From assembly GCA_028823445.1 (NCBI GenBank), contig JAPKBH010000004.1, forward strand, positions 1 to 64,000: a stretch of DNA of 64,000 nt, given 5' to 3'. Source of the stretch: Acidimicrobiales bacterium (lineage in GTDB: Bacteria > Actinomycetota > Acidimicrobiia > Acidimicrobiales > MedAcidi-G1). Shown here piece by piece: positions 1-64,000 of this stretch (positions within the stretch are counted from its first letter, which is position 1; each line of letters opens with the position of its first letter). A model generated the notes under the pieces. The model worked only from the letters and a program-made list of their open reading frames with translations. It ran no database searches and was not told the origin of the DNA. A program made the position numbers and the translations under genes.

Positions 1-212
1 CCACAGAAGCCCACACCCAGTAAAAGCCGAGGTTGTTCTGTTGCTCCGCGGCCCAGCAAAAGGCCCAGCAAGGCGCAGCCCGCCATGTTGATGAAAAGAA
101 CGGTGAGGGGCAGGTTTTCCCAGAGTCCGGGCCCTTGGGTGGCAATGGCCCACCGGGTGGCGGCTCCGGTGGCCCCACCGAGGGCCACGAGAATGGCGGG
201 AGATAAACGCAT
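1..212 (-). CDS. crcB: CrcB/FluC-type fluoride channel, N-terminal part (truncated by window edge)
   Basis: Reverse-strand translation from ATG at 212: MRLSPAILVALGGATGAATRWAIATQ...TVLFINMAGCALLGLLLG...GVGFCG; GGxxGAxxRW and N-x-x-G-C-x-L-G motifs. Confidence 0.8.
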   Translation of the reverse strand, partial: MRLSPAILVALGGATGAATRWAIATQGPGLWENLPLTVLFINMAGCALLGLLLGRGATEQPRLLLGVGFC

Positions 213-298
213 CTCTCCTACCTTAGGGGTTCTTTATGGGCAAGCAGAGTGAGTGAGGCCAGTGGGCAGCAGCGCAGACCCGTAGATAGTCTTGGGCT

Positions 299-934
299 AT
301 GGACTTAAGCGAAGTACGCGAAACCTATGAGGAGCGGGGTTTAGACGTGGCCGAAGTGGCGGCCAGCCCGATTGAGCAGTTTCAGCGCTGGTATCAAGAG
401 GTTTCTGACGCTGGTTATTGGGAGCCCAATGCGATGACCTTGTCTACGGTGACCCCTGAGGGTTGGCCGGCGGCTCGTGTGGTGTTGTTGAAAAAAGTAG
501 ATGAACAAGGGTTTGTTTTTTTCACGAACTTGCGTAGCGATAAAGCCAGTCAACTTGTGGCTGTGCCGCGAGCAGCGTTGACATTTTCTTGGGTGGAGTT
601 GCGTCGCCAAGTGCGGGTAGTGGGGGCCGTTGATCCGTTGTCTTCTGATGAGGCAGATGCGTATTGGGCCACCCGTCCGCGGGGGAGCCAATTGGGGGCC
701 TGGGCTTCGGACCAAAGCACGGTGGTTGCCGACCGAGAAGAACTTGACCAGCGTTTTGGGGCCGAGATGGTGCGGTGGCGCGATGAAGATATTGAACGGC
801 CTGCCCACTGGGGCGGTTTTCGCGTGGAGCCTCGCCTCATCGAGTTTTGGCAGGGCCGCCCCGACCGACTGCATGATCGATTGCGTTATTTCTGGACCGA
901 GCAAAACTGGGTGATCGAGCGTCTCGCCCCTTAA
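299..934 (+). CDS. pdxH: Pyridoxamine 5'-phosphate oxidase
   Basis: PNAMTLSTVTPEGWPAARVVLLKKVDEQGFVFFTNLRSDKASQL and C-terminal LIEFWQGRPDRLHDRLRY. Confidence 0.95.
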   Translation: MDLSEVRETYEERGLDVAEVAASPIEQFQRWYQEVSDAGYWEPNAMTLSTVTPEGWPAARVVLLKKVDEQGFVFFTNLRSDKASQLVAVPRAALTFSWVELRRQVRVVGAVDPLSSDEADAYWATRPRGSQLGAWASDQSTVVADREELDQRFGAEMVRWRDEDIERPAHWGGFRVEPRLIEFWQGRPDRLHDRLRYFWTEQNWVIERLAP

Positions 935-947
935 ACCGGAGAACGCC

Positions 948-2048
948 TCACCAGCGGTGAGATCTATCGGCGTTTTTTAGGAAACTAAAAATCACCAGCA
1001 ACGCCACGATGCTGACCAAAACTTCTAACGGGGTGGCGCCGCGCCAAGGGTCGCTCACCCAGTTGGTCATGCGAGCGGGCCAAGTAATAGCTAAACGGGC
1101 TATCGGAAAAATGATTAGGTCGCCCCGCTGGTACAGCCCTTCAGCCAGCAACCAACTGGCCACGGTAAACCAGGTAGCGGTTTTTCGAAGTGAGGCGGTG
1201 AGTGCGGGGCGCATTCCCCAGACCATGGCGGTGAGCACGATAAGCCACAGAGCCAGCCCGACCTGGGTGCCGCCCGTTTGGGTGGTCCACACGGTGAGGT
1301 GCACTTGCAAGGTGGTGACGGCATCCACAATTGGGTTCGAAGATGTGGTGGGGTCGTTAAGAATACGAATTTCGTAGATGCCGTAAATAATGAGGTAAGC
1401 GCCGCCAGCCACCAGCGAACCGGCCCCAATGCGATCCATGTAGGGCAAGAGGCGCCGCAGGTTGCGGACCAGACCACCCCGGGCCATAGCTAACGACAAG
1501 GTAAGTGCAGTTATTACGGCGGCCATACCAGCGGCGAACGCCAGGTAAGTAATGAGCCCCTCAATGACCCCGTCGCGCCCAAAACTGCCCGCTACTTGAA
1601 GTAGAAAAATAGGGGCGGCGCAACCAATGGAAACAACGGCGTAAGACATGCCGAAACCCAGAACGGAGAAAAACTCGCTACTTCCTGGGCCTCGGCTAGG
1701 CCGCAAAAAGGGGATCTTTATTTGTTTTCCAGAAAGGAGAGCCAAGCCGTAGGGGATGAACAACACGCCCATCAGTACCGTTATCCAAGGGGTTTTTTGG
1801 GCAACTGCTTCTTCGCTGGTTAAGTAGGTCACGGCCAGCCCTAAGCCACCGAAAACCAGAACAAAGCCGCTGGCCATGGTCAGGCTGACCGTAAAGGCTC
1901 GCCATATTTGTTCAGGGCGGGCGTCTCGGTCAACGGTGTCGTTGCCCATGAAATAGCCCAACCAGGTGGGCAACATGGCAAACCCGCAGGGGTTCACGGC
2001 GGTTACTAAACCCAAAGTGAAGGGCAAGGCCAGGCTTATATCAATCAT
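948..2048 (-). CDS. Cytochrome c biogenesis / thiol-disulfide interchange CcdA-like membrane protein
   Basis: Multi-TM protein, LVTAVNPCGFAMLPTWLGYF N-terminus, GCAAPIFLLQVAG; overlaps a TlpA-like gene. Confidence 0.85.
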   Translation of the reverse strand: MIDISLALPFTLGLVTAVNPCGFAMLPTWLGYFMGNDTVDRDARPEQIWRAFTVSLTMASGFVLVFGGLGLAVTYLTSEEAVAQKTPWITVLMGVLFIPYGLALLSGKQIKIPFLRPSRGPGSSEFFSVLGFGMSYAVVSIGCAAPIFLLQVAGSFGRDGVIEGLITYLAFAAGMAAVITALTLSLAMARGGLVRNLRRLLPYMDRIGAGSLVAGGAYLIIYGIYEIRILNDPTTSSNPIVDAVTTLQVHLTVWTTQTGGTQVGLALWLIVLTAMVWGMRPALTASLRKTATWFTVASWLLAEGLYQRGDLIIFPIARLAITWPARMTNWVSDPWRGATPLEVLVSIVALLVIFSFLKNADRSHRW

Positions 2049-2548
2049 GAAAGAAGTTCCTCCACCTTGGTAACCAAGTCAGGTGCGGCAATTCTTCCCA
2101 TATGCACATCAATTAGTGTGCCATCCGCGGCAATGAAGGCGGTAGCGGGCAAGCCAACTGCCCCAAAGGTAAGAAGAAAATCGCCAGCGGGGTCGGACCC
2201 CAAGAGGTAAGTGATGCCGAGCTGGTCAATCCGTTCGGCGGCTCGTGACGGTGAGTCACTTATATTTATGCCGATAAAGCGAATCTCGTCTCTATAGGTC
2301 TGGTGAGTTTTTTCAAAATCTGGCATTTCTTCTAAACAGGGTGCACACCAAGTGGCCCAAAGGTTGATCACCAAAGGTCGCCCGTCTTCAGCCAACAGAT
2401 CACCCAAAGTTGTGGTGGAGCCATCGAGTAAAACAAATGGCTGAGTGAGATGCTCAGAGGCGTCCGTTGGGTCGCTGCTACTACAACCGGCCAGCAAAAA
2501 ACTGGCGGCCAGGAAGGCCAGTAGCCAAAAATTGGGTGGGCGACGCAT
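2045..2548 (-). CDS. TlpA/ResA-family thioredoxin-like lipoprotein
   Basis: Lipobox LLAGC; WATWCAPCLEEMPDFEK redox motif. Confidence 0.9.
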   Translation of the reverse strand: MRRPPNFWLLAFLAASFLLAGCSSSDPTDASEHLTQPFVLLDGSTTTLGDLLAEDGRPLVINLWATWCAPCLEEMPDFEKTHQTYRDEIRFIGINISDSPSRAAERIDQLGITYLLGSDPAGDFLLTFGAVGLPATAFIAADGTLIDVHMGRIAAPDLVTKVEELLS

Positions 2549-2632
2549 AAAGTCAAGTTACCCGCCTTGGGGAGGCAACAGGCTGCGGTTCGTTAAAACG
2601 TCACCGCAGCCCGTGGCCGTAGCTCTACTCGG

Positions 2633-2977
2633 TTAGGCCGAGCGGAGTTCTGAAAGAAGGTGCAGGGGAATAGGCACCTCCGGAAGTTGTTCTTCGGGGC
2701 GCGGCACTTTTGAGGGCCTGCCTCGCCGTCGTTTGTTGGCCAACATTTTTCCGTTGCGGAACAATTGCCCGCCCCACACCCCCCAGGGTTCGTTGCGGGT
2801 TAACGCTGCCTCAAGGCAGGCGACCATAGTCGGACAGTCGGCACAGATGCGTTTGGCTTGGGCAATGTCGCCAAGGTGGTCAGAGAAGAACACGCCGGTG
2901 GGTACACCCAGGCGGGCGCAAGCGGCGTCGTTGCGCCACAACTCTGCTTCGAAGGTAATGGTGGTGAGGGTTTCCAT
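2633..2977 (-). CDS. WhiB-family iron-sulfur transcriptional regulator
   Basis: Four-Cys pattern (AACARLG...RICADCPTMVACLEAAL) followed by GVWGGQ turn. Confidence 0.92.
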   Translation of the reverse strand: METLTTITFEAELWRNDAACARLGVPTGVFFSDHLGDIAQAKRICADCPTMVACLEAALTRNEPWGVWGGQLFRNGKMLANKRRRGRPSKVPRPEEQLPEVPIPLHLLSELRSA

Positions 2978-3051
2978 AATGTTGTTGTCTCTTTCTTTGG
3001 GTAGTGAGTTTCTTTGGGGGTGGGTCTAAAAGGGCCGGTAAAAATCAGAAA

Positions 3052-3075
3052 GGCCGCCGGATGAATCCGGCGGCC
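3052..3075 (-). terminator. Intrinsic-terminator-like hairpin downstream of the MBL gene/putative RNA, upstream of whiB
   Basis: Perfect 9-bp inverted repeat GGCCGCCGG-ATTCAT-CCGGCGGCC followed on the minus strand by TTTCTGATTTTT. Confidence 0.7.
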
Positions 3076-3400
3076 TCGAGGAATTAAGTTGTTTTTAGCG
3101 TGCTAGCTAAAAACTCCTCGAGGGCGCTGGTGAGCAGTCCAGAACATAAAAGTGTTCTTGGAAGCCCAAGGCTTGGTTGAATAGGTAGTTTCGGTCAGAC
3201 GCGACACGAGAACCGACCGGCCAGCCACAGGGCTGTAATGGTGGTGATGATTCGTGTTCACGGAAATTTTGCCTATTCGTTGAGTTTGGTATTGATGCCA
3301 AGTATTTGTTCCGCTTAAGGATAAGCGGGAACTACTACCAATGACTACTCAACACCATAAAGTAGTTGTTTGTCAAATGATTAAAGGATCTAATCCTCGG
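3076..3400 (-). ncRNA. Candidate structured non-coding RNA or 3'UTR between the MBL gene and whiB
   Basis: About 330 bp with no convincing ORF; nested complementary segments (GAATAGG/CCTATTC, ACACGA/TCGTGT, AGCC-ACAG-GGCT; AGAACA/TGTTCT; GTTC-CGCTTA/TAAGCG-G-GAAC), ending at the 3052-3075 terminator. Confidence 0.35.
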
Positions 3401-3409
3401 CAACGAGCA

Positions 3410-4522
3410 TCAGGCAACGTTGTAGGTTTTGAGGCCCTGTTCTTCATCTTGAGTAGCGTCACCCAAAATTCTTAAGTGTTCCAGGTGGGCGTAAGTTTCA
3501 CTAGCTGCCATGTCGCCCCATGAGCGTTCTTTAAAGAGGCGCTGCATGTAAGCCTCAACGGGGGCTTGCCCTAAGTCGGCTCCGGCTTCACGCAGGTGGT
3601 CTAACCGCTCGTGGTGGTGCTCAATAATGCTGTCGGCTCGCCCGGCCAGGTCAAGAAAGGGGTGCCCGTGGGCGGGAAGCACTTGGCTGATGTTGGGGAA
3701 CTCGTGCATACGTTCCAGAGAACGAAAAAACACGGCGAGTGGATCATCCATGGCGGTAATCCCGCCGATATGTGGGGTGATAGTGGGCAGCACGTGGTCG
3801 CCCGACAAGAACAGACCATCGATGGGGTCGTAGAGGCAAAGGTGATCGTGGGTGTGGCCCGGAGTATGGATAGCAAGCCACGTGCGGCCGCCGATAGTGA
3901 TCTCGTCGCTGTCGTTAAGAGAAACTGAAGCTTCTGGGGGCTGGAAAATTTTGGTGCCGATTCCTTCGGCTACCGCTCCCCAGGTGCGGATGTGTTCCGG
4001 CGATGGGGGTTCTCGGTCGGTCCCCCAGGGGTTGGTAAAGCGCATGGCGTCACGAAACTTTTCGATGTCTTCATCGTCGGCGAGGTCAAGTGATGCGGTG
4101 CTCAGATCATCAAAAAATTCGCTGGCTCGGCTTGGGGCGTAAGAGGAATAAAAATCGCTGTGGGCAATTACTTCAATTTTGTGGTCGGCTTGTAAACGAT
4201 GCACGCCGCCGTAATGGTCGGGGTGGCTATGGGTAACCAGTGCGGTGTGTACATTTTTTACGCTGGCACCAAGTTGGGTGAGGCGTTGTTGCAGGGCCGT
4301 CCAGGATTCCTCACCAGGCAGACCGGGGTCGACCAAAGTAAACCCGTTGGCATCTTCTAAGGCGTAGCAGTTGACATGGCCGAGGCCGGGCATAGAAATA
4401 GGTAACTGCAGGCGGTAAACGCCGGCTGCTACTTCAGTTATGTCGCTTTGGGCGGGTTCTTGTTCTTGCCGAGTCGGCTTGGTGGCGATGGGCTCACCGT
4501 GCGCATGATTCACAGAGGACAC
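3410..4522 (-). CDS. MBL-fold metallo-hydrolase
   Basis: TALVTHSHPDHYGGVHRL (HxHxDH), HTPGHTHDHLCLYDP, GDHVLP, LPAHGHPF. Confidence 0.9.
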   Translation of the reverse strand: MSSVNHAHGEPIATKPTRQEQEPAQSDITEVAAGVYRLQLPISMPGLGHVNCYALEDANGFTLVDPGLPGEESWTALQQRLTQLGASVKNVHTALVTHSHPDHYGGVHRLQADHKIEVIAHSDFYSSYAPSRASEFFDDLSTASLDLADDEDIEKFRDAMRFTNPWGTDREPPSPEHIRTWGAVAEGIGTKIFQPPEASVSLNDSDEITIGGRTWLAIHTPGHTHDHLCLYDPIDGLFLSGDHVLPTITPHIGGITAMDDPLAVFFRSLERMHEFPNISQVLPAHGHPFLDLAGRADSIIEHHHERLDHLREAGADLGQAPVEAYMQRLFKERSWGDMAASETYAHLEHLRILGDATQDEEQGLKTYNVA

Positions 4523-4555
4523 CTTAGAGGTATTGCGGCTTCAACAACGAAGCGG

Positions 4556-5092
4556 CTAGCGGGGATTTATCAGGTGCTTGCGGTAGTAACGCAACTCGTA
4601 AAGCGATTCTTGGATGTCGTCGAGTGCTCGGTGGCCGCCTGCTTTGGCGGGAGCGTTGGCCATTATTTCTGGGTACCAGCGCCGGGCCAGTTCTTTAATG
4701 GTGGATACATCAACCGAGCGGTAATGCAAAAAGTTTTCAATCTCCGGAAGACCAGCGAGAAGGAACCGCCGGTCGGTGCCGATGGAGTTTCCACAAAGCG
4801 GCACGGTGCCTGCATCGGGGATGTGTTCTTTAAGAAAAGCCAAGGTTTGGGCACCGGCTTCTTCAAGGGAGAGGGTGGCATTTTCTATTTCTGGCAGCAA
4901 TCCAGATTTGGTGTGCATGTTGCGTACGAAGTCATCCATGAGCGCTAAGGCTTCGGGCGGTTGATGGACTACTAAATCGGGGCCTTCGGCGATGATCTCT
5001 AAATCGTCGTCGGTAATGAGGGTGGCGATCTCCACAATGACGTCGCTGGTGGGGTCAAGCCCCGTCATCTCAAGATCCATCCATGCCAACAT
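4556..5092 (-). CDS. orn: Oligoribonuclease
   Basis: [66 protein letters not shown]. Confidence 0.95.
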
Positions 5093-5115
5093 CCGTCTCA
5101 GCCTACGGGCCGTCT

Positions 5116-5565
5116 ATGCTCACCGTTGTGATGGACATCCCAATTAAACGACTTGACCCAGATTTAGCTCTTCCGGCTTATGCCAAAGAAGGAGACGCCG
5201 GCGCTGACTTGGTGGCCCGTGAAAACGTGACCCTGGCTCCTGGTGGTGGCCGTGCTTTGGTGGCGACGGGGGCGGCTATTGCGATTCCTGAGGGATATGC
5301 CGGTTTTGTACAGCCGCGTAGTGGCTTGGCTTTAAAGCATGGGGTGACTTGTTTGAATACTCCGGGCCTTATTGATTCGGGGTATCGCGGCGAGTTAAAA
5401 GTTTTGTTAGTCAACACCGACCCGTCCACCCCTTTTGAGGTAGTGCGAGGGGAACGTATTGCTCAGTTGGTTATTCAGCGAGTGGAGGCGGCTCATTTTG
5501 TAGAGGTCGACGAATTGGGCGATTCATCGCGAGGCGAGGGCGGTTTCGGCTCAACGGGTCAATAA
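5116..5565 (+). CDS. dut: dUTP diphosphatase (dUTPase)
   Basis: [67 protein letters not shown] at 5116 preferred over the longer ORF start at 5083. Confidence 0.95.
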
Positions 5566-5609
5566 CCGGAGCTGATTTTCAGAAGCGGTTTAGATTCTAA
5601 AATCTAGAT

Positions 5610-5897
5610 TTAAGGGCTAACTGTGTGCTCGGCGCAGAGTTTTTTTGTTTGTTTCCCATTTTTCAGGGTTATTACTACCTGTTGGTCAGTGACCAAAAAG
5701 TCAACGGATATATCGGCGTTTCCTTGAGCAAGATTTTCGGTGGCTTTTTGTAGATCGGCACTGAGGTCGCCGAGATCGCTGGGACTTATGCGGTGGATGC
5801 GCAGCAGAGTAGTTAAGGCCATGCGTGGTAAGTGGGCGAAAATCAGAGAAGGCGGCACTTTTAAAGTGACGATATTTTCGGCATCCACAAGGGTCAT
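5610..5897 (-). CDS. Hypothetical protein (95 aa)
   Basis: Open frame convergent to dut and divergent to the DUF4031 gene; no family recognised. Confidence 0.5.
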   Translation of the reverse strand: MTLVDAENIVTLKVPPSLIFAHLPRMALTTLLRIHRISPSDLGDLSADLQKATENLAQGNADISVDFLVTDQQVVITLKNGKQTKKLCAEHTVSP

Positions 5898-5904
5898 GGC
5901 TTAA

Positions 5905-6465
5905 GTGTGGCATCTCTGGGGCCCCAGCGGGCAACATAGAGGGGTGACGATTCTTGTAGATGCAGCAATCTGGCCTTGGCGGGGACGTTATTGGGCTCAT
6001 TTGGTGAGCGACGAAAGCTACGAGGAACTCCATGTCTTTACCGAGCGCCTGGGTTTACGCCGCATGGGCTTTCAAGGCGACCACTATGACGTGTCGGCAG
6101 ACCACAGAGAAAAAGCTTTAGCCCTTGGAGCACAGGCTTGCCCAGGCCGTGATTTGGTGCGGCGCCTTCGGGCGGCGGGGCTACGTTTGGGCCCGGCTGA
6201 GCGACCGGGAAAATGGGAGCCGGTACTAGGTGTTGAGATGCCAAGCGCTGAGGTATCAGGTGCTGAGCAAGAGTTGGTGAGCGAGTTGTTGAACTGCTTG
6301 AGCACCGAGGGCCCGATGAAAGTAGAATCTTTTTCGCGTCGAGGAGAGTTCGCCCTGGTGGTGGAGTGTCCGCAAGGTATGGATCTCAACCGGTCTTTGC
6401 CTCAAGGAGTTCTCTACCGTTTTACCGACGCCGGCCGGCGGGTTGAGTTGTTGTCGGAAATTTAA
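5905..6465 (+). CDS. DUF4031 domain-containing protein
   Basis: VTILVDAAIWPWRGRYWAHLVSDESYEELHVFTERLGLRRMGFQGDHYDV; true start may be the GTG near 5944. Confidence 0.75.
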   Translation: MWHLWGPSGQHRGVTILVDAAIWPWRGRYWAHLVSDESYEELHVFTERLGLRRMGFQGDHYDVSADHREKALALGAQACPGRDLVRRLRAAGLRLGPAERPGKWEPVLGVEMPSAEVSGAEQELVSELLNCLSTEGPMKVESFSRRGEFALVVECPQGMDLNRSLPQGVLYRFTDAGRRVELLSEI

Positions 6466-7151
6466 CCAGAAACGGCGGGGCAGCCTGCGGAGAGCACCTC
6501 GGCCCAGGGTAAGCGTCCTGACCAGAGCCGGACGATGGTGTCGCCGTCGCTGACAAACATGACGCGGAACTCTTTGTCGCTTTCGTCTTGAGGAACGTAG
6601 GCCAAAAGGTTGCCGGACCCATCAGGAAGCGGCGTGGTGACAATGCGTTCGCCAAACATTTCGTTAATGCGTACTTCGGTGTTGCCGAGGCCGGCCCCGG
6701 ACCGGGTGGTCAGGTCAGCGGTGTCGATGTCTATGCGCTCCACCGTGCCGTCGGTAATCCAAAAAGTAATGCCCTCGGGGCCATTATCGGGCGTGGCTTG
6801 GTAGCACACGTCGTTGATGGGGGTTATGGGAGTAAACCGGGTGCCGGCTGCTCGTTGGGCTTGATAGGCGGTTTGGCCAAAAAGTACTTGGTCGAGGCCG
6901 ACGGTGCTCAGCGAAGAAGAATCGGTCAAGGTGGGCGAACCGAGGTCTTCAACAGGAGGCAAGGTTTCTAAGGTGGCCGGGTCAAAGGTGGTGGTGGTCG
7001 TGGTGGTACTGGTGGTGGTGCTCGTGGTTGTGGTACTGGTGGTGGTTGTGGTGGCCGGGGTTTCATCGGTTTCAAAAACAACGCAGGCCCCAAAGAACAC
7101 CACAATGAGGACTAAAATAAAAGCCATGATGGCTACGCCTGCATTTTGCAT
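6462..7151 (-). CDS. Membrane-anchored extracellular protein with Thr/Ser-rich linker
   Basis: N-terminal hydrophobic helix then TTTTTTSTTTTSTTTSTTTTTTT linker and a folded C-terminal domain. Confidence 0.7.
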   Translation of the reverse strand: MQNAGVAIMAFILVLIVVFFGACVVFETDETPATTTTTSTTTTSTTTSTTTTTTTFDPATLETLPPVEDLGSPTLTDSSSLSTVGLDQVLFGQTAYQAQRAAGTRFTPITPINDVCYQATPDNGPEGITFWITDGTVERIDIDTADLTTRSGAGLGNTEVRINEMFGERIVTTPLPDGSGNLLAYVPQDESDKEFRVMFVSDGDTIVRLWSGRLPWAEVLSAGCPAVSG

Positions 7152-7208
7152 ATTCTCTAGCGTAGGGCATTTTGCGTTTAGCCGCAGGTCGCTGCTTTTA
7201 GTCCGCTG

Positions 7209-8486
7209 ATGTGCTGCACTGCAGGGATGCGAAAGTTAGCGGTGGTACTTATTTGGGTACTGATGGTTTCGGGTTGCGGCAGTGAACAAGTTGAAACCTT
7301 TGCTGCACCAACAACTACCTCTCAGGCTTCGGAGCCGTCGCTGGCCTCAAATACCACCCAAGACTCAGTGCCTCCTTTGCCAACGGTTACGGCTGCCCCA
7401 ACAACGGCTTCAACCACGGGCCCTCCGGCAACGACCACCGAGGGGGCTCCGTTTACTTTTGCCGAGTGCGTGGCGAAACTTCCGTTGACGATACGCACGG
7501 GCCAAGTGCTGTTGGTGCTCGTTGATCAGCCTGGTTTGACAGAAATGGCTGCCCTTGCTCGAGAGGGTTTACTGGGCGGCGTAGTGCTCTTAGGTGACCC
7601 TGATGCCGGGCTAACGGAGGCCCTTGGTGGGTTACAGAGCCAGGCTCTGGTAGGGCCGTTGGTTATTGCCGTTGATGAAGAGGGCGGGGTGGTGCAGCGG
7701 TTAGAGAATCTGTTGGGTTTTATGGTTTCTGCGCAACAGCAGGCCACTGGTACCCCGGAAGAGGCCCGTGCTTTGGCCCAGCAGCGGGCCGAAGCCTTGG
7801 CTGCGCTGGGGTTCACCATGAACTTGGCTCCGGTTATTGATGTGGGGGGCGGCCCGGGTATTGGGTCTCGGGCTTTTTCTGACGACCCAGCGGTGGTGGC
7901 TGAATACGGACTGGCGGTGGCTTCGGGAATCGCTGCCGGGGGTCTGGTACCGGTGTTTAAACATTTTCCTGGGCACGGTAATGCTGATGCGGATAGCCAT
8001 CGGTCGCTGCCGGTTACTCCCCCTCTTGCCGAAATGAGGGTGAACGATCTCCTTCCTTGGTCGGACATCCCTTATGAGATTTTCGGGCCTACCGGAGCGG
8101 CGGTCATGGTGGCCCACCTTGATGTTCCGGGGTTGACTTATGGGCAGCCCGCCAGCTTGTCGGTGGAGGCAATAACTGGTTTGTTGCGAGGAGAGATCGG
8201 TTTTGATGGGGTAGTTGTCGCAGATTATTTAGGTATGGCGGCGGTGACTTCACTCACTGACCAACCCACTGCGGCGGTGTGGTCGTTGATCGCCGGAGCG
8301 GACTTACTCATTGTTGGTGACGACCAGTCAGCGGCTGCTTCGGTGGTGATGGTGCGCTCGGTGGCGTTGGCTATCGAGACCGCGCTTGACGAAGGCAGCC
8401 TCTCAGTCACGCGCCTCAATGAGGCAGTGGGGAGGGTGTTTGTTCTGCGACAAAGTGATCCGTGCCAAGTTCTGCTAAATCTGTGA
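7209..8486 (+). CDS. Glycoside hydrolase family 3 protein (beta-N-acetylhexosaminidase-like lipoprotein)
   Basis: Lipobox VSGCGS, Thr-rich linker, VDEEGGVVQRL, APVIDVG, KHFPGHGNADADSHRSLP. Confidence 0.9.
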   Translation: MCCTAGMRKLAVVLIWVLMVSGCGSEQVETFAAPTTTSQASEPSLASNTTQDSVPPLPTVTAAPTTASTTGPPATTTEGAPFTFAECVAKLPLTIRTGQVLLVLVDQPGLTEMAALAREGLLGGVVLLGDPDAGLTEALGGLQSQALVGPLVIAVDEEGGVVQRLENLLGFMVSAQQQATGTPEEARALAQQRAEALAALGFTMNLAPVIDVGGGPGIGSRAFSDDPAVVAEYGLAVASGIAAGGLVPVFKHFPGHGNADADSHRSLPVTPPLAEMRVNDLLPWSDIPYEIFGPTGAAVMVAHLDVPGLTYGQPASLSVEAITGLLRGEIGFDGVVVADYLGMAAVTSLTDQPTAAVWSLIAGADLLIVGDDQSAAASVVMVRSVALAIETALDEGSLSVTRLNEAVGRVFVLRQSDPCQVLLNL

Positions 8487-8670
8487 CATGGAGTTACCGT
8501 CAGGAGGCGAGACGGCGGCCAGCAGGCAAACGAGGTTTGGGCACCTTCTAAGGAGTCTTTTTGTAAGCACGGGCGCTGATACTTGCTGCGCCAACTTCAA
8601 CAGCAGGCCTCAAGTTTGTCGTGTGATTGGTTGCAGTTTTATTGTTGGGCGAGCGTGGTTGTGTTAGAAA

Positions 8671-9480
8671 GTGCCCGTGGCTGGTCAAGGTATAAAGTCG
8701 GTTTACGAGGAGCAGGGGTTCTTTTCTCCTTTGCCAGTAATTTCATCACAAGAGGCCCAACAAGCAAAGCTTGAATTTGAACGGGCAGAAGAGACCCTTG
8801 GCCCGCTTCACTACCAAGACAAAATCCATACGGTTCTTAAATCAGCGTGGCAACTCGCAACCCACCGCACACTGTTAGACGCCGTTGAGGAAGTGTTGGG
8901 GCCTGATGTTCTTCTTTACAACGTGACCTACATAGTGAAAGAGCCTGAATCTTCGGCCTATGTAGCGTGGCATCAAGACCTTACTTATTGGGGGCTAAGT
9001 TCCGATGATCAAGTATCGGCTTGGCTGGCGCTCTCCTCGGCTACCGAAGACAGTGGTTGCATGGCCATGGTGCCCCGAAGCCACCACCAAGGTCAGGTCA
9101 ACCATCAATTGGTAGATGATGAAACGAATGTGTTGTACAACGGGCAGTACGTGCCTGGAGTAGATGAAGATACCGCGGTGCTCTGCCCACTAGCTCCTGG
9201 TGAAGCTTCGTTACATCATGGCTGGACGCTGCATGCTTCTCGTCCCAATATCAGTAGGGACCGTCGAATCGGGTTGAACATGCAATTCGTCTCTCCTAAG
9301 GTGCACCAAACTTTGCACGATAAAGATTCAGCCATTTTGGTTCGAGGAGTTGATCGTTTTAACCATTTTGGGGTTGACGATCCGCCCATGGTGGATCTTG
9401 ACCCTCAAGCAATAAAAATTCGAGCCCAGAAACAAGCCATTGTTAAAGGCGCATATTTAGCAGCGCGAGAGCAAGAATAA
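8671..9480 (+). CDS. Phytanoyl-CoA dioxygenase (PhyH) family protein
   Basis: WHQDLTYWG (HxD), GCMAMVPRSHHQG, HHGWTLHASRPN, RRIGLNMQF. Confidence 0.9.
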   Translation: MPVAGQGIKSVYEEQGFFSPLPVISSQEAQQAKLEFERAEETLGPLHYQDKIHTVLKSAWQLATHRTLLDAVEEVLGPDVLLYNVTYIVKEPESSAYVAWHQDLTYWGLSSDDQVSAWLALSSATEDSGCMAMVPRSHHQGQVNHQLVDDETNVLYNGQYVPGVDEDTAVLCPLAPGEASLHHGWTLHASRPNISRDRRIGLNMQFVSPKVHQTLHDKDSAILVRGVDRFNHFGVDDPPMVDLDPQAIKIRAQKQAIVKGAYLAAREQE

Positions 9481-9502
9481 GCCTCGCAAGTTTCGTGGGG
9501 GT

Positions 9503-10990
9503 TTAAGCGTTTGTTTGTTCCCACGCTTGTTGCCCGTGGTGTGCGAGACGACCGAGGGCGGCATCAACATCGGCGGGGGTTACGGCAGGGTTCATGATGA
9601 GCAGGCGAAAAGTATTGAGCCCATTTACCGGTTGATAGCCCAGCAGGGCATCGCCGGCTTGTTGCATACGGGCTTTGATAAGTGGGGCCAGTTGGTGGAG
9701 TCGCTGGCGATTTTCCGCAGTGAGTTGACTGAGGTTAAGGGGCCGAAGTTCTGGCGGAACCCACGCAAAGACCACGTTGGTGAACCCGGTGTCGATCACG
9801 GCGACCAAGGCACCTTCAGAGTCTTCGATGACCGAACGAGCATGATCAGCCATGGCTACGGCGCGGTCAATGCGGGCCGAAAACCCTTGGTCGCCGTGGG
9901 CCTTCCAAGCCAGCCAAAGTTTAAGGGCATCGACGCGACGAGCACATTGAAAAGTGCGGTCTCCCGAGTCGTATTCGCTAAAAAGTTTGTCGGGTTGAAA
10001 GAGGTAGTCGGCGTTGGTTGAAAAACATGCATCGAGTTGTTCGGGGTTCTGCACCAGAAGCACCGTGCATTGTTGGGTCATTCCCATCATTTTGTGCAGG
10101 TTCCACACCAGAGAATCGGCTCGTTCGACACCGGCCAAGCGGTGTCGTTGTTGGGGCGAAAAAAGCGCGGACCCGCCGTAGCAACCATCAACGTGCAGCC
10201 AAATGTTGTGTTGTGCGCAGAGGTCAGCGATTGCTTCTAGCGGGTCGAAAGCGGCGGTCACCGTGGTGCCCGCAGTGGCGATAACCGCGAGAGGGGTGCG
10301 GTCGGTGGCCGCGATGGCTTTAGTAAGTGCTTGGGGAAGCATGGCTCCCTCAGCGTCGGTGGCCACTTTGATGACGGCCTCTGAGCCGAGACCTAATAGT
10401 GAAGCCGATTTCACGGCGGTGTAATGGCCGGCTTCCGAAACAAAAATGGCCAAAGGCTCTGCTGAAGCACCAGCCGTGGTGAGGGTGGGTTGCTGGCGGT
10501 AGCGGGCTAGTTGTAGGGCATAGAGGGTTGCTAGAGATCCGCCGGGGCAAAAGAGCCCAGGGGGAATATCGCTTTCTGTAGAAAAACCAGCCAACTCAGC
10601 CAGTTTATTTAGCAAGGCGGCTTCCATCAAAGTAAATACGGGAGCTGCTTCGAAGGTGGCGTTGGTGGTGTTGAGGGCTGCGGCCAACCAGTCGCCGGCT
10701 ACGGCAACGGGGTCGGGCCCAGCAAAATTTTGGTTAAAAAAACGCGGGTGGCTGGTGTGCACCGACCATTCCACCACTTGTTGGGCGGCGGCCAGTACTT
10801 GGTCAACCGGGTGAGCGGGGGCATGGTCGGCAAAATCTAAGCCGACGGTGGTTGAGAAACTGGTAACCAGGTCTTCAGGCGAGGCCCAGTTAACTACTGG
10901 GTCGTCATTGTGTCGGGGGTTAGCGAGCACTTCGCGTGCCAAATCAGCAAGGGCCAGAAAGAGTTGATCGCCGCTCGGGTTGGTTTCCAT
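9503..10990 (-). CDS. PLP-dependent group II decarboxylase
   Basis: TAGTTVTAAFDPLEAI, LHVDGCYGGSALFS, SLVWNLHKMMG (PLP Lys). Start ATG at 10990 (METNPSGDQ); the longer ORF runs through a tRNA. Confidence 0.88.
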   Translation of the reverse strand: METNPSGDQLFLALADLAREVLANPRHNDDPVVNWASPEDLVTSFSTTVGLDFADHAPAHPVDQVLAAAQQVVEWSVHTSHPRFFNQNFAGPDPVAVAGDWLAAALNTTNATFEAAPVFTLMEAALLNKLAELAGFSTESDIPPGLFCPGGSLATLYALQLARYRQQPTLTTAGASAEPLAIFVSEAGHYTAVKSASLLGLGSEAVIKVATDAEGAMLPQALTKAIAATDRTPLAVIATAGTTVTAAFDPLEAIADLCAQHNIWLHVDGCYGGSALFSPQQRHRLAGVERADSLVWNLHKMMGMTQQCTVLLVQNPEQLDACFSTNADYLFQPDKLFSEYDSGDRTFQCARRVDALKLWLAWKAHGDQGFSARIDRAVAMADHARSVIEDSEGALVAVIDTGFTNVVFAWVPPELRPLNLSQLTAENRQRLHQLAPLIKARMQQAGDALLGYQPVNGLNTFRLLIMNPAVTPADVDAALGRLAHHGQQAWEQTNA

Positions 10991-11022
10991 GTCTCCATGC
11001 TGCCAGATGAAAGCCCAAAGAA

Positions 11023-11062
11023 AAAATCTGTAACACGGGTCAGTCCCCGTGTTACAGATTTT
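11023..11062 (-). terminator. Intrinsic terminator of tRNA-Lys
   Basis: Perfect 17-bp inverted repeat AAAATCTGTAACACGGG/CCCGTGTTACAGATTTT with 6-nt loop; minus-strand T-run ATTTTTT at the end. Confidence 0.85.
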
Positions 11063-11137
11063 GGTGGGTCGCCCGGGGCTCGAACCCGGCGCCTGAGGAT
11101 TAAAAGTCCCCTGCTCTACCCGATGAGCTAGCGACCC
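11062..11137 (-). tRNA. tRNA-Lys (anticodon TTT), CCA encoded
   Basis: GGGTCGC TAGCTCATCGGGTAGAGCA GGGGACTTTTAATCCTC ... GCCGGGTTCGAGCCCCGGC GCGACCC A CCA cloverleaf; CTTTTAA anticodon loop. Confidence 0.95.
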
Positions 11138-11198
11138 ACCGGCGAGGTTATCCGACAACAAAGGCCCTTGGTGCCTTGTTTTAGAATATGGCAGAGGA

Positions 11199-11540
11199 TT
11201 ATGAATCAGAAAGAGTGTTTTCAGGCGCGGGGCCCAAAGTGTTGCGCCACAGCATCATGCCGGAACCGATCATGGCCATGTTGATGATGAACCCGGAAAG
11301 CCAACCGGTAGCCCCAACGAGAACCACTACCGGGATTGCGCATTGGCCGACCGTCAACGAAAAAATAACCAGAGCAGCGATTGACCAGCCCCGGCCGAGC
11401 GGTTGATGGCGTATCACGAGGTAAAGGAGGGGGAGGGTTACCGGGGCGGCCATAATGGCACCGCCACCCATGGACAGCAATAAAAATCCGGTTAACGGTA
11501 CGAAAATAAAGATAAATATTTTAGGAATGGAGTTCAACAC
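11199..11540 (-). CDS. Small hypothetical membrane protein (113 aa)
   Basis: Several hydrophobic segments, basic ends. Confidence 0.55.
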   Translation of the reverse strand: MLNSIPKIFIFIFVPLTGFLLLSMGGGAIMAAPVTLPLLYLVIRHQPLGRGWSIAALVIFSLTVGQCAIPVVVLVGATGWLSGFIINMAMIGSGMMLWRNTLGPAPENTLSDS

Positions 11541-11605
11541 TTACTCAGTATGCCACTAGGGGTTCTCCGGTGGATGGGCCCCGGTGTTTGATCTAGGGTT
11601 TCTCC

Positions 11606-12493
11606 ATGACCGATAGTTCGCCCCGCCGCATTGAATGGCCAACGGTGTTGGTGGCGACGGTTATTTATGGCGGATGGCTTGCGGTGATCTTTAACCATGA
11701 AACGTTGGGTACCCCGGCGACGGTGCTGTTGCTTTCTGTGCTTATCGCCTGGCAGGGGTCGCTCCAACATGAGATAGTGCATGGGCACCCGTTTAATGGC
11801 CCCATTTTGAATGAAATTATGGGCAGCGTACCCATTAGTTTACGAATGCCTTACCGGGTCTACCGCCGCAGTCACCTGCGCCATCATGCTTGTGGCGATC
11901 TGACCGACCCGGTTACTGATCCAGAAAGTTTTTTTATAACGGCAACAACCTGGAACCGTCTACCGGTGGTGGCTCACTGGTTGCTTATTGCTCACCACAC
12001 CTTATTGGGTCGCATGGTGCTGGGTCCTTTGCTTGAAAATGTTTCTCTGTGGCGAGACAGCGTCTCGGAGATTCGTTCGGGTGATGGCCGTCTTTTTCGT
12101 TGGTGGAGTGCCCACCTGGCGCAGGTGGTATTTTTGATAACTGGTTTAATCTTGGTTGGTTTCTCCCTTTGGTGGTATTTGTTGGCCGTGTATCTAGCTA
12201 ACAGTTTGGGGTTGGTTCGCTCTTATTGCGAACATCAGTGGGTTGAGGGGGAAGCCACCCGTTCAATCATGGTGGGGTCTCGAGGGTTTTGGGCATTATT
12301 GTTTTTGAACAACAATCTGCATGAGACCCATCACGAAGAGCCAGCGGTGGCATGGTTTCGATTGCCAAAACTGGCTCGTTCGCTTGGCTCGGCAGAACAG
12401 GCGGCCCAAGGCGCAGGTTGTTACTCGGGTTACGGCGAGATCTTCCGGAAACACCTGGTGCGTCCCTTTGATCACCCGGTACATCCGAGATAA
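11606..12493 (+). CDS. Fatty acid desaturase family protein
   Basis: His boxes HEIVHGHP, HLRHHACG, HETHHEEP; membrane protein. Confidence 0.9.
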   Translation: MTDSSPRRIEWPTVLVATVIYGGWLAVIFNHETLGTPATVLLLSVLIAWQGSLQHEIVHGHPFNGPILNEIMGSVPISLRMPYRVYRRSHLRHHACGDLTDPVTDPESFFITATTWNRLPVVAHWLLIAHHTLLGRMVLGPLLENVSLWRDSVSEIRSGDGRLFRWWSAHLAQVVFLITGLILVGFSLWWYLLAVYLANSLGLVRSYCEHQWVEGEATRSIMVGSRGFWALLFLNNNLHETHHEEPAVAWFRLPKLARSLGSAEQAAQGAGCYSGYGEIFRKHLVRPFDHPVHPR

Positions 12494-12518
12494 AGAAAAT
12501 TAATCTAGAAATCTAAAT

Positions 12519-12562
12519 TTGCAGATTGCAGATTGCAGATTGCAGATTGCAGATTGCAGATT
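12519..12562. repeat. Heptanucleotide tandem repeat (TTGCAGA)6
   Basis: Six perfect consecutive TTGCAGA units at 12519-12560 plus TT, in the gap between two convergent genes. Confidence 0.98.
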
Positions 12563-13798
12563 CTAGGTTTTGGTTTGCACGTCGCTGAAACGGTCAACGT
12601 CGCGGAGCACGGGGAACTTCCACCACCACAGCGCTACCACGGCCAGGGTGCCTACCCCACCGAAGACAATGGCCCCGGTCAGGCCCAACAGGGCCGCCGT
12701 GACGCCAGACTCAAAAGCGCCAAGTTCGTTAGAGCCCCCAATAAATACATTTTCGAGGGCCAGCACCCGGCCACGCATGTTTTCTGGGGTAGCCAAAGGA
12801 ACCAAAGTGGCACGGATAAACATAGATACTGCATCGGCGGCGGCCAGTACAAAAATGGCGATGAAGGCCACGGTGTAGTTGCGGCTTAGCCCCAGCACGA
12901 TGGTGCTCACCCCAAAGATGGCCACCACCAGTAACAAGATGCGACCAATGTGACGCTGCAGTGGGCGGATAGCCAAGGTAACGGCTACTACCCCGGCACC
13001 CAAGCCAACAGAAGCGCGGAGCCATCCCAACCCGACAGCACCGACCCCGAGGCGATCTTCGGCAATAGCGGGCAGCAAAGCGACCGCTCCACCAAAGAGC
13101 ACAGCAAACAAGTCCAGGCTGATGGCCCCAAAAAGCATGGGGGTATTACGAATAAACCGAAACCCTTCAAAGGCGTCACGAATAGCCCGTTTTGTGCCGA
13201 CGGTTTCCAGTTTTCGCACATTACTACTGGAAACTAAGGAGAGAATGACTACCCCGATGCCCAAGGCCAGCGCTGAAGCAAGATAGGGCAGCGGTTCGGC
13301 TGCCACAAATAAGAAACCAAAAATGACCGGACCCACGATAAGCCCGGCTTGCATAGACACGCTGCCCAAGGCCACCACCCGAGGCACTACAGCGAGAGGA
13401 GCGAGATCAATGGTGAGGGCCCGGCCAGACGGCGCAGCAAAGGCTCGGCATATGCCGAAGGTTAAGACCAGTAAAAAGATGGGCAAGACCGAGGTGGGCT
13501 CGCTGCGGGCATAGAGAAATAAGAGAACCGAAACTATTCCTTCGCCGATCATGGCCCAGCGCAGCAATTTTCGGCGATCCATGCGGTCGGCCAACGAACC
13601 TGTAAAAGGGGCCAAAAGAAAAGTGGGGGCAAACTCTGCCAAGCCGATTAATCCTAAGTCAAACTCACGGCCGGTCAGATCGTAGACTTGTTTACCCAAA
13701 ATAGTTATTTGGCCTACCACAGCGAAAGTGGTGAGAAAGAAAACAAACAAGACGGCATAGATCTGCCGCGGAATGCGTACTATGCCTTGATCGTCCAT
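12563..13798 (-). CDS. MFS transporter
   Basis: About 12 hydrophobic segments; GSLADRMDRRKLL loop motif; FAAPSGRAL; MRGRVLALENVFIG. Confidence 0.88.
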   Translation of the reverse strand: MDDQGIVRIPRQIYAVLFVFFLTTFAVVGQITILGKQVYDLTGREFDLGLIGLAEFAPTFLLAPFTGSLADRMDRRKLLRWAMIGEGIVSVLLFLYARSEPTSVLPIFLLVLTFGICRAFAAPSGRALTIDLAPLAVVPRVVALGSVSMQAGLIVGPVIFGFLFVAAEPLPYLASALALGIGVVILSLVSSSNVRKLETVGTKRAIRDAFEGFRFIRNTPMLFGAISLDLFAVLFGGAVALLPAIAEDRLGVGAVGLGWLRASVGLGAGVVAVTLAIRPLQRHIGRILLLVVAIFGVSTIVLGLSRNYTVAFIAIFVLAAADAVSMFIRATLVPLATPENMRGRVLALENVFIGGSNELGAFESGVTAALLGLTGAIVFGGVGTLAVVALWWWKFPVLRDVDRFSDVQTKT

Positions 13799-13858
13799 CG
13801 CTTCACGCTAGCCCGTCGGCCTACGGAGAGGTTAGTTGGGGGCTAAAGCCAGTGACTG

Positions 13859-13888
13859 CCAATAGATGGGGACTGTCCTATCTATTGG
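13859..13888. repeat. Near-perfect intergenic palindrome (CCAATAGATGGGGACTGTCCTATCTATTGG)
   Basis: 9-bp perfect arms CCAATAGAT/ATCTATTGG with inner GGACTGTCC palindrome. Confidence 0.85.
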
Positions 13889-13935
13889 GTGGGGAGTTTC
13901 TTGGCTGTTCAGTTGGCTTCGTTGGAGACAACTAA

Positions 13936-14229
13936 CTATTTATAAAATTCCACACCGAATACGGCGTCGTCATCTGGGGTGACTCGGTGCGGGCGCCGAG
14001 GAGGGATAGCCATGGTTTGGCCCGCCGTGAGTTGCCACGATGTGCCGTCATCTTCGAAGGTAAAGCCCACCGAACCGGAGCGCACTACCAAGTGTCCCCA
14101 CACCTTTTCGGCGGTTTGGTGGGCCGCTAAAAGAGCGGCCGGCACGGTGGTGGCTGTGAACTCGGGGGTGGTCCGGGCCAGTAGGAGCCCTTCAGGAAGC
14201 ACCGGTGGAGTAGATGACGTAGCAGGCAT
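13936..14229 (-). CDS. Small cupin-like protein
   Basis: MPATSSTPPVLPEG...VWGHLVVRSGSVGFTFEDDGTSWQLTAGQTMAIPPRRPHRVTPDDDAVFGVEFY; internal ATG chosen to avoid overlap with 14240 CDS. Confidence 0.7.
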   Translation of the reverse strand: MPATSSTPPVLPEGLLLARTTPEFTATTVPAALLAAHQTAEKVWGHLVVRSGSVGFTFEDDGTSWQLTAGQTMAIPPRRPHRVTPDDDAVFGVEFYK

Positions 14230-14239
14230 GAGCCTTAGA

Positions 14240-14827
14240 TTATTCGTTGGACGAGGTGTGTGGTGGCTCTTGTTTTTCAAGAGCAGGGCTGGCCTTTTTT
14301 CTGGCCGGTACGGGCAATAAACGAAAAGCAGTAACGAACACCGTCAAGATAATAGCCAAGGTAACGCTGATTCGGTAAACAGGGTTACCGATGTCGGTGC
14401 CAGCTAGTCCAGCGTGCATGATAGTTAACCAAAGCATGGGGTAAGCCAGTAGGTGGATGCGCCGCCAAGTTTTGCGCCCCAGTTTTTTCATGATGAGCGA
14501 ACTGAGTTGCACTGCGATCAGTAACCAAAAGGCCACCACTCCCCAAGCAACCGGGCCAGGTTGCCAATCTGAGGCCATGGGAATTAGTAAGTCTTTAAGC
14601 GAGAAAGAAACAAAGTGGTCCAGCATTAAAGTCGCCATGTGAACCAAGGTGAAGGTGAGGGCTAACCCGCCGAGCCAGCGATGCAGGTCAAGGAGCCAAG
14701 CAGGCCGGTCGATGCTACGCAAGATGCGAGTGGTGAGCAACACTCCCCAGATGAGGCTGGCGAAGAGTAAGCCAAGGGCCACAAACCCAGAAGCTCGAGA
14801 GAGATACCACCAAATTGAAGGATTCAT
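14240..14827 (-). CDS. Ferric reductase-like transmembrane domain protein
   Basis: MNPSIWWYLSRASGFVALGLLFASLIWGVLL...DLHRWLGGLALTFTLVHM...WRRIHLLAYPMLWLTIMHAGLAGTD: paired heme-ligand His in TM helices. Confidence 0.85.
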   Translation of the reverse strand: MNPSIWWYLSRASGFVALGLLFASLIWGVLLTTRILRSIDRPAWLLDLHRWLGGLALTFTLVHMATLMLDHFVSFSLKDLLIPMASDWQPGPVAWGVVAFWLLIAVQLSSLIMKKLGRKTWRRIHLLAYPMLWLTIMHAGLAGTDIGNPVYRISVTLAIILTVFVTAFRLLPVPARKKASPALEKQEPPHTSSNE

Positions 14828-15759
14828 GCTGAGCTTTCCTGATCAGTCAGGTTTAGGTCAAGGTTCTCGGTGGACGCAGCGATGCCTTTAAGGTCTATCA
14901 CCACCCCGGGCAGGCTATGGCCATTGAGGTAGGCAATGGCCTCTTCGGCGTTCAATTGGAGAGCGGCGGTGGCGAGAGATTCGGCCATCCAGGCTGCTTG
15001 AGCAATCACGGTGACCGTGGCGATATCGGTGGCGGGGTTTTGCCCGGTGGCGGGGTCTATTTGGTGATGTCTTTCTCCGTTTGGGCCGAGGCGCCGGTTG
15101 AGGGTGCTCGAAGTCGCTACGCCACCGGTATTGATGCTTAGAGAACAAATTGCCTCAGAGGGGTTCACCGGGTTTTTAACTTCTATGACCCACCCGTTTT
15201 GTGGCGGGTTTCCGGTGCATCGCAAATCGCCACCCAAGTTGACTAGAGCGCTGGTGGCTCCGAGGCTGAGGAGCTCGGTGGCCAGCAAGTCGGCGGCGAA
15301 GCCTTTGCCGAGCCCTCCAGGGTCAAGAGACATACCAGCGGGCAAGGTAATGCCATGGTTGGCTTGGTCCATGGTAATGGCATCAAGGTCGCCGCCGCTT
15401 GTGGTGTGCACAGGGAGTGACGTTTTGTGATCGGGGTTGTCAATGCTGGAGGTGTAGCCAGCGGATATCAAGCTAGGTAACTGCGTGGGGTCAAAACGTC
15501 CGGCAGTGAGACGCCACGCTTTACGAAGGGCGTCAACTAAGCGAAAGGTGTCCGGGCTTACTTTTACCGGTTTCCCGGGGTTGTTGTTTAGTTGACTGAT
15601 GTCGCTTTGGGGCAAAAAGCGGCTCCAGTGTTGTTCGAGTTCGGTGAGCCGTTGGTGGCTGTAGGCCAGCAAACTTGTGGGGCCATCAATAACCACGTGG
15701 TAGTTGGTGGCCATGATGCGGCCGTGTTTTTCGTGAATGGTGGGGTTTTTAGCTTCCAC
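14824..15759 (-). CDS. apbE: FAD:protein FMN transferase (ApbE family)
   Basis: RIMATNYHVVIDG, LDPGGLGKGFAADLLATELLSLGATSALVNLGGDLRCTG, RHHQIDPATGQNPA; GTG start at 15759 preferred. Confidence 0.88.
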   Translation of the reverse strand: MEAKNPTIHEKHGRIMATNYHVVIDGPTSLLAYSHQRLTELEQHWSRFLPQSDISQLNNNPGKPVKVSPDTFRLVDALRKAWRLTAGRFDPTQLPSLISAGYTSSIDNPDHKTSLPVHTTSGGDLDAITMDQANHGITLPAGMSLDPGGLGKGFAADLLATELLSLGATSALVNLGGDLRCTGNPPQNGWVIEVKNPVNPSEAICSLSINTGGVATSSTLNRRLGPNGERHHQIDPATGQNPATDIATVTVIAQAAWMAESLATAALQLNAEEAIAYLNGHSLPGVVIDLKGIAASTENLDLNLTDQESSA

Positions 15760-16285
15760 TGGTTTGGGTGGTGGGTACGGTTTCGACCACGGTGACCACG
15801 GTAGGGGTGGCATTGAGTATGACGGGACCGGCAGGGGCGGTGGTCGCTGGAGCTACAGGTGCGGAGGCTGTTGGCGTTGAAGCGACAGCGGTCGGGGTTG
15901 AAGTTTTTACTGACGTCGGCGGCGGGGTAACTGCTGAAGCGGCCAGCATTGGAGGAGAAGATTGATTGGCCAGGAGAGTACCGTCGGTGTTTAGCGGCTC
16001 AGTGGGCGCAGTTGATGCGGCGATCGTGCTGGTACTTGCTGCGGGCCGGTGGATGATGATGGTCACTGGGGCTGGGGCTGGGGCAGTAACCACTGGAGCA
16101 ATGCTGGGGGTGTTGGCTGCTCGGTAGCCGAAAACAGTCACCATGATCAGCATGGCGGTGGTGGAAATTCCTGCTACGGCGATGCGTGCACCGAGGGCCG
16201 GGTGGCCTCGCTTTTTTCGAGCGGGTGTTTTGCCACCAGCAGCCTGACGGGAAACTGGGATACGGGTTTGTTTAGTCATCGTCAT
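15749..16285 (-). CDS. Hypothetical membrane-anchored protein with Pro/Thr/Ala-rich extracellular region
   Basis: Basic N-terminus, one TM (VAGISTTAMLIMVTVFGY), low-complexity tail; ATG overlaps the upstream stop codon region; the poly-Thr ORF extension is an artefact. Confidence 0.6.
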   Translation of the reverse strand: MTMTKQTRIPVSRQAAGGKTPARKKRGHPALGARIAVAGISTTAMLIMVTVFGYRAANTPSIAPVVTAPAPAPVTIIIHRPAASTSTIAASTAPTEPLNTDGTLLANQSSPPMLAASAVTPPPTSVKTSTPTAVASTPTASAPVAPATTAPAGPVILNATPTVVTVVETVPTTQTSGS

Positions 16286-16988
16286 CACGCCCTTCGTGGT
16301 CGTCATGGTCGTGGTCGTCGTCGTCGTGGTCGTCGTCGTCGTGGTCGTCGTCGTGGTCGTCGTCGTGGTCGTCATCGTCGTAGGAGGGCTGGGTGGTGGG
16401 TGCGGGGACTACCTCCACGATGAGTTCTTCAACCCCGGCGGCGATGCCCTCAGCGGTAAGAGAGCCAGTGAAAATCAGCGTGCGGTCACCGAGTTCAAAT
16501 TCGACGATCACTGTTTGTCCGTCGTCTTGAATAACCGTGACCATCCAGCCCACTTCGGGGGCGGTGCCGTCGAGCACCAGTGAGGTGTCGGTGCGCAAGA
16601 GAGCGAGGAGTCCAGCATCGCTGATTTGGTACTCAGTGCGCTCAGGCCCAGCGACGGGTGCGGGGCCTGCTTCTTTTAGGGCTTGGGTGTTAACGGGCGT
16701 TTCGTTGGTGGCCGGAGCAACTACTGGCGCAACGGCCGAGGTTTCTGTGGTGAGTGGCTGGAGGGTGTTTGTTCCGGCAGCCACCACAATGGTTTCGGCG
16801 GGGGCTTCGTCGGCCAAGATCACCTCAATGACTTGAGCTGATGTGGTGGCATTGGTGACGGCAGCCAAGGTGCCGGCATCGCCGGTGGTGGTATCTAAAA
16901 TGCCAAGGTTCACGGCGGCGGCGGCGGTGCCGGCTAGCAACAGTGAGGCCAGCATCACCGTGCTAATAAGGACATTTTTTTCGTTCAT
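16272..16988 (-). CDS. Exported hypothetical protein with Asp/His-rich C-terminal tail
   Basis: Signal peptide MNEKNVLISTVMLASLLLAGTAAAA; tail DDDDHDDDHDDDHDDDDHDDDDHDHDDHEGRDDDD. Confidence 0.75.
   Translation of the reverse strand: MNEKNVLISTVMLASLLLAGTAAAAVNLGILDTTTGDAGTLAAVTNATTSAQVIEVILADEAPAETIVVAAGTNTLQPLTTETSAVAPVVAPATNETPVNTQALKEAGPAPVAGPERTEYQISDAGLLALLRTDTSLVLDGTAPEVGWMVTVIQDDGQTVIVEFELGDRTLIFTGSLTAEGIAAGVEELIVEVVPAPTTQPSYDDDDHDDDHDDDHDDDDHDDDDHDHDDHEGRDDDD
16294..16381. repeat. Trinucleotide-rich tract (GTC/GTG on + strand) encoding the Asp/His tail
   Basis: Runs of cgtcgtcgtggtcgtcgt visible directly. Confidence 0.9.
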
Positions 16989-17132
16989 GGTTACTCTCTT
17001 ACTTTTTTGGGTTTTAGTTTTCTTCGTCTTCAGGAATAAATATAGAAACTGGTGTTCCAGCGGGGCCCCAGCAGAAGGTAAAGAAATGGTTAAGAAGTGA
17101 AAATCTGGGTAAAACGGTGAGAAGATGCTTTT

Positions 17133-17831
17133 ATGCGCATCTTGATGGTGGAAGACGACCCGGCGATTGCTGGGCCTTTAGAAGAGGGACTAACCCGGGA
17201 GGGTTTCACCGTGCAAGCGGCGGCTACTGGCCGGGCGGCACTTGCTGCCGAGGGCTATGACTTGGTGTTGCTAGATCTCGGGCTGCCGGACATTGATGGC
17301 CATGTGGTTTGCAGAGAGATTCGCCAGCAGTCCAGTGTGCCCATCATTGTGGTTACGGCAAGGTCAGACGAGATTGATCGAGTGACGTTGCTGGAATTGG
17401 GTGCCGATGACTATGTGGTGAAGCCTTTTGGTTTTCGTGAGTTGGTGGCGCGTATTCGTGCGGTGTTGCGACGCAGCGAAGGGGTGACCCAGGCTAACGG
17501 ACCAGAATCTATCGGTCCGTTAGTTCTTGATCTCCGCACTCACGAGGTTATTTTTTCTGGTCAAGAGGTCACCTTGACCCCGAAGGAATTTGACCTATTG
17601 GCTTGTTTGGCCGAAGACCCTGGTGCGGTGCGTACTCGAGATCAGATCATGAGCAAGGTTTGGGACGAGCATTGGTGGGGGTCTACTAAAACCCTTGATG
17701 TGCACTTGGCGTCGTTGCGTAAAAAACTGGATGCGGAGTTTATTGAAACGGTGCGCGGCGTCGGGTTTCGTTTAGCCGGGGAAGATTCTGGTCAAGAGGA
17801 CCCTGGAAACAAAGAATCTAAACCAACATGA
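17133..17831 (+). CDS. OmpR-family response regulator
   Basis: MRILMVEDDPAIAGPLEEGL, LLDLGLPDIDG, VVTARSDEIDRV, GADDYVVKPFGFRELVARIRAVLRR; winged-helix C-terminus. Confidence 0.95.
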   Translation: MRILMVEDDPAIAGPLEEGLTREGFTVQAAATGRAALAAEGYDLVLLDLGLPDIDGHVVCREIRQQSSVPIIVVTARSDEIDRVTLLELGADDYVVKPFGFRELVARIRAVLRRSEGVTQANGPESIGPLVLDLRTHEVIFSGQEVTLTPKEFDLLACLAEDPGAVRTRDQIMSKVWDEHWWGSTKTLDVHLASLRKKLDAEFIETVRGVGFRLAGEDSGQEDPGNKESKPT

Positions 17832-19186
17832 CTCGTCGTCTTACGGCCAGTTTTCTTATTGTCACCTTGGCCGTTTTGTTGGTGCTAGAGATTCCTCTGG
17901 CCATGTTTTTTGGCGACCGGGAGCGAGATCGGTTCGCTTCGGCGGTGGCGGGCGACGCCTCGGTATTGGCCAGTCTTTATGAAGACGCTTTGGAGTTTGG
18001 AGGTTCTTTAGATCCAGTGCATGCAGATAACTATGGGCAGTCCACGGGGGCCCGGATCATTGTGATGGATGCTCGGGGTATTTCTTTGGTGGACACCGGA
18101 AACGATATTTCGCGGGACTATTCCACTCGTCCTGAAGTAACTTCGGCGTTGGCCGGCCAACGGGTTACTGGCACGCGGTATTCGAACACGCTGGCTACGG
18201 AGCTACTTTACGTGGCTATGCCGGTGGCTTCTGGGGGGACGGTGCATGGTGCGTTGCGTATCACCCTGCCCACTACCGATGTCGATGCCCGGGTGTACCG
18301 TTTTTGGTGGGGTCTGGCGGCCATGGGAGCCATGATCATGGTGATTATGGCTGGCCTGAGTTGGGTTTTGGCGCGTTCGGTTACCCGGCCGATTTTGCGC
18401 TTACAACGGGCAGCCGGTGAGTTTGCTGCCGGCCAATTGGGCCGCCGGATTGAGTTGGAGGGCGCCCCTCCAGAGGTTGAAGAATTAGGCGAGGCGCTTA
18501 ATGCGATGGCCGCTCGGTTAGAGCATATGATTGGCACCCAGCGGGCTTTTGTGGCCGATGCCTCGCATCAACTGCGTACGCCTTTGACGGCCTTGCGGTT
18601 GCGGATCGAAAACATGGAGCACTTGCTGGGCGAAGAACACGAGGGCCAACTAGAGCCAGTGTTAGAAGAAATTGAACGGCTTTCTGCGTTGGTGGAGCAG
18701 TTGTTGGAGTTGAGCCGGGCTGAGCGTGAAGCGGTGAGCGAAGAGGTGGATTTGGTGGGTTTAGTTACCTATCGGGTAGATACCTGGAGTGCAGTGGCCG
18801 AGGAGCGTCAGGTTTCTTTGCGTTTAGTAGCCCCGGAAACTAAGTTGCGGGTTCGGGCATCGGGCTCTGCGGTGGATCAAATTTTGGACAACTTGTTGGA
18901 TAATGCGGTGAGTTTGACCTCAGCGGGGGCCACGGTAACGGTAGCTGTCGATTCTGGTTCTGGGCATCACCGACTGGTAGTCAGCGATGAGGGCCCAGGG
19001 CTTTCGGACGAAGATAAACAGCAAGCTACCGACCGTTTTTGGCGAGGAGATCAAACCCGCTCTGGTTCTGGTTTGGGATTATCTATTGTGCGCTCACTGG
19101 TGGAGGCCCATGGTGGCGACATGGAGTTGTTGGATGCTTCGGGTGGGGGCTTACAAATTGTGGTTCGGTTTGTAGCGGTTGATTAA
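17828..19186 (+). CDS. HAMP-domain sensor histidine kinase
   Basis: Two TMs, HAMP, FVADASHQLRTPLTALRLRIE H-box, NLLDNA, DEGPGLSDED, GSGLGLSIVR. Confidence 0.95.
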   Translation: MTRRLTASFLIVTLAVLLVLEIPLAMFFGDRERDRFASAVAGDASVLASLYEDALEFGGSLDPVHADNYGQSTGARIIVMDARGISLVDTGNDISRDYSTRPEVTSALAGQRVTGTRYSNTLATELLYVAMPVASGGTVHGALRITLPTTDVDARVYRFWWGLAAMGAMIMVIMAGLSWVLARSVTRPILRLQRAAGEFAAGQLGRRIELEGAPPEVEELGEALNAMAARLEHMIGTQRAFVADASHQLRTPLTALRLRIENMEHLLGEEHEGQLEPVLEEIERLSALVEQLLELSRAEREAVSEEVDLVGLVTYRVDTWSAVAEERQVSLRLVAPETKLRVRASGSAVDQILDNLLDNAVSLTSAGATVTVAVDSGSGHHRLVVSDEGPGLSDEDKQQATDRFWRGDQTRSGSGLGLSIVRSLVEAHGGDMELLDASGGGLQIVVRFVAVD

Positions 19187-19208
19187 CCTCTCTACCTAGG
19201 CTCTGTCC

Positions 19209-19973
19209 ATGTCTGAGCCCATGCCTCTTGTTGCTGGCCTTCCTCTGTATGACTGGCCAGAAGTAGCGGTAGCCACGGACCGGTTGTGGGCAGAGATTTC
19301 TAAAAATCTAGGTAAGCAAGGCGTGGATGCTCCAGATTTTTTGTGGCGTCCAGCGGACCTAACTGAACTCTGGGATCACCCGAACCTCTTGGTGGGTCAA
19401 ATGTGCGGCTTACCGTTTATAGAGAAATACCAGAGCCAGGGTCAGGTTCAGATGCTGGGTTCGCTTGAATTTTCTCTTGATGGCCCACCAGGGAGTTATC
19501 ACTCGGTGTTGGTTTGCCGTAGAGGTAACCCCGCCAAAACCTTGGCTGATTTTTCTGGCCAACGGGCGGCCATAAACGAGGTGGGTTCGCAATCGGGAGA
19601 AGCGGCGCTCCGCCAAGCAGTTCACGAATATGGGGTGAACTTTTCTGAGACGATGGTTTCAGGCAGCCACCGAGACTCGATCAAGCAAATAGCCGAAGAT
19701 TATTCAGATGTCGCCGCTATTGATGCGGTGTCGTGGTGTTTGGCTTTAGATCACGAACCGGCGGCGCAAGAACTCCGGGTGTTTCAACGCACTGCCCCCA
19801 CCCCGGGAGTGGCGTTGGTGGTGGCCAACCAACAAGCCCATCTCCGGCCGCAGATAATCCGTGCCTTAAATGAGGCCTTGGCGGGGCTCGACCCAGAAAT
19901 TAAGTCGGCGCTGCACCTCAAGGGGTTTGTGGCTCGGGAGGCCAGCGACTACCAAGTGCTGCTCGGAGGATAA
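19209..19973 (+). CDS. PhnD-like phosphate/phosphonate-type substrate-binding protein, no evident signal peptide
   Basis: LVGQMCGLPFIEK...YHSVLVCRRGNPAKTLADFSGQRAAINEVGSQSGEAALRQ...VSGSHRDSIKQIAEDYSDVAAIDAVSW. Confidence 0.75.
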   Translation: MSEPMPLVAGLPLYDWPEVAVATDRLWAEISKNLGKQGVDAPDFLWRPADLTELWDHPNLLVGQMCGLPFIEKYQSQGQVQMLGSLEFSLDGPPGSYHSVLVCRRGNPAKTLADFSGQRAAINEVGSQSGEAALRQAVHEYGVNFSETMVSGSHRDSIKQIAEDYSDVAAIDAVSWCLALDHEPAAQELRVFQRTAPTPGVALVVANQQAHLRPQIIRALNEALAGLDPEIKSALHLKGFVAREASDYQVLLGG

Positions 19974-19979
19974 GTGTTT

Positions 19980-21197
19980 CTAGGTTTCTAGGTTTTTGTA
20001 AGCCTGGGTGATGATGACCAGCGATACCCCGGAGAGCACCACGTAGCCAGCCACCATGGGGGTAACCGAATGGGCGACTTGGGCGTTTATGACCCCGGCG
20101 ATTACCGTGGCGCCGCCTATGGTGGCCAGGCCGATAATACCCGAGGCGGTGCCGGCGAGTTCGCCCATGGGCTCCAAAGCTTGGGACATACCTACCGGTA
20201 TCAACATGGCTATAAAAATATTGGCCAGCACTACGCCTACAAACCAAAGCCAAAAATTGGGCACCCCACCGGCTGGCCAGCTAAAAGCCAACAGAACACT
20301 GCTTATTACTAAGGTGATGGCGAGCGAGGCAAGCGCTACTCGGTGACCGCCGTAGCGGTCTATAAAACGGGGGGCGGCAAAGAAGGCTCCCATTTCGACC
20401 ACACCCGAGGCTGCAAACAGTAAGGGAAACCAGTTCACCCGGCCGTAGATGACGTCAAAAATAGGTTGGGCGCTGGCGAGGTGTACAAAGAAAGCCCCGA
20501 AAGACAAGGTCATGCCCAGGGTGTAGACAACGGTGACTCGGGTGGTAACCACTTTTTTGATTGCTTCAATGGTGGTGCCCAATTTTAGCGGCCGTTGGTT
20601 GGCGGGGTCAAGGGTCTCGCCAAAACGGTAGGACCAAAACATCATGCCCACGGCCAATATGGCAGAGACCCCGAAGGGCCAGCGCCACGACCCGGCATTG
20701 ATGAGACCTTCACCAATAAGCGGTGCCACGATGGGACCTAGCAAAAAGAAGGCCATGGTAATGGAAATAATACGGGCCATTTGGTCGCCGCGGTAGAGGT
20801 CGCGGGCAATGGTGGTGCGTAACACGCTGGCTGCGGCGGCACCGAACCCCCAAACCAGTCGGCCACCCAAGAGAAAAGTAAAACTGTTGGCCGACATGGA
20901 CGCCAGCGACCCGATGATATAAAGCAGTAAGCCGAAGCGCAGCGTGGGGGCCCGGCCAAACCGGTCGGCTAGGGGGCCGTAGATTACGTGCCCGAGGGAT
21001 ATGCCGGCGAAATAGGTGGTGATGATGAGGGTGACCCGGGTGTCGTCTGAGGCCATGCCAAAGGCAGGCCGTATTTCGTCGAAGGCCGGGAGTGAGGAGT
21101 CGATACCGAAGGCCATAAGGGCACCCATGGCAGCTAAAAATGCAATGACCTGCGCTTCGCTGCGCGGCCGTTGATTGGTTTGCTGAGTTGTCACCAT
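19980..21197 (-). CDS. MFS transporter, Bcr/CflA drug-resistance type
   Basis: FGIDSSLPAFDEI, GISLGHVIYGPLADRFGRAPTLRFGLLLY, RTTIARDLYRGDQMARIIS. Confidence 0.88.
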   Translation of the reverse strand: MVTTQQTNQRPRSEAQVIAFLAAMGALMAFGIDSSLPAFDEIRPAFGMASDDTRVTLIITTYFAGISLGHVIYGPLADRFGRAPTLRFGLLLYIIGSLASMSANSFTFLLGGRLVWGFGAAAASVLRTTIARDLYRGDQMARIISITMAFFLLGPIVAPLIGEGLINAGSWRWPFGVSAILAVGMMFWSYRFGETLDPANQRPLKLGTTIEAIKKVVTTRVTVVYTLGMTLSFGAFFVHLASAQPIFDVIYGRVNWFPLLFAASGVVEMGAFFAAPRFIDRYGGHRVALASLAITLVISSVLLAFSWPAGGVPNFWLWFVGVVLANIFIAMLIPVGMSQALEPMGELAGTASGIIGLATIGGATVIAGVINAQVAHSVTPMVAGYVVLSGVSLVIITQAYKNLET

Positions 21198-21234
21198 TGG
21201 AGGAGCCTAGAGGGCAAACAAGGCTTTCTTAGCG

Positions 21235-21505
21235 CCAGAGATCAGCAGGCTGGTGGAACCGAAGAGATGTGGGAGGCACCCGAGGGTACGTATGTCAGCG
21301 AGACGGCCGTCGTCCCGAAGTTCGGTTCAACGGGGGACGACGATGCCTACTGCTGACGTTCTCGTCCGACGTCGTCAACGACGTGTCGCATGGCGAGATC
21401 TTTGACGCCGCCGACCCGGCTCCCGGCCCCATAGTGAGAGTCAAACTTCCCGAACGGATCTCCAGCGGCGCTCATGCCACCTGGGCCCCGGCTGATCATC
21501 TGTAG
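21235..21505 (+). pseudogene. C-terminal remnant of a carotenoid cleavage oxygenase, frameshifted
   Basis: Two adjoining + frames: EEMWEAPEGTYVSETAVVPKFGSTGDDDAY then LLTFSSDVVNDVSHGEIFDAADPAPGPIVRVKLPERISSGAHATWAPADHL*; consistent with the family's C-terminus (E-FVPR-DD-LLT-DA-GPVARV-LP-R-P-H-W). N-terminal domain absent; ~1-nt deletion at ~21350. Confidence 0.8.
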
Positions 21506-21506
21506 C

Positions 21507-22148
21507 TCAATCGTCGAGGCTGATGATGCAGTCGCGGTCGGCTGTCCAGATGGCGAGCGCGACCAATGGCTCAGCGCGAGTCTGCATTGCGTGTGACGTC
21601 CAAGGACTGTGGACCATCCAGGAGTCGGGTGGCATGAGTTCAAAGGGCCCGTCCCCCTTCTTCCACTCGGCGTTCCCGGCGACAGCACAGTAAAGCTCAG
21701 GCGCCAAATGCGAGTGCGGGGGATACAAAATCCGGGGCGCTTGGACGGTGATAAAAATGCTTGCTTCGGTGCCCACAGTGAGCGAGGCGTCGCGTGTCGG
21801 GTCTCCGGCAAGCACCGTGGCGAAGTAGCCGGCTCGGAACTCGGCCTGGTCGGGTCGATCCGCGTACGGGTCGATCCACCGCAGCGTCGGTGCTGCGTCA
21901 CGCAAGGCGAGCAGCATTGACTGGAGGTGGTGGATCTCAGGTAGTTCGACGGCATCGAGGAGCTCAGAAACCAGCGGCGGGCAAACGGGTTCACCACTCA
22001 GAAGAGGGCCGCGGTTGGCAAGTGATGCTGTAGCGAGACCGATGTCGGGCAGGTCCAGTGTCGGGTCCATCTCGGCCGCGCCGATGAGAGCAGCAGTTGC
22101 CGCGAGAAGACGTTTCTGGGATTCCTGTGCGTTCGTCATTGAGGGCAA
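21507..22148 (-). CDS. Dimethylsulfoniopropionate (DMSP) lyase family cupin
   Basis: Cupin motif YPPHSHLAPELYCAVAGNAEWKKGDGPFELMPPDSWMVHSPWTSHAMQTRAEPLVALAIWT (HxHxxxExY ... H). Confidence 0.8.
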   Translation of the reverse strand: MPSMTNAQESQKRLLAATAALIGAAEMDPTLDLPDIGLATASLANRGPLLSGEPVCPPLVSELLDAVELPEIHHLQSMLLALRDAAPTLRWIDPYADRPDQAEFRAGYFATVLAGDPTRDASLTVGTEASIFITVQAPRILYPPHSHLAPELYCAVAGNAEWKKGDGPFELMPPDSWMVHSPWTSHAMQTRAEPLVALAIWTADRDCIISLDD

Positions 22149-22162
22149 CCTATCCGGCGCTT

Positions 22163-22477
22163 TCAGTCAGTGACCACGTCGTAGTGGCGGGACCTACCGC
22201 GAGCGGTGTGGCTCACATGAAAGCGTTTGAGAGCATTGACTTGATCGCTCAGCCCGGCAGGGCTCAGACCGCTCTCCGCCGGATCGCGCACACCGTGGAG
22301 GTAGTCCTTGGGCGCCACATGATCGACGAATCCGAGGTTCGACGAACCGAGGGCATAGCCAATCAACTCTTGCACTCGTCGGGGAGCGATCAGCGCAACT
22401 AGTGGCCGCCACTGCGCAGTACTCGACTTTGTAAAGAGGTGCCGAGGGACTGCAACTGCTGAGCAAATCGCAAACAC
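22163..22477 (-). other. Unidentified coding-like fragment
   Basis: RRVQELIGYALGSSNLGFVDHVAPKDYLHGVRDPAESGLSPAGLSDQVNALKRFHVSH looks protein-like, but ORF is short and its N-terminal part looks unrelated. Confidence 0.3.
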
Positions 22478-22691
22478 TCAGCAACTTCGCTTTGGGCCAA
22501 CGAGTGACTCGGTAAATCGTTGACGGCGGAGGCCGCTAGGCGCACAACTTTCCCCAATTCGGTGGTGGCCTTTTGCGGGTTCTTCATACGGTAAACATTA
22601 TTAGAGGGGTGTGACAGTCTCGAAAGAGGCGCGCTCTTTGCTGAGTAATCAACCAATGATAAGGTGCGGCAACAACTGAGGAGAAAACGTT

Positions 22692-23240
22692 ATGACGGTG
22701 CTCATTATTTTGGCGGTAGTTGTATTGCTGGCTCTTTTTGTGGCTGGCCAATACAACGGGTTAGTACGCATGCGCAATGGTGCCGATAATTCGTGGGCCC
22801 ATATTGATGTGCAACTCAACCGGCGTAACGATTTGATTCCCAACTTGGTGGAAACGGTAAAGGGTTACGCCGCCCACGAACAAGACACCCTCGATGCGGT
22901 GGTTAAGGCCCGTAACGCTGCGGTGGCTGCCGACGGGGTGGCCGCACAGGCCGAAACCGACAACTTGCTTACCGGTGCTTTGCGTCAGGTGTTTGCGCTG
23001 GCTGAGGCCTACCCCGACCTAAAAGCTAACGAAAACTTTGCCAAACTCCAAGAAGACTTGTCGGAAACCGAAAGCCTTATTGCTTATTCTCGCCAGCACT
23101 ACAACGACACGGTGTTGCGCTTAAACAACAAAGTGCAAACCGTGCCGTCCAACATTGTTGCTTCCCTGTTTGGCTTTGCCGAACGGGAGTATTTCGAAGC
23201 GGGCGGCGAGGCTCGTGGCCCGGTCAACATTGAGTTTTAA
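22692..23240 (+). CDS. LemA family protein
   Basis: N-terminal TM then RNGADNSWAHIDVQLNRRNDLIPNLVETVKGYAAHEQDTLDAVVKARNAA ... FGFAEREYFEA. Confidence 0.95.
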   Translation: MTVLIILAVVVLLALFVAGQYNGLVRMRNGADNSWAHIDVQLNRRNDLIPNLVETVKGYAAHEQDTLDAVVKARNAAVAADGVAAQAETDNLLTGALRQVFALAEAYPDLKANENFAKLQEDLSETESLIAYSRQHYNDTVLRLNNKVQTVPSNIVASLFGFAEREYFEAGGEARGPVNIEF

Positions 23241-23246
23241 ACCTCA

Positions 23247-25067
23247 ATGAGGCAAACAAGTGCCCTTAGTGAGCGCCGTAAAGAGCGCTGGGTGGTGTTG
23301 GTGTTGGCCATCATTTTGACGCTACTCACTGCCTGGGCATCTCATAGGGCGTTCAATAACGGCCCAACCAGCATGGATAGTTTTTGGGCACAAGCGGTGT
23401 TGGAGGGCAATACGGCCGCCATTACCGAGGTGATCGATTACGATTTTGCCAGCCAGAGTCGCCACGGTATTTTTCGCGAGGTCCCTGGGTTAGCGGAGCA
23501 AGACTTTGCCTACGCCACATCAGCGACGGCGCCAGACACTTGGTCGTTGGCGCCGCTGGAGTCGTTGGCGCCGCTCGGCGATCAAGACGGCACCGCTATT
23601 CGAGTAGGCGATGCGGACGTAACGATTTCTGGCCAACACCGGTACCAACTGGGTTACTCCCTCAATACTTTGGTGGAGGGCGATGTGGTGAGTTGGAACG
23701 GCCTAGGTGCCGGGTGGTTGGTGATGGTGGCCAGCACAGAACTTCACTTGCTGGCTTCGGTTGCTTTAGAGGACCCGGTGTGCTTTCAGGGAGGTAACTG
23801 GTCGCAAAATGCTTGTGTGGTTACCGAGGTAGCGCCCGGCCACTTGATGGTGAAGGTCAATGACTTGGGTTGGGGCCGTGGCATAACGGTTACGGCAACG
23901 CGTGGAGAAGCGCTATCGGCGTTGCCGGCTCTTCCCGTGCCGCCGCAACCGCCGGCTTCTGATGCTGCTTGGCTGGTGTGGGTGGCTCCAGGGGTGGTGT
24001 TGTTAGGCATTTTGTTGGCGGCGGCAGCCACGGGAGGTTTGGTGGGCTGGCTGGGGCGTGAAAAGATCTACGTCGGGGGCATTGTGGACGCCGCCCACGC
24101 TGAGGCCACCGGTGGAGAACAGCGCCGCATTGACCACCAGGAGTTGGCTGAGATGGTGACTCTTACTTTTGCTCCACCGAAAGGTTTGGCGGCCCACCAG
24201 GGGGGCTTGTTGCTTGAAGAGTCGTTGCGTAGCGAACATAAGTCGGCGTGGATTTTAGAGCAAGCTTTAGCGAGTGAGATTGAAATCCGCAGCGAAGACG
24301 ACCACCGCGTGTTGGTTGATCTCAAGCCAGACCGGTCGGCTGGGCCGTTGAAATCAATGTTTTTAGGCCAAGGCGAACTATCGCTCAAAGAGTACAGCAA
24401 GTCTTTTTCTACGGGCTGGGGAGAGTTGAGCCGAGAGCTTAGTGATTGGTTAAAAAACAGTGACTTATGGAGCGCCCGAGCGGGGGGACGTATTTTGTGG
24501 GCTCGGCTGTTTGGCTGGGTGGGCACGCTCTATGGGGTCTTGGCCATTTTGTATCTGGTACAAGATGTGGTGTTTAGTGCTGCCGGGTCGCGGGAGGGTT
24601 TTATGTCTTCGTTTCATTGGCCTGCTTTGGCTTTGGGTGTGGGTTTAGCTTTGATGATGCGGGCCGATGAACTGCGGGTACGCACCGCAGAAGGCACCGG
24701 TTTGTGGCTGCAGGCAGAAGGGTTCCGCCGATTTTTGGCGGAGTCGGAGGCCAAGCATGTAGAACAAGCGGCCGACCAGGGGCGCCTGCGGGAGTACACG
24801 GCGTGGGCGGTGGCTTTGGGCGAAACCACTCGGTGGACACAAAGCATGGAAGCAGCTGTTCTTGAACCGACGGTTTACCGTGACGACCTTTTGTGGGCGC
24901 AGCATGGGGCGTGGTTGATGAGCGATGTGTCTACGGCGTCCAGCCCACCGGTAAGCAGTAGTTCAAGCGATGACTTTGATTTTGGTGGCGGGTTTAGCGG
25001 TGGCGGTGGTTCGTTTGGCGGCAGCGTGGGGGGCGGCGGTGGCGGCGGTGGCGGCGGTGATTGGTAA
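23247..25067 (+). CDS. DUF2207 domain-containing membrane protein, Gly-rich C-terminus
   Basis: Downstream of LemA; VEGNTAAITEVIDYDF...RHGIFREVPG; GTGLWLQAEGFRRFLAESEA; FGGGFSGGGGSFGGSVGGGGGGGGGGDW tail. Confidence 0.88.
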   Translation: MRQTSALSERRKERWVVLVLAIILTLLTAWASHRAFNNGPTSMDSFWAQAVLEGNTAAITEVIDYDFASQSRHGIFREVPGLAEQDFAYATSATAPDTWSLAPLESLAPLGDQDGTAIRVGDADVTISGQHRYQLGYSLNTLVEGDVVSWNGLGAGWLVMVASTELHLLASVALEDPVCFQGGNWSQNACVVTEVAPGHLMVKVNDLGWGRGITVTATRGEALSALPALPVPPQPPASDAAWLVWVAPGVVLLGILLAAAATGGLVGWLGREKIYVGGIVDAAHAEATGGEQRRIDHQELAEMVTLTFAPPKGLAAHQGGLLLEESLRSEHKSAWILEQALASEIEIRSEDDHRVLVDLKPDRSAGPLKSMFLGQGELSLKEYSKSFSTGWGELSRELSDWLKNSDLWSARAGGRILWARLFGWVGTLYGVLAILYLVQDVVFSAAGSREGFMSSFHWPALALGVGLALMMRADELRVRTAEGTGLWLQAEGFRRFLAESEAKHVEQAADQGRLREYTAWAVALGETTRWTQSMEAAVLEPTVYRDDLLWAQHGAWLMSDVSTASSPPVSSSSSDDFDFGGGFSGGGGSFGGSVGGGGGGGGGGDW

Positions 25068-26866
25068 TGAAAAAGGCTCATCATCGCTTTAGAGGTATCC
25101 ATGTTTTTCTTTTCAGTTTTGTGTTGGCCCTTATTTTTGGAGTGTTTGGTCTTGTTTCTGTAGCGATAACCAATTCAGAACAATTAGATAATCATTGGGT
25201 TGTGGCCGAGTTTAAAAGTGCAGAGAGCGCCACGGTCACCGAGGTGCTCGATTACCAATCAGGGACAGTGGGCCGTCACGGTATTTATCGTGATGTGCCT
25301 GGTTTAACTCCGGAGGGGTTATTTTCTGTAACTTCGCCGTCGGCGTCTTCTGAAGTGGCCATGGTGCAGGTAGGTACGTTTGATCAGGGCTACCAGCCAG
25401 GGGATGAACTTCGGGTGCGTATTGGTAATCCCGACGAAACTATTTCGGGGGCCCACCGGTACACCTTGGAGTACGCATTGGATTCGCTGATAAACGATCA
25501 AGAAATGGCGTGGGATGCGGTGGGCTACTACTGGGAAATGCCCATTGAGTCGGCGGAGGTTCATATGGTGGCGCCCTTTGAGTTGCTGGCCCCTACCTGC
25601 CATTTTGGGGGCGCTGGCCGGGGTACTGAATGTTCGGTTGAGGTGGTGGCACCGGGGTATTTACGGGCCACGGTAGTGAACCTTCCTGAGCAGACAGGTC
25701 TTACTTTGCGAGCGCAAATAGGCGACGACTTGCCGGGTGAGTTGGTTTTGCCGGTGCCTCCGTCGCTACCGCCACAGGGTCTTCAAATTAGTTTTGGGTG
25801 GTGGCTAAATATATTTTTTGGGTCCATGTTTGCTCTGTGGGTTGGGGGCATGCTGGCGCTCTTTGTTTTGCGTCGTTTGGGGAGCGAACAGGTGAGAGAA
25901 GGTGGGGCTACTACGGCAGCTTTTGATGGGGGTATGCCCGGTGGTCGGGTTCGCAAAGTAACGGTTGATGAGTTGATGGAGATGGCTGCGCTGAGTTTTG
26001 CTCCGCCGAGCGAACTCACTGCGGCCCAAGGTGGGGTGTTGTATTTTGAAAAAGTTGAGCATAAGCAAAAGGTGGCTTGGCTGTTGGAGGAGGTGTTAGC
26101 GGGCAACATTGAGGCTTATGAAGACCCTGAGCGTTCTGCTTGGGTGCTCAAAGACACTTCAAAAGAAGCCGGCTCCCCTCTTTTGAGCACTTTGTTTGCT
26201 GGTGGTGAAGAAATAGTGTTGTCGGGTTTTGATAGAAAGTTCGCCCAGTTTTGGGATGGCCGTTCTGCATCGGGATTAGAGAACTATTTGCAGGAGTGGC
26301 GTGTGTCGAGTGGTTTATGGGTCAAAAAATCTGGTGCTCGGGTGCCGTGGGTGCGCGCAGTGGGCGTTTTGCTCTTGCTTTTTGGGTTTTTTGCTCCTTT
26401 GCCATTAACGGCAATATTTTTGTGGTCGCCGCTTCCTGTTTTCTTTCCTACTCTTGCTTTCTTTTCGGGTTTTGGTTTTGGGTGTGCTTTAGCGGCGGGC
26501 GAATTACGTTCGCGAAGCCCGCGAGGTACGGGTCTTTGGTTACAAGTTGAAGGGTTTCGGCGCTTTTTGGCGGAGTCAGAAGCAGAGCATGTGCAGCGGG
26601 CGGCGAAACAAGGCCGGTTGCGTGAGTACACAGCTTGGGCGGCTGCTTTGGGTGAGTATGAACATTGGAGCGACCAGTTGGCTGCCGCGGCACTCCATGA
26701 TGTGGCGGGGGTAGGAGACTTAGCATTCGTGGGAGCAGTACAGAGTTTGGATTCCGCCACCAGCACGAGTTCCACTAGCCCGAGTAGCAGTGGCGGAGGC
26801 AGCGGTGGCGGTGGCGGTGGCGGTGGCGGCGGCGGCGGCGGCGGTGGCGGCGGTGGCGGGTGGTAA
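25061..26866 (+). CDS. DUF2207 domain-containing membrane protein, tandem paralog
   Basis: RHGIYRDVPG, ETISGAHRYTLEYALDSLI, GTGLWLQVEGFRRFLAESEAEHVQRAAKQGRLREYTAWAAALGE, poly-Gly tail. Confidence 0.88.
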   Translation: MVMKKAHHRFRGIHVFLFSFVLALIFGVFGLVSVAITNSEQLDNHWVVAEFKSAESATVTEVLDYQSGTVGRHGIYRDVPGLTPEGLFSVTSPSASSEVAMVQVGTFDQGYQPGDELRVRIGNPDETISGAHRYTLEYALDSLINDQEMAWDAVGYYWEMPIESAEVHMVAPFELLAPTCHFGGAGRGTECSVEVVAPGYLRATVVNLPEQTGLTLRAQIGDDLPGELVLPVPPSLPPQGLQISFGWWLNIFFGSMFALWVGGMLALFVLRRLGSEQVREGGATTAAFDGGMPGGRVRKVTVDELMEMAALSFAPPSELTAAQGGVLYFEKVEHKQKVAWLLEEVLAGNIEAYEDPERSAWVLKDTSKEAGSPLLSTLFAGGEEIVLSGFDRKFAQFWDGRSASGLENYLQEWRVSSGLWVKKSGARVPWVRAVGVLLLLFGFFAPLPLTAIFLWSPLPVFFPTLAFFSGFGFGCALAAGELRSRSPRGTGLWLQVEGFRRFLAESEAEHVQRAAKQGRLREYTAWAAALGEYEHWSDQLAAAALHDVAGVGDLAFVGAVQSLDSATSTSSTSPSSSGGGSGGGGGGGGGGGGGGGGGGGW

Positions 26867-26912
26867 AGGGGTCTATGCTGTGGCCAGAAAATCGTTTACT
26901 TAGGGAGTAATT

Positions 26913-27467
26913 ATGGTTCGTCATCTCACCACCGAAGAACTCGAAGCGGGTCTTGTTGAGGCCCTGGGTTCACCAAAAGACGCCGGCACGCTTGACATGA
27001 TTGTGCGCCGGCCGGAGATCAACGCCCGCCAGGTGGTGGAAGTCGCAGAGTTGTCGTTAGAAGAAGGCGTGGTGGGCGATAATTGGAGCCACAAACCAAC
27101 CTCGAGCACCTCTGATAATTCACCGGACCCCGAGGCGCAGTTGACTTTGATGAACACTCGGGTGTTGCGTTTGGTGGCTGCTGGCGATGAAAGCCACATG
27201 CCTATGGCGGGCGATCAAATGGTGGTGGACATAGATTTATCGACGGCGAACTTGCCCGCCGGCACTTGTTTGCAGGTGGGAACGGCCATCGTTGAGGTCA
27301 CCGCTAAACCGCATACCGGGTGCGCCAAATTTGTGGAGCGTTTTGGCGCGGAGGCTATGCGTTTTGTGAACTCTTCCAAGGGTCGTGAACTCTGCCTGCG
27401 TGGTATTAATGCTCGGGTGGTTCAGTCCGGCACGATCGCTAAGGGTGATGTAGTCCAACGTGTCTGA
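26913..27467 (+). CDS. MOSC domain-containing protein
   Basis: VGDNWSHKP...LTLMNTRVLRLVA...GDQMVVDIDLS...TAKPHTGCAKFVERFG. Confidence 0.85.
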   Translation: MVRHLTTEELEAGLVEALGSPKDAGTLDMIVRRPEINARQVVEVAELSLEEGVVGDNWSHKPTSSTSDNSPDPEAQLTLMNTRVLRLVAAGDESHMPMAGDQMVVDIDLSTANLPAGTCLQVGTAIVEVTAKPHTGCAKFVERFGAEAMRFVNSSKGRELCLRGINARVVQSGTIAKGDVVQRV

Positions 27468-27472
27468 TCCGT

Positions 27473-28651
27473 ATGGATTTTGATCTTCCTGCTGCTGATG
27501 ACCCTCGCCGGCTTGCGGTGCGTAAGTGGCTGGCCGAGAACCCGCAACCAACGGCCAGCCAGTTGGCGGACGCCGGCTATGTGGTGCCGCACTGGCCAGA
27601 GCCTTGGGGGCTAAACGCCGACCCCTTGCATCAGATCATTATTGATGACGAGTTAGCAAAAGCAAGGGTGCATCGTCCAGCGAACCAAATAGGCATTGGG
27701 TGGGCGGGCCCCACTTTGCTTGCTGCAGGTACCGAAGAGCAAAAAGACCGGTACTTGCGACCGTTGCTTGCCGGCCAAGAAATCTGGTGCCAAATGTTTT
27801 CTGAACCGGAGGCGGGTTCAGATTTAGCAAACGTGGCTACTCGGGCGGTGCGTGACGGCGACGAATATGTCATCAATGGTTCAAAAATTTGGACCAGCGC
27901 CGGACATCTCGCTCAGTTCGGGATTTTGATTGCCCGCACCAACCTTGATGTGCCCAAACGTGAAGGCATTTCTTATTTTATTTGCCCGACGGATTTACCA
28001 GGGCTCACCATGACCCCGATTGTGGATGCCACGGGAAGCCATTTGTTTAACCAAGTATTTTTTGATGATGTGCGTTTGCCGGTTTCTTTGCGGGTGGGCG
28101 TTGAGGGGGAAGGCTGGCGTTTAGCCAAGGTCACGCTGGCCAACGAACGGGTGCGCTTGTCTTCTGCGGGGTCGCTTTGGGGTAACGGCCCGTCGGCTGA
28201 AGACTTACTTGATGCGGTACGCGACAGTGGAGGTTGTAGTGATCCAATTATGCGTCAAGAGTTAGCGGCGTTGAAATGTGAAGCCGAGGTACTGCGCTTG
28301 AACCGCCTCCGCACGTTGACGGCTCAGTTGGCGGGCCGTACCCCCGGCCCAGAGGCCTCTGTGCAAAAAGCAATGGCTGATGACCATGGGCAAAAGGTCA
28401 TGGCGTTAGCAAAGGCTTGTGCTGGCACAGACGGCATGTTGGTGGGGTCCGGCCCTGCTGGCGGTTCGTTTGACTGGCATTTTGGGTTCTTGTTTTCTCC
28501 GGCGCTGACCATTGGCGGCGGTACGTTTGCTATCCAACGCAACATCGTGGCCGAAAAAGTATTGGGGCTTCCTCGTGACCACAATGTTGAAGATGGTTTA
28601 TCGTGGAGAGAAACCCATTTAGGAAAGGCTGGCCGTAATGCAATTAGGTGA
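27473..28651 (+). CDS. Acyl-CoA dehydrogenase family protein
   Basis: WCQMFSEPEAGSDLANVATRAVRDGDEYVINGSKIWTSAGHLA ... FAIQRNIVAEKVLGLPRD. Confidence 0.93.
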   Translation: MDFDLPAADDPRRLAVRKWLAENPQPTASQLADAGYVVPHWPEPWGLNADPLHQIIIDDELAKARVHRPANQIGIGWAGPTLLAAGTEEQKDRYLRPLLAGQEIWCQMFSEPEAGSDLANVATRAVRDGDEYVINGSKIWTSAGHLAQFGILIARTNLDVPKREGISYFICPTDLPGLTMTPIVDATGSHLFNQVFFDDVRLPVSLRVGVEGEGWRLAKVTLANERVRLSSAGSLWGNGPSAEDLLDAVRDSGGCSDPIMRQELAALKCEAEVLRLNRLRTLTAQLAGRTPGPEASVQKAMADDHGQKVMALAKACAGTDGMLVGSGPAGGSFDWHFGFLFSPALTIGGGTFAIQRNIVAEKVLGLPRDHNVEDGLSWRETHLGKAGRNAIR

Positions 28652-29660
28652 AGTGAATACTCCGGCGTTGGTGGCGGACCTAACGGTTTTTGACACCAAC
28701 GTGGCCACTATGGCGGCCCGGCGGCCTGGGTTGGCTTTGCGGCCTCATGTGAAGGCGTTTAAATCCACGGCGTTGGCGCAGCGTTTGGCTGAGGCGGGGC
28801 ATACGGCGTTTTGTTGTGCCACGGTGGCTGAGGTTGAGGGCATGGCGGCCGCTGGGTTAGGGAGTGATCTTTTGTTGGCTAACCAGGTGTTAGAAACCGA
28901 GCGCTTGGGAGCGTTGGTGGTTGGTGGGTCGGCCCGGGTCACGGTGGCGGTGGATTCTTTAGAGACCATTGCCGCGGCGGCCACCGGTGGGGTGGCTGAG
29001 GTACTCATCGATGTTGATGTAGGTATGCCCCGTGGCGGTTGTGCGGTGGCTAATGCGGGCCGGCTTGCTGAGGCTGCTGGGGCGGCCGGCTTAGAGGTAC
29101 GCGGCGTTATGGGCTACGAGGGGCATTTGATGCACGTGGCCGATACCGAGCGAAGGGTGTCGGGGGTGGAGCGTTCTATGGCGGTGCTTACCGAAGCGCA
29201 CCAAGCAGTGGGCGGCGACGTGGTTTCGGGGGGTGGTACGGGTTCTTGGGATTGCAACCAGGTGGTGACTGAGTTGCAGGCCGGGTCGTATGTATTGATG
29301 GACACCGACTACGCCCGGTTAGACCTGCCGTTTCAGCAAGGCCTGTTTGTGCTGGCTACGGTCATTTCGTTGGGGTCGGGCGGTCATGCGGTGCTCGATG
29401 CGGGGCTTAAGGCGTTAGCGATGGATTCCGGCCCGCCGACTTTGGTGGGTGAGGGCGAGGTGCTTTATTGCGCCGATGAACACACGGTGCTGGTTAATGG
29501 TTCGTGGCAGGTGGGCGACCGGGTGTTGTTGCGGCCCGCCCATATTGACCCCACTATGGCGAAACATGAAAAGATGTACTTAGCGACGGAGGTTTCTGCA
29601 GCGGGGGTTGTCGAAACTGAGGTTGTTGATAGTTGGCCGATTGATTTGCGAGGGTGGTAA
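28638..29660 (+). CDS. DSD1-family PLP enzyme (D-threonine aldolase / D-serine dehydratase-like)
   Basis: TPALVADLTVFDTNVATMAA...LRPHVKAFKSTALAQRLAEAGHTAFCCATVAEVEGM; C-terminal CADEHTVL...GDRVLLRPAHIDPT. Confidence 0.85.
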   Translation: MQLGEVNTPALVADLTVFDTNVATMAARRPGLALRPHVKAFKSTALAQRLAEAGHTAFCCATVAEVEGMAAAGLGSDLLLANQVLETERLGALVVGGSARVTVAVDSLETIAAAATGGVAEVLIDVDVGMPRGGCAVANAGRLAEAAGAAGLEVRGVMGYEGHLMHVADTERRVSGVERSMAVLTEAHQAVGGDVVSGGGTGSWDCNQVVTELQAGSYVLMDTDYARLDLPFQQGLFVLATVISLGSGGHAVLDAGLKALAMDSGPPTLVGEGEVLYCADEHTVLVNGSWQVGDRVLLRPAHIDPTMAKHEKMYLATEVSAAGVVETEVVDSWPIDLRGW

Positions 29661-29664
29661 AAAA

Positions 29665-31026
29665 ATGAAGTTGCCGGGCATGCACACTGGGTTTCGTGAT
29701 GATGGGACATGGCGCAATTGGGCCGGTAACCAGGTGGCGCACCCGGTGCGCGTTGAGCGCCCCCGTAGCGAAGCTGAGGTAGTGGGGCTGGTGCAAGCGG
29801 CCGTGGCGGAGGGTCGCAGAGTTCGCGTGGTGGGGGCTGGCCATTCCTTTTCGGCTATTGCCGTTACCGACGAGGTGTTGGTGACCTTGGATGACTTTGC
29901 TTCGGTGGTTTCATTAGATCGTGATTCTGGTTTGGCTCGAGTTGAGGCGGGTATGCGGTTATTTAATTTGAACCCGTTGTTAGATGTAGCCGGCTTGGCT
30001 ATGCCGAACTTGGGTGATATTGCTTATCAGTCGGTGGCCGGGGCGATTTCTACCTCTACCCATGGCACTGGTTTGGGTTTTCAAAGCATTGCCGCCGGGG
30101 TGGTGGGCCTGCGCATGGTGACCGCTGATGGTTCGGTGTTGGTGTGTGATGAGCAAACCAATCCGGAGGTTTTGCAGGTGGCTCGAGTGGGGTTGGGGGC
30201 GCTGGGTATTGTGACCGAGGTGACCTTGCAGTGCGTTCCGTCTTTTAATTTGCGGGCTTGCGAAGAGGTGATGGATATTGATGAGTTGTTAAACAATTTT
30301 GATGAGTACGCCGAAAATACTGACCACACCGAATTTTTTTGGATGCCCCACACCAAAAATGCTTTGTTGAAACGTAATACCCGTACTCAAGAGGAGCCGC
30401 CACCGCCCCGCAATCGGCGCCATGCGGCCCGTCGCAAATGGAAGCATTTCAAAAACAAAGAACTGTTAGAAAACGTAGCTTTTGGGGCCATGAACCATTT
30501 GGGCCGGTTGCGCCCTTCGTTGGTGCCGAAGTTCAACGCCATGATGGTGCCTGATGAGGGGTCGGCGAACTATCTCACCACTAGTTACGAAGTGTTTGCT
30601 AGCCCCCGCCGGGTGCATTTTTACGAAATGGAATACGCCGTGGCGCGTGAACATGGCATTGAGGCGTTTCGCCAGGTACAAGCGCTGATCGACACCTTGG
30701 ATCATCCGGTGAGTTTTCCCCTGGAGGTACGGGTGTTGGGGGCTGATGACATTGCGCTTTCTACGGCTTCGGGCCGAGACACTATGTACATCGCCGTGCA
30801 CATGTTTCACGGTACTGATTATGAGCAGTATTTTCGAGGGGTGGAGGCCATCATGAACCAATTTGAGGGCCGCCCTCATTGGGGCAAACTTCATTACCAA
30901 ACCGCCGAAACCCTGGCCACCCGTTACCCCGGTTGGGGCGAGTTTCAAGCGCTGCGATCTCGCCTTGACCCTTCGGGCATGTTCACCAATGAGGAAATAA
31001 CCAAGGTGCTGGGCCCGGTTGGTTAG
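29665..31026 (+). CDS. FAD-linked oxidase, L-gulono/D-arabinono-1,4-lactone oxidase type
   Basis: WRNWAGNQVAHPVRVERPRSEAEVVGLVQ...RVVGAGHSFSAIAVTDE...STSTHGTG...W...HWGKLHY. Confidence 0.9.
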   Translation: MKLPGMHTGFRDDGTWRNWAGNQVAHPVRVERPRSEAEVVGLVQAAVAEGRRVRVVGAGHSFSAIAVTDEVLVTLDDFASVVSLDRDSGLARVEAGMRLFNLNPLLDVAGLAMPNLGDIAYQSVAGAISTSTHGTGLGFQSIAAGVVGLRMVTADGSVLVCDEQTNPEVLQVARVGLGALGIVTEVTLQCVPSFNLRACEEVMDIDELLNNFDEYAENTDHTEFFWMPHTKNALLKRNTRTQEEPPPPRNRRHAARRKWKHFKNKELLENVAFGAMNHLGRLRPSLVPKFNAMMVPDEGSANYLTTSYEVFASPRRVHFYEMEYAVAREHGIEAFRQVQALIDTLDHPVSFPLEVRVLGADDIALSTASGRDTMYIAVHMFHGTDYEQYFRGVEAIMNQFEGRPHWGKLHYQTAETLATRYPGWGEFQALRSRLDPSGMFTNEEITKVLGPVG

Positions 31027-31029
31027 TCC

Positions 31030-31821
31030 TTACCGCACGGCTACTAGCGCTACTTCGGTGAGGTGGCCAGCGACCTGGGTTAACTCGGGGGCGTAGACGT
31101 AACCCTCGGGGTGGGTGAAATCGGCTAGCCCAGCGGGGTCGGTTAGTTGTTGGTCCACCACGTAACGCACCAAAGCGCCCTTGAGTAGTTTGTTCCAATG
31201 GGCCACCGTCACCAGTTTGCGTTCACCGTCTTTTTCAACGTCATCTAAAAAACGCACCCGAATGCGACTGCCAGCAATCGAAGCATCCCACCCGGCCGAA
31301 TGCTCGTTGGGCAACAAATCCCACACACAACCCGCCGCCGGGCCAGCCAAGGCCTCGGTTAGCAACGGTCGCCAAAAACGAGCCGGCGGGCCAAACTCCG
31401 GCAACTTGGCGCCCATCTTCAACTTGTAATCCGGCAACGCATCTTTAGGCCGCACCGCCCCCCACAGGCCAGAAAAAATCACTACCTGCTTATCTACCCG
31501 TTTGCGCAAGCCAGCCGGCAAAGACGAATAATCTAAAGCGTCATAAAGTACCCCGGTGTAGCGCTCAATGGCCGGCAAGGTCGCCGCCTTATGGGCCACC
31601 AAATTGGCCGCCGTGGCCTCCGCCACCCGCTGGCCCTTAACCCCCAACAATTTGGTGCGGGCCGCTTCGTTTTCTTTCATAGCTTTACACAGCGCCGCCA
31701 ACACCTGCCGCCGTGGTTTCAACAACTCGCCAAACGACTGCTGGCCTTTCTCCCACGCCGGCCCATCGCCCCCCGGGGCTTTCCCCTCAGAGGGGGGCAA
31801 GAGGATCAACGGAGAAGCCAT
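31030..31821 (-). CDS. yaaA: YaaA family protein (peroxide stress, DUF328)
   Basis: LILLPPSEGKAPGG, RYTGVLYDALDYSSL, IFSGLWGAVRPKDALPDYKLKMGAKL, FLDDVEKDGERKLVTVAHWNKLLKGALVRY. Confidence 0.9.
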   Translation of the reverse strand: MASPLILLPPSEGKAPGGDGPAWEKGQQSFGELLKPRRQVLAALCKAMKENEAARTKLLGVKGQRVAEATAANLVAHKAATLPAIERYTGVLYDALDYSSLPAGLRKRVDKQVVIFSGLWGAVRPKDALPDYKLKMGAKLPEFGPPARFWRPLLTEALAGPAAGCVWDLLPNEHSAGWDASIAGSRIRVRFLDDVEKDGERKLVTVAHWNKLLKGALVRYVVDQQLTDPAGLADFTHPEGYVYAPELTQVAGHLTEVALVAVR

Positions 31822-31844
31822 GCCCCGACGCTACCCTCGCCAAG

Positions 31845-32093
31845 GTGAACGAAGAAAACAATCCGCAAGAAACCCAACCCGCACCGGTAGCCGAAGAACC
31901 ATCCCCGGCCAGCAGCGCCCTCGAAACCGGGCCACCTGCCGACCCCGAGCTGGACGCCCTCGAAGCCGACCTGGCAACAATCGAAGCGGCCATGAACCGA
32001 GTAGCCGACGGCGATCTGGACGGCGCCGAAGAAATCATGAGCGGCCTGGCCGACAACGAGACCAGCGAAGAAACCAGCGAACCCTCAGAGTAA
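31845..32093 (+). CDS. Small acidic hypothetical protein (82 aa)
   Basis: GTG start; PELDALEADLATIEAAMNRVADGDLDGAEEIMSGLADNE. Confidence 0.5.
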   Translation: MNEENNPQETQPAPVAEEPSPASSALETGPPADPELDALEADLATIEAAMNRVADGDLDGAEEIMSGLADNETSEETSEPSE

Positions 32094-32672
32094 ATCGGGG
32101 ACCGTGCCGTCGCCCACCAAATCGACCCGATCACCGAGGCGTAACTCGCCGTCGGTTACCTCAACCCAGCGGCCCCCCAAGTTAGGGATGCGCACCATGG
32201 GGATAGCCGCCCCGCCCTCCACGGCATAAATCAGCCCGCCGTGAGTAACCACCAACACTTCATCAGCCCCCGCTGTGGCTTCCACCACCCGCAACAACGC
32301 CCCATGGGCTCGCTCCAGCACCTGCTCATCTAACTCGTAGCCTTCCGGGCGATGACCGCTTTCTAGCGCCCCCGGCCAACCCGTTTCAATATCGGCTCGA
32401 GTCAACCCCTGCCAAGGGCCGGCGCAACGCTCCTGTAAATCTTCTTCCACCAACACCGGGCCCACCCCCATAACTTCAGAAATAATGGCTGCCGTTTCGG
32501 CTGCCCGCTGCAAAGTCGACGCCACAATGGCATCAAACGCCCCCAACACGCCAGCCGCCTGTTGAGCCTGACGCCGCCCCTGGTCAGTCAACGGCGGGTT
32601 AGCCTGGCCCTGCCACTTGCCCAAAGCATTCCATTCAGATTCACCATGGCGCACTAACAACAGTCGAGTCAC
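32085..32672 (-). CDS. Histidine phosphatase family protein
   Basis: MTRLLLVRHGESEWNALGKWQGQANPPLTDQGRRQA ... VLVVTHGGLIYAV. Confidence 0.92.
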   Translation of the reverse strand: MTRLLLVRHGESEWNALGKWQGQANPPLTDQGRRQAQQAAGVLGAFDAIVASTLQRAAETAAIISEVMGVGPVLVEEDLQERCAGPWQGLTRADIETGWPGALESGHRPEGYELDEQVLERAHGALLRVVEATAGADEVLVVTHGGLIYAVEGGAAIPMVRIPNLGGRWVEVTDGELRLGDRVDLVGDGTVPDLL

Positions 32673-32737
32673 CCGCCCGACGGTACCCGAAAACGGCCGC
32701 CTCGCCCCGACGGCCCAATACTTCGTAGACTAAGCGA

Positions 32738-32977
32738 ATGGCAGTATTGCGACTTTTCGCCTCTATACGGGTAGCGGCCGGTACCGGCACCGTAGACCTT
32801 GAGGGCTCCACGGTGGGCGAGATCATCACCGCAGCCACCCAACGCTTCGGCAACGACTTCGCTGTACAAGTACCCAACTGCCAACTCTGGCTAAACGGCC
32901 AAGCCACCGACCTAGCCACCCCGGTCACCGCAACCGATGAAGTAGCTTTGCTGCCCCCCGTTTCCGGAGGCCGCTAA
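32738..32977 (+). CDS. MoaD/ThiS-family ubiquitin-like protein ending GGR
   Basis: VLRLFASIRVAAGTGTVDLEGSTVGEIITAATQRFG...ATDEVALLPPVSGGR*. Confidence 0.82.
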   Translation: MAVLRLFASIRVAAGTGTVDLEGSTVGEIITAATQRFGNDFAVQVPNCQLWLNGQATDLATPVTATDEVALLPPVSGGR

Positions 32978-34191
32978 TGCGCCGCCTCGCCGTACTCTCG
33001 CTCCACACCTCGCCGCTGATTCAACCCGGCTCGGGTGACGGTGGCGGCATGAACGTCTACGTGCGCGAGTTGGTTTCTGCCCTTGCCCAAACCGGTCGGC
33101 AATCCACGGTCTTCGTTCGCCGTGTTGACCCCGACCTGCCCGAAGTTGTCGAAGTGGAACCCGGATTTCGCGTGGTACACATCACCGCCGGAGCCTTCGA
33201 CATGGCCAAAGAAGACCTCCCAGAAATCGTGGACCAATTCGCCGACCGGGTAGCCGACTGGATACGCACCCACGACGAATTCGACGGACTGCTGGCTAAC
33301 TACTGGCTCAGCGGGGTAGCCGGCCACCGCCTCAAACACGAACTCAACCTGCCGCTCACTACGGTGTTCCACACCCTGGCTCGCGTAAAAGCCGAAACCG
33401 GCGACGGTGAACCCCGACGCCGCATGGAAGCCGAAACCGCGGTCATCCACTGCTCCGACGCCATCTTGGCCAACAGCGAAGAAGAAGTAAGCCAACTGGT
33501 TTCGCTGTACAACGCCGACCCCACCCGCATCGAAATCGTGCCCCCCGGTGTAGACCACGCTTTTTTCTCCCCCGGCCACCAAGGCGGCGCCCGAGACGCC
33601 ATTGGCCTCGGCCCCGCCCCGGTACTGCTCTTCGTGGGGCGCATCCAACCCCTTAAAGGGGTTGACGTGGCCATCGAAACCCTGGCCCAACTAACCAGCC
33701 ACCCCCAAGCTCGTTTAATCATCGTGGGCGGCGCCAGCGGACAAGACGGCCCGGCCACCGAAAAAGAAATACGCGCCCTGGTGGCTCACCACAACCTCAC
33801 CGACCGGGTGTTGTTTGTGCCGCCACAGCCTCACCACCTGTTATCTACTTGGTACCGAGCCGCCGATGTGCTGATCATGCCCAGCCGATCCGAATCATTT
33901 GGCCTGGTAGCTTTAGAAGCAGCAGCCTGCGGCGTGCCCGTGGTAGCCGCCGACGTAGGAGGCTTGCGCACCCTAGTGGTTCCCGGCCGCACCGGGTTCC
34001 TCATAGAAAGCCGTGACCCCGCCGACTACGCCCAAGCGGTAACCATGCTGCTCGACGACCCTGCCTTGGCCACCGAAATGGCCGCCCAAGCCGCCGAACA
34101 TTCGTGGTCCTACACTTGGTCGGCTACGGCCCGCCGGTTACGCAACGTGTGTGATGAACGATCTACCCGAGCGCTCGTTGACTGCAGTTAG
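32977..34191 (+). CDS. mshA: GT4 glycosyltransferase, D-inositol-3-phosphate glycosyltransferase (MshA) type
   Basis: SPLIQPGSGDGGGMNVYVREL, YWLSGVAGHRLK, IEIVPPGVDHAFFSPG, FVGRIQPLKGVDVAI, SRSESFGLVALEAAACGVPVVAADVGGLRTLV. Confidence 0.8.
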   Translation: MRRLAVLSLHTSPLIQPGSGDGGGMNVYVRELVSALAQTGRQSTVFVRRVDPDLPEVVEVEPGFRVVHITAGAFDMAKEDLPEIVDQFADRVADWIRTHDEFDGLLANYWLSGVAGHRLKHELNLPLTTVFHTLARVKAETGDGEPRRRMEAETAVIHCSDAILANSEEEVSQLVSLYNADPTRIEIVPPGVDHAFFSPGHQGGARDAIGLGPAPVLLFVGRIQPLKGVDVAIETLAQLTSHPQARLIIVGGASGQDGPATEKEIRALVAHHNLTDRVLFVPPQPHHLLSTWYRAADVLIMPSRSESFGLVALEAAACGVPVVAADVGGLRTLVVPGRTGFLIESRDPADYAQAVTMLLDDPALATEMAAQAAEHSWSYTWSATARRLRNVCDERSTRALVDCS

Positions 34192-34194
34192 CCG

Positions 34195-34671
34195 GTGGAC
34201 GACACGCCGCCCCTGACCAGTGAAGAACTGGCTGAAGTAAAAGCGCTTATTGACACTTGGCTCAACGACCGCCTCGTCGACAACCCGGTACTGGCTAGCG
34301 TCGAATACGACGCCGACCCGGGTTTTAACCAACACCGTTGGTTGGCCCGGCTGTTGGGCGAAGAAAAAGAATCCATCATGTTGCACTTCACCCTGAAGCA
34401 ACGCATGTTGCATTTTGAGACCTACGTGGTGGCCCAACCGGAAGAAAATCACGCCGCTTTCTACGAATACTTTCTGCGCCGCAACAGAAAACTGGTGGGG
34501 GTCGCCTTTTGCGTGGGCCACGAAGACGCCGTGTACCTCACCGGCGCCTTACCGGCCGCCGAAATAAACGAAGTCGCCCTGGACCGCATCTTAGGCACCG
34601 TCTGGGTAGCAGTAGAAGAAAGCTTCCAACCCGCCCTACGCATCGGTTTCGCCAGCCGATTTAAGAAATAA
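34195..34671 (+). CDS. YbjN domain-containing protein
   Basis: GFNQHRWLARLLGEEKESIMLHFTLKQRMLHFETYVVAQPEENHAAFYEYFLRRNRKLVGVAFC; downstream of the mshA-type gene. Confidence 0.8.
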   Translation: MDDTPPLTSEELAEVKALIDTWLNDRLVDNPVLASVEYDADPGFNQHRWLARLLGEEKESIMLHFTLKQRMLHFETYVVAQPEENHAAFYEYFLRRNRKLVGVAFCVGHEDAVYLTGALPAAEINEVALDRILGTVWVAVEESFQPALRIGFASRFKK

Positions 34672-34681
34672 TAACTTTTTC

Positions 34682-34710
34682 TTGCATTTCAATACATTTC
34701 AGTCTACTAT
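34682..34710 (+). promoter_or_regulatory. Sigma70-type promoter
   Basis: TTGCAT (34682-34687), 17-nt spacer, TACTAT (34705-34710). Confidence 0.55.
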
Positions 34711-34716
34711 GCACTG

Positions 34717-34786
34717 TGAGCCCGGTGACCGGGTTGGTGTTCTCGATCGGGGAAGTGCGATGACACCAACAAAGTCACCGGGTTCA
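34717..34786 (+). ncRNA. Candidate structured leader RNA upstream of proC
   Basis: Nested stems: TGAGCCCGGTGAC/GTCACCGGGTTCA (12/13), GTTGGTGT/ACACCAAC (8/8), ATCG/CGAT; begins ~7 nt after the -10. Confidence 0.4.
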
Positions 34787-34826
34787 CGTTCGTCCGAGGC
34801 CGCTGGTATCCGGTAGATTCCTCCAC

Positions 34827-35621
34827 ATGAACACAAGACTGCAAATCATCGGCGGCGGCAACATGGGCGAAGCCCTGCTGGGCGGCCTGGCCTCCACCGG
34901 ATGGGCCAGCAACGACACCCTGCACGTGGTTGAACTCGACGCCGACCGCCGCCAGGCATTATCCGTGGCCCATCCCGGGCTCTCCGTAGGAAGCGAACCC
35001 CTCACCGGCGTCGACGCCCTCATCGCCGTCAAGCCCCACATCGTGCCCACCGTCTGCGCCACCCTGGCCACCGCCGGTGTCACCCGCGCCCTGTCCATCG
35101 CCGCCGGCGTCACCCTGGCCACCCTCGAAGCGGCCCTGGCCCCCGGCACCGCCGTAGTGCGGGCCATGCCCAACACCCCCTCGCTGGTTGGCTTGGGCGC
35201 CGCCGCCATCGCCGCCGGAACCAACGCCAGCAACGATGACCTCGACTGGGCCACCAGCATCTTGAGCTCCGTCGGCACCGTGGTAGTGGTCGACGAAACC
35301 GACCTCGACGCCGTGACCGGGCTCTCCGGCTCTGGCCCGGCCTACGTGTTCCTGCTGGCCGAAGCCCTGATGGCCGCCGCCCAAGCCGAAGGCCTCAGCG
35401 CCCCCATAGCCAAAGAACTCACCCAACAAACTCTGCTGGGCGCCGCCACCCTGCTGGCCAACAGCGAAGACAGCGCCGCCACCCTGCGCCAAAACGTGAC
35501 CTCCAAAGGCGGCACCACGGCCGCCGGCCTGGCCGTGTTTGAACAAGCCGGCTTCGGCGACCTGATTCAACAAGTAGTAAGCGCCGCCGCCCAACGAGCC
35601 CGAGAACTCGGCGCCACCTAG
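34827..35621 (+). CDS. proC: Pyrroline-5-carboxylate reductase
   Basis: LQIIGGGNMGEALLGGL, VRAMPNTPSLVGLGAAAI, LSGSGPAYVFLLAEAL, VTSKGGTTAAGL. Confidence 0.95.
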   Translation: MNTRLQIIGGGNMGEALLGGLASTGWASNDTLHVVELDADRRQALSVAHPGLSVGSEPLTGVDALIAVKPHIVPTVCATLATAGVTRALSIAAGVTLATLEAALAPGTAVVRAMPNTPSLVGLGAAAIAAGTNASNDDLDWATSILSSVGTVVVVDETDLDAVTGLSGSGPAYVFLLAEALMAAAQAEGLSAPIAKELTQQTLLGAATLLANSEDSAATLRQNVTSKGGTTAAGLAVFEQAGFGDLIQQVVSAAAQRARELGAT

Positions 35622-35623
35622 CC

Positions 35624-36481
35624 ATGAACGCCCCCATAATTTCTTTCCTCTCCGACTACGGCACCACCGACGAATTCGTGGGCGTCGTGCACTCCGTGCT
35701 GGCCGACCTCACCCCGCAAACCAAAGTCATCGACATCACCCACGGCATCGACGCCTACGACATACGCGCCGGCTCGCTCGCCCTGGCCCGCAGCGTCGAA
35801 TACCTGTGCCCCGGCGTAGTCCTGGCCGTAGTCGACCCCGGCGTAGGCAGCGACCGCCGCCCCGTAGCCGTAGAAGTCGGCGGCGGACAATCAGTATTAG
35901 TAGGCCCCGACAACGGGCTGCTGGCCCCCGCCGTAGCCATGGTGGGCGGAGCCAGCCGCGCCGTGGTGCTCAACAACACGGCAATCCACCTGGCCGGCGA
36001 CGCCACCACCTTCGACGGACGAGACATCTTCGCCCCCGCCGCTGCGCACCTGGCCAACGGCGGCGACCTCACCGACCTCGGCGAACTCATAGACCCCGGA
36101 ACCCTGGTACCCGGCGTGGTACCAGTAGCGCACAGCGACACCGAAGGCCTACACGCCGAAGTGCTGTGGATCGACCAATTTGGCAACGCCCAACTGAACA
36201 TCGGCCCCGAAGACCTGCCCGGCCCCCAAGCACAAATAACCGTGGCCGGGCGCCCCCGCACCGCCACCCAAGTCACAGGATTTGATCAAGTAGGACCCGG
36301 CAAACTCGGGCTCATGGTCGACGCCAGCGGCCTAATCGCCCTGGTGGTAGCCCGTGCCTCAGCGGCCGCCGACCTGGGAGTTTCTTGCGGCGACCCGGTG
36401 CTCATCACCCCCGCCGGTCAACCACCGGCCTCCTCAACGACCGGCACCCCGGTAGCCCTAACCCAACGAGAGGAAAACTAA
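35624..36481 (+). CDS. SAM hydroxide adenosyltransferase (DUF62 family)
   Basis: ISFLSDYGTTDEFVGVVHSVL, VDPGVGSDRRPVAVE, GPDNGLLAP, FDGRDIFAPAAAHLANG. Confidence 0.88.
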   Translation: MNAPIISFLSDYGTTDEFVGVVHSVLADLTPQTKVIDITHGIDAYDIRAGSLALARSVEYLCPGVVLAVVDPGVGSDRRPVAVEVGGGQSVLVGPDNGLLAPAVAMVGGASRAVVLNNTAIHLAGDATTFDGRDIFAPAAAHLANGGDLTDLGELIDPGTLVPGVVPVAHSDTEGLHAEVLWIDQFGNAQLNIGPEDLPGPQAQITVAGRPRTATQVTGFDQVGPGKLGLMVDASGLIALVVARASAAADLGVSCGDPVLITPAGQPPASSTTGTPVALTQREEN

Positions 36482-36570
36482 TGCGCTTCGGAACCACCAT
36501 CGCCACCGCCATTTTGCTGCTGGCCATACTGGGAGCCGCCGTGCTCCAGTTTGTCGTACTCGCCAATTAA
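36481..36570 (+). CDS. 29-aa single-TM microprotein
   Basis: TAATG-type stop/start overlap with upstream CDS; MRFGTTIATAILLLAILGAAVLQFVVLAN. Confidence 0.45.
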   Translation: MRFGTTIATAILLLAILGAAVLQFVVLAN

Positions 36571-37319
36571 GAGCGCTTGACCCCGGTGGCCAACAAGGCA
36601 CCAGCAAAAATCAAAACAATGCCCGCCACCAAAGTGACGGCAAAACCAGTCATGGCATCAAACACCGAGTTCAACACCCCACCCGAACTCAACACCAAAG
36701 CACCAGCCACAATAGAAACATTGCCCCAAGCGCCTTGATCTTTGGCCCCGCCAAGAGCAAACAAGCGCACTGCCGAAACAGTAGAACCCACCATGATGAC
36801 TAAGGCACCCACCGACGAAGCCACGGCGGCGGCAATACGCGGCCCGGGCCCAAACACCGCACTGCCCTGCGGCAACTGACCGGGCACAAACTCGCCAACA
36901 ATTGGCGAAGCCACCACCAACCCCACCGCAAAAGCACACAGGGTTACCGTGACCGCCGCAATACGGTTAGCCACCGGGCGAGAAGCCATCAAATACACGG
37001 TGCCCAAAGCCAAAATCGGCACATTAGCCACCGCCCCAATGGCATAAAAAACTTTAAAAGGACCAGCCGACCAGCCCCCCGCCGCCCCCGCCAACAAAGC
37101 AAAAGCCGCCACCGTAAACAACAACAAAGCAGCCGTCCACGACGCATCTTGGGGGCGCCGACGATCTAACCAACGCTCAAACACCGTGGCCGTAAAAGCC
37201 AAAGCAACCAACCCGGCCGCAGCAGCGGCTGCCATTTGTGAAGTCACCCCTGCGACGGTAGAGGCCACAAACCCTCCTGCCACCCTGCCAGCACCTAGGT
37301 TTAAACTATGACCCCCCAA
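36567..37319 (-). CDS. Hypothetical multi-TM membrane protein
   Basis: About 8 hydrophobic segments, no recognised family. Confidence 0.65.
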   Translation of the reverse strand: MGGHSLNLGAGRVAGGFVASTVAGVTSQMAAAAAAGLVALAFTATVFERWLDRRRPQDASWTAALLLFTVAAFALLAGAAGGWSAGPFKVFYAIGAVANVPILALGTVYLMASRPVANRIAAVTVTLCAFAVGLVVASPIVGEFVPGQLPQGSAVFGPGPRIAAAVASSVGALVIMVGSTVSAVRLFALGGAKDQGAWGNVSIVAGALVLSSGGVLNSVFDAMTGFAVTLVAGIVLIFAGALLATGVKRS

Positions 37320-37949
37320 CCACCGCCCGCTGTTTCGGCCGCCACGGTGTCTCGGCTGCCCGTCTACCTCCGCGGGTTAGCCGACCTTGCGGCCAGCGAC
37401 CAAAACACCGTGTCCTCACAACAACTCGCCACCATGGTCGGAGTCAAAGCCACCAACGTACGCAAAGACCTTTCCTCGCTCGGTTTTTCTGGCACCCGCG
37501 GCGTGGGCTACCAAGTAACCACCCTGATGCAACAAATCGGTTTAGTGCTCGGCGACGGCCAACCCACACCAGTAGTCATTGTGGGCGCCGGCAACCTGGG
37601 CCGCGCCCTCAGTCGCTACGACGGCTTCAACAACGGCGGGTTCCCCATCGCCGCCCTCGTCGACGTTGACCCCAAAGTAATAGGTAAAAAAATATCAGGG
37701 CTCAAAGTAAAACCCCTCAACAAACTCACCCAAATCGTAACGCAACACCAATGCACCGTGGGCATCATTGCCACCCCCGCCGCCGCCGCCCAAGAAGCCG
37801 CCGATCAGTTAGTAAAGGCCGGCGTGCGCTCGCTCCTCAACTTCGCCCCCGGGGTAGTCACCGTGCCCAACACGGTTACCGTCCGCAAAGTAGACCTGGC
37901 CACCGAACTACACATCCTGGGCTACCACCAACAACGCCAAAACAAGTGA
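37308..37949 (+). CDS. rex: Redox-sensing transcriptional repressor Rex
   Basis: VSRLPVYLRGL, GVKATNVRKDLSSLGFSGTRGVGYQV, VIVGAGNLGRAL, DVDPKVIGKKISGL, LNFAPGVVTVPNTVTVRKVDLATELHIL. Confidence 0.95.
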   Translation: MTPQPPPAVSAATVSRLPVYLRGLADLAASDQNTVSSQQLATMVGVKATNVRKDLSSLGFSGTRGVGYQVTTLMQQIGLVLGDGQPTPVVIVGAGNLGRALSRYDGFNNGGFPIAALVDVDPKVIGKKISGLKVKPLNKLTQIVTQHQCTVGIIATPAAAAQEAADQLVKAGVRSLLNFAPGVVTVPNTVTVRKVDLATELHILGYHQQRQNK

Positions 37950-38063
37950 CCCTTTTCTCTGCGCTCTCAAGTTGCCAAACGACCCAAAATCAGGGATGAT
38001 TGACCCCACGAAGCAAACCCGCCCCCCATTGCGCCTCGCCGCGCAGAACCAGGAGACCCGACC

Positions 38064-39323
38064 GTGTCGGTCGTAGTCGTAGGACTCAACCATCGCACCG
38101 TGCCGCTCGATGTTTTCGAGCGCATGACCATCGCTGCTTCGCATATACCCAAAGCCCTCGCCGACCTCACCTCACGCGAACACATCACCGAAGCCGTAGT
38201 GCTCTCCACCTGCAACCGCATCGAGGTCTACGCCTTCGCCGAAAAGTTCCATGGCGCTTACCAAGACATCCACAACTTTTTCTCCGAAATCGTGCACGCC
38301 CCGCCCGAACAATTTTCCGAACACCTGACCGGCCTCTACGACGCCGACGCCGTACGGCACCTCTTTTCGGTAGCGGCCGGGCTGGACTCCGCCGTACTCG
38401 GCGAACACGAAATCCTCGGCCAAGTACGCCGAGCCTGGGAAACCTCGGCCACCGAAAATGCCGTGGGCCCCGTGCTCAACCCCATGTTTCGCCACGCCCT
38501 CGAAGTAGGCAAACGAGTACGCACCGAAACAGGAATCTCACGCCACATCACCTCAGTGTCCCAAGCCGCCGTAGCCATGGCCGGCCAACGCCTCGGCGGT
38601 TTAGAAGGCCGCCGCGTGCTGGTACTGGGCGCCGGCGAAATGGGCGAAGGCCTGGCCCGTGCCCTCAACGGCGGCGGAGTAGCCGAAATACTGGTAGCCA
38701 ACCGCACCTGGGACCGTGCAGTAGACGTAGCCAGCCGCCTCGGTGGAACCCCAGTGCGCCTCGACGAACTCCCCACCCACCTGGCGGAAATCGACGTACT
38801 GCTTACCTCCACCGGCGCCTCTTCGGTGATTTTGGAACACGGCGACCTGGCTGCCGTCGTCGGCCACCGAAACGATCGTGAACTCCTGATTGTGGACATC
38901 GCCGTACCCCGCGACGTCGACCCCTCGGCCAGCGAAATCAACGGGGTAACGCTTTTAGACATGGACGACCTCCGCGAGTTTGCCGAACACGGCCTCAAAC
39001 AACGCCAACGCGAGGTCACCGCCGTACAAGCCATCATCGACACCGAACTGGACCGCTACGTAGACGAATCCACCGCACGGTCCGTAGGCCCCCTGGTCGC
39101 CTCATTGCGCTCCCGAGCCGCCGAAGTACAAACCGGCGAACTTGACCGCTTCTCCGCCAAACTGGCCAACCTCGACGAAGACCAACGCCAAACCGTCGAA
39201 GCACTAGCAGCCGGCATCATTGGCAAACTCTTGCACGAACCCACAGTGCGCATGAAAGACGCCGCCGGCACCGCCCGCGGCGAACGTTTAGCCGAAGCAC
39301 TCCGCGACCTGTTCGACCTTTAA
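38064..39323 (+). CDS. hemA: Glutamyl-tRNA reductase
   Basis: GLNHRTVPLDVFER, VVLSTCNRIEVYA, LDSAVLGEHEILGQVRRAWE, VLGAGEMGEGLARAL. Confidence 0.96.
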   Translation: MSVVVVGLNHRTVPLDVFERMTIAASHIPKALADLTSREHITEAVVLSTCNRIEVYAFAEKFHGAYQDIHNFFSEIVHAPPEQFSEHLTGLYDADAVRHLFSVAAGLDSAVLGEHEILGQVRRAWETSATENAVGPVLNPMFRHALEVGKRVRTETGISRHITSVSQAAVAMAGQRLGGLEGRRVLVLGAGEMGEGLARALNGGGVAEILVANRTWDRAVDVASRLGGTPVRLDELPTHLAEIDVLLTSTGASSVILEHGDLAAVVGHRNDRELLIVDIAVPRDVDPSASEINGVTLLDMDDLREFAEHGLKQRQREVTAVQAIIDTELDRYVDESTARSVGPLVASLRSRAAEVQTGELDRFSAKLANLDEDQRQTVEALAAGIIGKLLHEPTVRMKDAAGTARGERLAEALRDLFDL

Positions 39324-39329
39324 GTTTTC

Positions 39330-40223
39330 ATGCTTCTGCGGGCCGCAACTCGAGGCAGTGCGCTGGCCCTTTGGCAGACCAACCGGGTGGCCGAACTACT
39401 GGCCCAAACCAACCCCGAAGTTGAGATCGAAACCGTGGTGGTGGAAACCACCGGCGACCAAAACCAAACCACCCCCCTGCACCAAATGGGCGGCCAAGGA
39501 GTATTCGTAAAAGAAGTACAAGCCGCCGTACTCAACGGCCGAGCCGACTTCGCCGTGCACTCCGCCAAAGACCTCCCGGCCGCCGCCACCCCCGGCCTCG
39601 TGCTGGTCGCCATACCCGAACGAGCCGACCCCCGAGACGTATTGGTAGGCGCCCGCTGGGCCGACCTGCCCGCCGGGGCAATCATCGCCACCGGCTCGGT
39701 GCGCCGCCGAGCCCACCTGGCCCACCTGCGCCCCGACCTAAACTTTGCCGAACTACGCGGCAACATCGCCACCCGGCTAGAAAAAGCTGCCGACTTCGCC
39801 GCCATCGTCATGGCCAAAGCGGCCCTCGACCGGCTGGGCCTGACCCCCGCCGTGGTCGACGTTTTACCGCCCGAAGTACTGCTGCCCCAAGTAGGCCAAG
39901 GCGCCCTTGCTATCGAATGCCGCACCGATGACGCAGCCGCCGCCACCCTGCTGGCCAGCATCAGCAACCAAGAATCAATGAACACCGTGGGCGCCGAACG
40001 GGCCTTCCTCGCCGAACTGGGCGCCGGTTGCGACCTTCCCATAGCGGCCCATGCGGTCATGGACCACGGAGAAATATTACTCACCGGAGCAATGTCGTCT
40101 TTTGACGGCACCACCTTGCTGCGAGACAGCGGACGCAGCACCGACGGCCTAACCCTGGGCGCCTCGCTGGCCCGGTGCCTACGCGACGACCAAGGCGGCG
40201 GCGCCCTGCTGGACCAATCATGA
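39330..40223 (+). CDS. hemC: Hydroxymethylbilane synthase (porphobilinogen deaminase)
   Basis: LRAATRGSALALWQTNRVAELL, GVFVKEVQAAVLNGRADFAVHSAKDLP, GRADFAVHS, ERAFLAELGAGCDLPI. Confidence 0.96.
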   Translation: MLLRAATRGSALALWQTNRVAELLAQTNPEVEIETVVVETTGDQNQTTPLHQMGGQGVFVKEVQAAVLNGRADFAVHSAKDLPAAATPGLVLVAIPERADPRDVLVGARWADLPAGAIIATGSVRRRAHLAHLRPDLNFAELRGNIATRLEKAADFAAIVMAKAALDRLGLTPAVVDVLPPEVLLPQVGQGALAIECRTDDAAAATLLASISNQESMNTVGAERAFLAELGAGCDLPIAAHAVMDHGEILLTGAMSSFDGTTLLRDSGRSTDGLTLGASLARCLRDDQGGGALLDQS

Positions 40224-40945
40224 ACACCCCGCTGGCCGGCCGCACCCTGGTAGTAACCCGGGCCGCCGACCAAGCACCAGAGTTAATCCAGCAACTGGTT
40301 GCCTGGGGCGCCACCGTGGTGGCCTTACCGCTCAGCAAAATCAAGGAACCCGCCGACGGGGGAGCAGCACTAAAAACGGCGTTAGCCCAGGCCGCCCAGT
40401 ACGACTGGATCATCGCCACCTCACCCAACGGAGCCCAACGCCTGGCCAACGCCCTTACTGGCTTGCCGACCCACACCCGCTTAGCCGCCGTGGGGCCCCA
40501 AACCGCTCGGCAGTTCACCGACGCCGGATGGCCGGTAGATTTTGTGCCCCAAAGCTTTGTGGCCGACGCCCTGGTAGATGAATTCCCTGCTGGCCCCGGA
40601 CGGGTTTTGTGGGTACGAGCCGAAACGGCCCGCCCCACCCTGGCCGATGGCTTACAAGCCGCCGGGTGGCAAGTCGACCAAATAGTGGCCTACCGCAACA
40701 CCGAAGTTACTGTGCAACCCGCCGCCCTCGCCCCCGCCCAAAACGCCGACGCCGTGCTCTTTACCTCGGCCTCCTCAGTAGAGCGCTACCGCAAACTATG
40801 CAGCAAGCCCCAGCCACTGGTGGCTTTGTGCATGGGCCCGGTAACCGCCGCCGCTGCCCAAAAACACGGTTTTGAAACCCATCAAGCCGATGAATTCTCT
40901 TTGTCTGGTCTCTTGGATTTGGCCCAACAGTGGGCTACGGGATGA
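40220..40945 (+). CDS. hemD: Uroporphyrinogen-III synthase
   Basis: LAGRTLVVTRAADQAPELIQQLVAWGATVVALPL, IIATSPNGAQRL, FTSASSVERY; between hemC and hemB. Confidence 0.88.
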   Translation: MNTPLAGRTLVVTRAADQAPELIQQLVAWGATVVALPLSKIKEPADGGAALKTALAQAAQYDWIIATSPNGAQRLANALTGLPTHTRLAAVGPQTARQFTDAGWPVDFVPQSFVADALVDEFPAGPGRVLWVRAETARPTLADGLQAAGWQVDQIVAYRNTEVTVQPAALAPAQNADAVLFTSASSVERYRKLCSKPQPLVALCMGPVTAAAAQKHGFETHQADEFSLSGLLDLAQQWATG

Positions 40946-40964
40946 ATCTTCGTAGAATCGCGCC

Positions 40965-41939
40965 GTGATAGAACGACGCCCCCGCCGCCTACGCCAAACC
41001 GCTGCCCTGCGCCGCCTAGTAGCCGAAACCCAACTCTCGGTAAACGACCTGGTGGCCCCCCTGTTTGTGCGCCAAGGCATAACCGACCCTCAACCCATCG
41101 GCTCGCTACCCGGCGTGGTGCAACACACCCGCCCAAGCCTGGTCGAAGAAGCCCGGCAACTCCGCGACCTGGGCGTACCGGCGCTCATCTTGTTTGGTAT
41201 CCCCGAACACAAAGACGCCGTGGGATCCGAAGCCTGGAACCCCGACGGCATCGTGCAACAAGCCCTGCGTGACCTGCGTGACGAACTGGGCGACGACATG
41301 GTGCTCATGGCCGACCTGTGCGTCGACGAATACACCGACCACGGCCACTGCGGCATCGTCACCGCCCAAGGCACGGTCGACAACGACGCCACCCTAGAGC
41401 TCTACCAACAAGCGGCCATCGCCCAAGCCGACGCCGGTGCCCACCTGACCGCCCCCTCCGGGATGATGGACGGCCAAGTAGCGGCCATCCGCTCCGCCCT
41501 AGACAGCGCCGGCCACTTAGACACGGCAATCCTGGCCTACGCCGCCAAATACGCTTCGTCGCTCTACGGGCCTTTCCGCGACGCAGTCGATGTAGAAATA
41601 GCCGACGGCGGCGACCGCAAGGGCTACCAGCAAGACCCCGCCAACGCTCGAGAATCCATGATGGAAGTATTCCTCGACATTTCTGAGGGCGCCGACATGG
41701 TCATGGTCAAACCAGCCATGGCTTACCTCGACGTCATCGCCAAAGTTCGCGCCGAAGTAGACGTACCGCTGGCCGCCTACCACGTAAGCGGCGAATACGC
41801 CATGATCAAAGCGGCCGCCGCCAACGGGTGGATAGACGGCGACGCCGTAGCCATGGAACACCTGTTGTCTATAAAACGAGCTGGTGCCGACTTCATTCTT
41901 ACCTACCTCACTCGGTGGGCCGCCGAGGCTCTGCAGTGA
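40965..41939 (+). CDS. hemB: Porphobilinogen synthase (ALA dehydratase)
   Basis: RPRRLRQTAALRRLVAETQLSVNDLVAPLFV, DLCVDEYTDHGHCGI, APSGMMDGQVAAIR, DMVMVKPAMAYLDVI. Confidence 0.97.
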   Translation: MIERRPRRLRQTAALRRLVAETQLSVNDLVAPLFVRQGITDPQPIGSLPGVVQHTRPSLVEEARQLRDLGVPALILFGIPEHKDAVGSEAWNPDGIVQQALRDLRDELGDDMVLMADLCVDEYTDHGHCGIVTAQGTVDNDATLELYQQAAIAQADAGAHLTAPSGMMDGQVAAIRSALDSAGHLDTAILAYAAKYASSLYGPFRDAVDVEIADGGDRKGYQQDPANARESMMEVFLDISEGADMVMVKPAMAYLDVIAKVRAEVDVPLAAYHVSGEYAMIKAAAANGWIDGDAVAMEHLLSIKRAGADFILTYLTRWAAEALQ

Positions 41940-43195
41940 CCAGCAACGCTGAACTTTTTGCCCGAGCCCAAAAAGTTATTCCCGGAGGAGTCAACTCGCC
42001 AGTACGGGCCTTCGGCTCAGTAGGCGGCACCCCTTATTTTGTTACCCACGCCAAAGGCCCCCACATTTTTGACGCCGAAGGGCGCCAATACATCGACTAC
42101 GTGCAGTCCTACGGGCCCGGCATATTAGGCCACGCCCACCCCAAGGTCATCGAAGCCATCACCACGGCGGCCGCTAAAGGCACCACCTACGGGGCACCTA
42201 CCGAAGCCGAAATTGTCTTGGCCGAAATGGTGGTGGACCGTATTGCTGGCCTGGAGTCGGTGCGTTTTGTTTCCAGCGGGACCGAAGCCACCATGTCGGC
42301 CCTACGGCTAGCCCGCGGAGCCACCGGCCGAGACAAAATTGTAAAATTCGCTGGCTGCTACCACGGACACGCCGACGCCTTGCTGGCCGCCGGAGGCAGC
42401 GGAGTAGCCAACCAAGGGCTCAGCGGCTGCGACGGAGTAACCGCCGGCGCAGTAGCCGACACCATCGTGGCCCCTTACAACGTGGTGCCCGAAATTGATA
42501 ACACGGTGGCCGCCATCATTGTCGAACCAGTAGCAGCCAACATGGGCTTGGTAGCCCCCGCTGAGGGCTTCCTGCAAGGCTTGCGAGATGCTTGCGACGC
42601 CGCCGGTGCGCTCTTAATTTTTGATGAAGTCATCACCGGCTTTCGCTTATCGCACGGCGGGGCCGGCGAATACTTTGGCGTCACCCCCGACCTGTGGTGC
42701 TTCGGCAAGGTCATCGGCGGCGGCCTGCCGGTAGGAGCCTTCGGCGGGCCCTGGGAACTCATGCAACACCTCGCCCCCCTCGGCGGCGTGTACCAAGGCG
42801 GGACCTTGTCGGGAAACCCCCTGGCCATGGCCGCCGGGCGGGCCACTTTGGAACTTTTAGACCACGCCGCCCACACCCAACTCGAAGCAACCGCCGCACG
42901 GCTAGCCGACGGATTCACCCAGGTGCTCAACCAAGCCGGCGTGGACGCCCAAGCCCCCCGAGTGGGTTCGCTAGTTGGTTTGTTCTTTGGCAACACCTTG
43001 CCCACCAACTTTGACGAGGCCCAAGCCCTGGCCGAAAACGGCGTGTACCCCAAAATCTTCCACGGGTTACTCTCACGCGGCGTGGCTTTAGCCCCCGGAG
43101 CCTACGAAGCACTGTTCCCCAGTCTCTCTCACACCGACGCCATCATCGACCAAACCCTAGAAATCCTGGCCCAAGCAGCCGTCGACCTGCGTTAA
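41936..43195 (+). CDS. hemL: Glutamate-1-semialdehyde 2,1-aminomutase
   Basis: NAELFARAQKVIPGGVNSPVRAFGSVGGTP, RFVSSGTEATMSALRLARG, FDEVITGFR, GKVIGGGLPVGAFGG; GTG start overlaps hemB stop. Confidence 0.96.
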   Translation: MTSNAELFARAQKVIPGGVNSPVRAFGSVGGTPYFVTHAKGPHIFDAEGRQYIDYVQSYGPGILGHAHPKVIEAITTAAAKGTTYGAPTEAEIVLAEMVVDRIAGLESVRFVSSGTEATMSALRLARGATGRDKIVKFAGCYHGHADALLAAGGSGVANQGLSGCDGVTAGAVADTIVAPYNVVPEIDNTVAAIIVEPVAANMGLVAPAEGFLQGLRDACDAAGALLIFDEVITGFRLSHGGAGEYFGVTPDLWCFGKVIGGGLPVGAFGGPWELMQHLAPLGGVYQGGTLSGNPLAMAAGRATLELLDHAAHTQLEATAARLADGFTQVLNQAGVDAQAPRVGSLVGLFFGNTLPTNFDEAQALAENGVYPKIFHGLLSRGVALAPGAYEALFPSLSHTDAIIDQTLEILAQAAVDLR

Positions 43196-43206
43196 GAGGC
43201 AGGGGA

Positions 43207-43233
43207 GTGACATGGTGTCTGACACCATGTCAC
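43207..43233. repeat. Perfect intergenic palindrome GTGACATGGTGTC-T-GACACCATGTCAC
   Basis: 13-bp perfect arms around one central base, in the hemL/pgi convergent gap. Confidence 0.95.
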
Positions 43234-43248
43234 GCAGCAAGAAAGCGA

Positions 43249-43273
43249 TAGGGCGCAGCAAGCAGCGCCCCTA
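43249..43273. terminator. Hairpin in hemL/pgi convergent gap
   Basis: TAGGGCGC-AGCAAGCA-GCGCCC(C)TA inverted repeat; no strong T-run. Confidence 0.4.
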
Positions 43274-44869
43274 CGAAGGGTTTCGCCACTCCCGGTAACG
43301 GGCCATCAAACTGTTAGTGGAACCATCATGGTTGGGAGAACTCTCCGGGTCAGATAATTCGTCGGCAATACGCACCGCCAACTGTTTACCTAACTCCACC
43401 CCCCACTGATCAAACGGGTTAATACCCCACAAAACAGCCGCCGTTACCGTGCGGTGCTCATACAAAGCCACCAACTGACCCAACACCGACGGCGTCAACC
43501 GTTGCGCCAAAATCACCGTCGAAGGACGACCCCCGGCAAACGTACGGTGAGGAACCAACGCCGGAGACACCCCGGTAGCCGCCACCTCTTGTTCACTCCG
43601 ACCAAAAGCCAAAGCCTCAGCTTGGGCCAACAAATTGGCCATCAAAGCATCATTAACCCCGCCCGCCGGCTGAGCAAAACCAATGAAATCCACCGGAACA
43701 ACCTCTGGCCCCTGATGCAACAACTGGAAAAAAGCATGCTGAGCATCGGTACCCGCCGCACCCCAAATAACCGCCCCCGTGGGGCCCTCCACCGGCCGGC
43801 CATCCACCGAAACCGATTTGCCCAAACTCTCCATCTCAAGTTGCTGCAAGTGATCAGGAAAGCGCCGCAAAGCATGACTATAAGGAACCACCGCTCGCGA
43901 GGCCGCCCCCCGAACCTGGCGGTGCCAAACATCCAACAACCCCAACAACACCGGCACGCTGCGTTCCTCAGCCGCTACCTGGTCATCGACCAAACGCATA
44001 CCAGCCAACATCTCACCAAACCGCTCAGCCCCAATAGCCGCCATCAAACCCAACGACACCGACGAAGCCAAAGAAAAACGACCCCCCACCCACTCAGGAA
44101 AAGCAAACACCCGGTCAGACGAAACACCCCAAGTCACCGCCCGCTCCGGAAATGCCGTAGCTGCTGCCAAATGCGCCGACACCTCGTCACCTACCCCAGC
44201 AAACAACCAAGCCCGAGCCTGCTCGGCGGCCGCCAAAGTCTCGGCCGTAGTAAAAGTTTTCGAACAAACCACAATCAGGGTCGACGCCGGGTCCAACCCC
44301 GCCAAAGCCTGCGTTAAATCTGCTCGATCCAAATTGGCGGCCCACCGCACCTCAAGATCACCAGAAAACTCCGCCAAAGCCTCCGCCGCCATAGCCGGCC
44401 CCAAATGCGACCCACCAATACCCAAACTCACCACCGCACGAATGGCATGACCAGTCGCCCCCAAAACTTTCCCATCCCGCAAGGCATCAGTAAAAGACGC
44501 CAACTGCTCCAACGTGTCCTGCACCCCAGGCACCACGTTGACTCCGTCAACCTCAATGACGGCATTGGCCGAAGCCCGCAAAGCCGTATGCAACGCCGGG
44601 CGACCCTCCGTTTGGTTGACCACCTCGCCGCTCGTCATGGCCGCAAAAAACTTTGGCACCCCTCGCTGCTTGGCCAAGCGAAACAACAAATCCAAAGTAG
44701 CGGCATCTATCGGGTGCTTAGCGACATCAACCCACAAGTCGCCCAACGCAAAACTCAAAGACTCCGCACGCTGCGGGTCGGCCACAAAACGGTCAACCAA
44801 CGAAAGGTCAACTTGGTCGGCATTTAAGGCCACCAACTCGGGCCACACCGCAGCAGAATGAATACTCAT
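43271..44869 (-). CDS. pgi: Glucose-6-phosphate isomerase
   Basis: VVSLGIGGSHLGPAMAAEAL, SKTFTTAETLAAAEQARAW, FAFPEWVGGRFSLASSVSL, MESLGKSVSVDG; start MSIHSAAVW at 44869. Confidence 0.95.
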   Translation of the reverse strand: MSIHSAAVWPELVALNADQVDLSLVDRFVADPQRAESLSFALGDLWVDVAKHPIDAATLDLLFRLAKQRGVPKFFAAMTSGEVVNQTEGRPALHTALRASANAVIEVDGVNVVPGVQDTLEQLASFTDALRDGKVLGATGHAIRAVVSLGIGGSHLGPAMAAEALAEFSGDLEVRWAANLDRADLTQALAGLDPASTLIVVCSKTFTTAETLAAAEQARAWLFAGVGDEVSAHLAAATAFPERAVTWGVSSDRVFAFPEWVGGRFSLASSVSLGLMAAIGAERFGEMLAGMRLVDDQVAAEERSVPVLLGLLDVWHRQVRGAASRAVVPYSHALRRFPDHLQQLEMESLGKSVSVDGRPVEGPTGAVIWGAAGTDAQHAFFQLLHQGPEVVPVDFIGFAQPAGGVNDALMANLLAQAEALAFGRSEQEVAATGVSPALVPHRTFAGGRPSTVILAQRLTPSVLGQLVALYEHRTVTAAVLWGINPFDQWGVELGKQLAVRIADELSDPESSPNHDGSTNSLMARYREWRNPS

Positions 44870-44918
44870 CTCCCTATTGTCACCGCCCAAACAACCCGGT
44901 TGCACCATGGTGGGGGAG

Positions 44919-46184
44919 TTATGGGTTAATAAGCCGATCAGGCAATACCCGTACCACGGCAGAAATAGCTCGATAAGTAGCCTCCGCCATGCCCGCATCT
45001 TCCTCACGCATCAAGTTGGCCATAACTCTTAACGCCCACTCCATCAACGGTTGTGAGCGCATACCCACCCGGGTCAACTCACGAATCAAGGTCGGGTTAC
45101 CAATAATACGAGCGAACAAACTGGCCACCCGAAAATAGTCGCCGTACTCCTCGTCAAGTATGCCCGGGTAACGGGTCAACACTTCTGCATCGCCACGGTC
45201 CACCGCCTCGACAATCAAACTGGCCGCCAAACGGCCCGTCTCGTAGGCGTAATCAATGCCCTCACCGTTGAAAGGGTTCACCGACCCGGCGGCATCGCCC
45301 ACCACCAACCAGTTGGGGCCCGCCTTGGGGCCCACCGAACCAGCCATAGGCAAACGCCCACCAGTCGGCGGAGCAATAGGAGAAGACGGGTCAATCTGCC
45401 AATGCTCCGGCAGCGAGTAAGCAAACTCTTCAAACAAATGGCTGGTATTAATCGATTTGTAATCGCGAAAAGTGGACAACAAGCCAATGCCCACGTTTAT
45501 GGTGCCATTACCGACCGGAAAAATCCAGCCGTAACCCGGCATGGCTTTGCCCTGCCGATCGCGCACGTCAAGTGAGCTCTCAATCCACGGGTCGTCATGT
45601 AGTGGGCTTTCAAAATAACCCCGAATGGCGATACCCATAGGCAGCCTTTTGTCACGTGCCGTGCCCAAAGCCCGGCCAAAGCGAGAGTTGGCCCCATCGG
45701 CAATCACCAAGTAGGTAGCGCGGATTTCTCGCTCAACACCTGAAGCCTTATCTAACACCACGGCCCCGATGACCTGATCATTGGCGTCGGTCATGGGTCG
45801 CACCGCCTCGGTGCCCATCAATAAAGTAGCCCCCGCCTCCACGGCGTTGTCGGCCACAAAGGCATCCAAGTCGTAGCGCCGCACCACATAGCCATGACTC
45901 GGAAACACCTCATGGTCGGGCCACTTCATTTCTAACGTTCGGCCATGGGCAATAGCTCGTAGGCCATCAAACCTGTGGTACTTGGCCAACTCGTCGGCCA
46001 AACCCATTTCTTTAAGCTGATGCACGGCCCGCGGTGGTACACCATCGCCGCAAGTTTTGTCTCGAGGAAAAACCTTGCGCTCTACAAACACCGCATCAAG
46101 GCCCGCTTGAGCGGCCCAATAGGCAGTGGCGGCACCCGCGGGGCCGCCGCCCACAATTAAAAGGTCGTAAACGTGTTCAGCCAT
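44919..46184 (-). CDS. Geranylgeranyl reductase family FAD-dependent oxidoreductase
   Basis: YDLLIVGGGPAGAATAYWAAQAGLDAVFVERKVFPRDKTCGDGVPPRAVHQL; VVGDAAGSVNPFNGEGIDYAYETGRLAA. Confidence 0.92.
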   Translation of the reverse strand: MAEHVYDLLIVGGGPAGAATAYWAAQAGLDAVFVERKVFPRDKTCGDGVPPRAVHQLKEMGLADELAKYHRFDGLRAIAHGRTLEMKWPDHEVFPSHGYVVRRYDLDAFVADNAVEAGATLLMGTEAVRPMTDANDQVIGAVVLDKASGVEREIRATYLVIADGANSRFGRALGTARDKRLPMGIAIRGYFESPLHDDPWIESSLDVRDRQGKAMPGYGWIFPVGNGTINVGIGLLSTFRDYKSINTSHLFEEFAYSLPEHWQIDPSSPIAPPTGGRLPMAGSVGPKAGPNWLVVGDAAGSVNPFNGEGIDYAYETGRLAASLIVEAVDRGDAEVLTRYPGILDEEYGDYFRVASLFARIIGNPTLIRELTRVGMRSQPLMEWALRVMANLMREEDAGMAEATYRAISAVVRVLPDRLINP

Positions 46185-46236
46185 CAGATAAAACCTGGGT
46201 TGATAAGCCGCCCCCTAACAGGAGTATGGCCATGGG

Positions 46237-46965
46237 TTAGTGGTCGCCGGCTAAGGGAGCCAACAACTCGCGGAGTTCTTCAACGGTTACCGCAGTTGGG
46301 TCAAAGTATTCTGGGAAGGTAATGGTGCCGCCCGCAATAGCGTGGTCAACGGCCTCGGCCATAGCGATCGCTTCTGTCGACCCACCCAAAACGCCGCGTT
46401 CGTAAAGTGAAACACCTAAGAGTTCTTTGGCGGTAAGTACATCGCCCCACCCCGGCATGCCGCCGTTAACGATACGGCCTTCGCCGTAAGCGTTACCTAA
46501 GCCAAAGCCATTGGAGCCCTTGATAATCCAATTGACTTGCTCAGACACCTTAGGGAAAACCGTTACCAAATCGCCGGTGGTAAACCCTGGGCCTACACCA
46601 CCTGCGCCAGTCGCTCCATGGCAAGAAGCGCAACGAGCAGCGTAAATAAGTTCACCCTCAGCCAAGACGCCATACGATTCTTCAGGGGGGCGTTCGAGCG
46701 TGCCCACGTAAGCAAAGGCCCACAGGGGCAACAAAATAAGGGCACTAGCGGCCCACCAAGGAATCTTCTTACGAGCATTGGCGGCCGCAACATAAGGGGC
46801 AACGGGCGTCGGAGGGGCTTCCTCAACGGGAGCGGCCGGCGTTGGCGCAGCAGCCGCTGGAGTTTCTACAACGTTACTATCGGCCGCAGTATCAGCCGGG
46901 GCATCAGACTTATCGCCGCGCGCTTTTTTTGAACGCTTCAATAGGTGTTCAGGTATTTCAGTCAA
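46237..46965 (-). CDS. Membrane-anchored c-type cytochrome
   Basis: TEIPEHLLKRSKKAR N-terminus, one TM, CASCHGATGAGGVGPGF heme site; TTG start at ~46965 proposed. Confidence 0.85.
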   Translation of the reverse strand: MTEIPEHLLKRSKKARGDKSDAPADTAADSNVVETPAAAAPTPAAPVEEAPPTPVAPYVAAANARKKIPWWAASALILLPLWAFAYVGTLERPPEESYGVLAEGELIYAARCASCHGATGAGGVGPGFTTGDLVTVFPKVSEQVNWIIKGSNGFGLGNAYGEGRIVNGGMPGWGDVLTAKELLGVSLYERGVLGGSTEAIAMAEAVDHAIAGGTITFPEYFDPTAVTVEELRELLAPLAGDH

Positions 46966-47243
46966 CGTGTTCTCCGGGGCGACGGTTTTAATGGTGGACG
47001 GTAGGTCGAAACTTACCGTTAGGCACGTTCGGGAGGGTAGCGGGGACGGTAGGCCAAATGGTGTCTTAATGGCCACCTCGGCCAAAAGAGTTCAAAAAGA
47101 AGTTGCAAGAGAATGCGTCGCAGAGGTGGTAGGGGCCACCTGCCGCGTGATAGAACTTGGACGTAAGAAAAAGAAGTTGACAGAGTTCTCTTGGCAAGTT
47201 GCCTTGGATCTCAGTTGGTCGGTTACGCTGGTGTTCGCACCGG

Positions 47244-47263
47244 TTTGTGCAATATTTCACAAA
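47244..47263. promoter_or_regulatory. Predicted Rex operator
   Basis: TTTGTGCAATATTTCACAAA; inner 18 nt match TTGTGAAATATTTCACAA at 17/18 positions; 34 nt upstream of the proposed ATG at 47297. Confidence 0.8.
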
Positions 47264-47296
47264 GTCCCTATTCGTCTTGCGAGGAGTACCAACGAC

Positions 47297-47752
47297 ATGG
47301 TCGCGTTTGCCGCATCCATCATTGTCACCATGTTGCTCCTCTGGGGCGTCAACTGGTACCAAAAACGTTGCCCTCAAGACAAAGTCTTTACCTGGGGCGA
47401 AGCCATGGCCTTCGCCACCTACGTCTTCCTTATCCTCTTCTGGGTCTACGGCGTCGTACCCCACCAATGGCTCACCTGGGCCGACAGCGAACTCAACTGG
47501 CGCCCCGACCGCTACGTAACTGGTCCCACCCTCTTCTGGACCGGCGACCAAGGCATCGTGGAATGGGCCCTCCCCTTCACCACCACCTACCAACTACTCC
47601 GCGACTTCATCGCCGTCGGCATCTACATAGGGATCCTCGCCGGCAACGTTTCGATATGGCGCTCTTGGCAAGAACGAGGCCAAGAAATAGCCGCCCCCAC
47701 CCCAACCTCAGAATACGGCCGCCCCTTGCTCAAAGAAGGAGCAGGTGCGTGA
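47297..47752 (+). CDS. Unrecognised membrane protein at the head of the bc/ferredoxin cluster (151 aa)
   Basis: GAGGAG RBS, ATG at 47297; MVAFAASIIVTMLLLWGVNWYQKRCPQDKVFTWGEAMAFATYVFLILFWVYGVVPHQWLTW...; longer ORF from 46967 would contain the Rex operator. Confidence 0.75.
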   Translation: MVAFAASIIVTMLLLWGVNWYQKRCPQDKVFTWGEAMAFATYVFLILFWVYGVVPHQWLTWADSELNWRPDRYVTGPTLFWTGDQGIVEWALPFTTTYQLLRDFIAVGIYIGILAGNVSIWRSWQERGQEIAAPTPTSEYGRPLLKEGAGA

Positions 47753-48165
47753 GCCTCGTAGACGCCAACCCGCCACTTCCTACCTTCATCGACGACTACG
47801 TCCTTCACCAGGTAGATGCCGACTGGTTGCTCAAATCGGTTAAACCCAAACAGTTCATTCACATTGACCAAGCCGAATGCATTATGTGCGAAGGCTGCGT
47901 CGACATCTGCCCATGGAAATGCATCCACATGGTGCAACCCGGGGCCATCGCTGAAGCCAACGGCACCGAACTTCCCGGTGACGACCCCAGCGACCACGTA
48001 ATCTTCACCATCGACGACGATGCCTGCACCCGGTGTGCACTCTGCGTCGACCGGTGCCCCACTGGGGTAATCATTTTGGGTAAAATCAGCGCCGCCGGCG
48101 CCGACGGAGATGCCCATCAGCGCACCAACACTCATGGCTACGGCTATGGGATGCGGTTGGGCTAA
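47749..48165 (+). CDS. 2x[4Fe-4S] ferredoxin-type protein
   Basis: CIMCEGCVDICPW and CTRCALCVDRCPTG; GTG start overlapping upstream TGA. Confidence 0.92.
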   Translation: MSLVDANPPLPTFIDDYVLHQVDADWLLKSVKPKQFIHIDQAECIMCEGCVDICPWKCIHMVQPGAIAEANGTELPGDDPSDHVIFTIDDDACTRCALCVDRCPTGVIILGKISAAGADGDAHQRTNTHGYGYGMRLG

Positions 48166-48210
48166 CACACAAAACTATCTAAATAACTTCTGCAGGGGAA
48201 AGAGAAAACG

Positions 48211-48999
48211 GTGGCCGAAGAAAACGGCAAGAAATCAACTGGGCAGGCGCTCCAAGAGCGCATGGGTCAGATGGGTGAACAGATGAAGGGCTCACAAGCC
48301 TGGGCGTCTATCTTCCGTCCTGGCTCTATTTTCCGCAAGGGCTACAGCGATAGCCCCCGGAACCGCTCGTACGTGATCATGAACAGCGTGCTCTACCACC
48401 TTCACCCGGTGAAGGTAAAGCGCCACGCGGTCAAAGTTAGCTACACCCTTTGCCTCGGCGGGTTGAGCTTCTTTTTGTTCATCCTGCTCACCGTGACCGG
48501 CATTTTCTTAATGTTCTTCTACCGACCCACCGCCGCTCAAGCCTGGGACGACATCCAAATCTTGCAAACCGCCGTCGGTTTCGGCTTGCTGGTGCGAAAC
48601 ATGCACCGCTGGGCCGCCCACCTCATGGTCATCTCGGTGTTCTTACACATGGCTCGAGTTTTCTACCACGGCGCCTACAAGCCACCACGTGAATTCAACT
48701 GGGTCATCGGCGTCATGTTGCTGCAATTCACCCTGCTGCTTTCCTTCACCGGTTACCTCTTGCCCTGGGATCAACTCGCCCTCTGGGCAGTAACGGTAGG
48801 GACCAACATGATGGGCTTTACCCCGGTATTTGGTCAACAAGTACGTTTCGTTCTTTTGGGCGGCGTAGAAATAGGCACCGACACTTTGCTCCGGTGGTAC
48901 GTATTACACGTACTGATGTTGCCCTTTGTCCTGGTCATATTTATGGCTATCCACTTCTGGCGCGTCCGTAAAGACGGCGGCATCTCAGGGCCGCTTTAG
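48211..48999 (+). CDS. Cytochrome b N-terminal (b6-like) subunit
   Basis: LHPVKVKRHAVKVSYTLCLGGLSFFLFILLTVTGIFLMFFYRP; RNMHRWAAHLMVISVFLHMARVF; SFTGYLLPWDQLALWAVTVGTNM; RWYVLHVLMLPFVLVIFMAIHFW. Confidence 0.92.
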   Translation: MAEENGKKSTGQALQERMGQMGEQMKGSQAWASIFRPGSIFRKGYSDSPRNRSYVIMNSVLYHLHPVKVKRHAVKVSYTLCLGGLSFFLFILLTVTGIFLMFFYRPTAAQAWDDIQILQTAVGFGLLVRNMHRWAAHLMVISVFLHMARVFYHGAYKPPREFNWVIGVMLLQFTLLLSFTGYLLPWDQLALWAVTVGTNMMGFTPVFGQQVRFVLLGGVEIGTDTLLRWYVLHVLMLPFVLVIFMAIHFWRVRKDGGISGPL

Positions 49000-49012
49000 G
49001 CGAGGAGACACC

Positions 49013-49735
49013 ATGACTGAGATACCCGAACACCTCCGCAAACGAGCCGAAGAAGCTCGAGCAAAAGCCGCAGCCGCCCAAGGAGGCGACGCTCCAGCAG
49101 CCGATGCCCCCGCAGCCAGCGGCGACGCCCCAACCAGCGGCGATAAAATCCCGGTCAACCTCTTAGACCGCACCACCCCAGCCTCTGGCCAAACAGCACC
49201 CGCCGGCGACGGCGCTCCAGCCATGGGCAGCGGCCCCGACGGGCACACCCAACGCTTGTTGACCGTCGTAAAATCCGGGTCGATCCAAGATGTAAAAATG
49301 ACCCCGCAAGACAAGGTCCACGTATGGCCCCACCTGCTGGTCATCGAATTCTTGGCCGCCCTAGCAATAACCCTGTTCACCACGCTGTTCTCCATCTTCG
49401 TCAACGCCCCCTTGCTGGAGTTAGCCGACTTCAACAAAACCCCCAACCCCTCCAAAGCCCCCTGGTATTTCTTGGGTTTGCAAGAACTGTTGACCATGTT
49501 CCACCCCATGGTGGCCGGGGTAACTATTCCCGGTATGGGCTTGATCCTTTTGGTCATGGCCCCCTACATGGACAAAAACCCTTCCAAGAAGCCAGAAGAT
49601 CGTAAGTTCGCTATCTCGCTTATGACCGTGCACTTCATGTTCTGGGCTGTGCTGGTCATGATCGGATCGTTCTTCCGTGGCCCTGGATTCAACTTCGTGT
49701 TCCCCTGGAACGCCGGCCTCTTCTTCGAACTGTGA
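49013..49735 (+). CDS. Cytochrome b C-terminal / subunit IV-like protein with long N-terminal extension
   Basis: MTEIPEHLRKRAEEARAK extension; FNKTPNPSKAPWYFLGLQELLTMFHPMVAGVTIPGMGL; IGSFFRGPGFNFVFPW. Confidence 0.9.
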   Translation: MTEIPEHLRKRAEEARAKAAAAQGGDAPAADAPAASGDAPTSGDKIPVNLLDRTTPASGQTAPAGDGAPAMGSGPDGHTQRLLTVVKSGSIQDVKMTPQDKVHVWPHLLVIEFLAALAITLFTTLFSIFVNAPLLELADFNKTPNPSKAPWYFLGLQELLTMFHPMVAGVTIPGMGLILLVMAPYMDKNPSKKPEDRKFAISLMTVHFMFWAVLVMIGSFFRGPGFNFVFPWNAGLFFEL

Positions 49736-50607
49736 GCACCATGTCTATTATCGCCATCATCATCCTGGCCGTTTTGGCTGTCGCCGTTTTGGTCGGCGCA
49801 TCAAAGCGCCGCGACCGCAGCGCCGCCGGCTTATCTAAAGAAGCTCGTCGCAACGACAAACCCAACCCCGCTTTGGTCGATGCCGACACCGGCCCTACCG
49901 GCCGTGAGGTAGAAGCCGCCGCCGCAGCGGCCCGCAACGAAGCCGACGCCCCAATAGTGCCCTCGGCCCCCGACGAACCCTTTATGGCCCCCGACCCGGT
50001 AGCCCTCGGCGTTACCCGCCGACAATTCTTCAACCGCAGCCTGGTAGGCATGATGGGCTTCGGCCTCAGCGGCTTCGGCGCCGCCTGCATCGCTTTCCTC
50101 TGGCCACAAGGAGTCAGCGGCTTCGGCTCAAAAATCAAAGTTGGCAACATGGTTGAAATTTTGGCCGAAATAAAGGTCAATAACGGGTTCCTCTACAAAC
50201 CCGAAGGCCGCATGTGGATTACCGCCTACCCCAACGGTGCCGTAGAAAAAGCCCGCAACACATACTCTGCCGTAGAACTCACCGGTATGACCGCTGGCGT
50301 AGACCAAGGCTTCGACGCCGGTGTTATTGCCCTCTACCAAAAATGCCCCCACCTGGGTTGCCGGGTACCCAACTGCGTGTCGTCCCAATGGTTCGAATGC
50401 CCCTGCCACGGTTCGCAATACAACCAGGTGGGCGAAAAACGAGGCGGCCCTGCCCCTCGCGGCATGGATCGTTTCGCCGTCTCCGTTGACGGAGGCGTGC
50501 TCACCGTAGACACCGGAACCATCGTCCAGGGCCCACCTATCGGGACCAACACCACCGGCCAAGAAGCCGAAGGACCCAACTGTATTAGTGAGGCAGGCGG
50601 CCACTAG
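49732..50607 (+). CDS. Rieske 2Fe-2S protein
   Basis: CPHLGCRVPNC...WFECPCHGSQYNQVGEKRGGPAPRGMDRF; N-terminal TMs. Confidence 0.93.
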   Translation: MSTMSIIAIIILAVLAVAVLVGASKRRDRSAAGLSKEARRNDKPNPALVDADTGPTGREVEAAAAAARNEADAPIVPSAPDEPFMAPDPVALGVTRRQFFNRSLVGMMGFGLSGFGAACIAFLWPQGVSGFGSKIKVGNMVEILAEIKVNNGFLYKPEGRMWITAYPNGAVEKARNTYSAVELTGMTAGVDQGFDAGVIALYQKCPHLGCRVPNCVSSQWFECPCHGSQYNQVGEKRGGPAPRGMDRFAVSVDGGVLTVDTGTIVQGPPIGTNTTGQEAEGPNCISEAGGH

Positions 50608-50640
50608 GCCCGCCTTGTCAAGGAGAACCTCGAGAACCAC

Positions 50641-51855
50641 ATGACTTCACTTATCCTCGCCGCCAGCACCCAACGATCCATCGGTTGGGCACTCGCCACC
50701 ATCGTGGTGGTGGGCTTTTCCGTCTACCTGCTCTTCAGTTTCCGCATCGGCAAGCAAGAACTCGGGTCAGAAATAGACACCGCATCCAACCGTAAAAAAC
50801 ACTACGAAGACGACGAACTCGAAACCCGCCGATTGGACTCTCACCTCGGTTGGTCGCTAGTAACCCTGGCCGCCGTATCAATGATCTTGCCCCTGTACTG
50901 GCTCATGGAACCTGCTCGCCAAGAAAACGCGGCCGAAACCTGGGTACGTCGTTTCGAGAGCCGCGGCGGACAAGAATTTGAAGGCGCCTGCTCAAGTTGC
51001 CACGGCCCCGGCGGTGTAGGCGGTGTAGCGGCCTTCACCCTGGTAGACAGCGATGGCGGTTTCGTAGCCCAAGTGGACTGGAAAGCCCCCGCCCTAACCA
51101 CCGTGCTTTCACGCTATGACGAGTCCGAAGTTGAATTCATCTTGAACTACGGTCGGCCCGGCAGCCCCATGCCCGCTTGGGGCTTGCCCGGTGGTGGCCC
51201 ACTGACCGAACAACAAATTCACCAACTGGTGGTCTACCTGCGGTCTATTCAACTTGACCAAGATGAAGCCATCGCCGAAGTAGCCTCTGGTGTAGAAACC
51301 GGCGCCCGCAACATCGTGATGATGGATGCAGCAGCCGCCATAGACGCCGACGACCTCGACGCTGCCGTAGCTGCTTGGCTCGAAGATGCGGTTGACCCGT
51401 CAAGCGACAATTACTTGGCTTACGGCGAACTTCTCTTCAATAACCCGGCCGCCCAAGGCGCCAACAGTTGTGCTCGCTGCCACACCCCCGGGTTCTCCTA
51501 CGGAGCCACCGACGCCGACAGCACCGACGCCCTTTTAGCCGAGTGGCCGGGCCTTAGCGAAAGCGGCCTACTCACCGGATGGCAACCCGGCGCCGGCCAT
51601 GTAGGCCCCAGCCTCTACGGCGTAGAAGCACATTTCCCTACCGCCGATGGCCAAACCGACTTTGTGCTTTCTGGCTCTGAAGTAGGCGTGGGCTACGGCA
51701 ACGCTCGTAGCGGCACCGGCGTCATGCCAGGCTTCGGAGGCCGAGTCGACGACGACCTGATCGACAAAGAAACCGGCGCTTCCGTGAACTACAGCCAACT
51801 GCTGACCCGTGAACAAGTCGCTGCCATAGTGGCTTACGAGAGGAGCCTCCGATGA
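50641..51855 (+). CDS. Diheme c-type cytochrome, membrane-anchored
   Basis: CSSCHGPGGVGG and CARCHTPGFSYG heme sites; two N-terminal TMs. Confidence 0.9.
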   Translation: MTSLILAASTQRSIGWALATIVVVGFSVYLLFSFRIGKQELGSEIDTASNRKKHYEDDELETRRLDSHLGWSLVTLAAVSMILPLYWLMEPARQENAAETWVRRFESRGGQEFEGACSSCHGPGGVGGVAAFTLVDSDGGFVAQVDWKAPALTTVLSRYDESEVEFILNYGRPGSPMPAWGLPGGGPLTEQQIHQLVVYLRSIQLDQDEAIAEVASGVETGARNIVMMDAAAAIDADDLDAAVAAWLEDAVDPSSDNYLAYGELLFNNPAAQGANSCARCHTPGFSYGATDADSTDALLAEWPGLSESGLLTGWQPGAGHVGPSLYGVEAHFPTADGQTDFVLSGSEVGVGYGNARSGTGVMPGFGGRVDDDLIDKETGASVNYSQLLTREQVAAIVAYERSLR

Positions 51856-52862
51856 GCGCCCTACTTATTTTGGGCGGCATCGCCTGGGACCCAACCATTG
51901 CCGGCGCCTTAGTGGTGGCCACCGGGGTCGCCACCTTCATGGGCTCCATCTGGTTGATCCTGTCAACCAACACCGGTATTCGGGTAGGCACCTTGATCTC
52001 GTTCGCCGCTTTCTTCGGCTGGATGACCATTTTGGCCGCCACCTGGTGGATGTACGGTTCGGGCTGGAAAGGTGAAAGCCCCTCCTGGCAAGTCATCGAC
52101 ATCAACGTCGGCGACCTCGGCCAAAGCGCGCTTTTAGAAGCCCGTTTACTGCCCAACCTTGAAGACCTCAAAAGCGGTTACGAACTGGTATTGGAATCCG
52201 GTGACGCAGCCGCCATGGCCGAATTCGCCACCCTGCCTTCGGCCGCCGACAACCCGGACCTTTCCGACACCGAGTTGGCCGCCCTGCAGGCCTCACGCCA
52301 ACTACGCAACGAAACCATCACCCACTCAGAGTTGGCCACCGCAGCCCCCAACGTGACCGATGCCGCCGGCTTCGACGACTTCAGCGGTTGGCATTTGTTG
52401 GCCACCACCCAAGCCGGAGATGCCCAAGCCCAAGCAATAGCCGACGTCTTGAACCACCCCTCCATGGGGTTCACCTCAAGTGCTGATTTCAAAATGTTAG
52501 ACACCTACACCATGGGCGGTAAACCCACCCTGGTAGAGAACCCCAACCGTCTTGACCGCATCACCCACTGGATAACCAGTTCGGCTCGACTCACGCACCC
52601 CGTGCGCTACACGGTGGTGCAATTGCAAGAAGTCGTGCACGTCACCGTGGCCCCCGGGGAAACCCCCGCCCGCCCGGTAATTGACGAAGCCAAATCAGTG
52701 GTCTCCGTGATCATGGTTCGCGACCTTGGTTCGGTTCGTTTGCGCCCTGCTTTAGTTTCCTTGGGCTCGTTGTTTATCTTTATCGCACTGTGTTATTGGC
52801 TTCACGTACGGGACAAAGAGGTTATGGCCCGTCGTGAGGAGTTCGAAAAAAACGGGAGCTGA
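51852..52862 (+). CDS. Unrecognised membrane protein (336 aa) between the diheme cytochrome and nuoA
   Basis: Two N-terminal TMs, ~200-aa soluble region, C-terminal TM (LRPALVSLGSLFIFIALCYWLHVRDKEVM); ATGA overlap with upstream gene. Confidence 0.8.
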   Translation: MSALLILGGIAWDPTIAGALVVATGVATFMGSIWLILSTNTGIRVGTLISFAAFFGWMTILAATWWMYGSGWKGESPSWQVIDINVGDLGQSALLEARLLPNLEDLKSGYELVLESGDAAAMAEFATLPSAADNPDLSDTELAALQASRQLRNETITHSELATAAPNVTDAAGFDDFSGWHLLATTQAGDAQAQAIADVLNHPSMGFTSSADFKMLDTYTMGGKPTLVENPNRLDRITHWITSSARLTHPVRYTVVQLQEVVHVTVAPGETPARPVIDEAKSVVSVIMVRDLGSVRLRPALVSLGSLFIFIALCYWLHVRDKEVMARREEFEKNGS

Positions 52863-52904
52863 CCCGGTGGCCGCCCCCGCAGTCGCCGCCTCGCAGGTGT
52901 TGAG

Positions 52905-53411
52905 ATGATTGGTCAATACCTGCCCATCATCGCTTTAGGCACCTTGGCGACCCTTTTTGCCGCCTTAAGTTTCGTGGCCTCCAAATTGTTGGCGCCCCGT
53001 AGCCCCAACGACAAAAAACTTGCCCCCTACGAATGCGGCATCATCCCCGAAAAAGAAACCCCCGAGCGTTTCCCAGTGCGTTTCTTCTTGGTGGCCATGA
53101 TCTTCATCGTGTTCGACATAGAGATCATCTTTTTCTACCCCTGGGCCATAGCGCATCGCCAAATCGGTCTCTTTGGCTTGGTTTCGGTCCTGATATTTTC
53201 GGCCGCCGTATTTGAATCTTTTGTCTACCTCATAGGCAACGGCGCATTGGAATGGGGCCCCAGCCGCCGCCAACGCTTTGCCGAAAGCCCCACCGGGCTA
53301 ATTTCGGCCGGGAGAACTGTGGAATCAACTATTCGTCGCACCAACTCATCTGAAGCAGGCGTGCGCTTGGTAGGAACCGAAGGCCGATATGCCGAAAACG
53401 AGGGCACCTAA
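52905..53411 (+). CDS. nuoA: NADH-quinone oxidoreductase subunit A
   Basis: [40 protein letters not shown]. Confidence 0.96.
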
Positions 53412-54022
53412 TGCCGCAAATACCTATTTTGGGCAACACCCAACACATCGCCAACGATGGTCTCGAAGGCCTCGACCACAACTTCGTCACCGCCCGCATC
53501 GAAGACCTCGTCAAATGGTCACGAGCTCGAAGCTGCTGGCCCGCCACCTTCGGTTTGGCCTGCTGCGCCCTCGAAATGATGGCCACCGGTGCCGCCCACT
53601 ACGACCTGGCCCGTTACGGCATGGAAGTCTTTCGCGCCTCACCACGTCAAGCCGACCTGATGATCGTGGCCGGCCGGGTATCACAAAAAATGGCCCCCAT
53701 ACTACGCCAAATTTACGACCAAATGATGGAACCCAAATGGGTGATCTCCATGGGGGTATGTGCTTCTAGCGGGGGCATGTTCAACAACTACGCCATCGTG
53801 CAAGGGGTTGATCAAATAGTACCAGTCGACGTGTACGCCCCCGGTTGCCCCCCCGGCCCCGAAACCCTTATGCACGCCATCTTGACCCTGCACGAAAACA
53901 TACAAAGCGGTGAACTGACCCGCCGCCGCGACGCCAACCAAGGTGGCGCAGCCATAGACCTTCCTCCCCTAGCCCCCGCAGCAAACCAATCGGTAACGCT
54001 CGGCGAAAAGGAGGGAGCATGA
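53411..54022 (+). CDS. nuoB: NADH-quinone oxidoreductase subunit B
   Basis: [78 protein letters not shown]. Confidence 0.97.
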
Positions 54023-54564
54023 CCGAAGAAAACGCCGCTCCCCCAGAAGAAACCGACCAAGAAACCGTTGAAGAAGTGGACCTCGGCCCCATGGCTTACG
54101 GGGTACCGGTCACCGAATCCTTTGGCCAAACGGTGCTTCACCCCACCCCCGATCAACTCATCGAAACGGCCACCGCCCTTCAGCAAGACGGTTTCTGCAT
54201 GGTCATCGACGTGACCGTAGTGGACTACCTGACCCACCCCGGACGCACCGACCTGCCAAGCGCCGTAACCCCCCAACGCTTCGAAGTAGTAGTAGCGCTC
54301 ATCAACCACCAACAAAGCACCCGCATTCGCCTCCGGGTGCAAGCCGGTAACGAGCAACCCACCGTGCCGTCGCTCTTCGACTTATTCCCGGGCACCGAAG
54401 CCATGGAACGCGAAGCTTGGGACCTTTTCGGTGTGACCTTCACCGACCACCCCGACCACTCTCGCATCTTGCTGCCCGACGATTGGGAAGGGCACCCCCT
54501 GCGCAAAGACCACGGCATGGGTGACATCCCGGTGCAGTTCTCCACCACGGTAGGCAACCGATGA
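54019..54564 (+). CDS. nuoC: NADH-quinone oxidoreductase subunit C
   Basis: [40 protein letters not shown]. Confidence 0.96.
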
Positions 54565-55856
54565 CCAGCGACGACCTCACCCTGGCTCTCGGCGACCCCG
54601 AACGAGTACACCGTCGAGAACAAAGTGCCGTACTACGAGTCAACGAAAGCGACGCCGAAGCCCTAACCGGCGACCCCGAAAACCCCGAAGACGATCACCG
54701 CATGATCCTCAACATGGGCCCCCAACACCCCTCAACCCACGGGGTACTGCGCCTCATGCTGGAAATGGAAGGCGAAACGGTCCTGCGCTCCAAGCCGGTC
54801 ATCGGCTACCTGCATACCGGCATGGAAAAAACCGCCGAAGGCCTGACCTACCTTCAGGGGCCCACCAACGTGACCCGCATGGACTACGCCGCACCGCTTT
54901 TTTCTGAACTGGCCTTCTCGCTGACCGTAGAAAAACTTTTAGGCATCGAAGTACCCCCCCGCGCCACCTGGATACGCATGCTGATGTGCGAACTCAACCG
55001 AATCTCGTCGCACCTATTGTTTCAAGCCACCAACGGCATGGACCTCGGGGCCGTCTCCATGATGATTTACGGATGGCGCGAGCGAGAAGAAGTACTGCGC
55101 TTCTTCGAAAAAGTTACCGGTCTACGCATGAACCACAACTACATTCGTCCCGGTGGAGTGGCGGCCGACTTGCACGACGGTTGGCGCCAAGATGTGCGAG
55201 AACTCCTTGACATGCTTCCGGCCCGCCTCGAAGAATATGACACCCTGCTCACCAATCAACCCATCTTTCAAGAACGGCTACAAGGCGTGGGTGTACTCAA
55301 CCCAGCCGAAGCCTTAGCGCTTTCTGCTACCGGGCCCATTTTGCGTTCCACCGGTTACTCCTGGGACCTCCGCCGCCACGCCCCCTACATGTTTTACGAC
55401 CAAGTGGACTTCGACGTAGTAGTCGGCACCTGGGGCGACTGCTTCGACCGCTACGCCATTCGCCAAAACGAAATACGCGAATCGCTGCGCATCATTGAAC
55501 AAATACTCGACCTCATGCCCGAAGGCGACTACCGGGTACAAAACAAAAAAGTAACCCCGCCGCCCCGAGCACGCATCGACGAATCAATGGAAGCGCTCAT
55601 CCACCACTTCAAAATCTTCACCGAAGGTTTTCATGTACCCCAAGGCGAAGCGTACGTAGCGGTAGAAAGCCCCCGGGGCGAGTTGGGTTGCTACATCGTT
55701 TCCGACGGCAGCCCCAAGCCTTACCGCATGCACATTCGTGGCCCCAGTTTCGTAAATTTACAAACCCTGCCCCACCTGATGGAAGGTGGCCTCATTGCTG
55801 ACGGGGTGGCCGTCATTTCTTCGGTAGACCCCATCATGGGCGAGGTGGACCGCTAA
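54561..55856 (+). CDS. nuoD: NADH-quinone oxidoreductase subunit D
   Basis: NMGPQHPSTHGVLRLMLEMEGE; IGYLHTGMEKTAEGLTYLQ; PRGELGCYIVSDGSPKPYRMHIRGPSF. Confidence 0.97.
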   Translation: MTSDDLTLALGDPERVHRREQSAVLRVNESDAEALTGDPENPEDDHRMILNMGPQHPSTHGVLRLMLEMEGETVLRSKPVIGYLHTGMEKTAEGLTYLQGPTNVTRMDYAAPLFSELAFSLTVEKLLGIEVPPRATWIRMLMCELNRISSHLLFQATNGMDLGAVSMMIYGWREREEVLRFFEKVTGLRMNHNYIRPGGVAADLHDGWRQDVRELLDMLPARLEEYDTLLTNQPIFQERLQGVGVLNPAEALALSATGPILRSTGYSWDLRRHAPYMFYDQVDFDVVVGTWGDCFDRYAIRQNEIRESLRIIEQILDLMPEGDYRVQNKKVTPPPRARIDESMEALIHHFKIFTEGFHVPQGEAYVAVESPRGELGCYIVSDGSPKPYRMHIRGPSFVNLQTLPHLMEGGLIADGVAVISSVDPIMGEVDR

Positions 55857-56503
55857 TGAGCCGCTTTACCGAACTCAATGCTCGCCGAGCCCACGAAATC
55901 ATCAGCCACTACCCCAGGGCCCGCTCAGCCATAATCCCCTTGCTGCACCTCGCCCAAGAACAAGAGGGCTGGATCACCAACGACGCCATGACCCAAATCG
56001 CAGAACTCACCGGAGCCACCGCCGCCGAAGTCCTCGGCACCGGCAGTTTCTACGAAATGTTCAAGTTCCACCCGGTAGGCCGCTACTTGGTGAACGTCTG
56101 CACCAACATTTCTTGCCAACTACTAGGCGGCGAAGAACTACTCGAACACGCCGAAACCACCCTCGGCATTACCGACGGGCAAACCAGCGACGACGGGTTA
56201 TTTACCCTCGAAGACGTGGAATGCGTCGCCGCCTGCACCGAAGCCCCTTGCTTCACCGTCAACTACCGCTACTTTCACCGGGCCACGCCAGAGACCTTTA
56301 GCGAAGTGGTCGCCGAACTACGGGCCGGCCGCAACCCCATGGAAAAAGGCCAACAAGGCGACCGAGGAGAAATCCCCGACCACGGCACCCTGTCTCGCAC
56401 CCTGCAACACATACCCGCCGATCGCAAAGCGGGCATCGTGGCCCCCGAAGAAGCCGCCCAAGCCCCAAGTTGGATGCCTACCGAAACGGGGGAAAACGCA
56501 TGA
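55856..56503 (+). CDS. nuoE: NADH-quinone oxidoreductase subunit E
   Basis: LLHLAQEQEGWITNDAMTQIAELTG; VNVCTNISCQLLGGEELLEH; VECVAACTEAPCFTVNYRYF. Confidence 0.95.
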   Translation: MSRFTELNARRAHEIISHYPRARSAIIPLLHLAQEQEGWITNDAMTQIAELTGATAAEVLGTGSFYEMFKFHPVGRYLVNVCTNISCQLLGGEELLEHAETTLGITDGQTSDDGLFTLEDVECVAACTEAPCFTVNYRYFHRATPETFSEVVAELRAGRNPMEKGQQGDRGEIPDHGTLSRTLQHIPADRKAGIVAPEEAAQAPSWMPTETGENA

Positions 56504-57909
56504 CCACCGAGGCCCCCGCTTTCGCCGCCGGTTTCATAAACAACCAAGGCCCCAAACTCATCACCGGCCGCTTCACTATCGAAGACTCGTTCACCCTCAA
56601 ACGCTCTCTCGCCACCGGCGGTTACGACGGGCTCAAAAAAGCACTCGCTCGCCCCCCGGCCGATGTACACGGCGAAGTACGCGACGCCGTGCTGTTAGGC
56701 CGCGGCGGTGCAGGTTTCCCCGCCGGCGTCAAATGGGGCTTCTGCCCCGAAGGCGTATGGCCCCGCTACCTCGTAGTCAACGGCGACGAAAGCGAACCCG
56801 GCACCTACAAAGACCGCCTGTTGATGGAACGCGACCCCCACCAACTCATCGAAGGCTGCCTCATTGCCTGCTACGCCCTGGGCCTCTCGCAATGCTTTCT
56901 CTATGTACGCGGCGAAATGGCTTTAGCTCAAGAACGCATCGCCACGGCACTCAACGAGGCCTACGCCGATGGGCGAATAGGACGCAACATCATGGGCACC
57001 GACTTTTCGGTAGACATCGTGTTGCACTGGGGTGCCGGCGCTTACATCGTGGGCGAAGAAACGGCCCTCATCGAAAGCCTGGAAGGTAACCGAGGCATGC
57101 CTCGCCTCAAACCCCCGTACTTCCCAGCGGCCATCGGCCTCTACGGCCAACCAACCATTGTCAACAACGTAGAAACCTTAGCCAACCTGCCTTGGATCAT
57201 GAACAACGGCGCCGAGGCCTACAAAACTATGGGCTCCGAAACCTCCCCCGGCACCCGACTTTTCGCCGTCTCCGGCCACGTCAACCGGCCCGGCGTATAC
57301 GAAGTAGAGCAAGGGGTCACCACCTTCCGTGACCTCTTCTACGGCGACAACTTTTGCCAAGGCATGCGCAACGGAAACGACCTCAAAGCGTTCATCCCGG
57401 GCGGCGGGTCAGCCCCCTGGTTCTTTGAAGAACACCTTGACCTTCCCCTCGAAGCCCGCCCGGTAGGAGCCGCCGGCTCCATGCTGGGTTCCGGAGCCAT
57501 CGTGGTTATGGACCACACCACCGACGTTGTTAAAGCCTGCCTGCGTTTGGTTCGTTTCTACGCTCGGGAATCCTGTGGCAAATGCGCACCGTGCCGTGAA
57601 GGCACCACTTGGGAAGAAAAAGTGTTGCGCCGTATCTACGAAGGCCAAGGCCGCCCCAGTGACCTCGACCTCTTAGAAGACATCGGCGACAACATCAGCC
57701 CCGGCCCCTACCCGGTAGCTTCCTTCGCCGACCAAGACCTCGAAGCAGTGCCCTTCCCACCCAAACAAACCACCATCTGCCCGCTCGGGCCCTCATCGGT
57801 GGCGCCAATCTCTTCAGCCCTGCGCCGCTTTCGCCCCGAATTCGAAGCACTCATTACCTTGCGCGACAGCATCGCCGTAAGCGCCGCCCCCATCCCGGAG
57901 GACGCATGA
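56500..57909 (+). CDS. nuoF: NADH-quinone oxidoreductase subunit F
   Basis: LLGRGGAGFPAGVKWGFCPEG; NGDESEPGTYKDRLLMERDPHQLIEGCLI; ESCGKCAPCREGTTW. Confidence 0.96.
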   Translation: MTTEAPAFAAGFINNQGPKLITGRFTIEDSFTLKRSLATGGYDGLKKALARPPADVHGEVRDAVLLGRGGAGFPAGVKWGFCPEGVWPRYLVVNGDESEPGTYKDRLLMERDPHQLIEGCLIACYALGLSQCFLYVRGEMALAQERIATALNEAYADGRIGRNIMGTDFSVDIVLHWGAGAYIVGEETALIESLEGNRGMPRLKPPYFPAAIGLYGQPTIVNNVETLANLPWIMNNGAEAYKTMGSETSPGTRLFAVSGHVNRPGVYEVEQGVTTFRDLFYGDNFCQGMRNGNDLKAFIPGGGSAPWFFEEHLDLPLEARPVGAAGSMLGSGAIVVMDHTTDVVKACLRLVRFYARESCGKCAPCREGTTWEEKVLRRIYEGQGRPSDLDLLEDIGDNISPGPYPVASFADQDLEAVPFPPKQTTICPLGPSSVAPISSALRRFRPEFEALITLRDSIAVSAAPIPEDA

Positions 57910-60374
57910 GCGACGAAACCTCCACCGGGGTAGAAATCACCCTCAACGGCCAAACCGTGTTAGCCCGACCCGGTGAACTCCTCATCGACGCCGCCGAACG
58001 CATGGGCACAGAAATTCCACGCTTCTGCCACCACACCCGCCTCAAGCCGGTCGGCATGTGCCGCATGTGCCTCGTCGAAGTAGACACCGGACGCGGCTCG
58101 GCTTTGCAGCCCTCCTGCATGGTGACCTGCACCCCCAACATGGTGGTCGACACCGAATCAGAAACCGTGGCCAAAGCCCAAGACGGCGTGCTGGAATTCC
58201 TGCTCATCAACCACCCACTGGATTGCCCGGTTTGCGACAAAGGCGGCGAGTGCCCCCTGCAAGACCAAACCATGGCCTACGGCCCCGGCGAAAGCAGATT
58301 CGTAGAAGAAAAACGCCGCTACAAAAAACCAATTCCCCTCAACGAAAACGTTTTCATGGACCGCGAGCGGTGCATTTTGTGCGACCTTTGCACCCGCTTT
58401 GCCGGCGATGTCGCAGGTGACCAACTCATCCACTTTCAAGGCCGGGGCGCCCAAACCGAAGTCAATACTTTCCCCGAAGAACCCTTCAGTTCGTACTTCA
58501 GCGGCAACACCGTACAAATTTGCCCCGTCGGCGCATTAACGGCCAAGCCCTACCGCTTCAAAGCCCGTCCCTGGGACCTCGACGAAACCGAATCAACCTC
58601 CATGGTGGACTCCGTAGGCAGCCGCATCTCTATCGAGTCTTCTCGCGGCCAGGTACTTCGCTTACAAGGCGTAGATTCCGATGCCGTCAACTGGGGTTGG
58701 CTGTCCGACAAAGAACGCTTCATCTTCGAGGCCTACGAACACCCCGATCGCCTCACCAGCCCCCTGATACGCAACCCCGAAACCGGCGACCAAGACCCCA
58801 CCTCATGGGACCACGCCCTAGAAGCCGCCGCCGGCCTGCTCGCTGGTACAGACCCCGACCGCTTGGCGGTAATCGGCGGCGCACGCTTAACCAACGAGTC
58901 GCAATATGCCTGGGCCAAGTTGGCCAAAGGCGTGTTAGGCACCGACCACATGGACGCCCAACTCTGCGACGGACTCCCCGCACACTTCATGCTGGGCCTG
59001 CCCCGAGCCACCATTGACCAAGCCTGCACCCCCGGCGGCACGGTGGTCTTAATGGGTCCCGACCCCAAAGAAGAACTGGGCGCCCTCTACCTGCGCCTGC
59101 GCCACGCCGTGGTTCATGACGGAGTAACCCTCATCGAACTCACCCCCCGGGCCACCGGCCTTACCCCCTACGCCGCACATTCACTGCGGGTACGCCCGGG
59201 CGAAGCTGCCGAAGTGGTTCGCTCCATGTTTGGCGAAGGCGGCGTAGCCCCCAGTGGCGGCATTACCCCCGAAAGCGCTCAAGCGGCCGGCGCCCTATTG
59301 CAAGCCGCCGACACGGTCACCGTGTTGCTGGGCCGAGCATCTTTAGCCGAAGCCGAAGGACCGGTCATGGACGCCGCTTTGGCTCTCCACGACCGCCTGC
59401 CCGAGGTTCGTTACCTCTCGCTGTTGCGCCGCTCCAACGTGCACGGCGCCATTGATATGGGCCTGGCCCCCGGCTTGTTGCCGGGCCGCACCACCCTGGT
59501 AGCGGGCCGCACCAACCTGGCTCAAGCCTGGCCCGGCCTGCCCAAAGAAACCGGACGATCCACACAAAAAACTCTCGAAGCGGCCGCCGCCGGCCAAGTA
59601 GACGTCTTGATTTTATTAGGCGCCGATCTTCTGGCCGACGTCCCCGACGGCGACCTGGCCCGCCGCGCTTTAGGAAAAGTCGGCACGATAATAGCCTTAG
59701 ACCTCTTTGGCACAGCCACCGTGGCCCGAGCCGACCTGGTGCTTCCCGCCGCCGGCCCCACCGAAGTAAACGGCACCTTCACCAACCTCGAAGGACGAGT
59801 CAGCCCGGTTTCTCGCCAAGTGACCCCACCGGGAACCGCCCGTCCCGACTGGATGATCGCCGTGGACTTAGCTGACCGGTTAGGAACCGACCTCGGCTTC
59901 ACCAGTCCCGAAGAAATATGGCAAGAAATAACTGAAGTATCAGCGGCCCACGCCGGCCTCACCGAACAACTGGCCGCCGACCCCCGAGAAGGTGCCTTGG
60001 CCACCGGTGCCTTGGCCCTCTACCGGCCAGAACCCACCGAGGTGGCTCGCCGTGATGCGTATTCTTTCCGGTTGGTGGCCTCTCGCTCTATGTACGACCA
60101 AGGAGTGTTCACCGCCCACAGCCGCTCACTGTCTGGTTTGGCCCCCACCACCTGCTTGGCTTTTGAACCCACCGACTTTGCCTCTTTAGGGGTCGAAGCG
60201 GGCCAAAGCGTTGACGCCACTGGCCCTCGAGGCACCGTGGCGGTGACCGTCGGGCCCGACCCACGTGTAGCCAAAGGCACCGCCCACCTTGGGTTCAACC
60301 AAGCCGGCGCCACGGCCACCGAGTTCATTGACGCCTCGGTACCGGTAACCGACCTCACGGTGGTGCCCCGATGA
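57906..60374 (+). CDS. nuoG: NADH-quinone oxidoreductase subunit G
   Basis: VGMCRMCLVEV; CPVCDKGGECPLQDQTMAYGPGESRF; RCILCDLCTRF; molybdopterin-type domain. Confidence 0.95.
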   Translation: MSDETSTGVEITLNGQTVLARPGELLIDAAERMGTEIPRFCHHTRLKPVGMCRMCLVEVDTGRGSALQPSCMVTCTPNMVVDTESETVAKAQDGVLEFLLINHPLDCPVCDKGGECPLQDQTMAYGPGESRFVEEKRRYKKPIPLNENVFMDRERCILCDLCTRFAGDVAGDQLIHFQGRGAQTEVNTFPEEPFSSYFSGNTVQICPVGALTAKPYRFKARPWDLDETESTSMVDSVGSRISIESSRGQVLRLQGVDSDAVNWGWLSDKERFIFEAYEHPDRLTSPLIRNPETGDQDPTSWDHALEAAAGLLAGTDPDRLAVIGGARLTNESQYAWAKLAKGVLGTDHMDAQLCDGLPAHFMLGLPRATIDQACTPGGTVVLMGPDPKEELGALYLRLRHAVVHDGVTLIELTPRATGLTPYAAHSLRVRPGEAAEVVRSMFGEGGVAPSGGITPESAQAAGALLQAADTVTVLLGRASLAEAEGPVMDAALALHDRLPEVRYLSLLRRSNVHGAIDMGLAPGLLPGRTTLVAGRTNLAQAWPGLPKETGRSTQKTLEAAAAGQVDVLILLGADLLADVPDGDLARRALGKVGTIIALDLFGTATVARADLVLPAAGPTEVNGTFTNLEGRVSPVSRQVTPPGTARPDWMIAVDLADRLGTDLGFTSPEEIWQEITEVSAAHAGLTEQLAADPREGALATGALALYRPEPTEVARRDAYSFRLVASRSMYDQGVFTAHSRSLSGLAPTTCLAFEPTDFASLGVEAGQSVDATGPRGTVAVTVGPDPRVAKGTAHLGFNQAGATATEFIDASVPVTDLTVVPR

Positions 60375-61576
60375 ACTTGCTTGCTCTCGACCCACTGCTC
60401 AGCGGCGATATTGACCTGACCATCGTGCTTATCGTGCTGCTCAAAGTGGGAATCGCTTTTACCTTTTTGTTGATCTCGGTCATGCTCATGGTCTGGTTCG
60501 AACGCAAACTCATTAGCGACATGCAAAACCGTATCGGCCCCGACGTGGCCGGGCCGTGGGGCATTTTGCAAACCCTGGCCGACGGCATCAAGTTGTTCTT
60601 TAAAGAAGATTTGATTCCCGAACGAGCCGACCGGTTTGTTTTCAAACTGGCCCCCTACCTCTCTTTGGTGCCGGCCTTTTTGGTTTTCGCCGTGGTGCCC
60701 ATCGGGGGAGACTTTCGCAATGATGCCGGCGGCGTGGTGACCTGGTTCGGTCACCAAACCTTGCTTCAAGTAGCCGACCCGCCGGTAGGCATCCTCTTTT
60801 TCTTAGCTATGTCGTCCATTGCTGTCTACGGCGTCATGTTGGCTGGCTGGTCTTCGGGCTCCAAGTACCCCTTGCTGGGTGCGGTGCGCGCCTCGGCGCA
60901 AATGATCAGCTACGAAGCCGCCTTAGGTTTAGCCATGGCCACCGTATTTTTGATGAGCGGCACCTTGTCTACCAACGGCATCGTGGCCGACCAAGCCACC
61001 TGGAACTGGAACGCCGTCACCACCGGGGTCGTGCCCTTCATCATTTTCTTGCTGGCCGGCACCGCCGAACTCAACCGGCCACCCTTTGACTTGGTAGAAG
61101 CCGAACAAGAACTGGTCGGTGGCTTTCACACCGAATACAGTTCGCTTCGTTTTGCCCTGTTCTTCTTGGCCGAATTCATGAACGTCATCACCATGTCGGC
61201 CATCGCCGTAACCCTGTTCTTAGGCGGCCCCAACGGCCCCATCCTCATCGAATCAGTAGCTTGGTTGTGGCCACCGCTCTGGTTCTTCGCCAAAGTAGCG
61301 GTCTTCCTCTTTACTTTTGTATGGCTACGCGCCACCCTGCCTCGTTTTCGCTACGACCAACTCATGGACCTCGGCTGGAAGATGCTGATCCCCGCCGCCC
61401 TGGGCTGGTTCTTGCTAATTGCCGCCTTAAACATCGGTGGCGACCGAGGCTGGCCCACCTGGGCTGTGGTCGGAACCGGCATGGTGGTCGGGGTGTTGGG
61501 CTACCTTGCCCTCACCGGTGCCATACGTAAAGCCACGCTGGATCGCGCCGGCCAAGACTTTGAAGGAGTGAACTAA
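60371..61576 (+). CDS. nuoH: NADH-quinone oxidoreductase subunit H
   Basis: WFERKLISDMQNRIGPDVAGPWGILQTLADGIKLFFKEDLIP; LNRPPFDLVEAEQELVGGFHTEYSSLRFALFFLAEF. Confidence 0.97.
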   Translation: MNLLALDPLLSGDIDLTIVLIVLLKVGIAFTFLLISVMLMVWFERKLISDMQNRIGPDVAGPWGILQTLADGIKLFFKEDLIPERADRFVFKLAPYLSLVPAFLVFAVVPIGGDFRNDAGGVVTWFGHQTLLQVADPPVGILFFLAMSSIAVYGVMLAGWSSGSKYPLLGAVRASAQMISYEAALGLAMATVFLMSGTLSTNGIVADQATWNWNAVTTGVVPFIIFLLAGTAELNRPPFDLVEAEQELVGGFHTEYSSLRFALFFLAEFMNVITMSAIAVTLFLGGPNGPILIESVAWLWPPLWFFAKVAVFLFTFVWLRATLPRFRYDQLMDLGWKMLIPAALGWFLLIAALNIGGDRGWPTWAVVGTGMVVGVLGYLALTGAIRKATLDRAGQDFEGVN

Positions 61577-62178
61577 TGGGGTACCTCCAAGGCTTCGCCG
61601 TTACCTTTAAAAAACTTTGGGAAAAACGGGTCACCGTGCCCTACCCCGAACAAAAACGTGACAAACCAGCCCGCCTGCATGGCCGCCACGTACTCAGCCG
61701 CTACGAAGACGGCATGGAAAAATGCATCGGCTGCGAACTCTGCGCCGGGGTATGCCCCGCTAACTGCATTTACGTGCGGGGCGCCGACAACCCGCCCGAT
61801 CACCCAGTTTCGCCGGGAGAGCGCTACGGCTTTGTCTACGAAATCAACTACCTGCGGTGTATTCACTGCGACCTCTGCGTCGAAGCCTGCCCCACCCAGG
61901 CCATCACCGAAACAAAACTCTTCGAGTTTTCGTTCACCAACCGCACCGACGCTGTTTACACCAAAGACGAACTGTTGGTCGATGCCGACACCGGCCAACC
62001 CCAGCATTTACCTTGGGAAGATTGGCGACCCGGTGAAGACGAAAACACCTCTGGCTGGATGCGCGCTACCTCACCGAGCGGCTCCGCAGAACACACCGGT
62101 TTGGTGGCTTGGGATGGCGAACTGGGCTACGGCATTCGTGCCCCAGAAGATGGCCAACGCAGCGAGAAAGAAAACTAA
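61576..62178 (+). CDS. nuoI: NADH-quinone oxidoreductase subunit I
   Basis: CIGCELCAGVCPANCIYV and CIHCDLCVEACPTQAI. Confidence 0.96.
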   Translation: MGYLQGFAVTFKKLWEKRVTVPYPEQKRDKPARLHGRHVLSRYEDGMEKCIGCELCAGVCPANCIYVRGADNPPDHPVSPGERYGFVYEINYLRCIHCDLCVEACPTQAITETKLFEFSFTNRTDAVYTKDELLVDADTGQPQHLPWEDWRPGEDENTSGWMRATSPSGSAEHTGLVAWDGELGYGIRAPEDGQRSEKEN

Positions 62179-62759
62179 TGGACGCTGCAGTTTTTCTTAT
62201 TAGCGCCGTAGTGGTGCTGTCGGGCGCCGTCGGCGTGTTGTTGGCTCGCAACCCGATACATGCCGCCTTGTTCCTGGTAGAAACCCTTTTCGGTATCGCC
62301 GTACTCTTCATCTTGTTAGACGCCACCTTTTTGGCCGCTGTGCAAGTAGTGGTTTACGCCGGAGCCATCGTCATCTTGTTCCTCTTTGTCATCATGTTGT
62401 TGGGAGTCGACCGAGCCGACGACCTGGGCATTGAACCCATTGCCGGCCAACGCCCCATGGCGGCCGTCATCGGGGCCTCGTTGTTGGGTCTCACCTTGAC
62501 CACCCTGCTGATTTCCGTAAATGGCCCCACCGGTGACGCTGGCCCGACCGCCGTGCTCGGAAACGCCGAAACCAACACCCGGCTTTTAGGCGAAGCGCTT
62601 TTTACCGACCACGTTTTTGCCGTAGAACTCACCGCACTTTTGCTGACGGTGGCCATCGTGGGAGCCGTAGTGCTGGCCCGCCGCATTAGCGGGCCCCTGC
62701 AACCTCTACCCGGCGTAGCTATTGCCGTGGCCAACGATCAAGAAACCGAGGAGGACTAA
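62178..62759 (+). CDS. nuoJ: NADH-quinone oxidoreductase subunit J
   Basis: [52 protein letters not shown]. Confidence 0.95.
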
Positions 62760-63064
62760 TGGAGGTCACCACCACCTGGTACTTGGTTTTAGGTGCTGTG
62801 CTCTTTACCTTGGGCACGGTCGGGGTGTTAACTCGCCGCAACCCACTGGTCATGTTCATGTGCGTTGAACTCATGCTTAACGCCGTCACCCTCACCTTGG
62901 TGGCCTTTGGCGCCGCCCTCGGTGACTTGGGCGGGCAAGTGTCAGTGTTCTTTGTGCTGGTAGTAGCCGCCGCCGAAGTGGTCGTTGGTTTAGCAATCAT
63001 CGTGGCCATAACCCGCCGCCGTCCCGGTACCACCGTGGACGATCTCTCGGTGTTAGGAGGCTAG
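62759..63064 (+). CDS. nuoK: NADH-quinone oxidoreductase subunit K
   Basis: [46 protein letters not shown]. Confidence 0.95.
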
Positions 63065-63068
63065 GAAC

Positions 63069-64000
63069 ATGCTTGATCTGGTTTGGCTCATCCCCGCCTT
63101 CCCCTTGGCCGGCTTTCTTTTCTTAATGATCTTTGGCCGCCGCTTAGGCGAACCCAAAGCAGGCTGGGTAGCGACCGCCGCCATAGCCGCCTCATTCGCC
63201 GCCACTTTGGGGGTGTTTCTTGAACTGACCTCCCTCTCGGTGCACGATCGCCGCTCAGTAACCACCCTGTTTGCTTGGGTACCGGCCGGCGATTTCTCGG
63301 TCGACGTAGGTTTCTTGGTGGACCCTTTATCCATCACCATGTGCCTTTTCATCACCGGCGTGGGAGCACTCATCCACCTGTACTCCATTGGTTACATGCA
63401 CGGCGACCGGGACTACAACAAGTTCTTTACCTACCTCAACCTGTTTGTTTTTTCCATGTTGATGCTGGTGTTGGGCAACAACATGCTGTTGACCTTCCTT
63501 GGTTGGGAAGGCGTCGGGGCATGTTCGTACCTGCTGATCTCTTTCTGGTTCGATGACGAAGCCAACGCCTCAGCCGGTAAAAAAGCGTTTGTCACCAACC
63601 GCATCGGCGACTGGGGCTTCATGGTGGCCATCTTCGCTACCTTCTTTACCTTTGGAACCATCAACTACGCCGAGGTGCTCGACGCCACCGCCTCAGGCCA
63701 ACTTTTGCAGTCCACGGCCACCCTGATCGCCGTGATGCTCTTCATTGGCGCTATCGGTAAATCGGCGCAGTTTCCGCTTTACCTCTGGCTGCCCGACGCT
63801 ATGGCCGGCCCCACCCCCGTGTCGGCGCTCATCCACGCCGCCACCATGGTCACCTCGGGCATTTACCTCTTGACCCGCATCAACCCCATCATCGCTGATG
63901 CCGCCGACTGGCTCCCCACCCTTATTGCCTGGGTCGGAGTAGGCACCGCACTCTTTGCGGCCACCATCGCCGTGGCCCAAACCGACATCAAAAAAGTGTT
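63069..64000 (+). CDS. nuoL: NADH-quinone oxidoreductase subunit L, truncated by window end
   Basis: MLDLVWLIPAFPLAGF; SIGYMHGDRDYNKFFTYLNLFVFSMLMLVLGNNMLLTFLGWEGVGACSYLLISFW; KSAQFPLYLWLPDAMAGPTPVSALIHAATMVTSGIYLLTR. Confidence 0.96.
   Translation, partial: MLDLVWLIPAFPLAGFLFLMIFGRRLGEPKAGWVATAAIAASFAATLGVFLELTSLSVHDRRSVTTLFAWVPAGDFSVDVGFLVDPLSITMCLFITGVGALIHLYSIGYMHGDRDYNKFFTYLNLFVFSMLMLVLGNNMLLTFLGWEGVGACSYLLISFWFDDEANASAGKKAFVTNRIGDWGFMVAIFATFFTFGTINYAEVLDATASGQLLQSTATLIAVMLFIGAIGKSAQFPLYLWLPDAMAGPTPVSALIHAATMVTSGIYLLTRINPIIADAADWLPTLIAWVGVGTALFAATIAVAQTDIKKV

Follow-up and report, generated by a model that had tools for sequence, protein, structure and literature searches.

A putative Rex operator ahead of a joined ferredoxin, cytochrome bc and complex I gene run in a marine Acidimicrobiales genome

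Described Rex systems and the Acidimicrobiales locus

In Streptomyces avermitilis, Rex directly regulates atp, nuo, rex-hem and ndh2, and has been footprinted at the rex promoter on TTGTGCACGCGTTCACAA (PMC5355995). Its footprint at cydA1 runs from -3 to +25, a precedent for an operator at or just after the transcription start site (PMC5355995). Firmicutes have A/T-rich Rex boxes such as that of Staphylococcus aureus, TTGTGAAWWWWTTCACAA (quoted in PMC5355995), and their Rex regulons consist mostly of fermentation and nitrate genes.

The stretch analyzed here, a window of 64,000 nucleotides from an Acidimicrobiales genome, carries a candidate operator for Rex, an NADH-sensing repressor, ahead of genes for aerobic respiration, which sets its targets apart from those of Firmicutes; the kind of control is familiar, its place new. 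The pattern TTGTGAAN4TTCACAA, including its GTGCA variant, is common to the Rex regulons (ROP sites) of S. avermitilis and S. coelicolor and to the present locus, and the window box has the same variant half-site, GTGCA, as the S. avermitilis rex operator TTGTGCACGCGTTCACAA (PMC5355995). Its central AATATT is of the A/T-rich type seen in Firmicutes. As in Streptomyces, rex heads a hem operon, and the Streptomyces targets nuo, atp, rex-hem and ndh are largely those that carry the motif in relatives of this genome. Unlike in Streptomyces, the operator heads a joined ferredoxin, bc and complex I run, bc genes being unmentioned in PMC5355995, and at rex and atp this genome lacks an operator. The features of the locus, with the evidence for each, are as follows.

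37236-37242, + strand: lone half-site TTGTGAA upstream of rex; best rex-promoter score, 8/14
37308-37949, + strand: rex, first gene of rex-hemA-hemC-hemD-hemB-hemL; NCBIfam Rex equivalog, Pfam
47224-47229, + strand: probable -10 element TACGCT (TANNNT); TANNNT conserved at this place in the family
47245-47262, + strand: putative Rex operator TTGTGCAATATTTCACAA, within a 20-nt palindrome (47244-47263); motif match, genome uniqueness, conservation
47281-47286, + strand: ribosome-binding sequence GAGGAG; sequence
47297-47752, + strand: first gene, three-helix membrane protein; conservation from this ATG
47749-48165, + strand: 4Fe-4S ferredoxin gene with GTG start; Pfam Fer4 families
48211-49735, + strand: split cytochrome b, b6-like at 48211-48999 and petD-like from 49013; Pfam PF00033, PF00032
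49732-50607, + strand: Rieske protein gene; Pfam PF00355
50641-51855, + strand: cytochrome c gene; Pfam
51852-52862, + strand: gene without a family in Pfam or NCBIfam searches
52905-64000, + strand: nuo1 (complex I), nuoA onward; NCBIfam NuoA, NuoF, NuoG

Throughout the order the bc/complex I run opens with the first gene, whose product had no match by family (Pfam, NCBIfam), by sequence, in PDB or by fold. Successive genes are separated by -70 to +45 nt, and nuo1 extends past the window end by about 4.5 kb, as far as nuoN, as seen in L220. The b6-type cytochrome at 48211-48999 scores above the NCBIfam cut-off for ExtP, a cytochrome of selenite/tellurite operons (304 versus 290 bits), a match that is likely due to an over-broad model. 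Beyond the window, 124 nt after nuoN1 of the 14-subunit cluster, a second complete nuo cluster begins (L220 5124-15620, equal to contig C50 68623-79119). It comprises 11 subunits (A-D and H-N, without E, F and G), is possibly a ferredoxin- or F420-fed form, and has its own box in just four g4 genomes and one g1 assembly. The labels g1 to g6 are anonymous names for genera within the family, g1 being that of the present genome and g2 that of MedAcidi-G1; the MedAcidi-G1 and MedAcidi-G2B genera are assigned to the photic zone (PMC10205998).

The palindrome, its promoter and its conservation

The sequence-only reading had described a near-perfect palindrome matching the classic Rex box at 17 of 18 positions, and a recount bears this out. 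Positions 47244-47263 read TTTGTGCAATATTTCACAAA, self-complementary at 18 of 20 positions, and the inner 18 nt (47245-47262) agree with the Rex box TTGTGAAATATTTCACAA at 17 of 18. A pattern search for the exact form TTGTGN8CACAA returned this site as the sole copy both in the window and in the 1.93 Mb genome. With a threshold of at least 13 of the 14 fixed positions of TTGTGAAN4TTCACAA, the operator (13/14) is again the one genomic site; by chance, about 0.11 sites this strong are expected in the genome and about 1e-5 in a 250-bp promoter. A loose pattern allowing two mismatches was found 31 times in the window with 31 expected, so weight attaches to the strong match alone.

The same reading had placed the start of the first gene at ATG 47297 rather than at that of the longer open reading frame. 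An alignment of 38 proteins supports this placement, since the product is nearly invariant from V2 A3 F4 onward; the longer frame would merely read through promoter and operator. The GAGGAG sequence precedes this ATG.

Orthologs of the first gene occur in 52 of 61 relatives, and 83 distinct upstream regions, 40 from the family and 43 more distant, were compared; the sequences are related, so the counts that follow are non-independent. Absence of the site from orthologous intergenic regions had been named beforehand as grounds for rejecting it. The box was present in all 40 regions of the family (MedAcidi-G1-type Acidimicrobiales), each matching at 12 or 13 of 14 positions, and in 29 of the 43 distant regions at a threshold of at least 11/14, a score that shuffled regions reach in 0.5% of cases. 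The other 14 distant regions have no clear box, though many of these genomes carry rex. The box lies at varying distances from the start codon and its middle bases differ from site to site, whereas both arms are fixed. Position 6 is C in 39 of the 40 family sites, the window included, and the right arm TTCAC is invariant in the family; over all 69 sites, T12 is kept in 68 and T13 in every one.

Natural loss of both rex and the box was seen in a single case, G044, which retains hem (hemA included) and nuo genes but lacks rex at the expected place, as well as the first gene and the box at theirs. Absence of rex from G039, G037, G030, G011 and G021 was set aside as uninformative, as no true hemA was found in them either, and likewise in G004, where the contig ends within hemA. 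G039 has a strong box before atpI, which suggests that its rex is probably just unassembled.

The promoter itself has a conserved geometry. All 40 family regions have a TANNNT hexamer whose first base lies 18-22 nt and whose end lies 12-16 nt upstream of the box, while in 19 of the 29 distant regions with a box it begins 4-5 nt upstream. The spacing between hexamer and box thus differs by about 15 nt between the family and other families (L035-L049 versus L001-L033), with both elements conserved. A scan for sigma-70 consensus promoters gave no match at the site, and a -35 element was not recognizable. From the position of the hexamer, transcription would start near 47236 and place the box at about +10 to +27, where it would cover early transcribed bases, as fits a repressor.

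Candidate regulators and the reach of control

The box very probably is an authentic Rex operator. The candidate regulator is encoded 10 kb away, where the sequence-only reading had reported a rex gene; the NCBIfam Rex equivalog and Pfam models confirm the assignment, and the protein retains the recognition segment VRKDLS..G..GTRGVGY and the Rossmann motif GAGNLG. The motif match alone does not decide the matter, as the CRP/GlxR boxes of actinobacteria share the TGTG-N8-CACA geometry and at least one CRP-type helix-turn-helix protein is encoded in every genome searched. CRP/GlxR proteins also control respiratory genes in mycobacteria and corynebacteria, so the targets are shared too, and a CRP/GlxR-family box (TGTGAN6TCACA) would put the operon under cAMP or a related signal. 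This is nevertheless an improbable account of the site. The C at position 6, in place of A, in the window and nearly all family sites breaks the TGTGA of the CRP/GlxR core; T12 and T13 are fixed, though the outer TCACA is all that CRP requires; the box follows the -10-like hexamer, a position that would ill suit an activator, expected upstream of the -35 region or overlapping it; and in relatives the motif also precedes rex itself. Still more remote is a palindrome that arose by chance and has no function. A/T-rich palindromes do arise randomly, and the window holds no more copies of the loose pattern than chance predicts, but throughout the family and in much of the order this promoter carries the motif, with a variable middle between fixed arms.

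The occurrence of the motif at rex and respiratory promoters in relatives supports Rex over CRP. Across 61 genomes the strict pattern TGTGAN5TTCACRA gave 56 matches and the reversed control pattern 8. Outside bc/nuo, strict matches precede genes for Rex, a second NuoA, NDH-2, a fumarase and a small ferredoxin, and others fall within reading frames. Relatives in the same genus have further boxes before oxidase subunit I (five genomes) and the ATP synthase operon. A matrix built from bc/nuo sites alone was then applied to rex and atp promoters, with a chance rate of 0.0008 per promoter. It found the motif at the rex promoter in three sister genera (5/5 genomes of g3, 5/6 of g4 and 3/5 of g6) and in 11/21 of other families (own genus 0/6, g2 0/4), and at the atp promoter in 4/4 of g3, 6/6 of g4, 7/7 of g6 and 5/7 of g1; the ATP synthase promoter carries it in 22 of 30 family genomes. 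In two genomes of g2 (at L156 and L157), a 76-aa ferredoxin gene has a strong Rex-type box some 100 nt ahead of it. Contig C30 of G001 (L160) bears, besides that genome's own copy, an extra nuoA2 that is 94-98% identical to those of g4 genomes and has a g4-type box, reflecting either contamination or recent transfer.

Under Rex control, the protein, free or bound to NAD+, would bind just downstream of the -10 element over the early transcribed bases and repress an operon running from the first gene through ferredoxin and cytochrome bc to nuo1. Build-up of NADH, under low oxygen or excess reductant, would release Rex and allow the NADH-oxidizing machinery to be made. Binding, repression, the response to NADH and a single transcript through nuoN1 are all predictions from sequence.

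Rex control probably covers the whole run to nuoN1, given that the genes are tightly packed and their order is conserved. Alternatively, Rex may control the first genes alone (first gene, ferredoxin and bc), with nuo1 read from a promoter of its own. Gaps of 45, 33 and 42 nt inside the run would leave room for such an arrangement, and promoter- and terminator-like matches occur in the region, the promoter-like ones at chance level. The genes nevertheless overlap nearly throughout the run, the distance from the first gene to nuoA1 stays at about 5-6 kb across the order wherever both lie on one contig, and nuo of S. avermitilis is itself a Rex target (PMC5355995), all of which makes a separate nuo1 promoter rather unlikely and favors a Rex-controlled run to nuoN1.

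A regulon that may have shrunk to one operon

In the present genome and its sister G006, promoter scans found no operator at rex, atp or an oxidase gene, and the strict pattern has zero matches in G006, the closest relative. The best score at the genome's own rex promoter is just 8/14, whereas relatives have full sites there; the lone TTGTGAA at this promoter is possibly the remnant of a lost autoregulatory operator. Other candidates in the genome (C38:4129, C28:47549, C8:31495, C24:42466, C8:42560, C35:595 and C38:10241) were rejected because they lie inside reading frames. The bc/nuo operator is thus likely the only Rex target left, in a genome that is 95% complete and in which weak sites could be missed.

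New here is that this species pair appears to be without the rex and atp operators that its relatives keep. In g2, too, the rex and atp operators are absent, so that the bc/nuo operator, with its fixed variant half-site, would be the last one retained in both genera, apart from the ferredoxin box of two g2 genomes. It is about as likely as not that Rex in this lineage has shrunk from the regulator of a small regulon to a dedicated one-operon repressor without autoregulation; the earlier regulon supposed in that reading would have comprised rex, atp and bc/nuo and, in some relatives, nuo2, an oxidase or NDH-2. Rhodopsin was considered as a possible correlate of Rex operator loss, an idea that was dropped because rhodopsin was found in just two g2 genomes and in none of the present genus.

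If these observations hold, Rex control as known from Streptomyces would also operate in uncultured marine Acidimicrobiales and at an operon that combines bc with complex I. Among the close relatives, the loss of one operator after another from a redox regulon would form a clear natural series, and the shared putative operator marks the first gene (47297-47752) as a respiratory component worth study.
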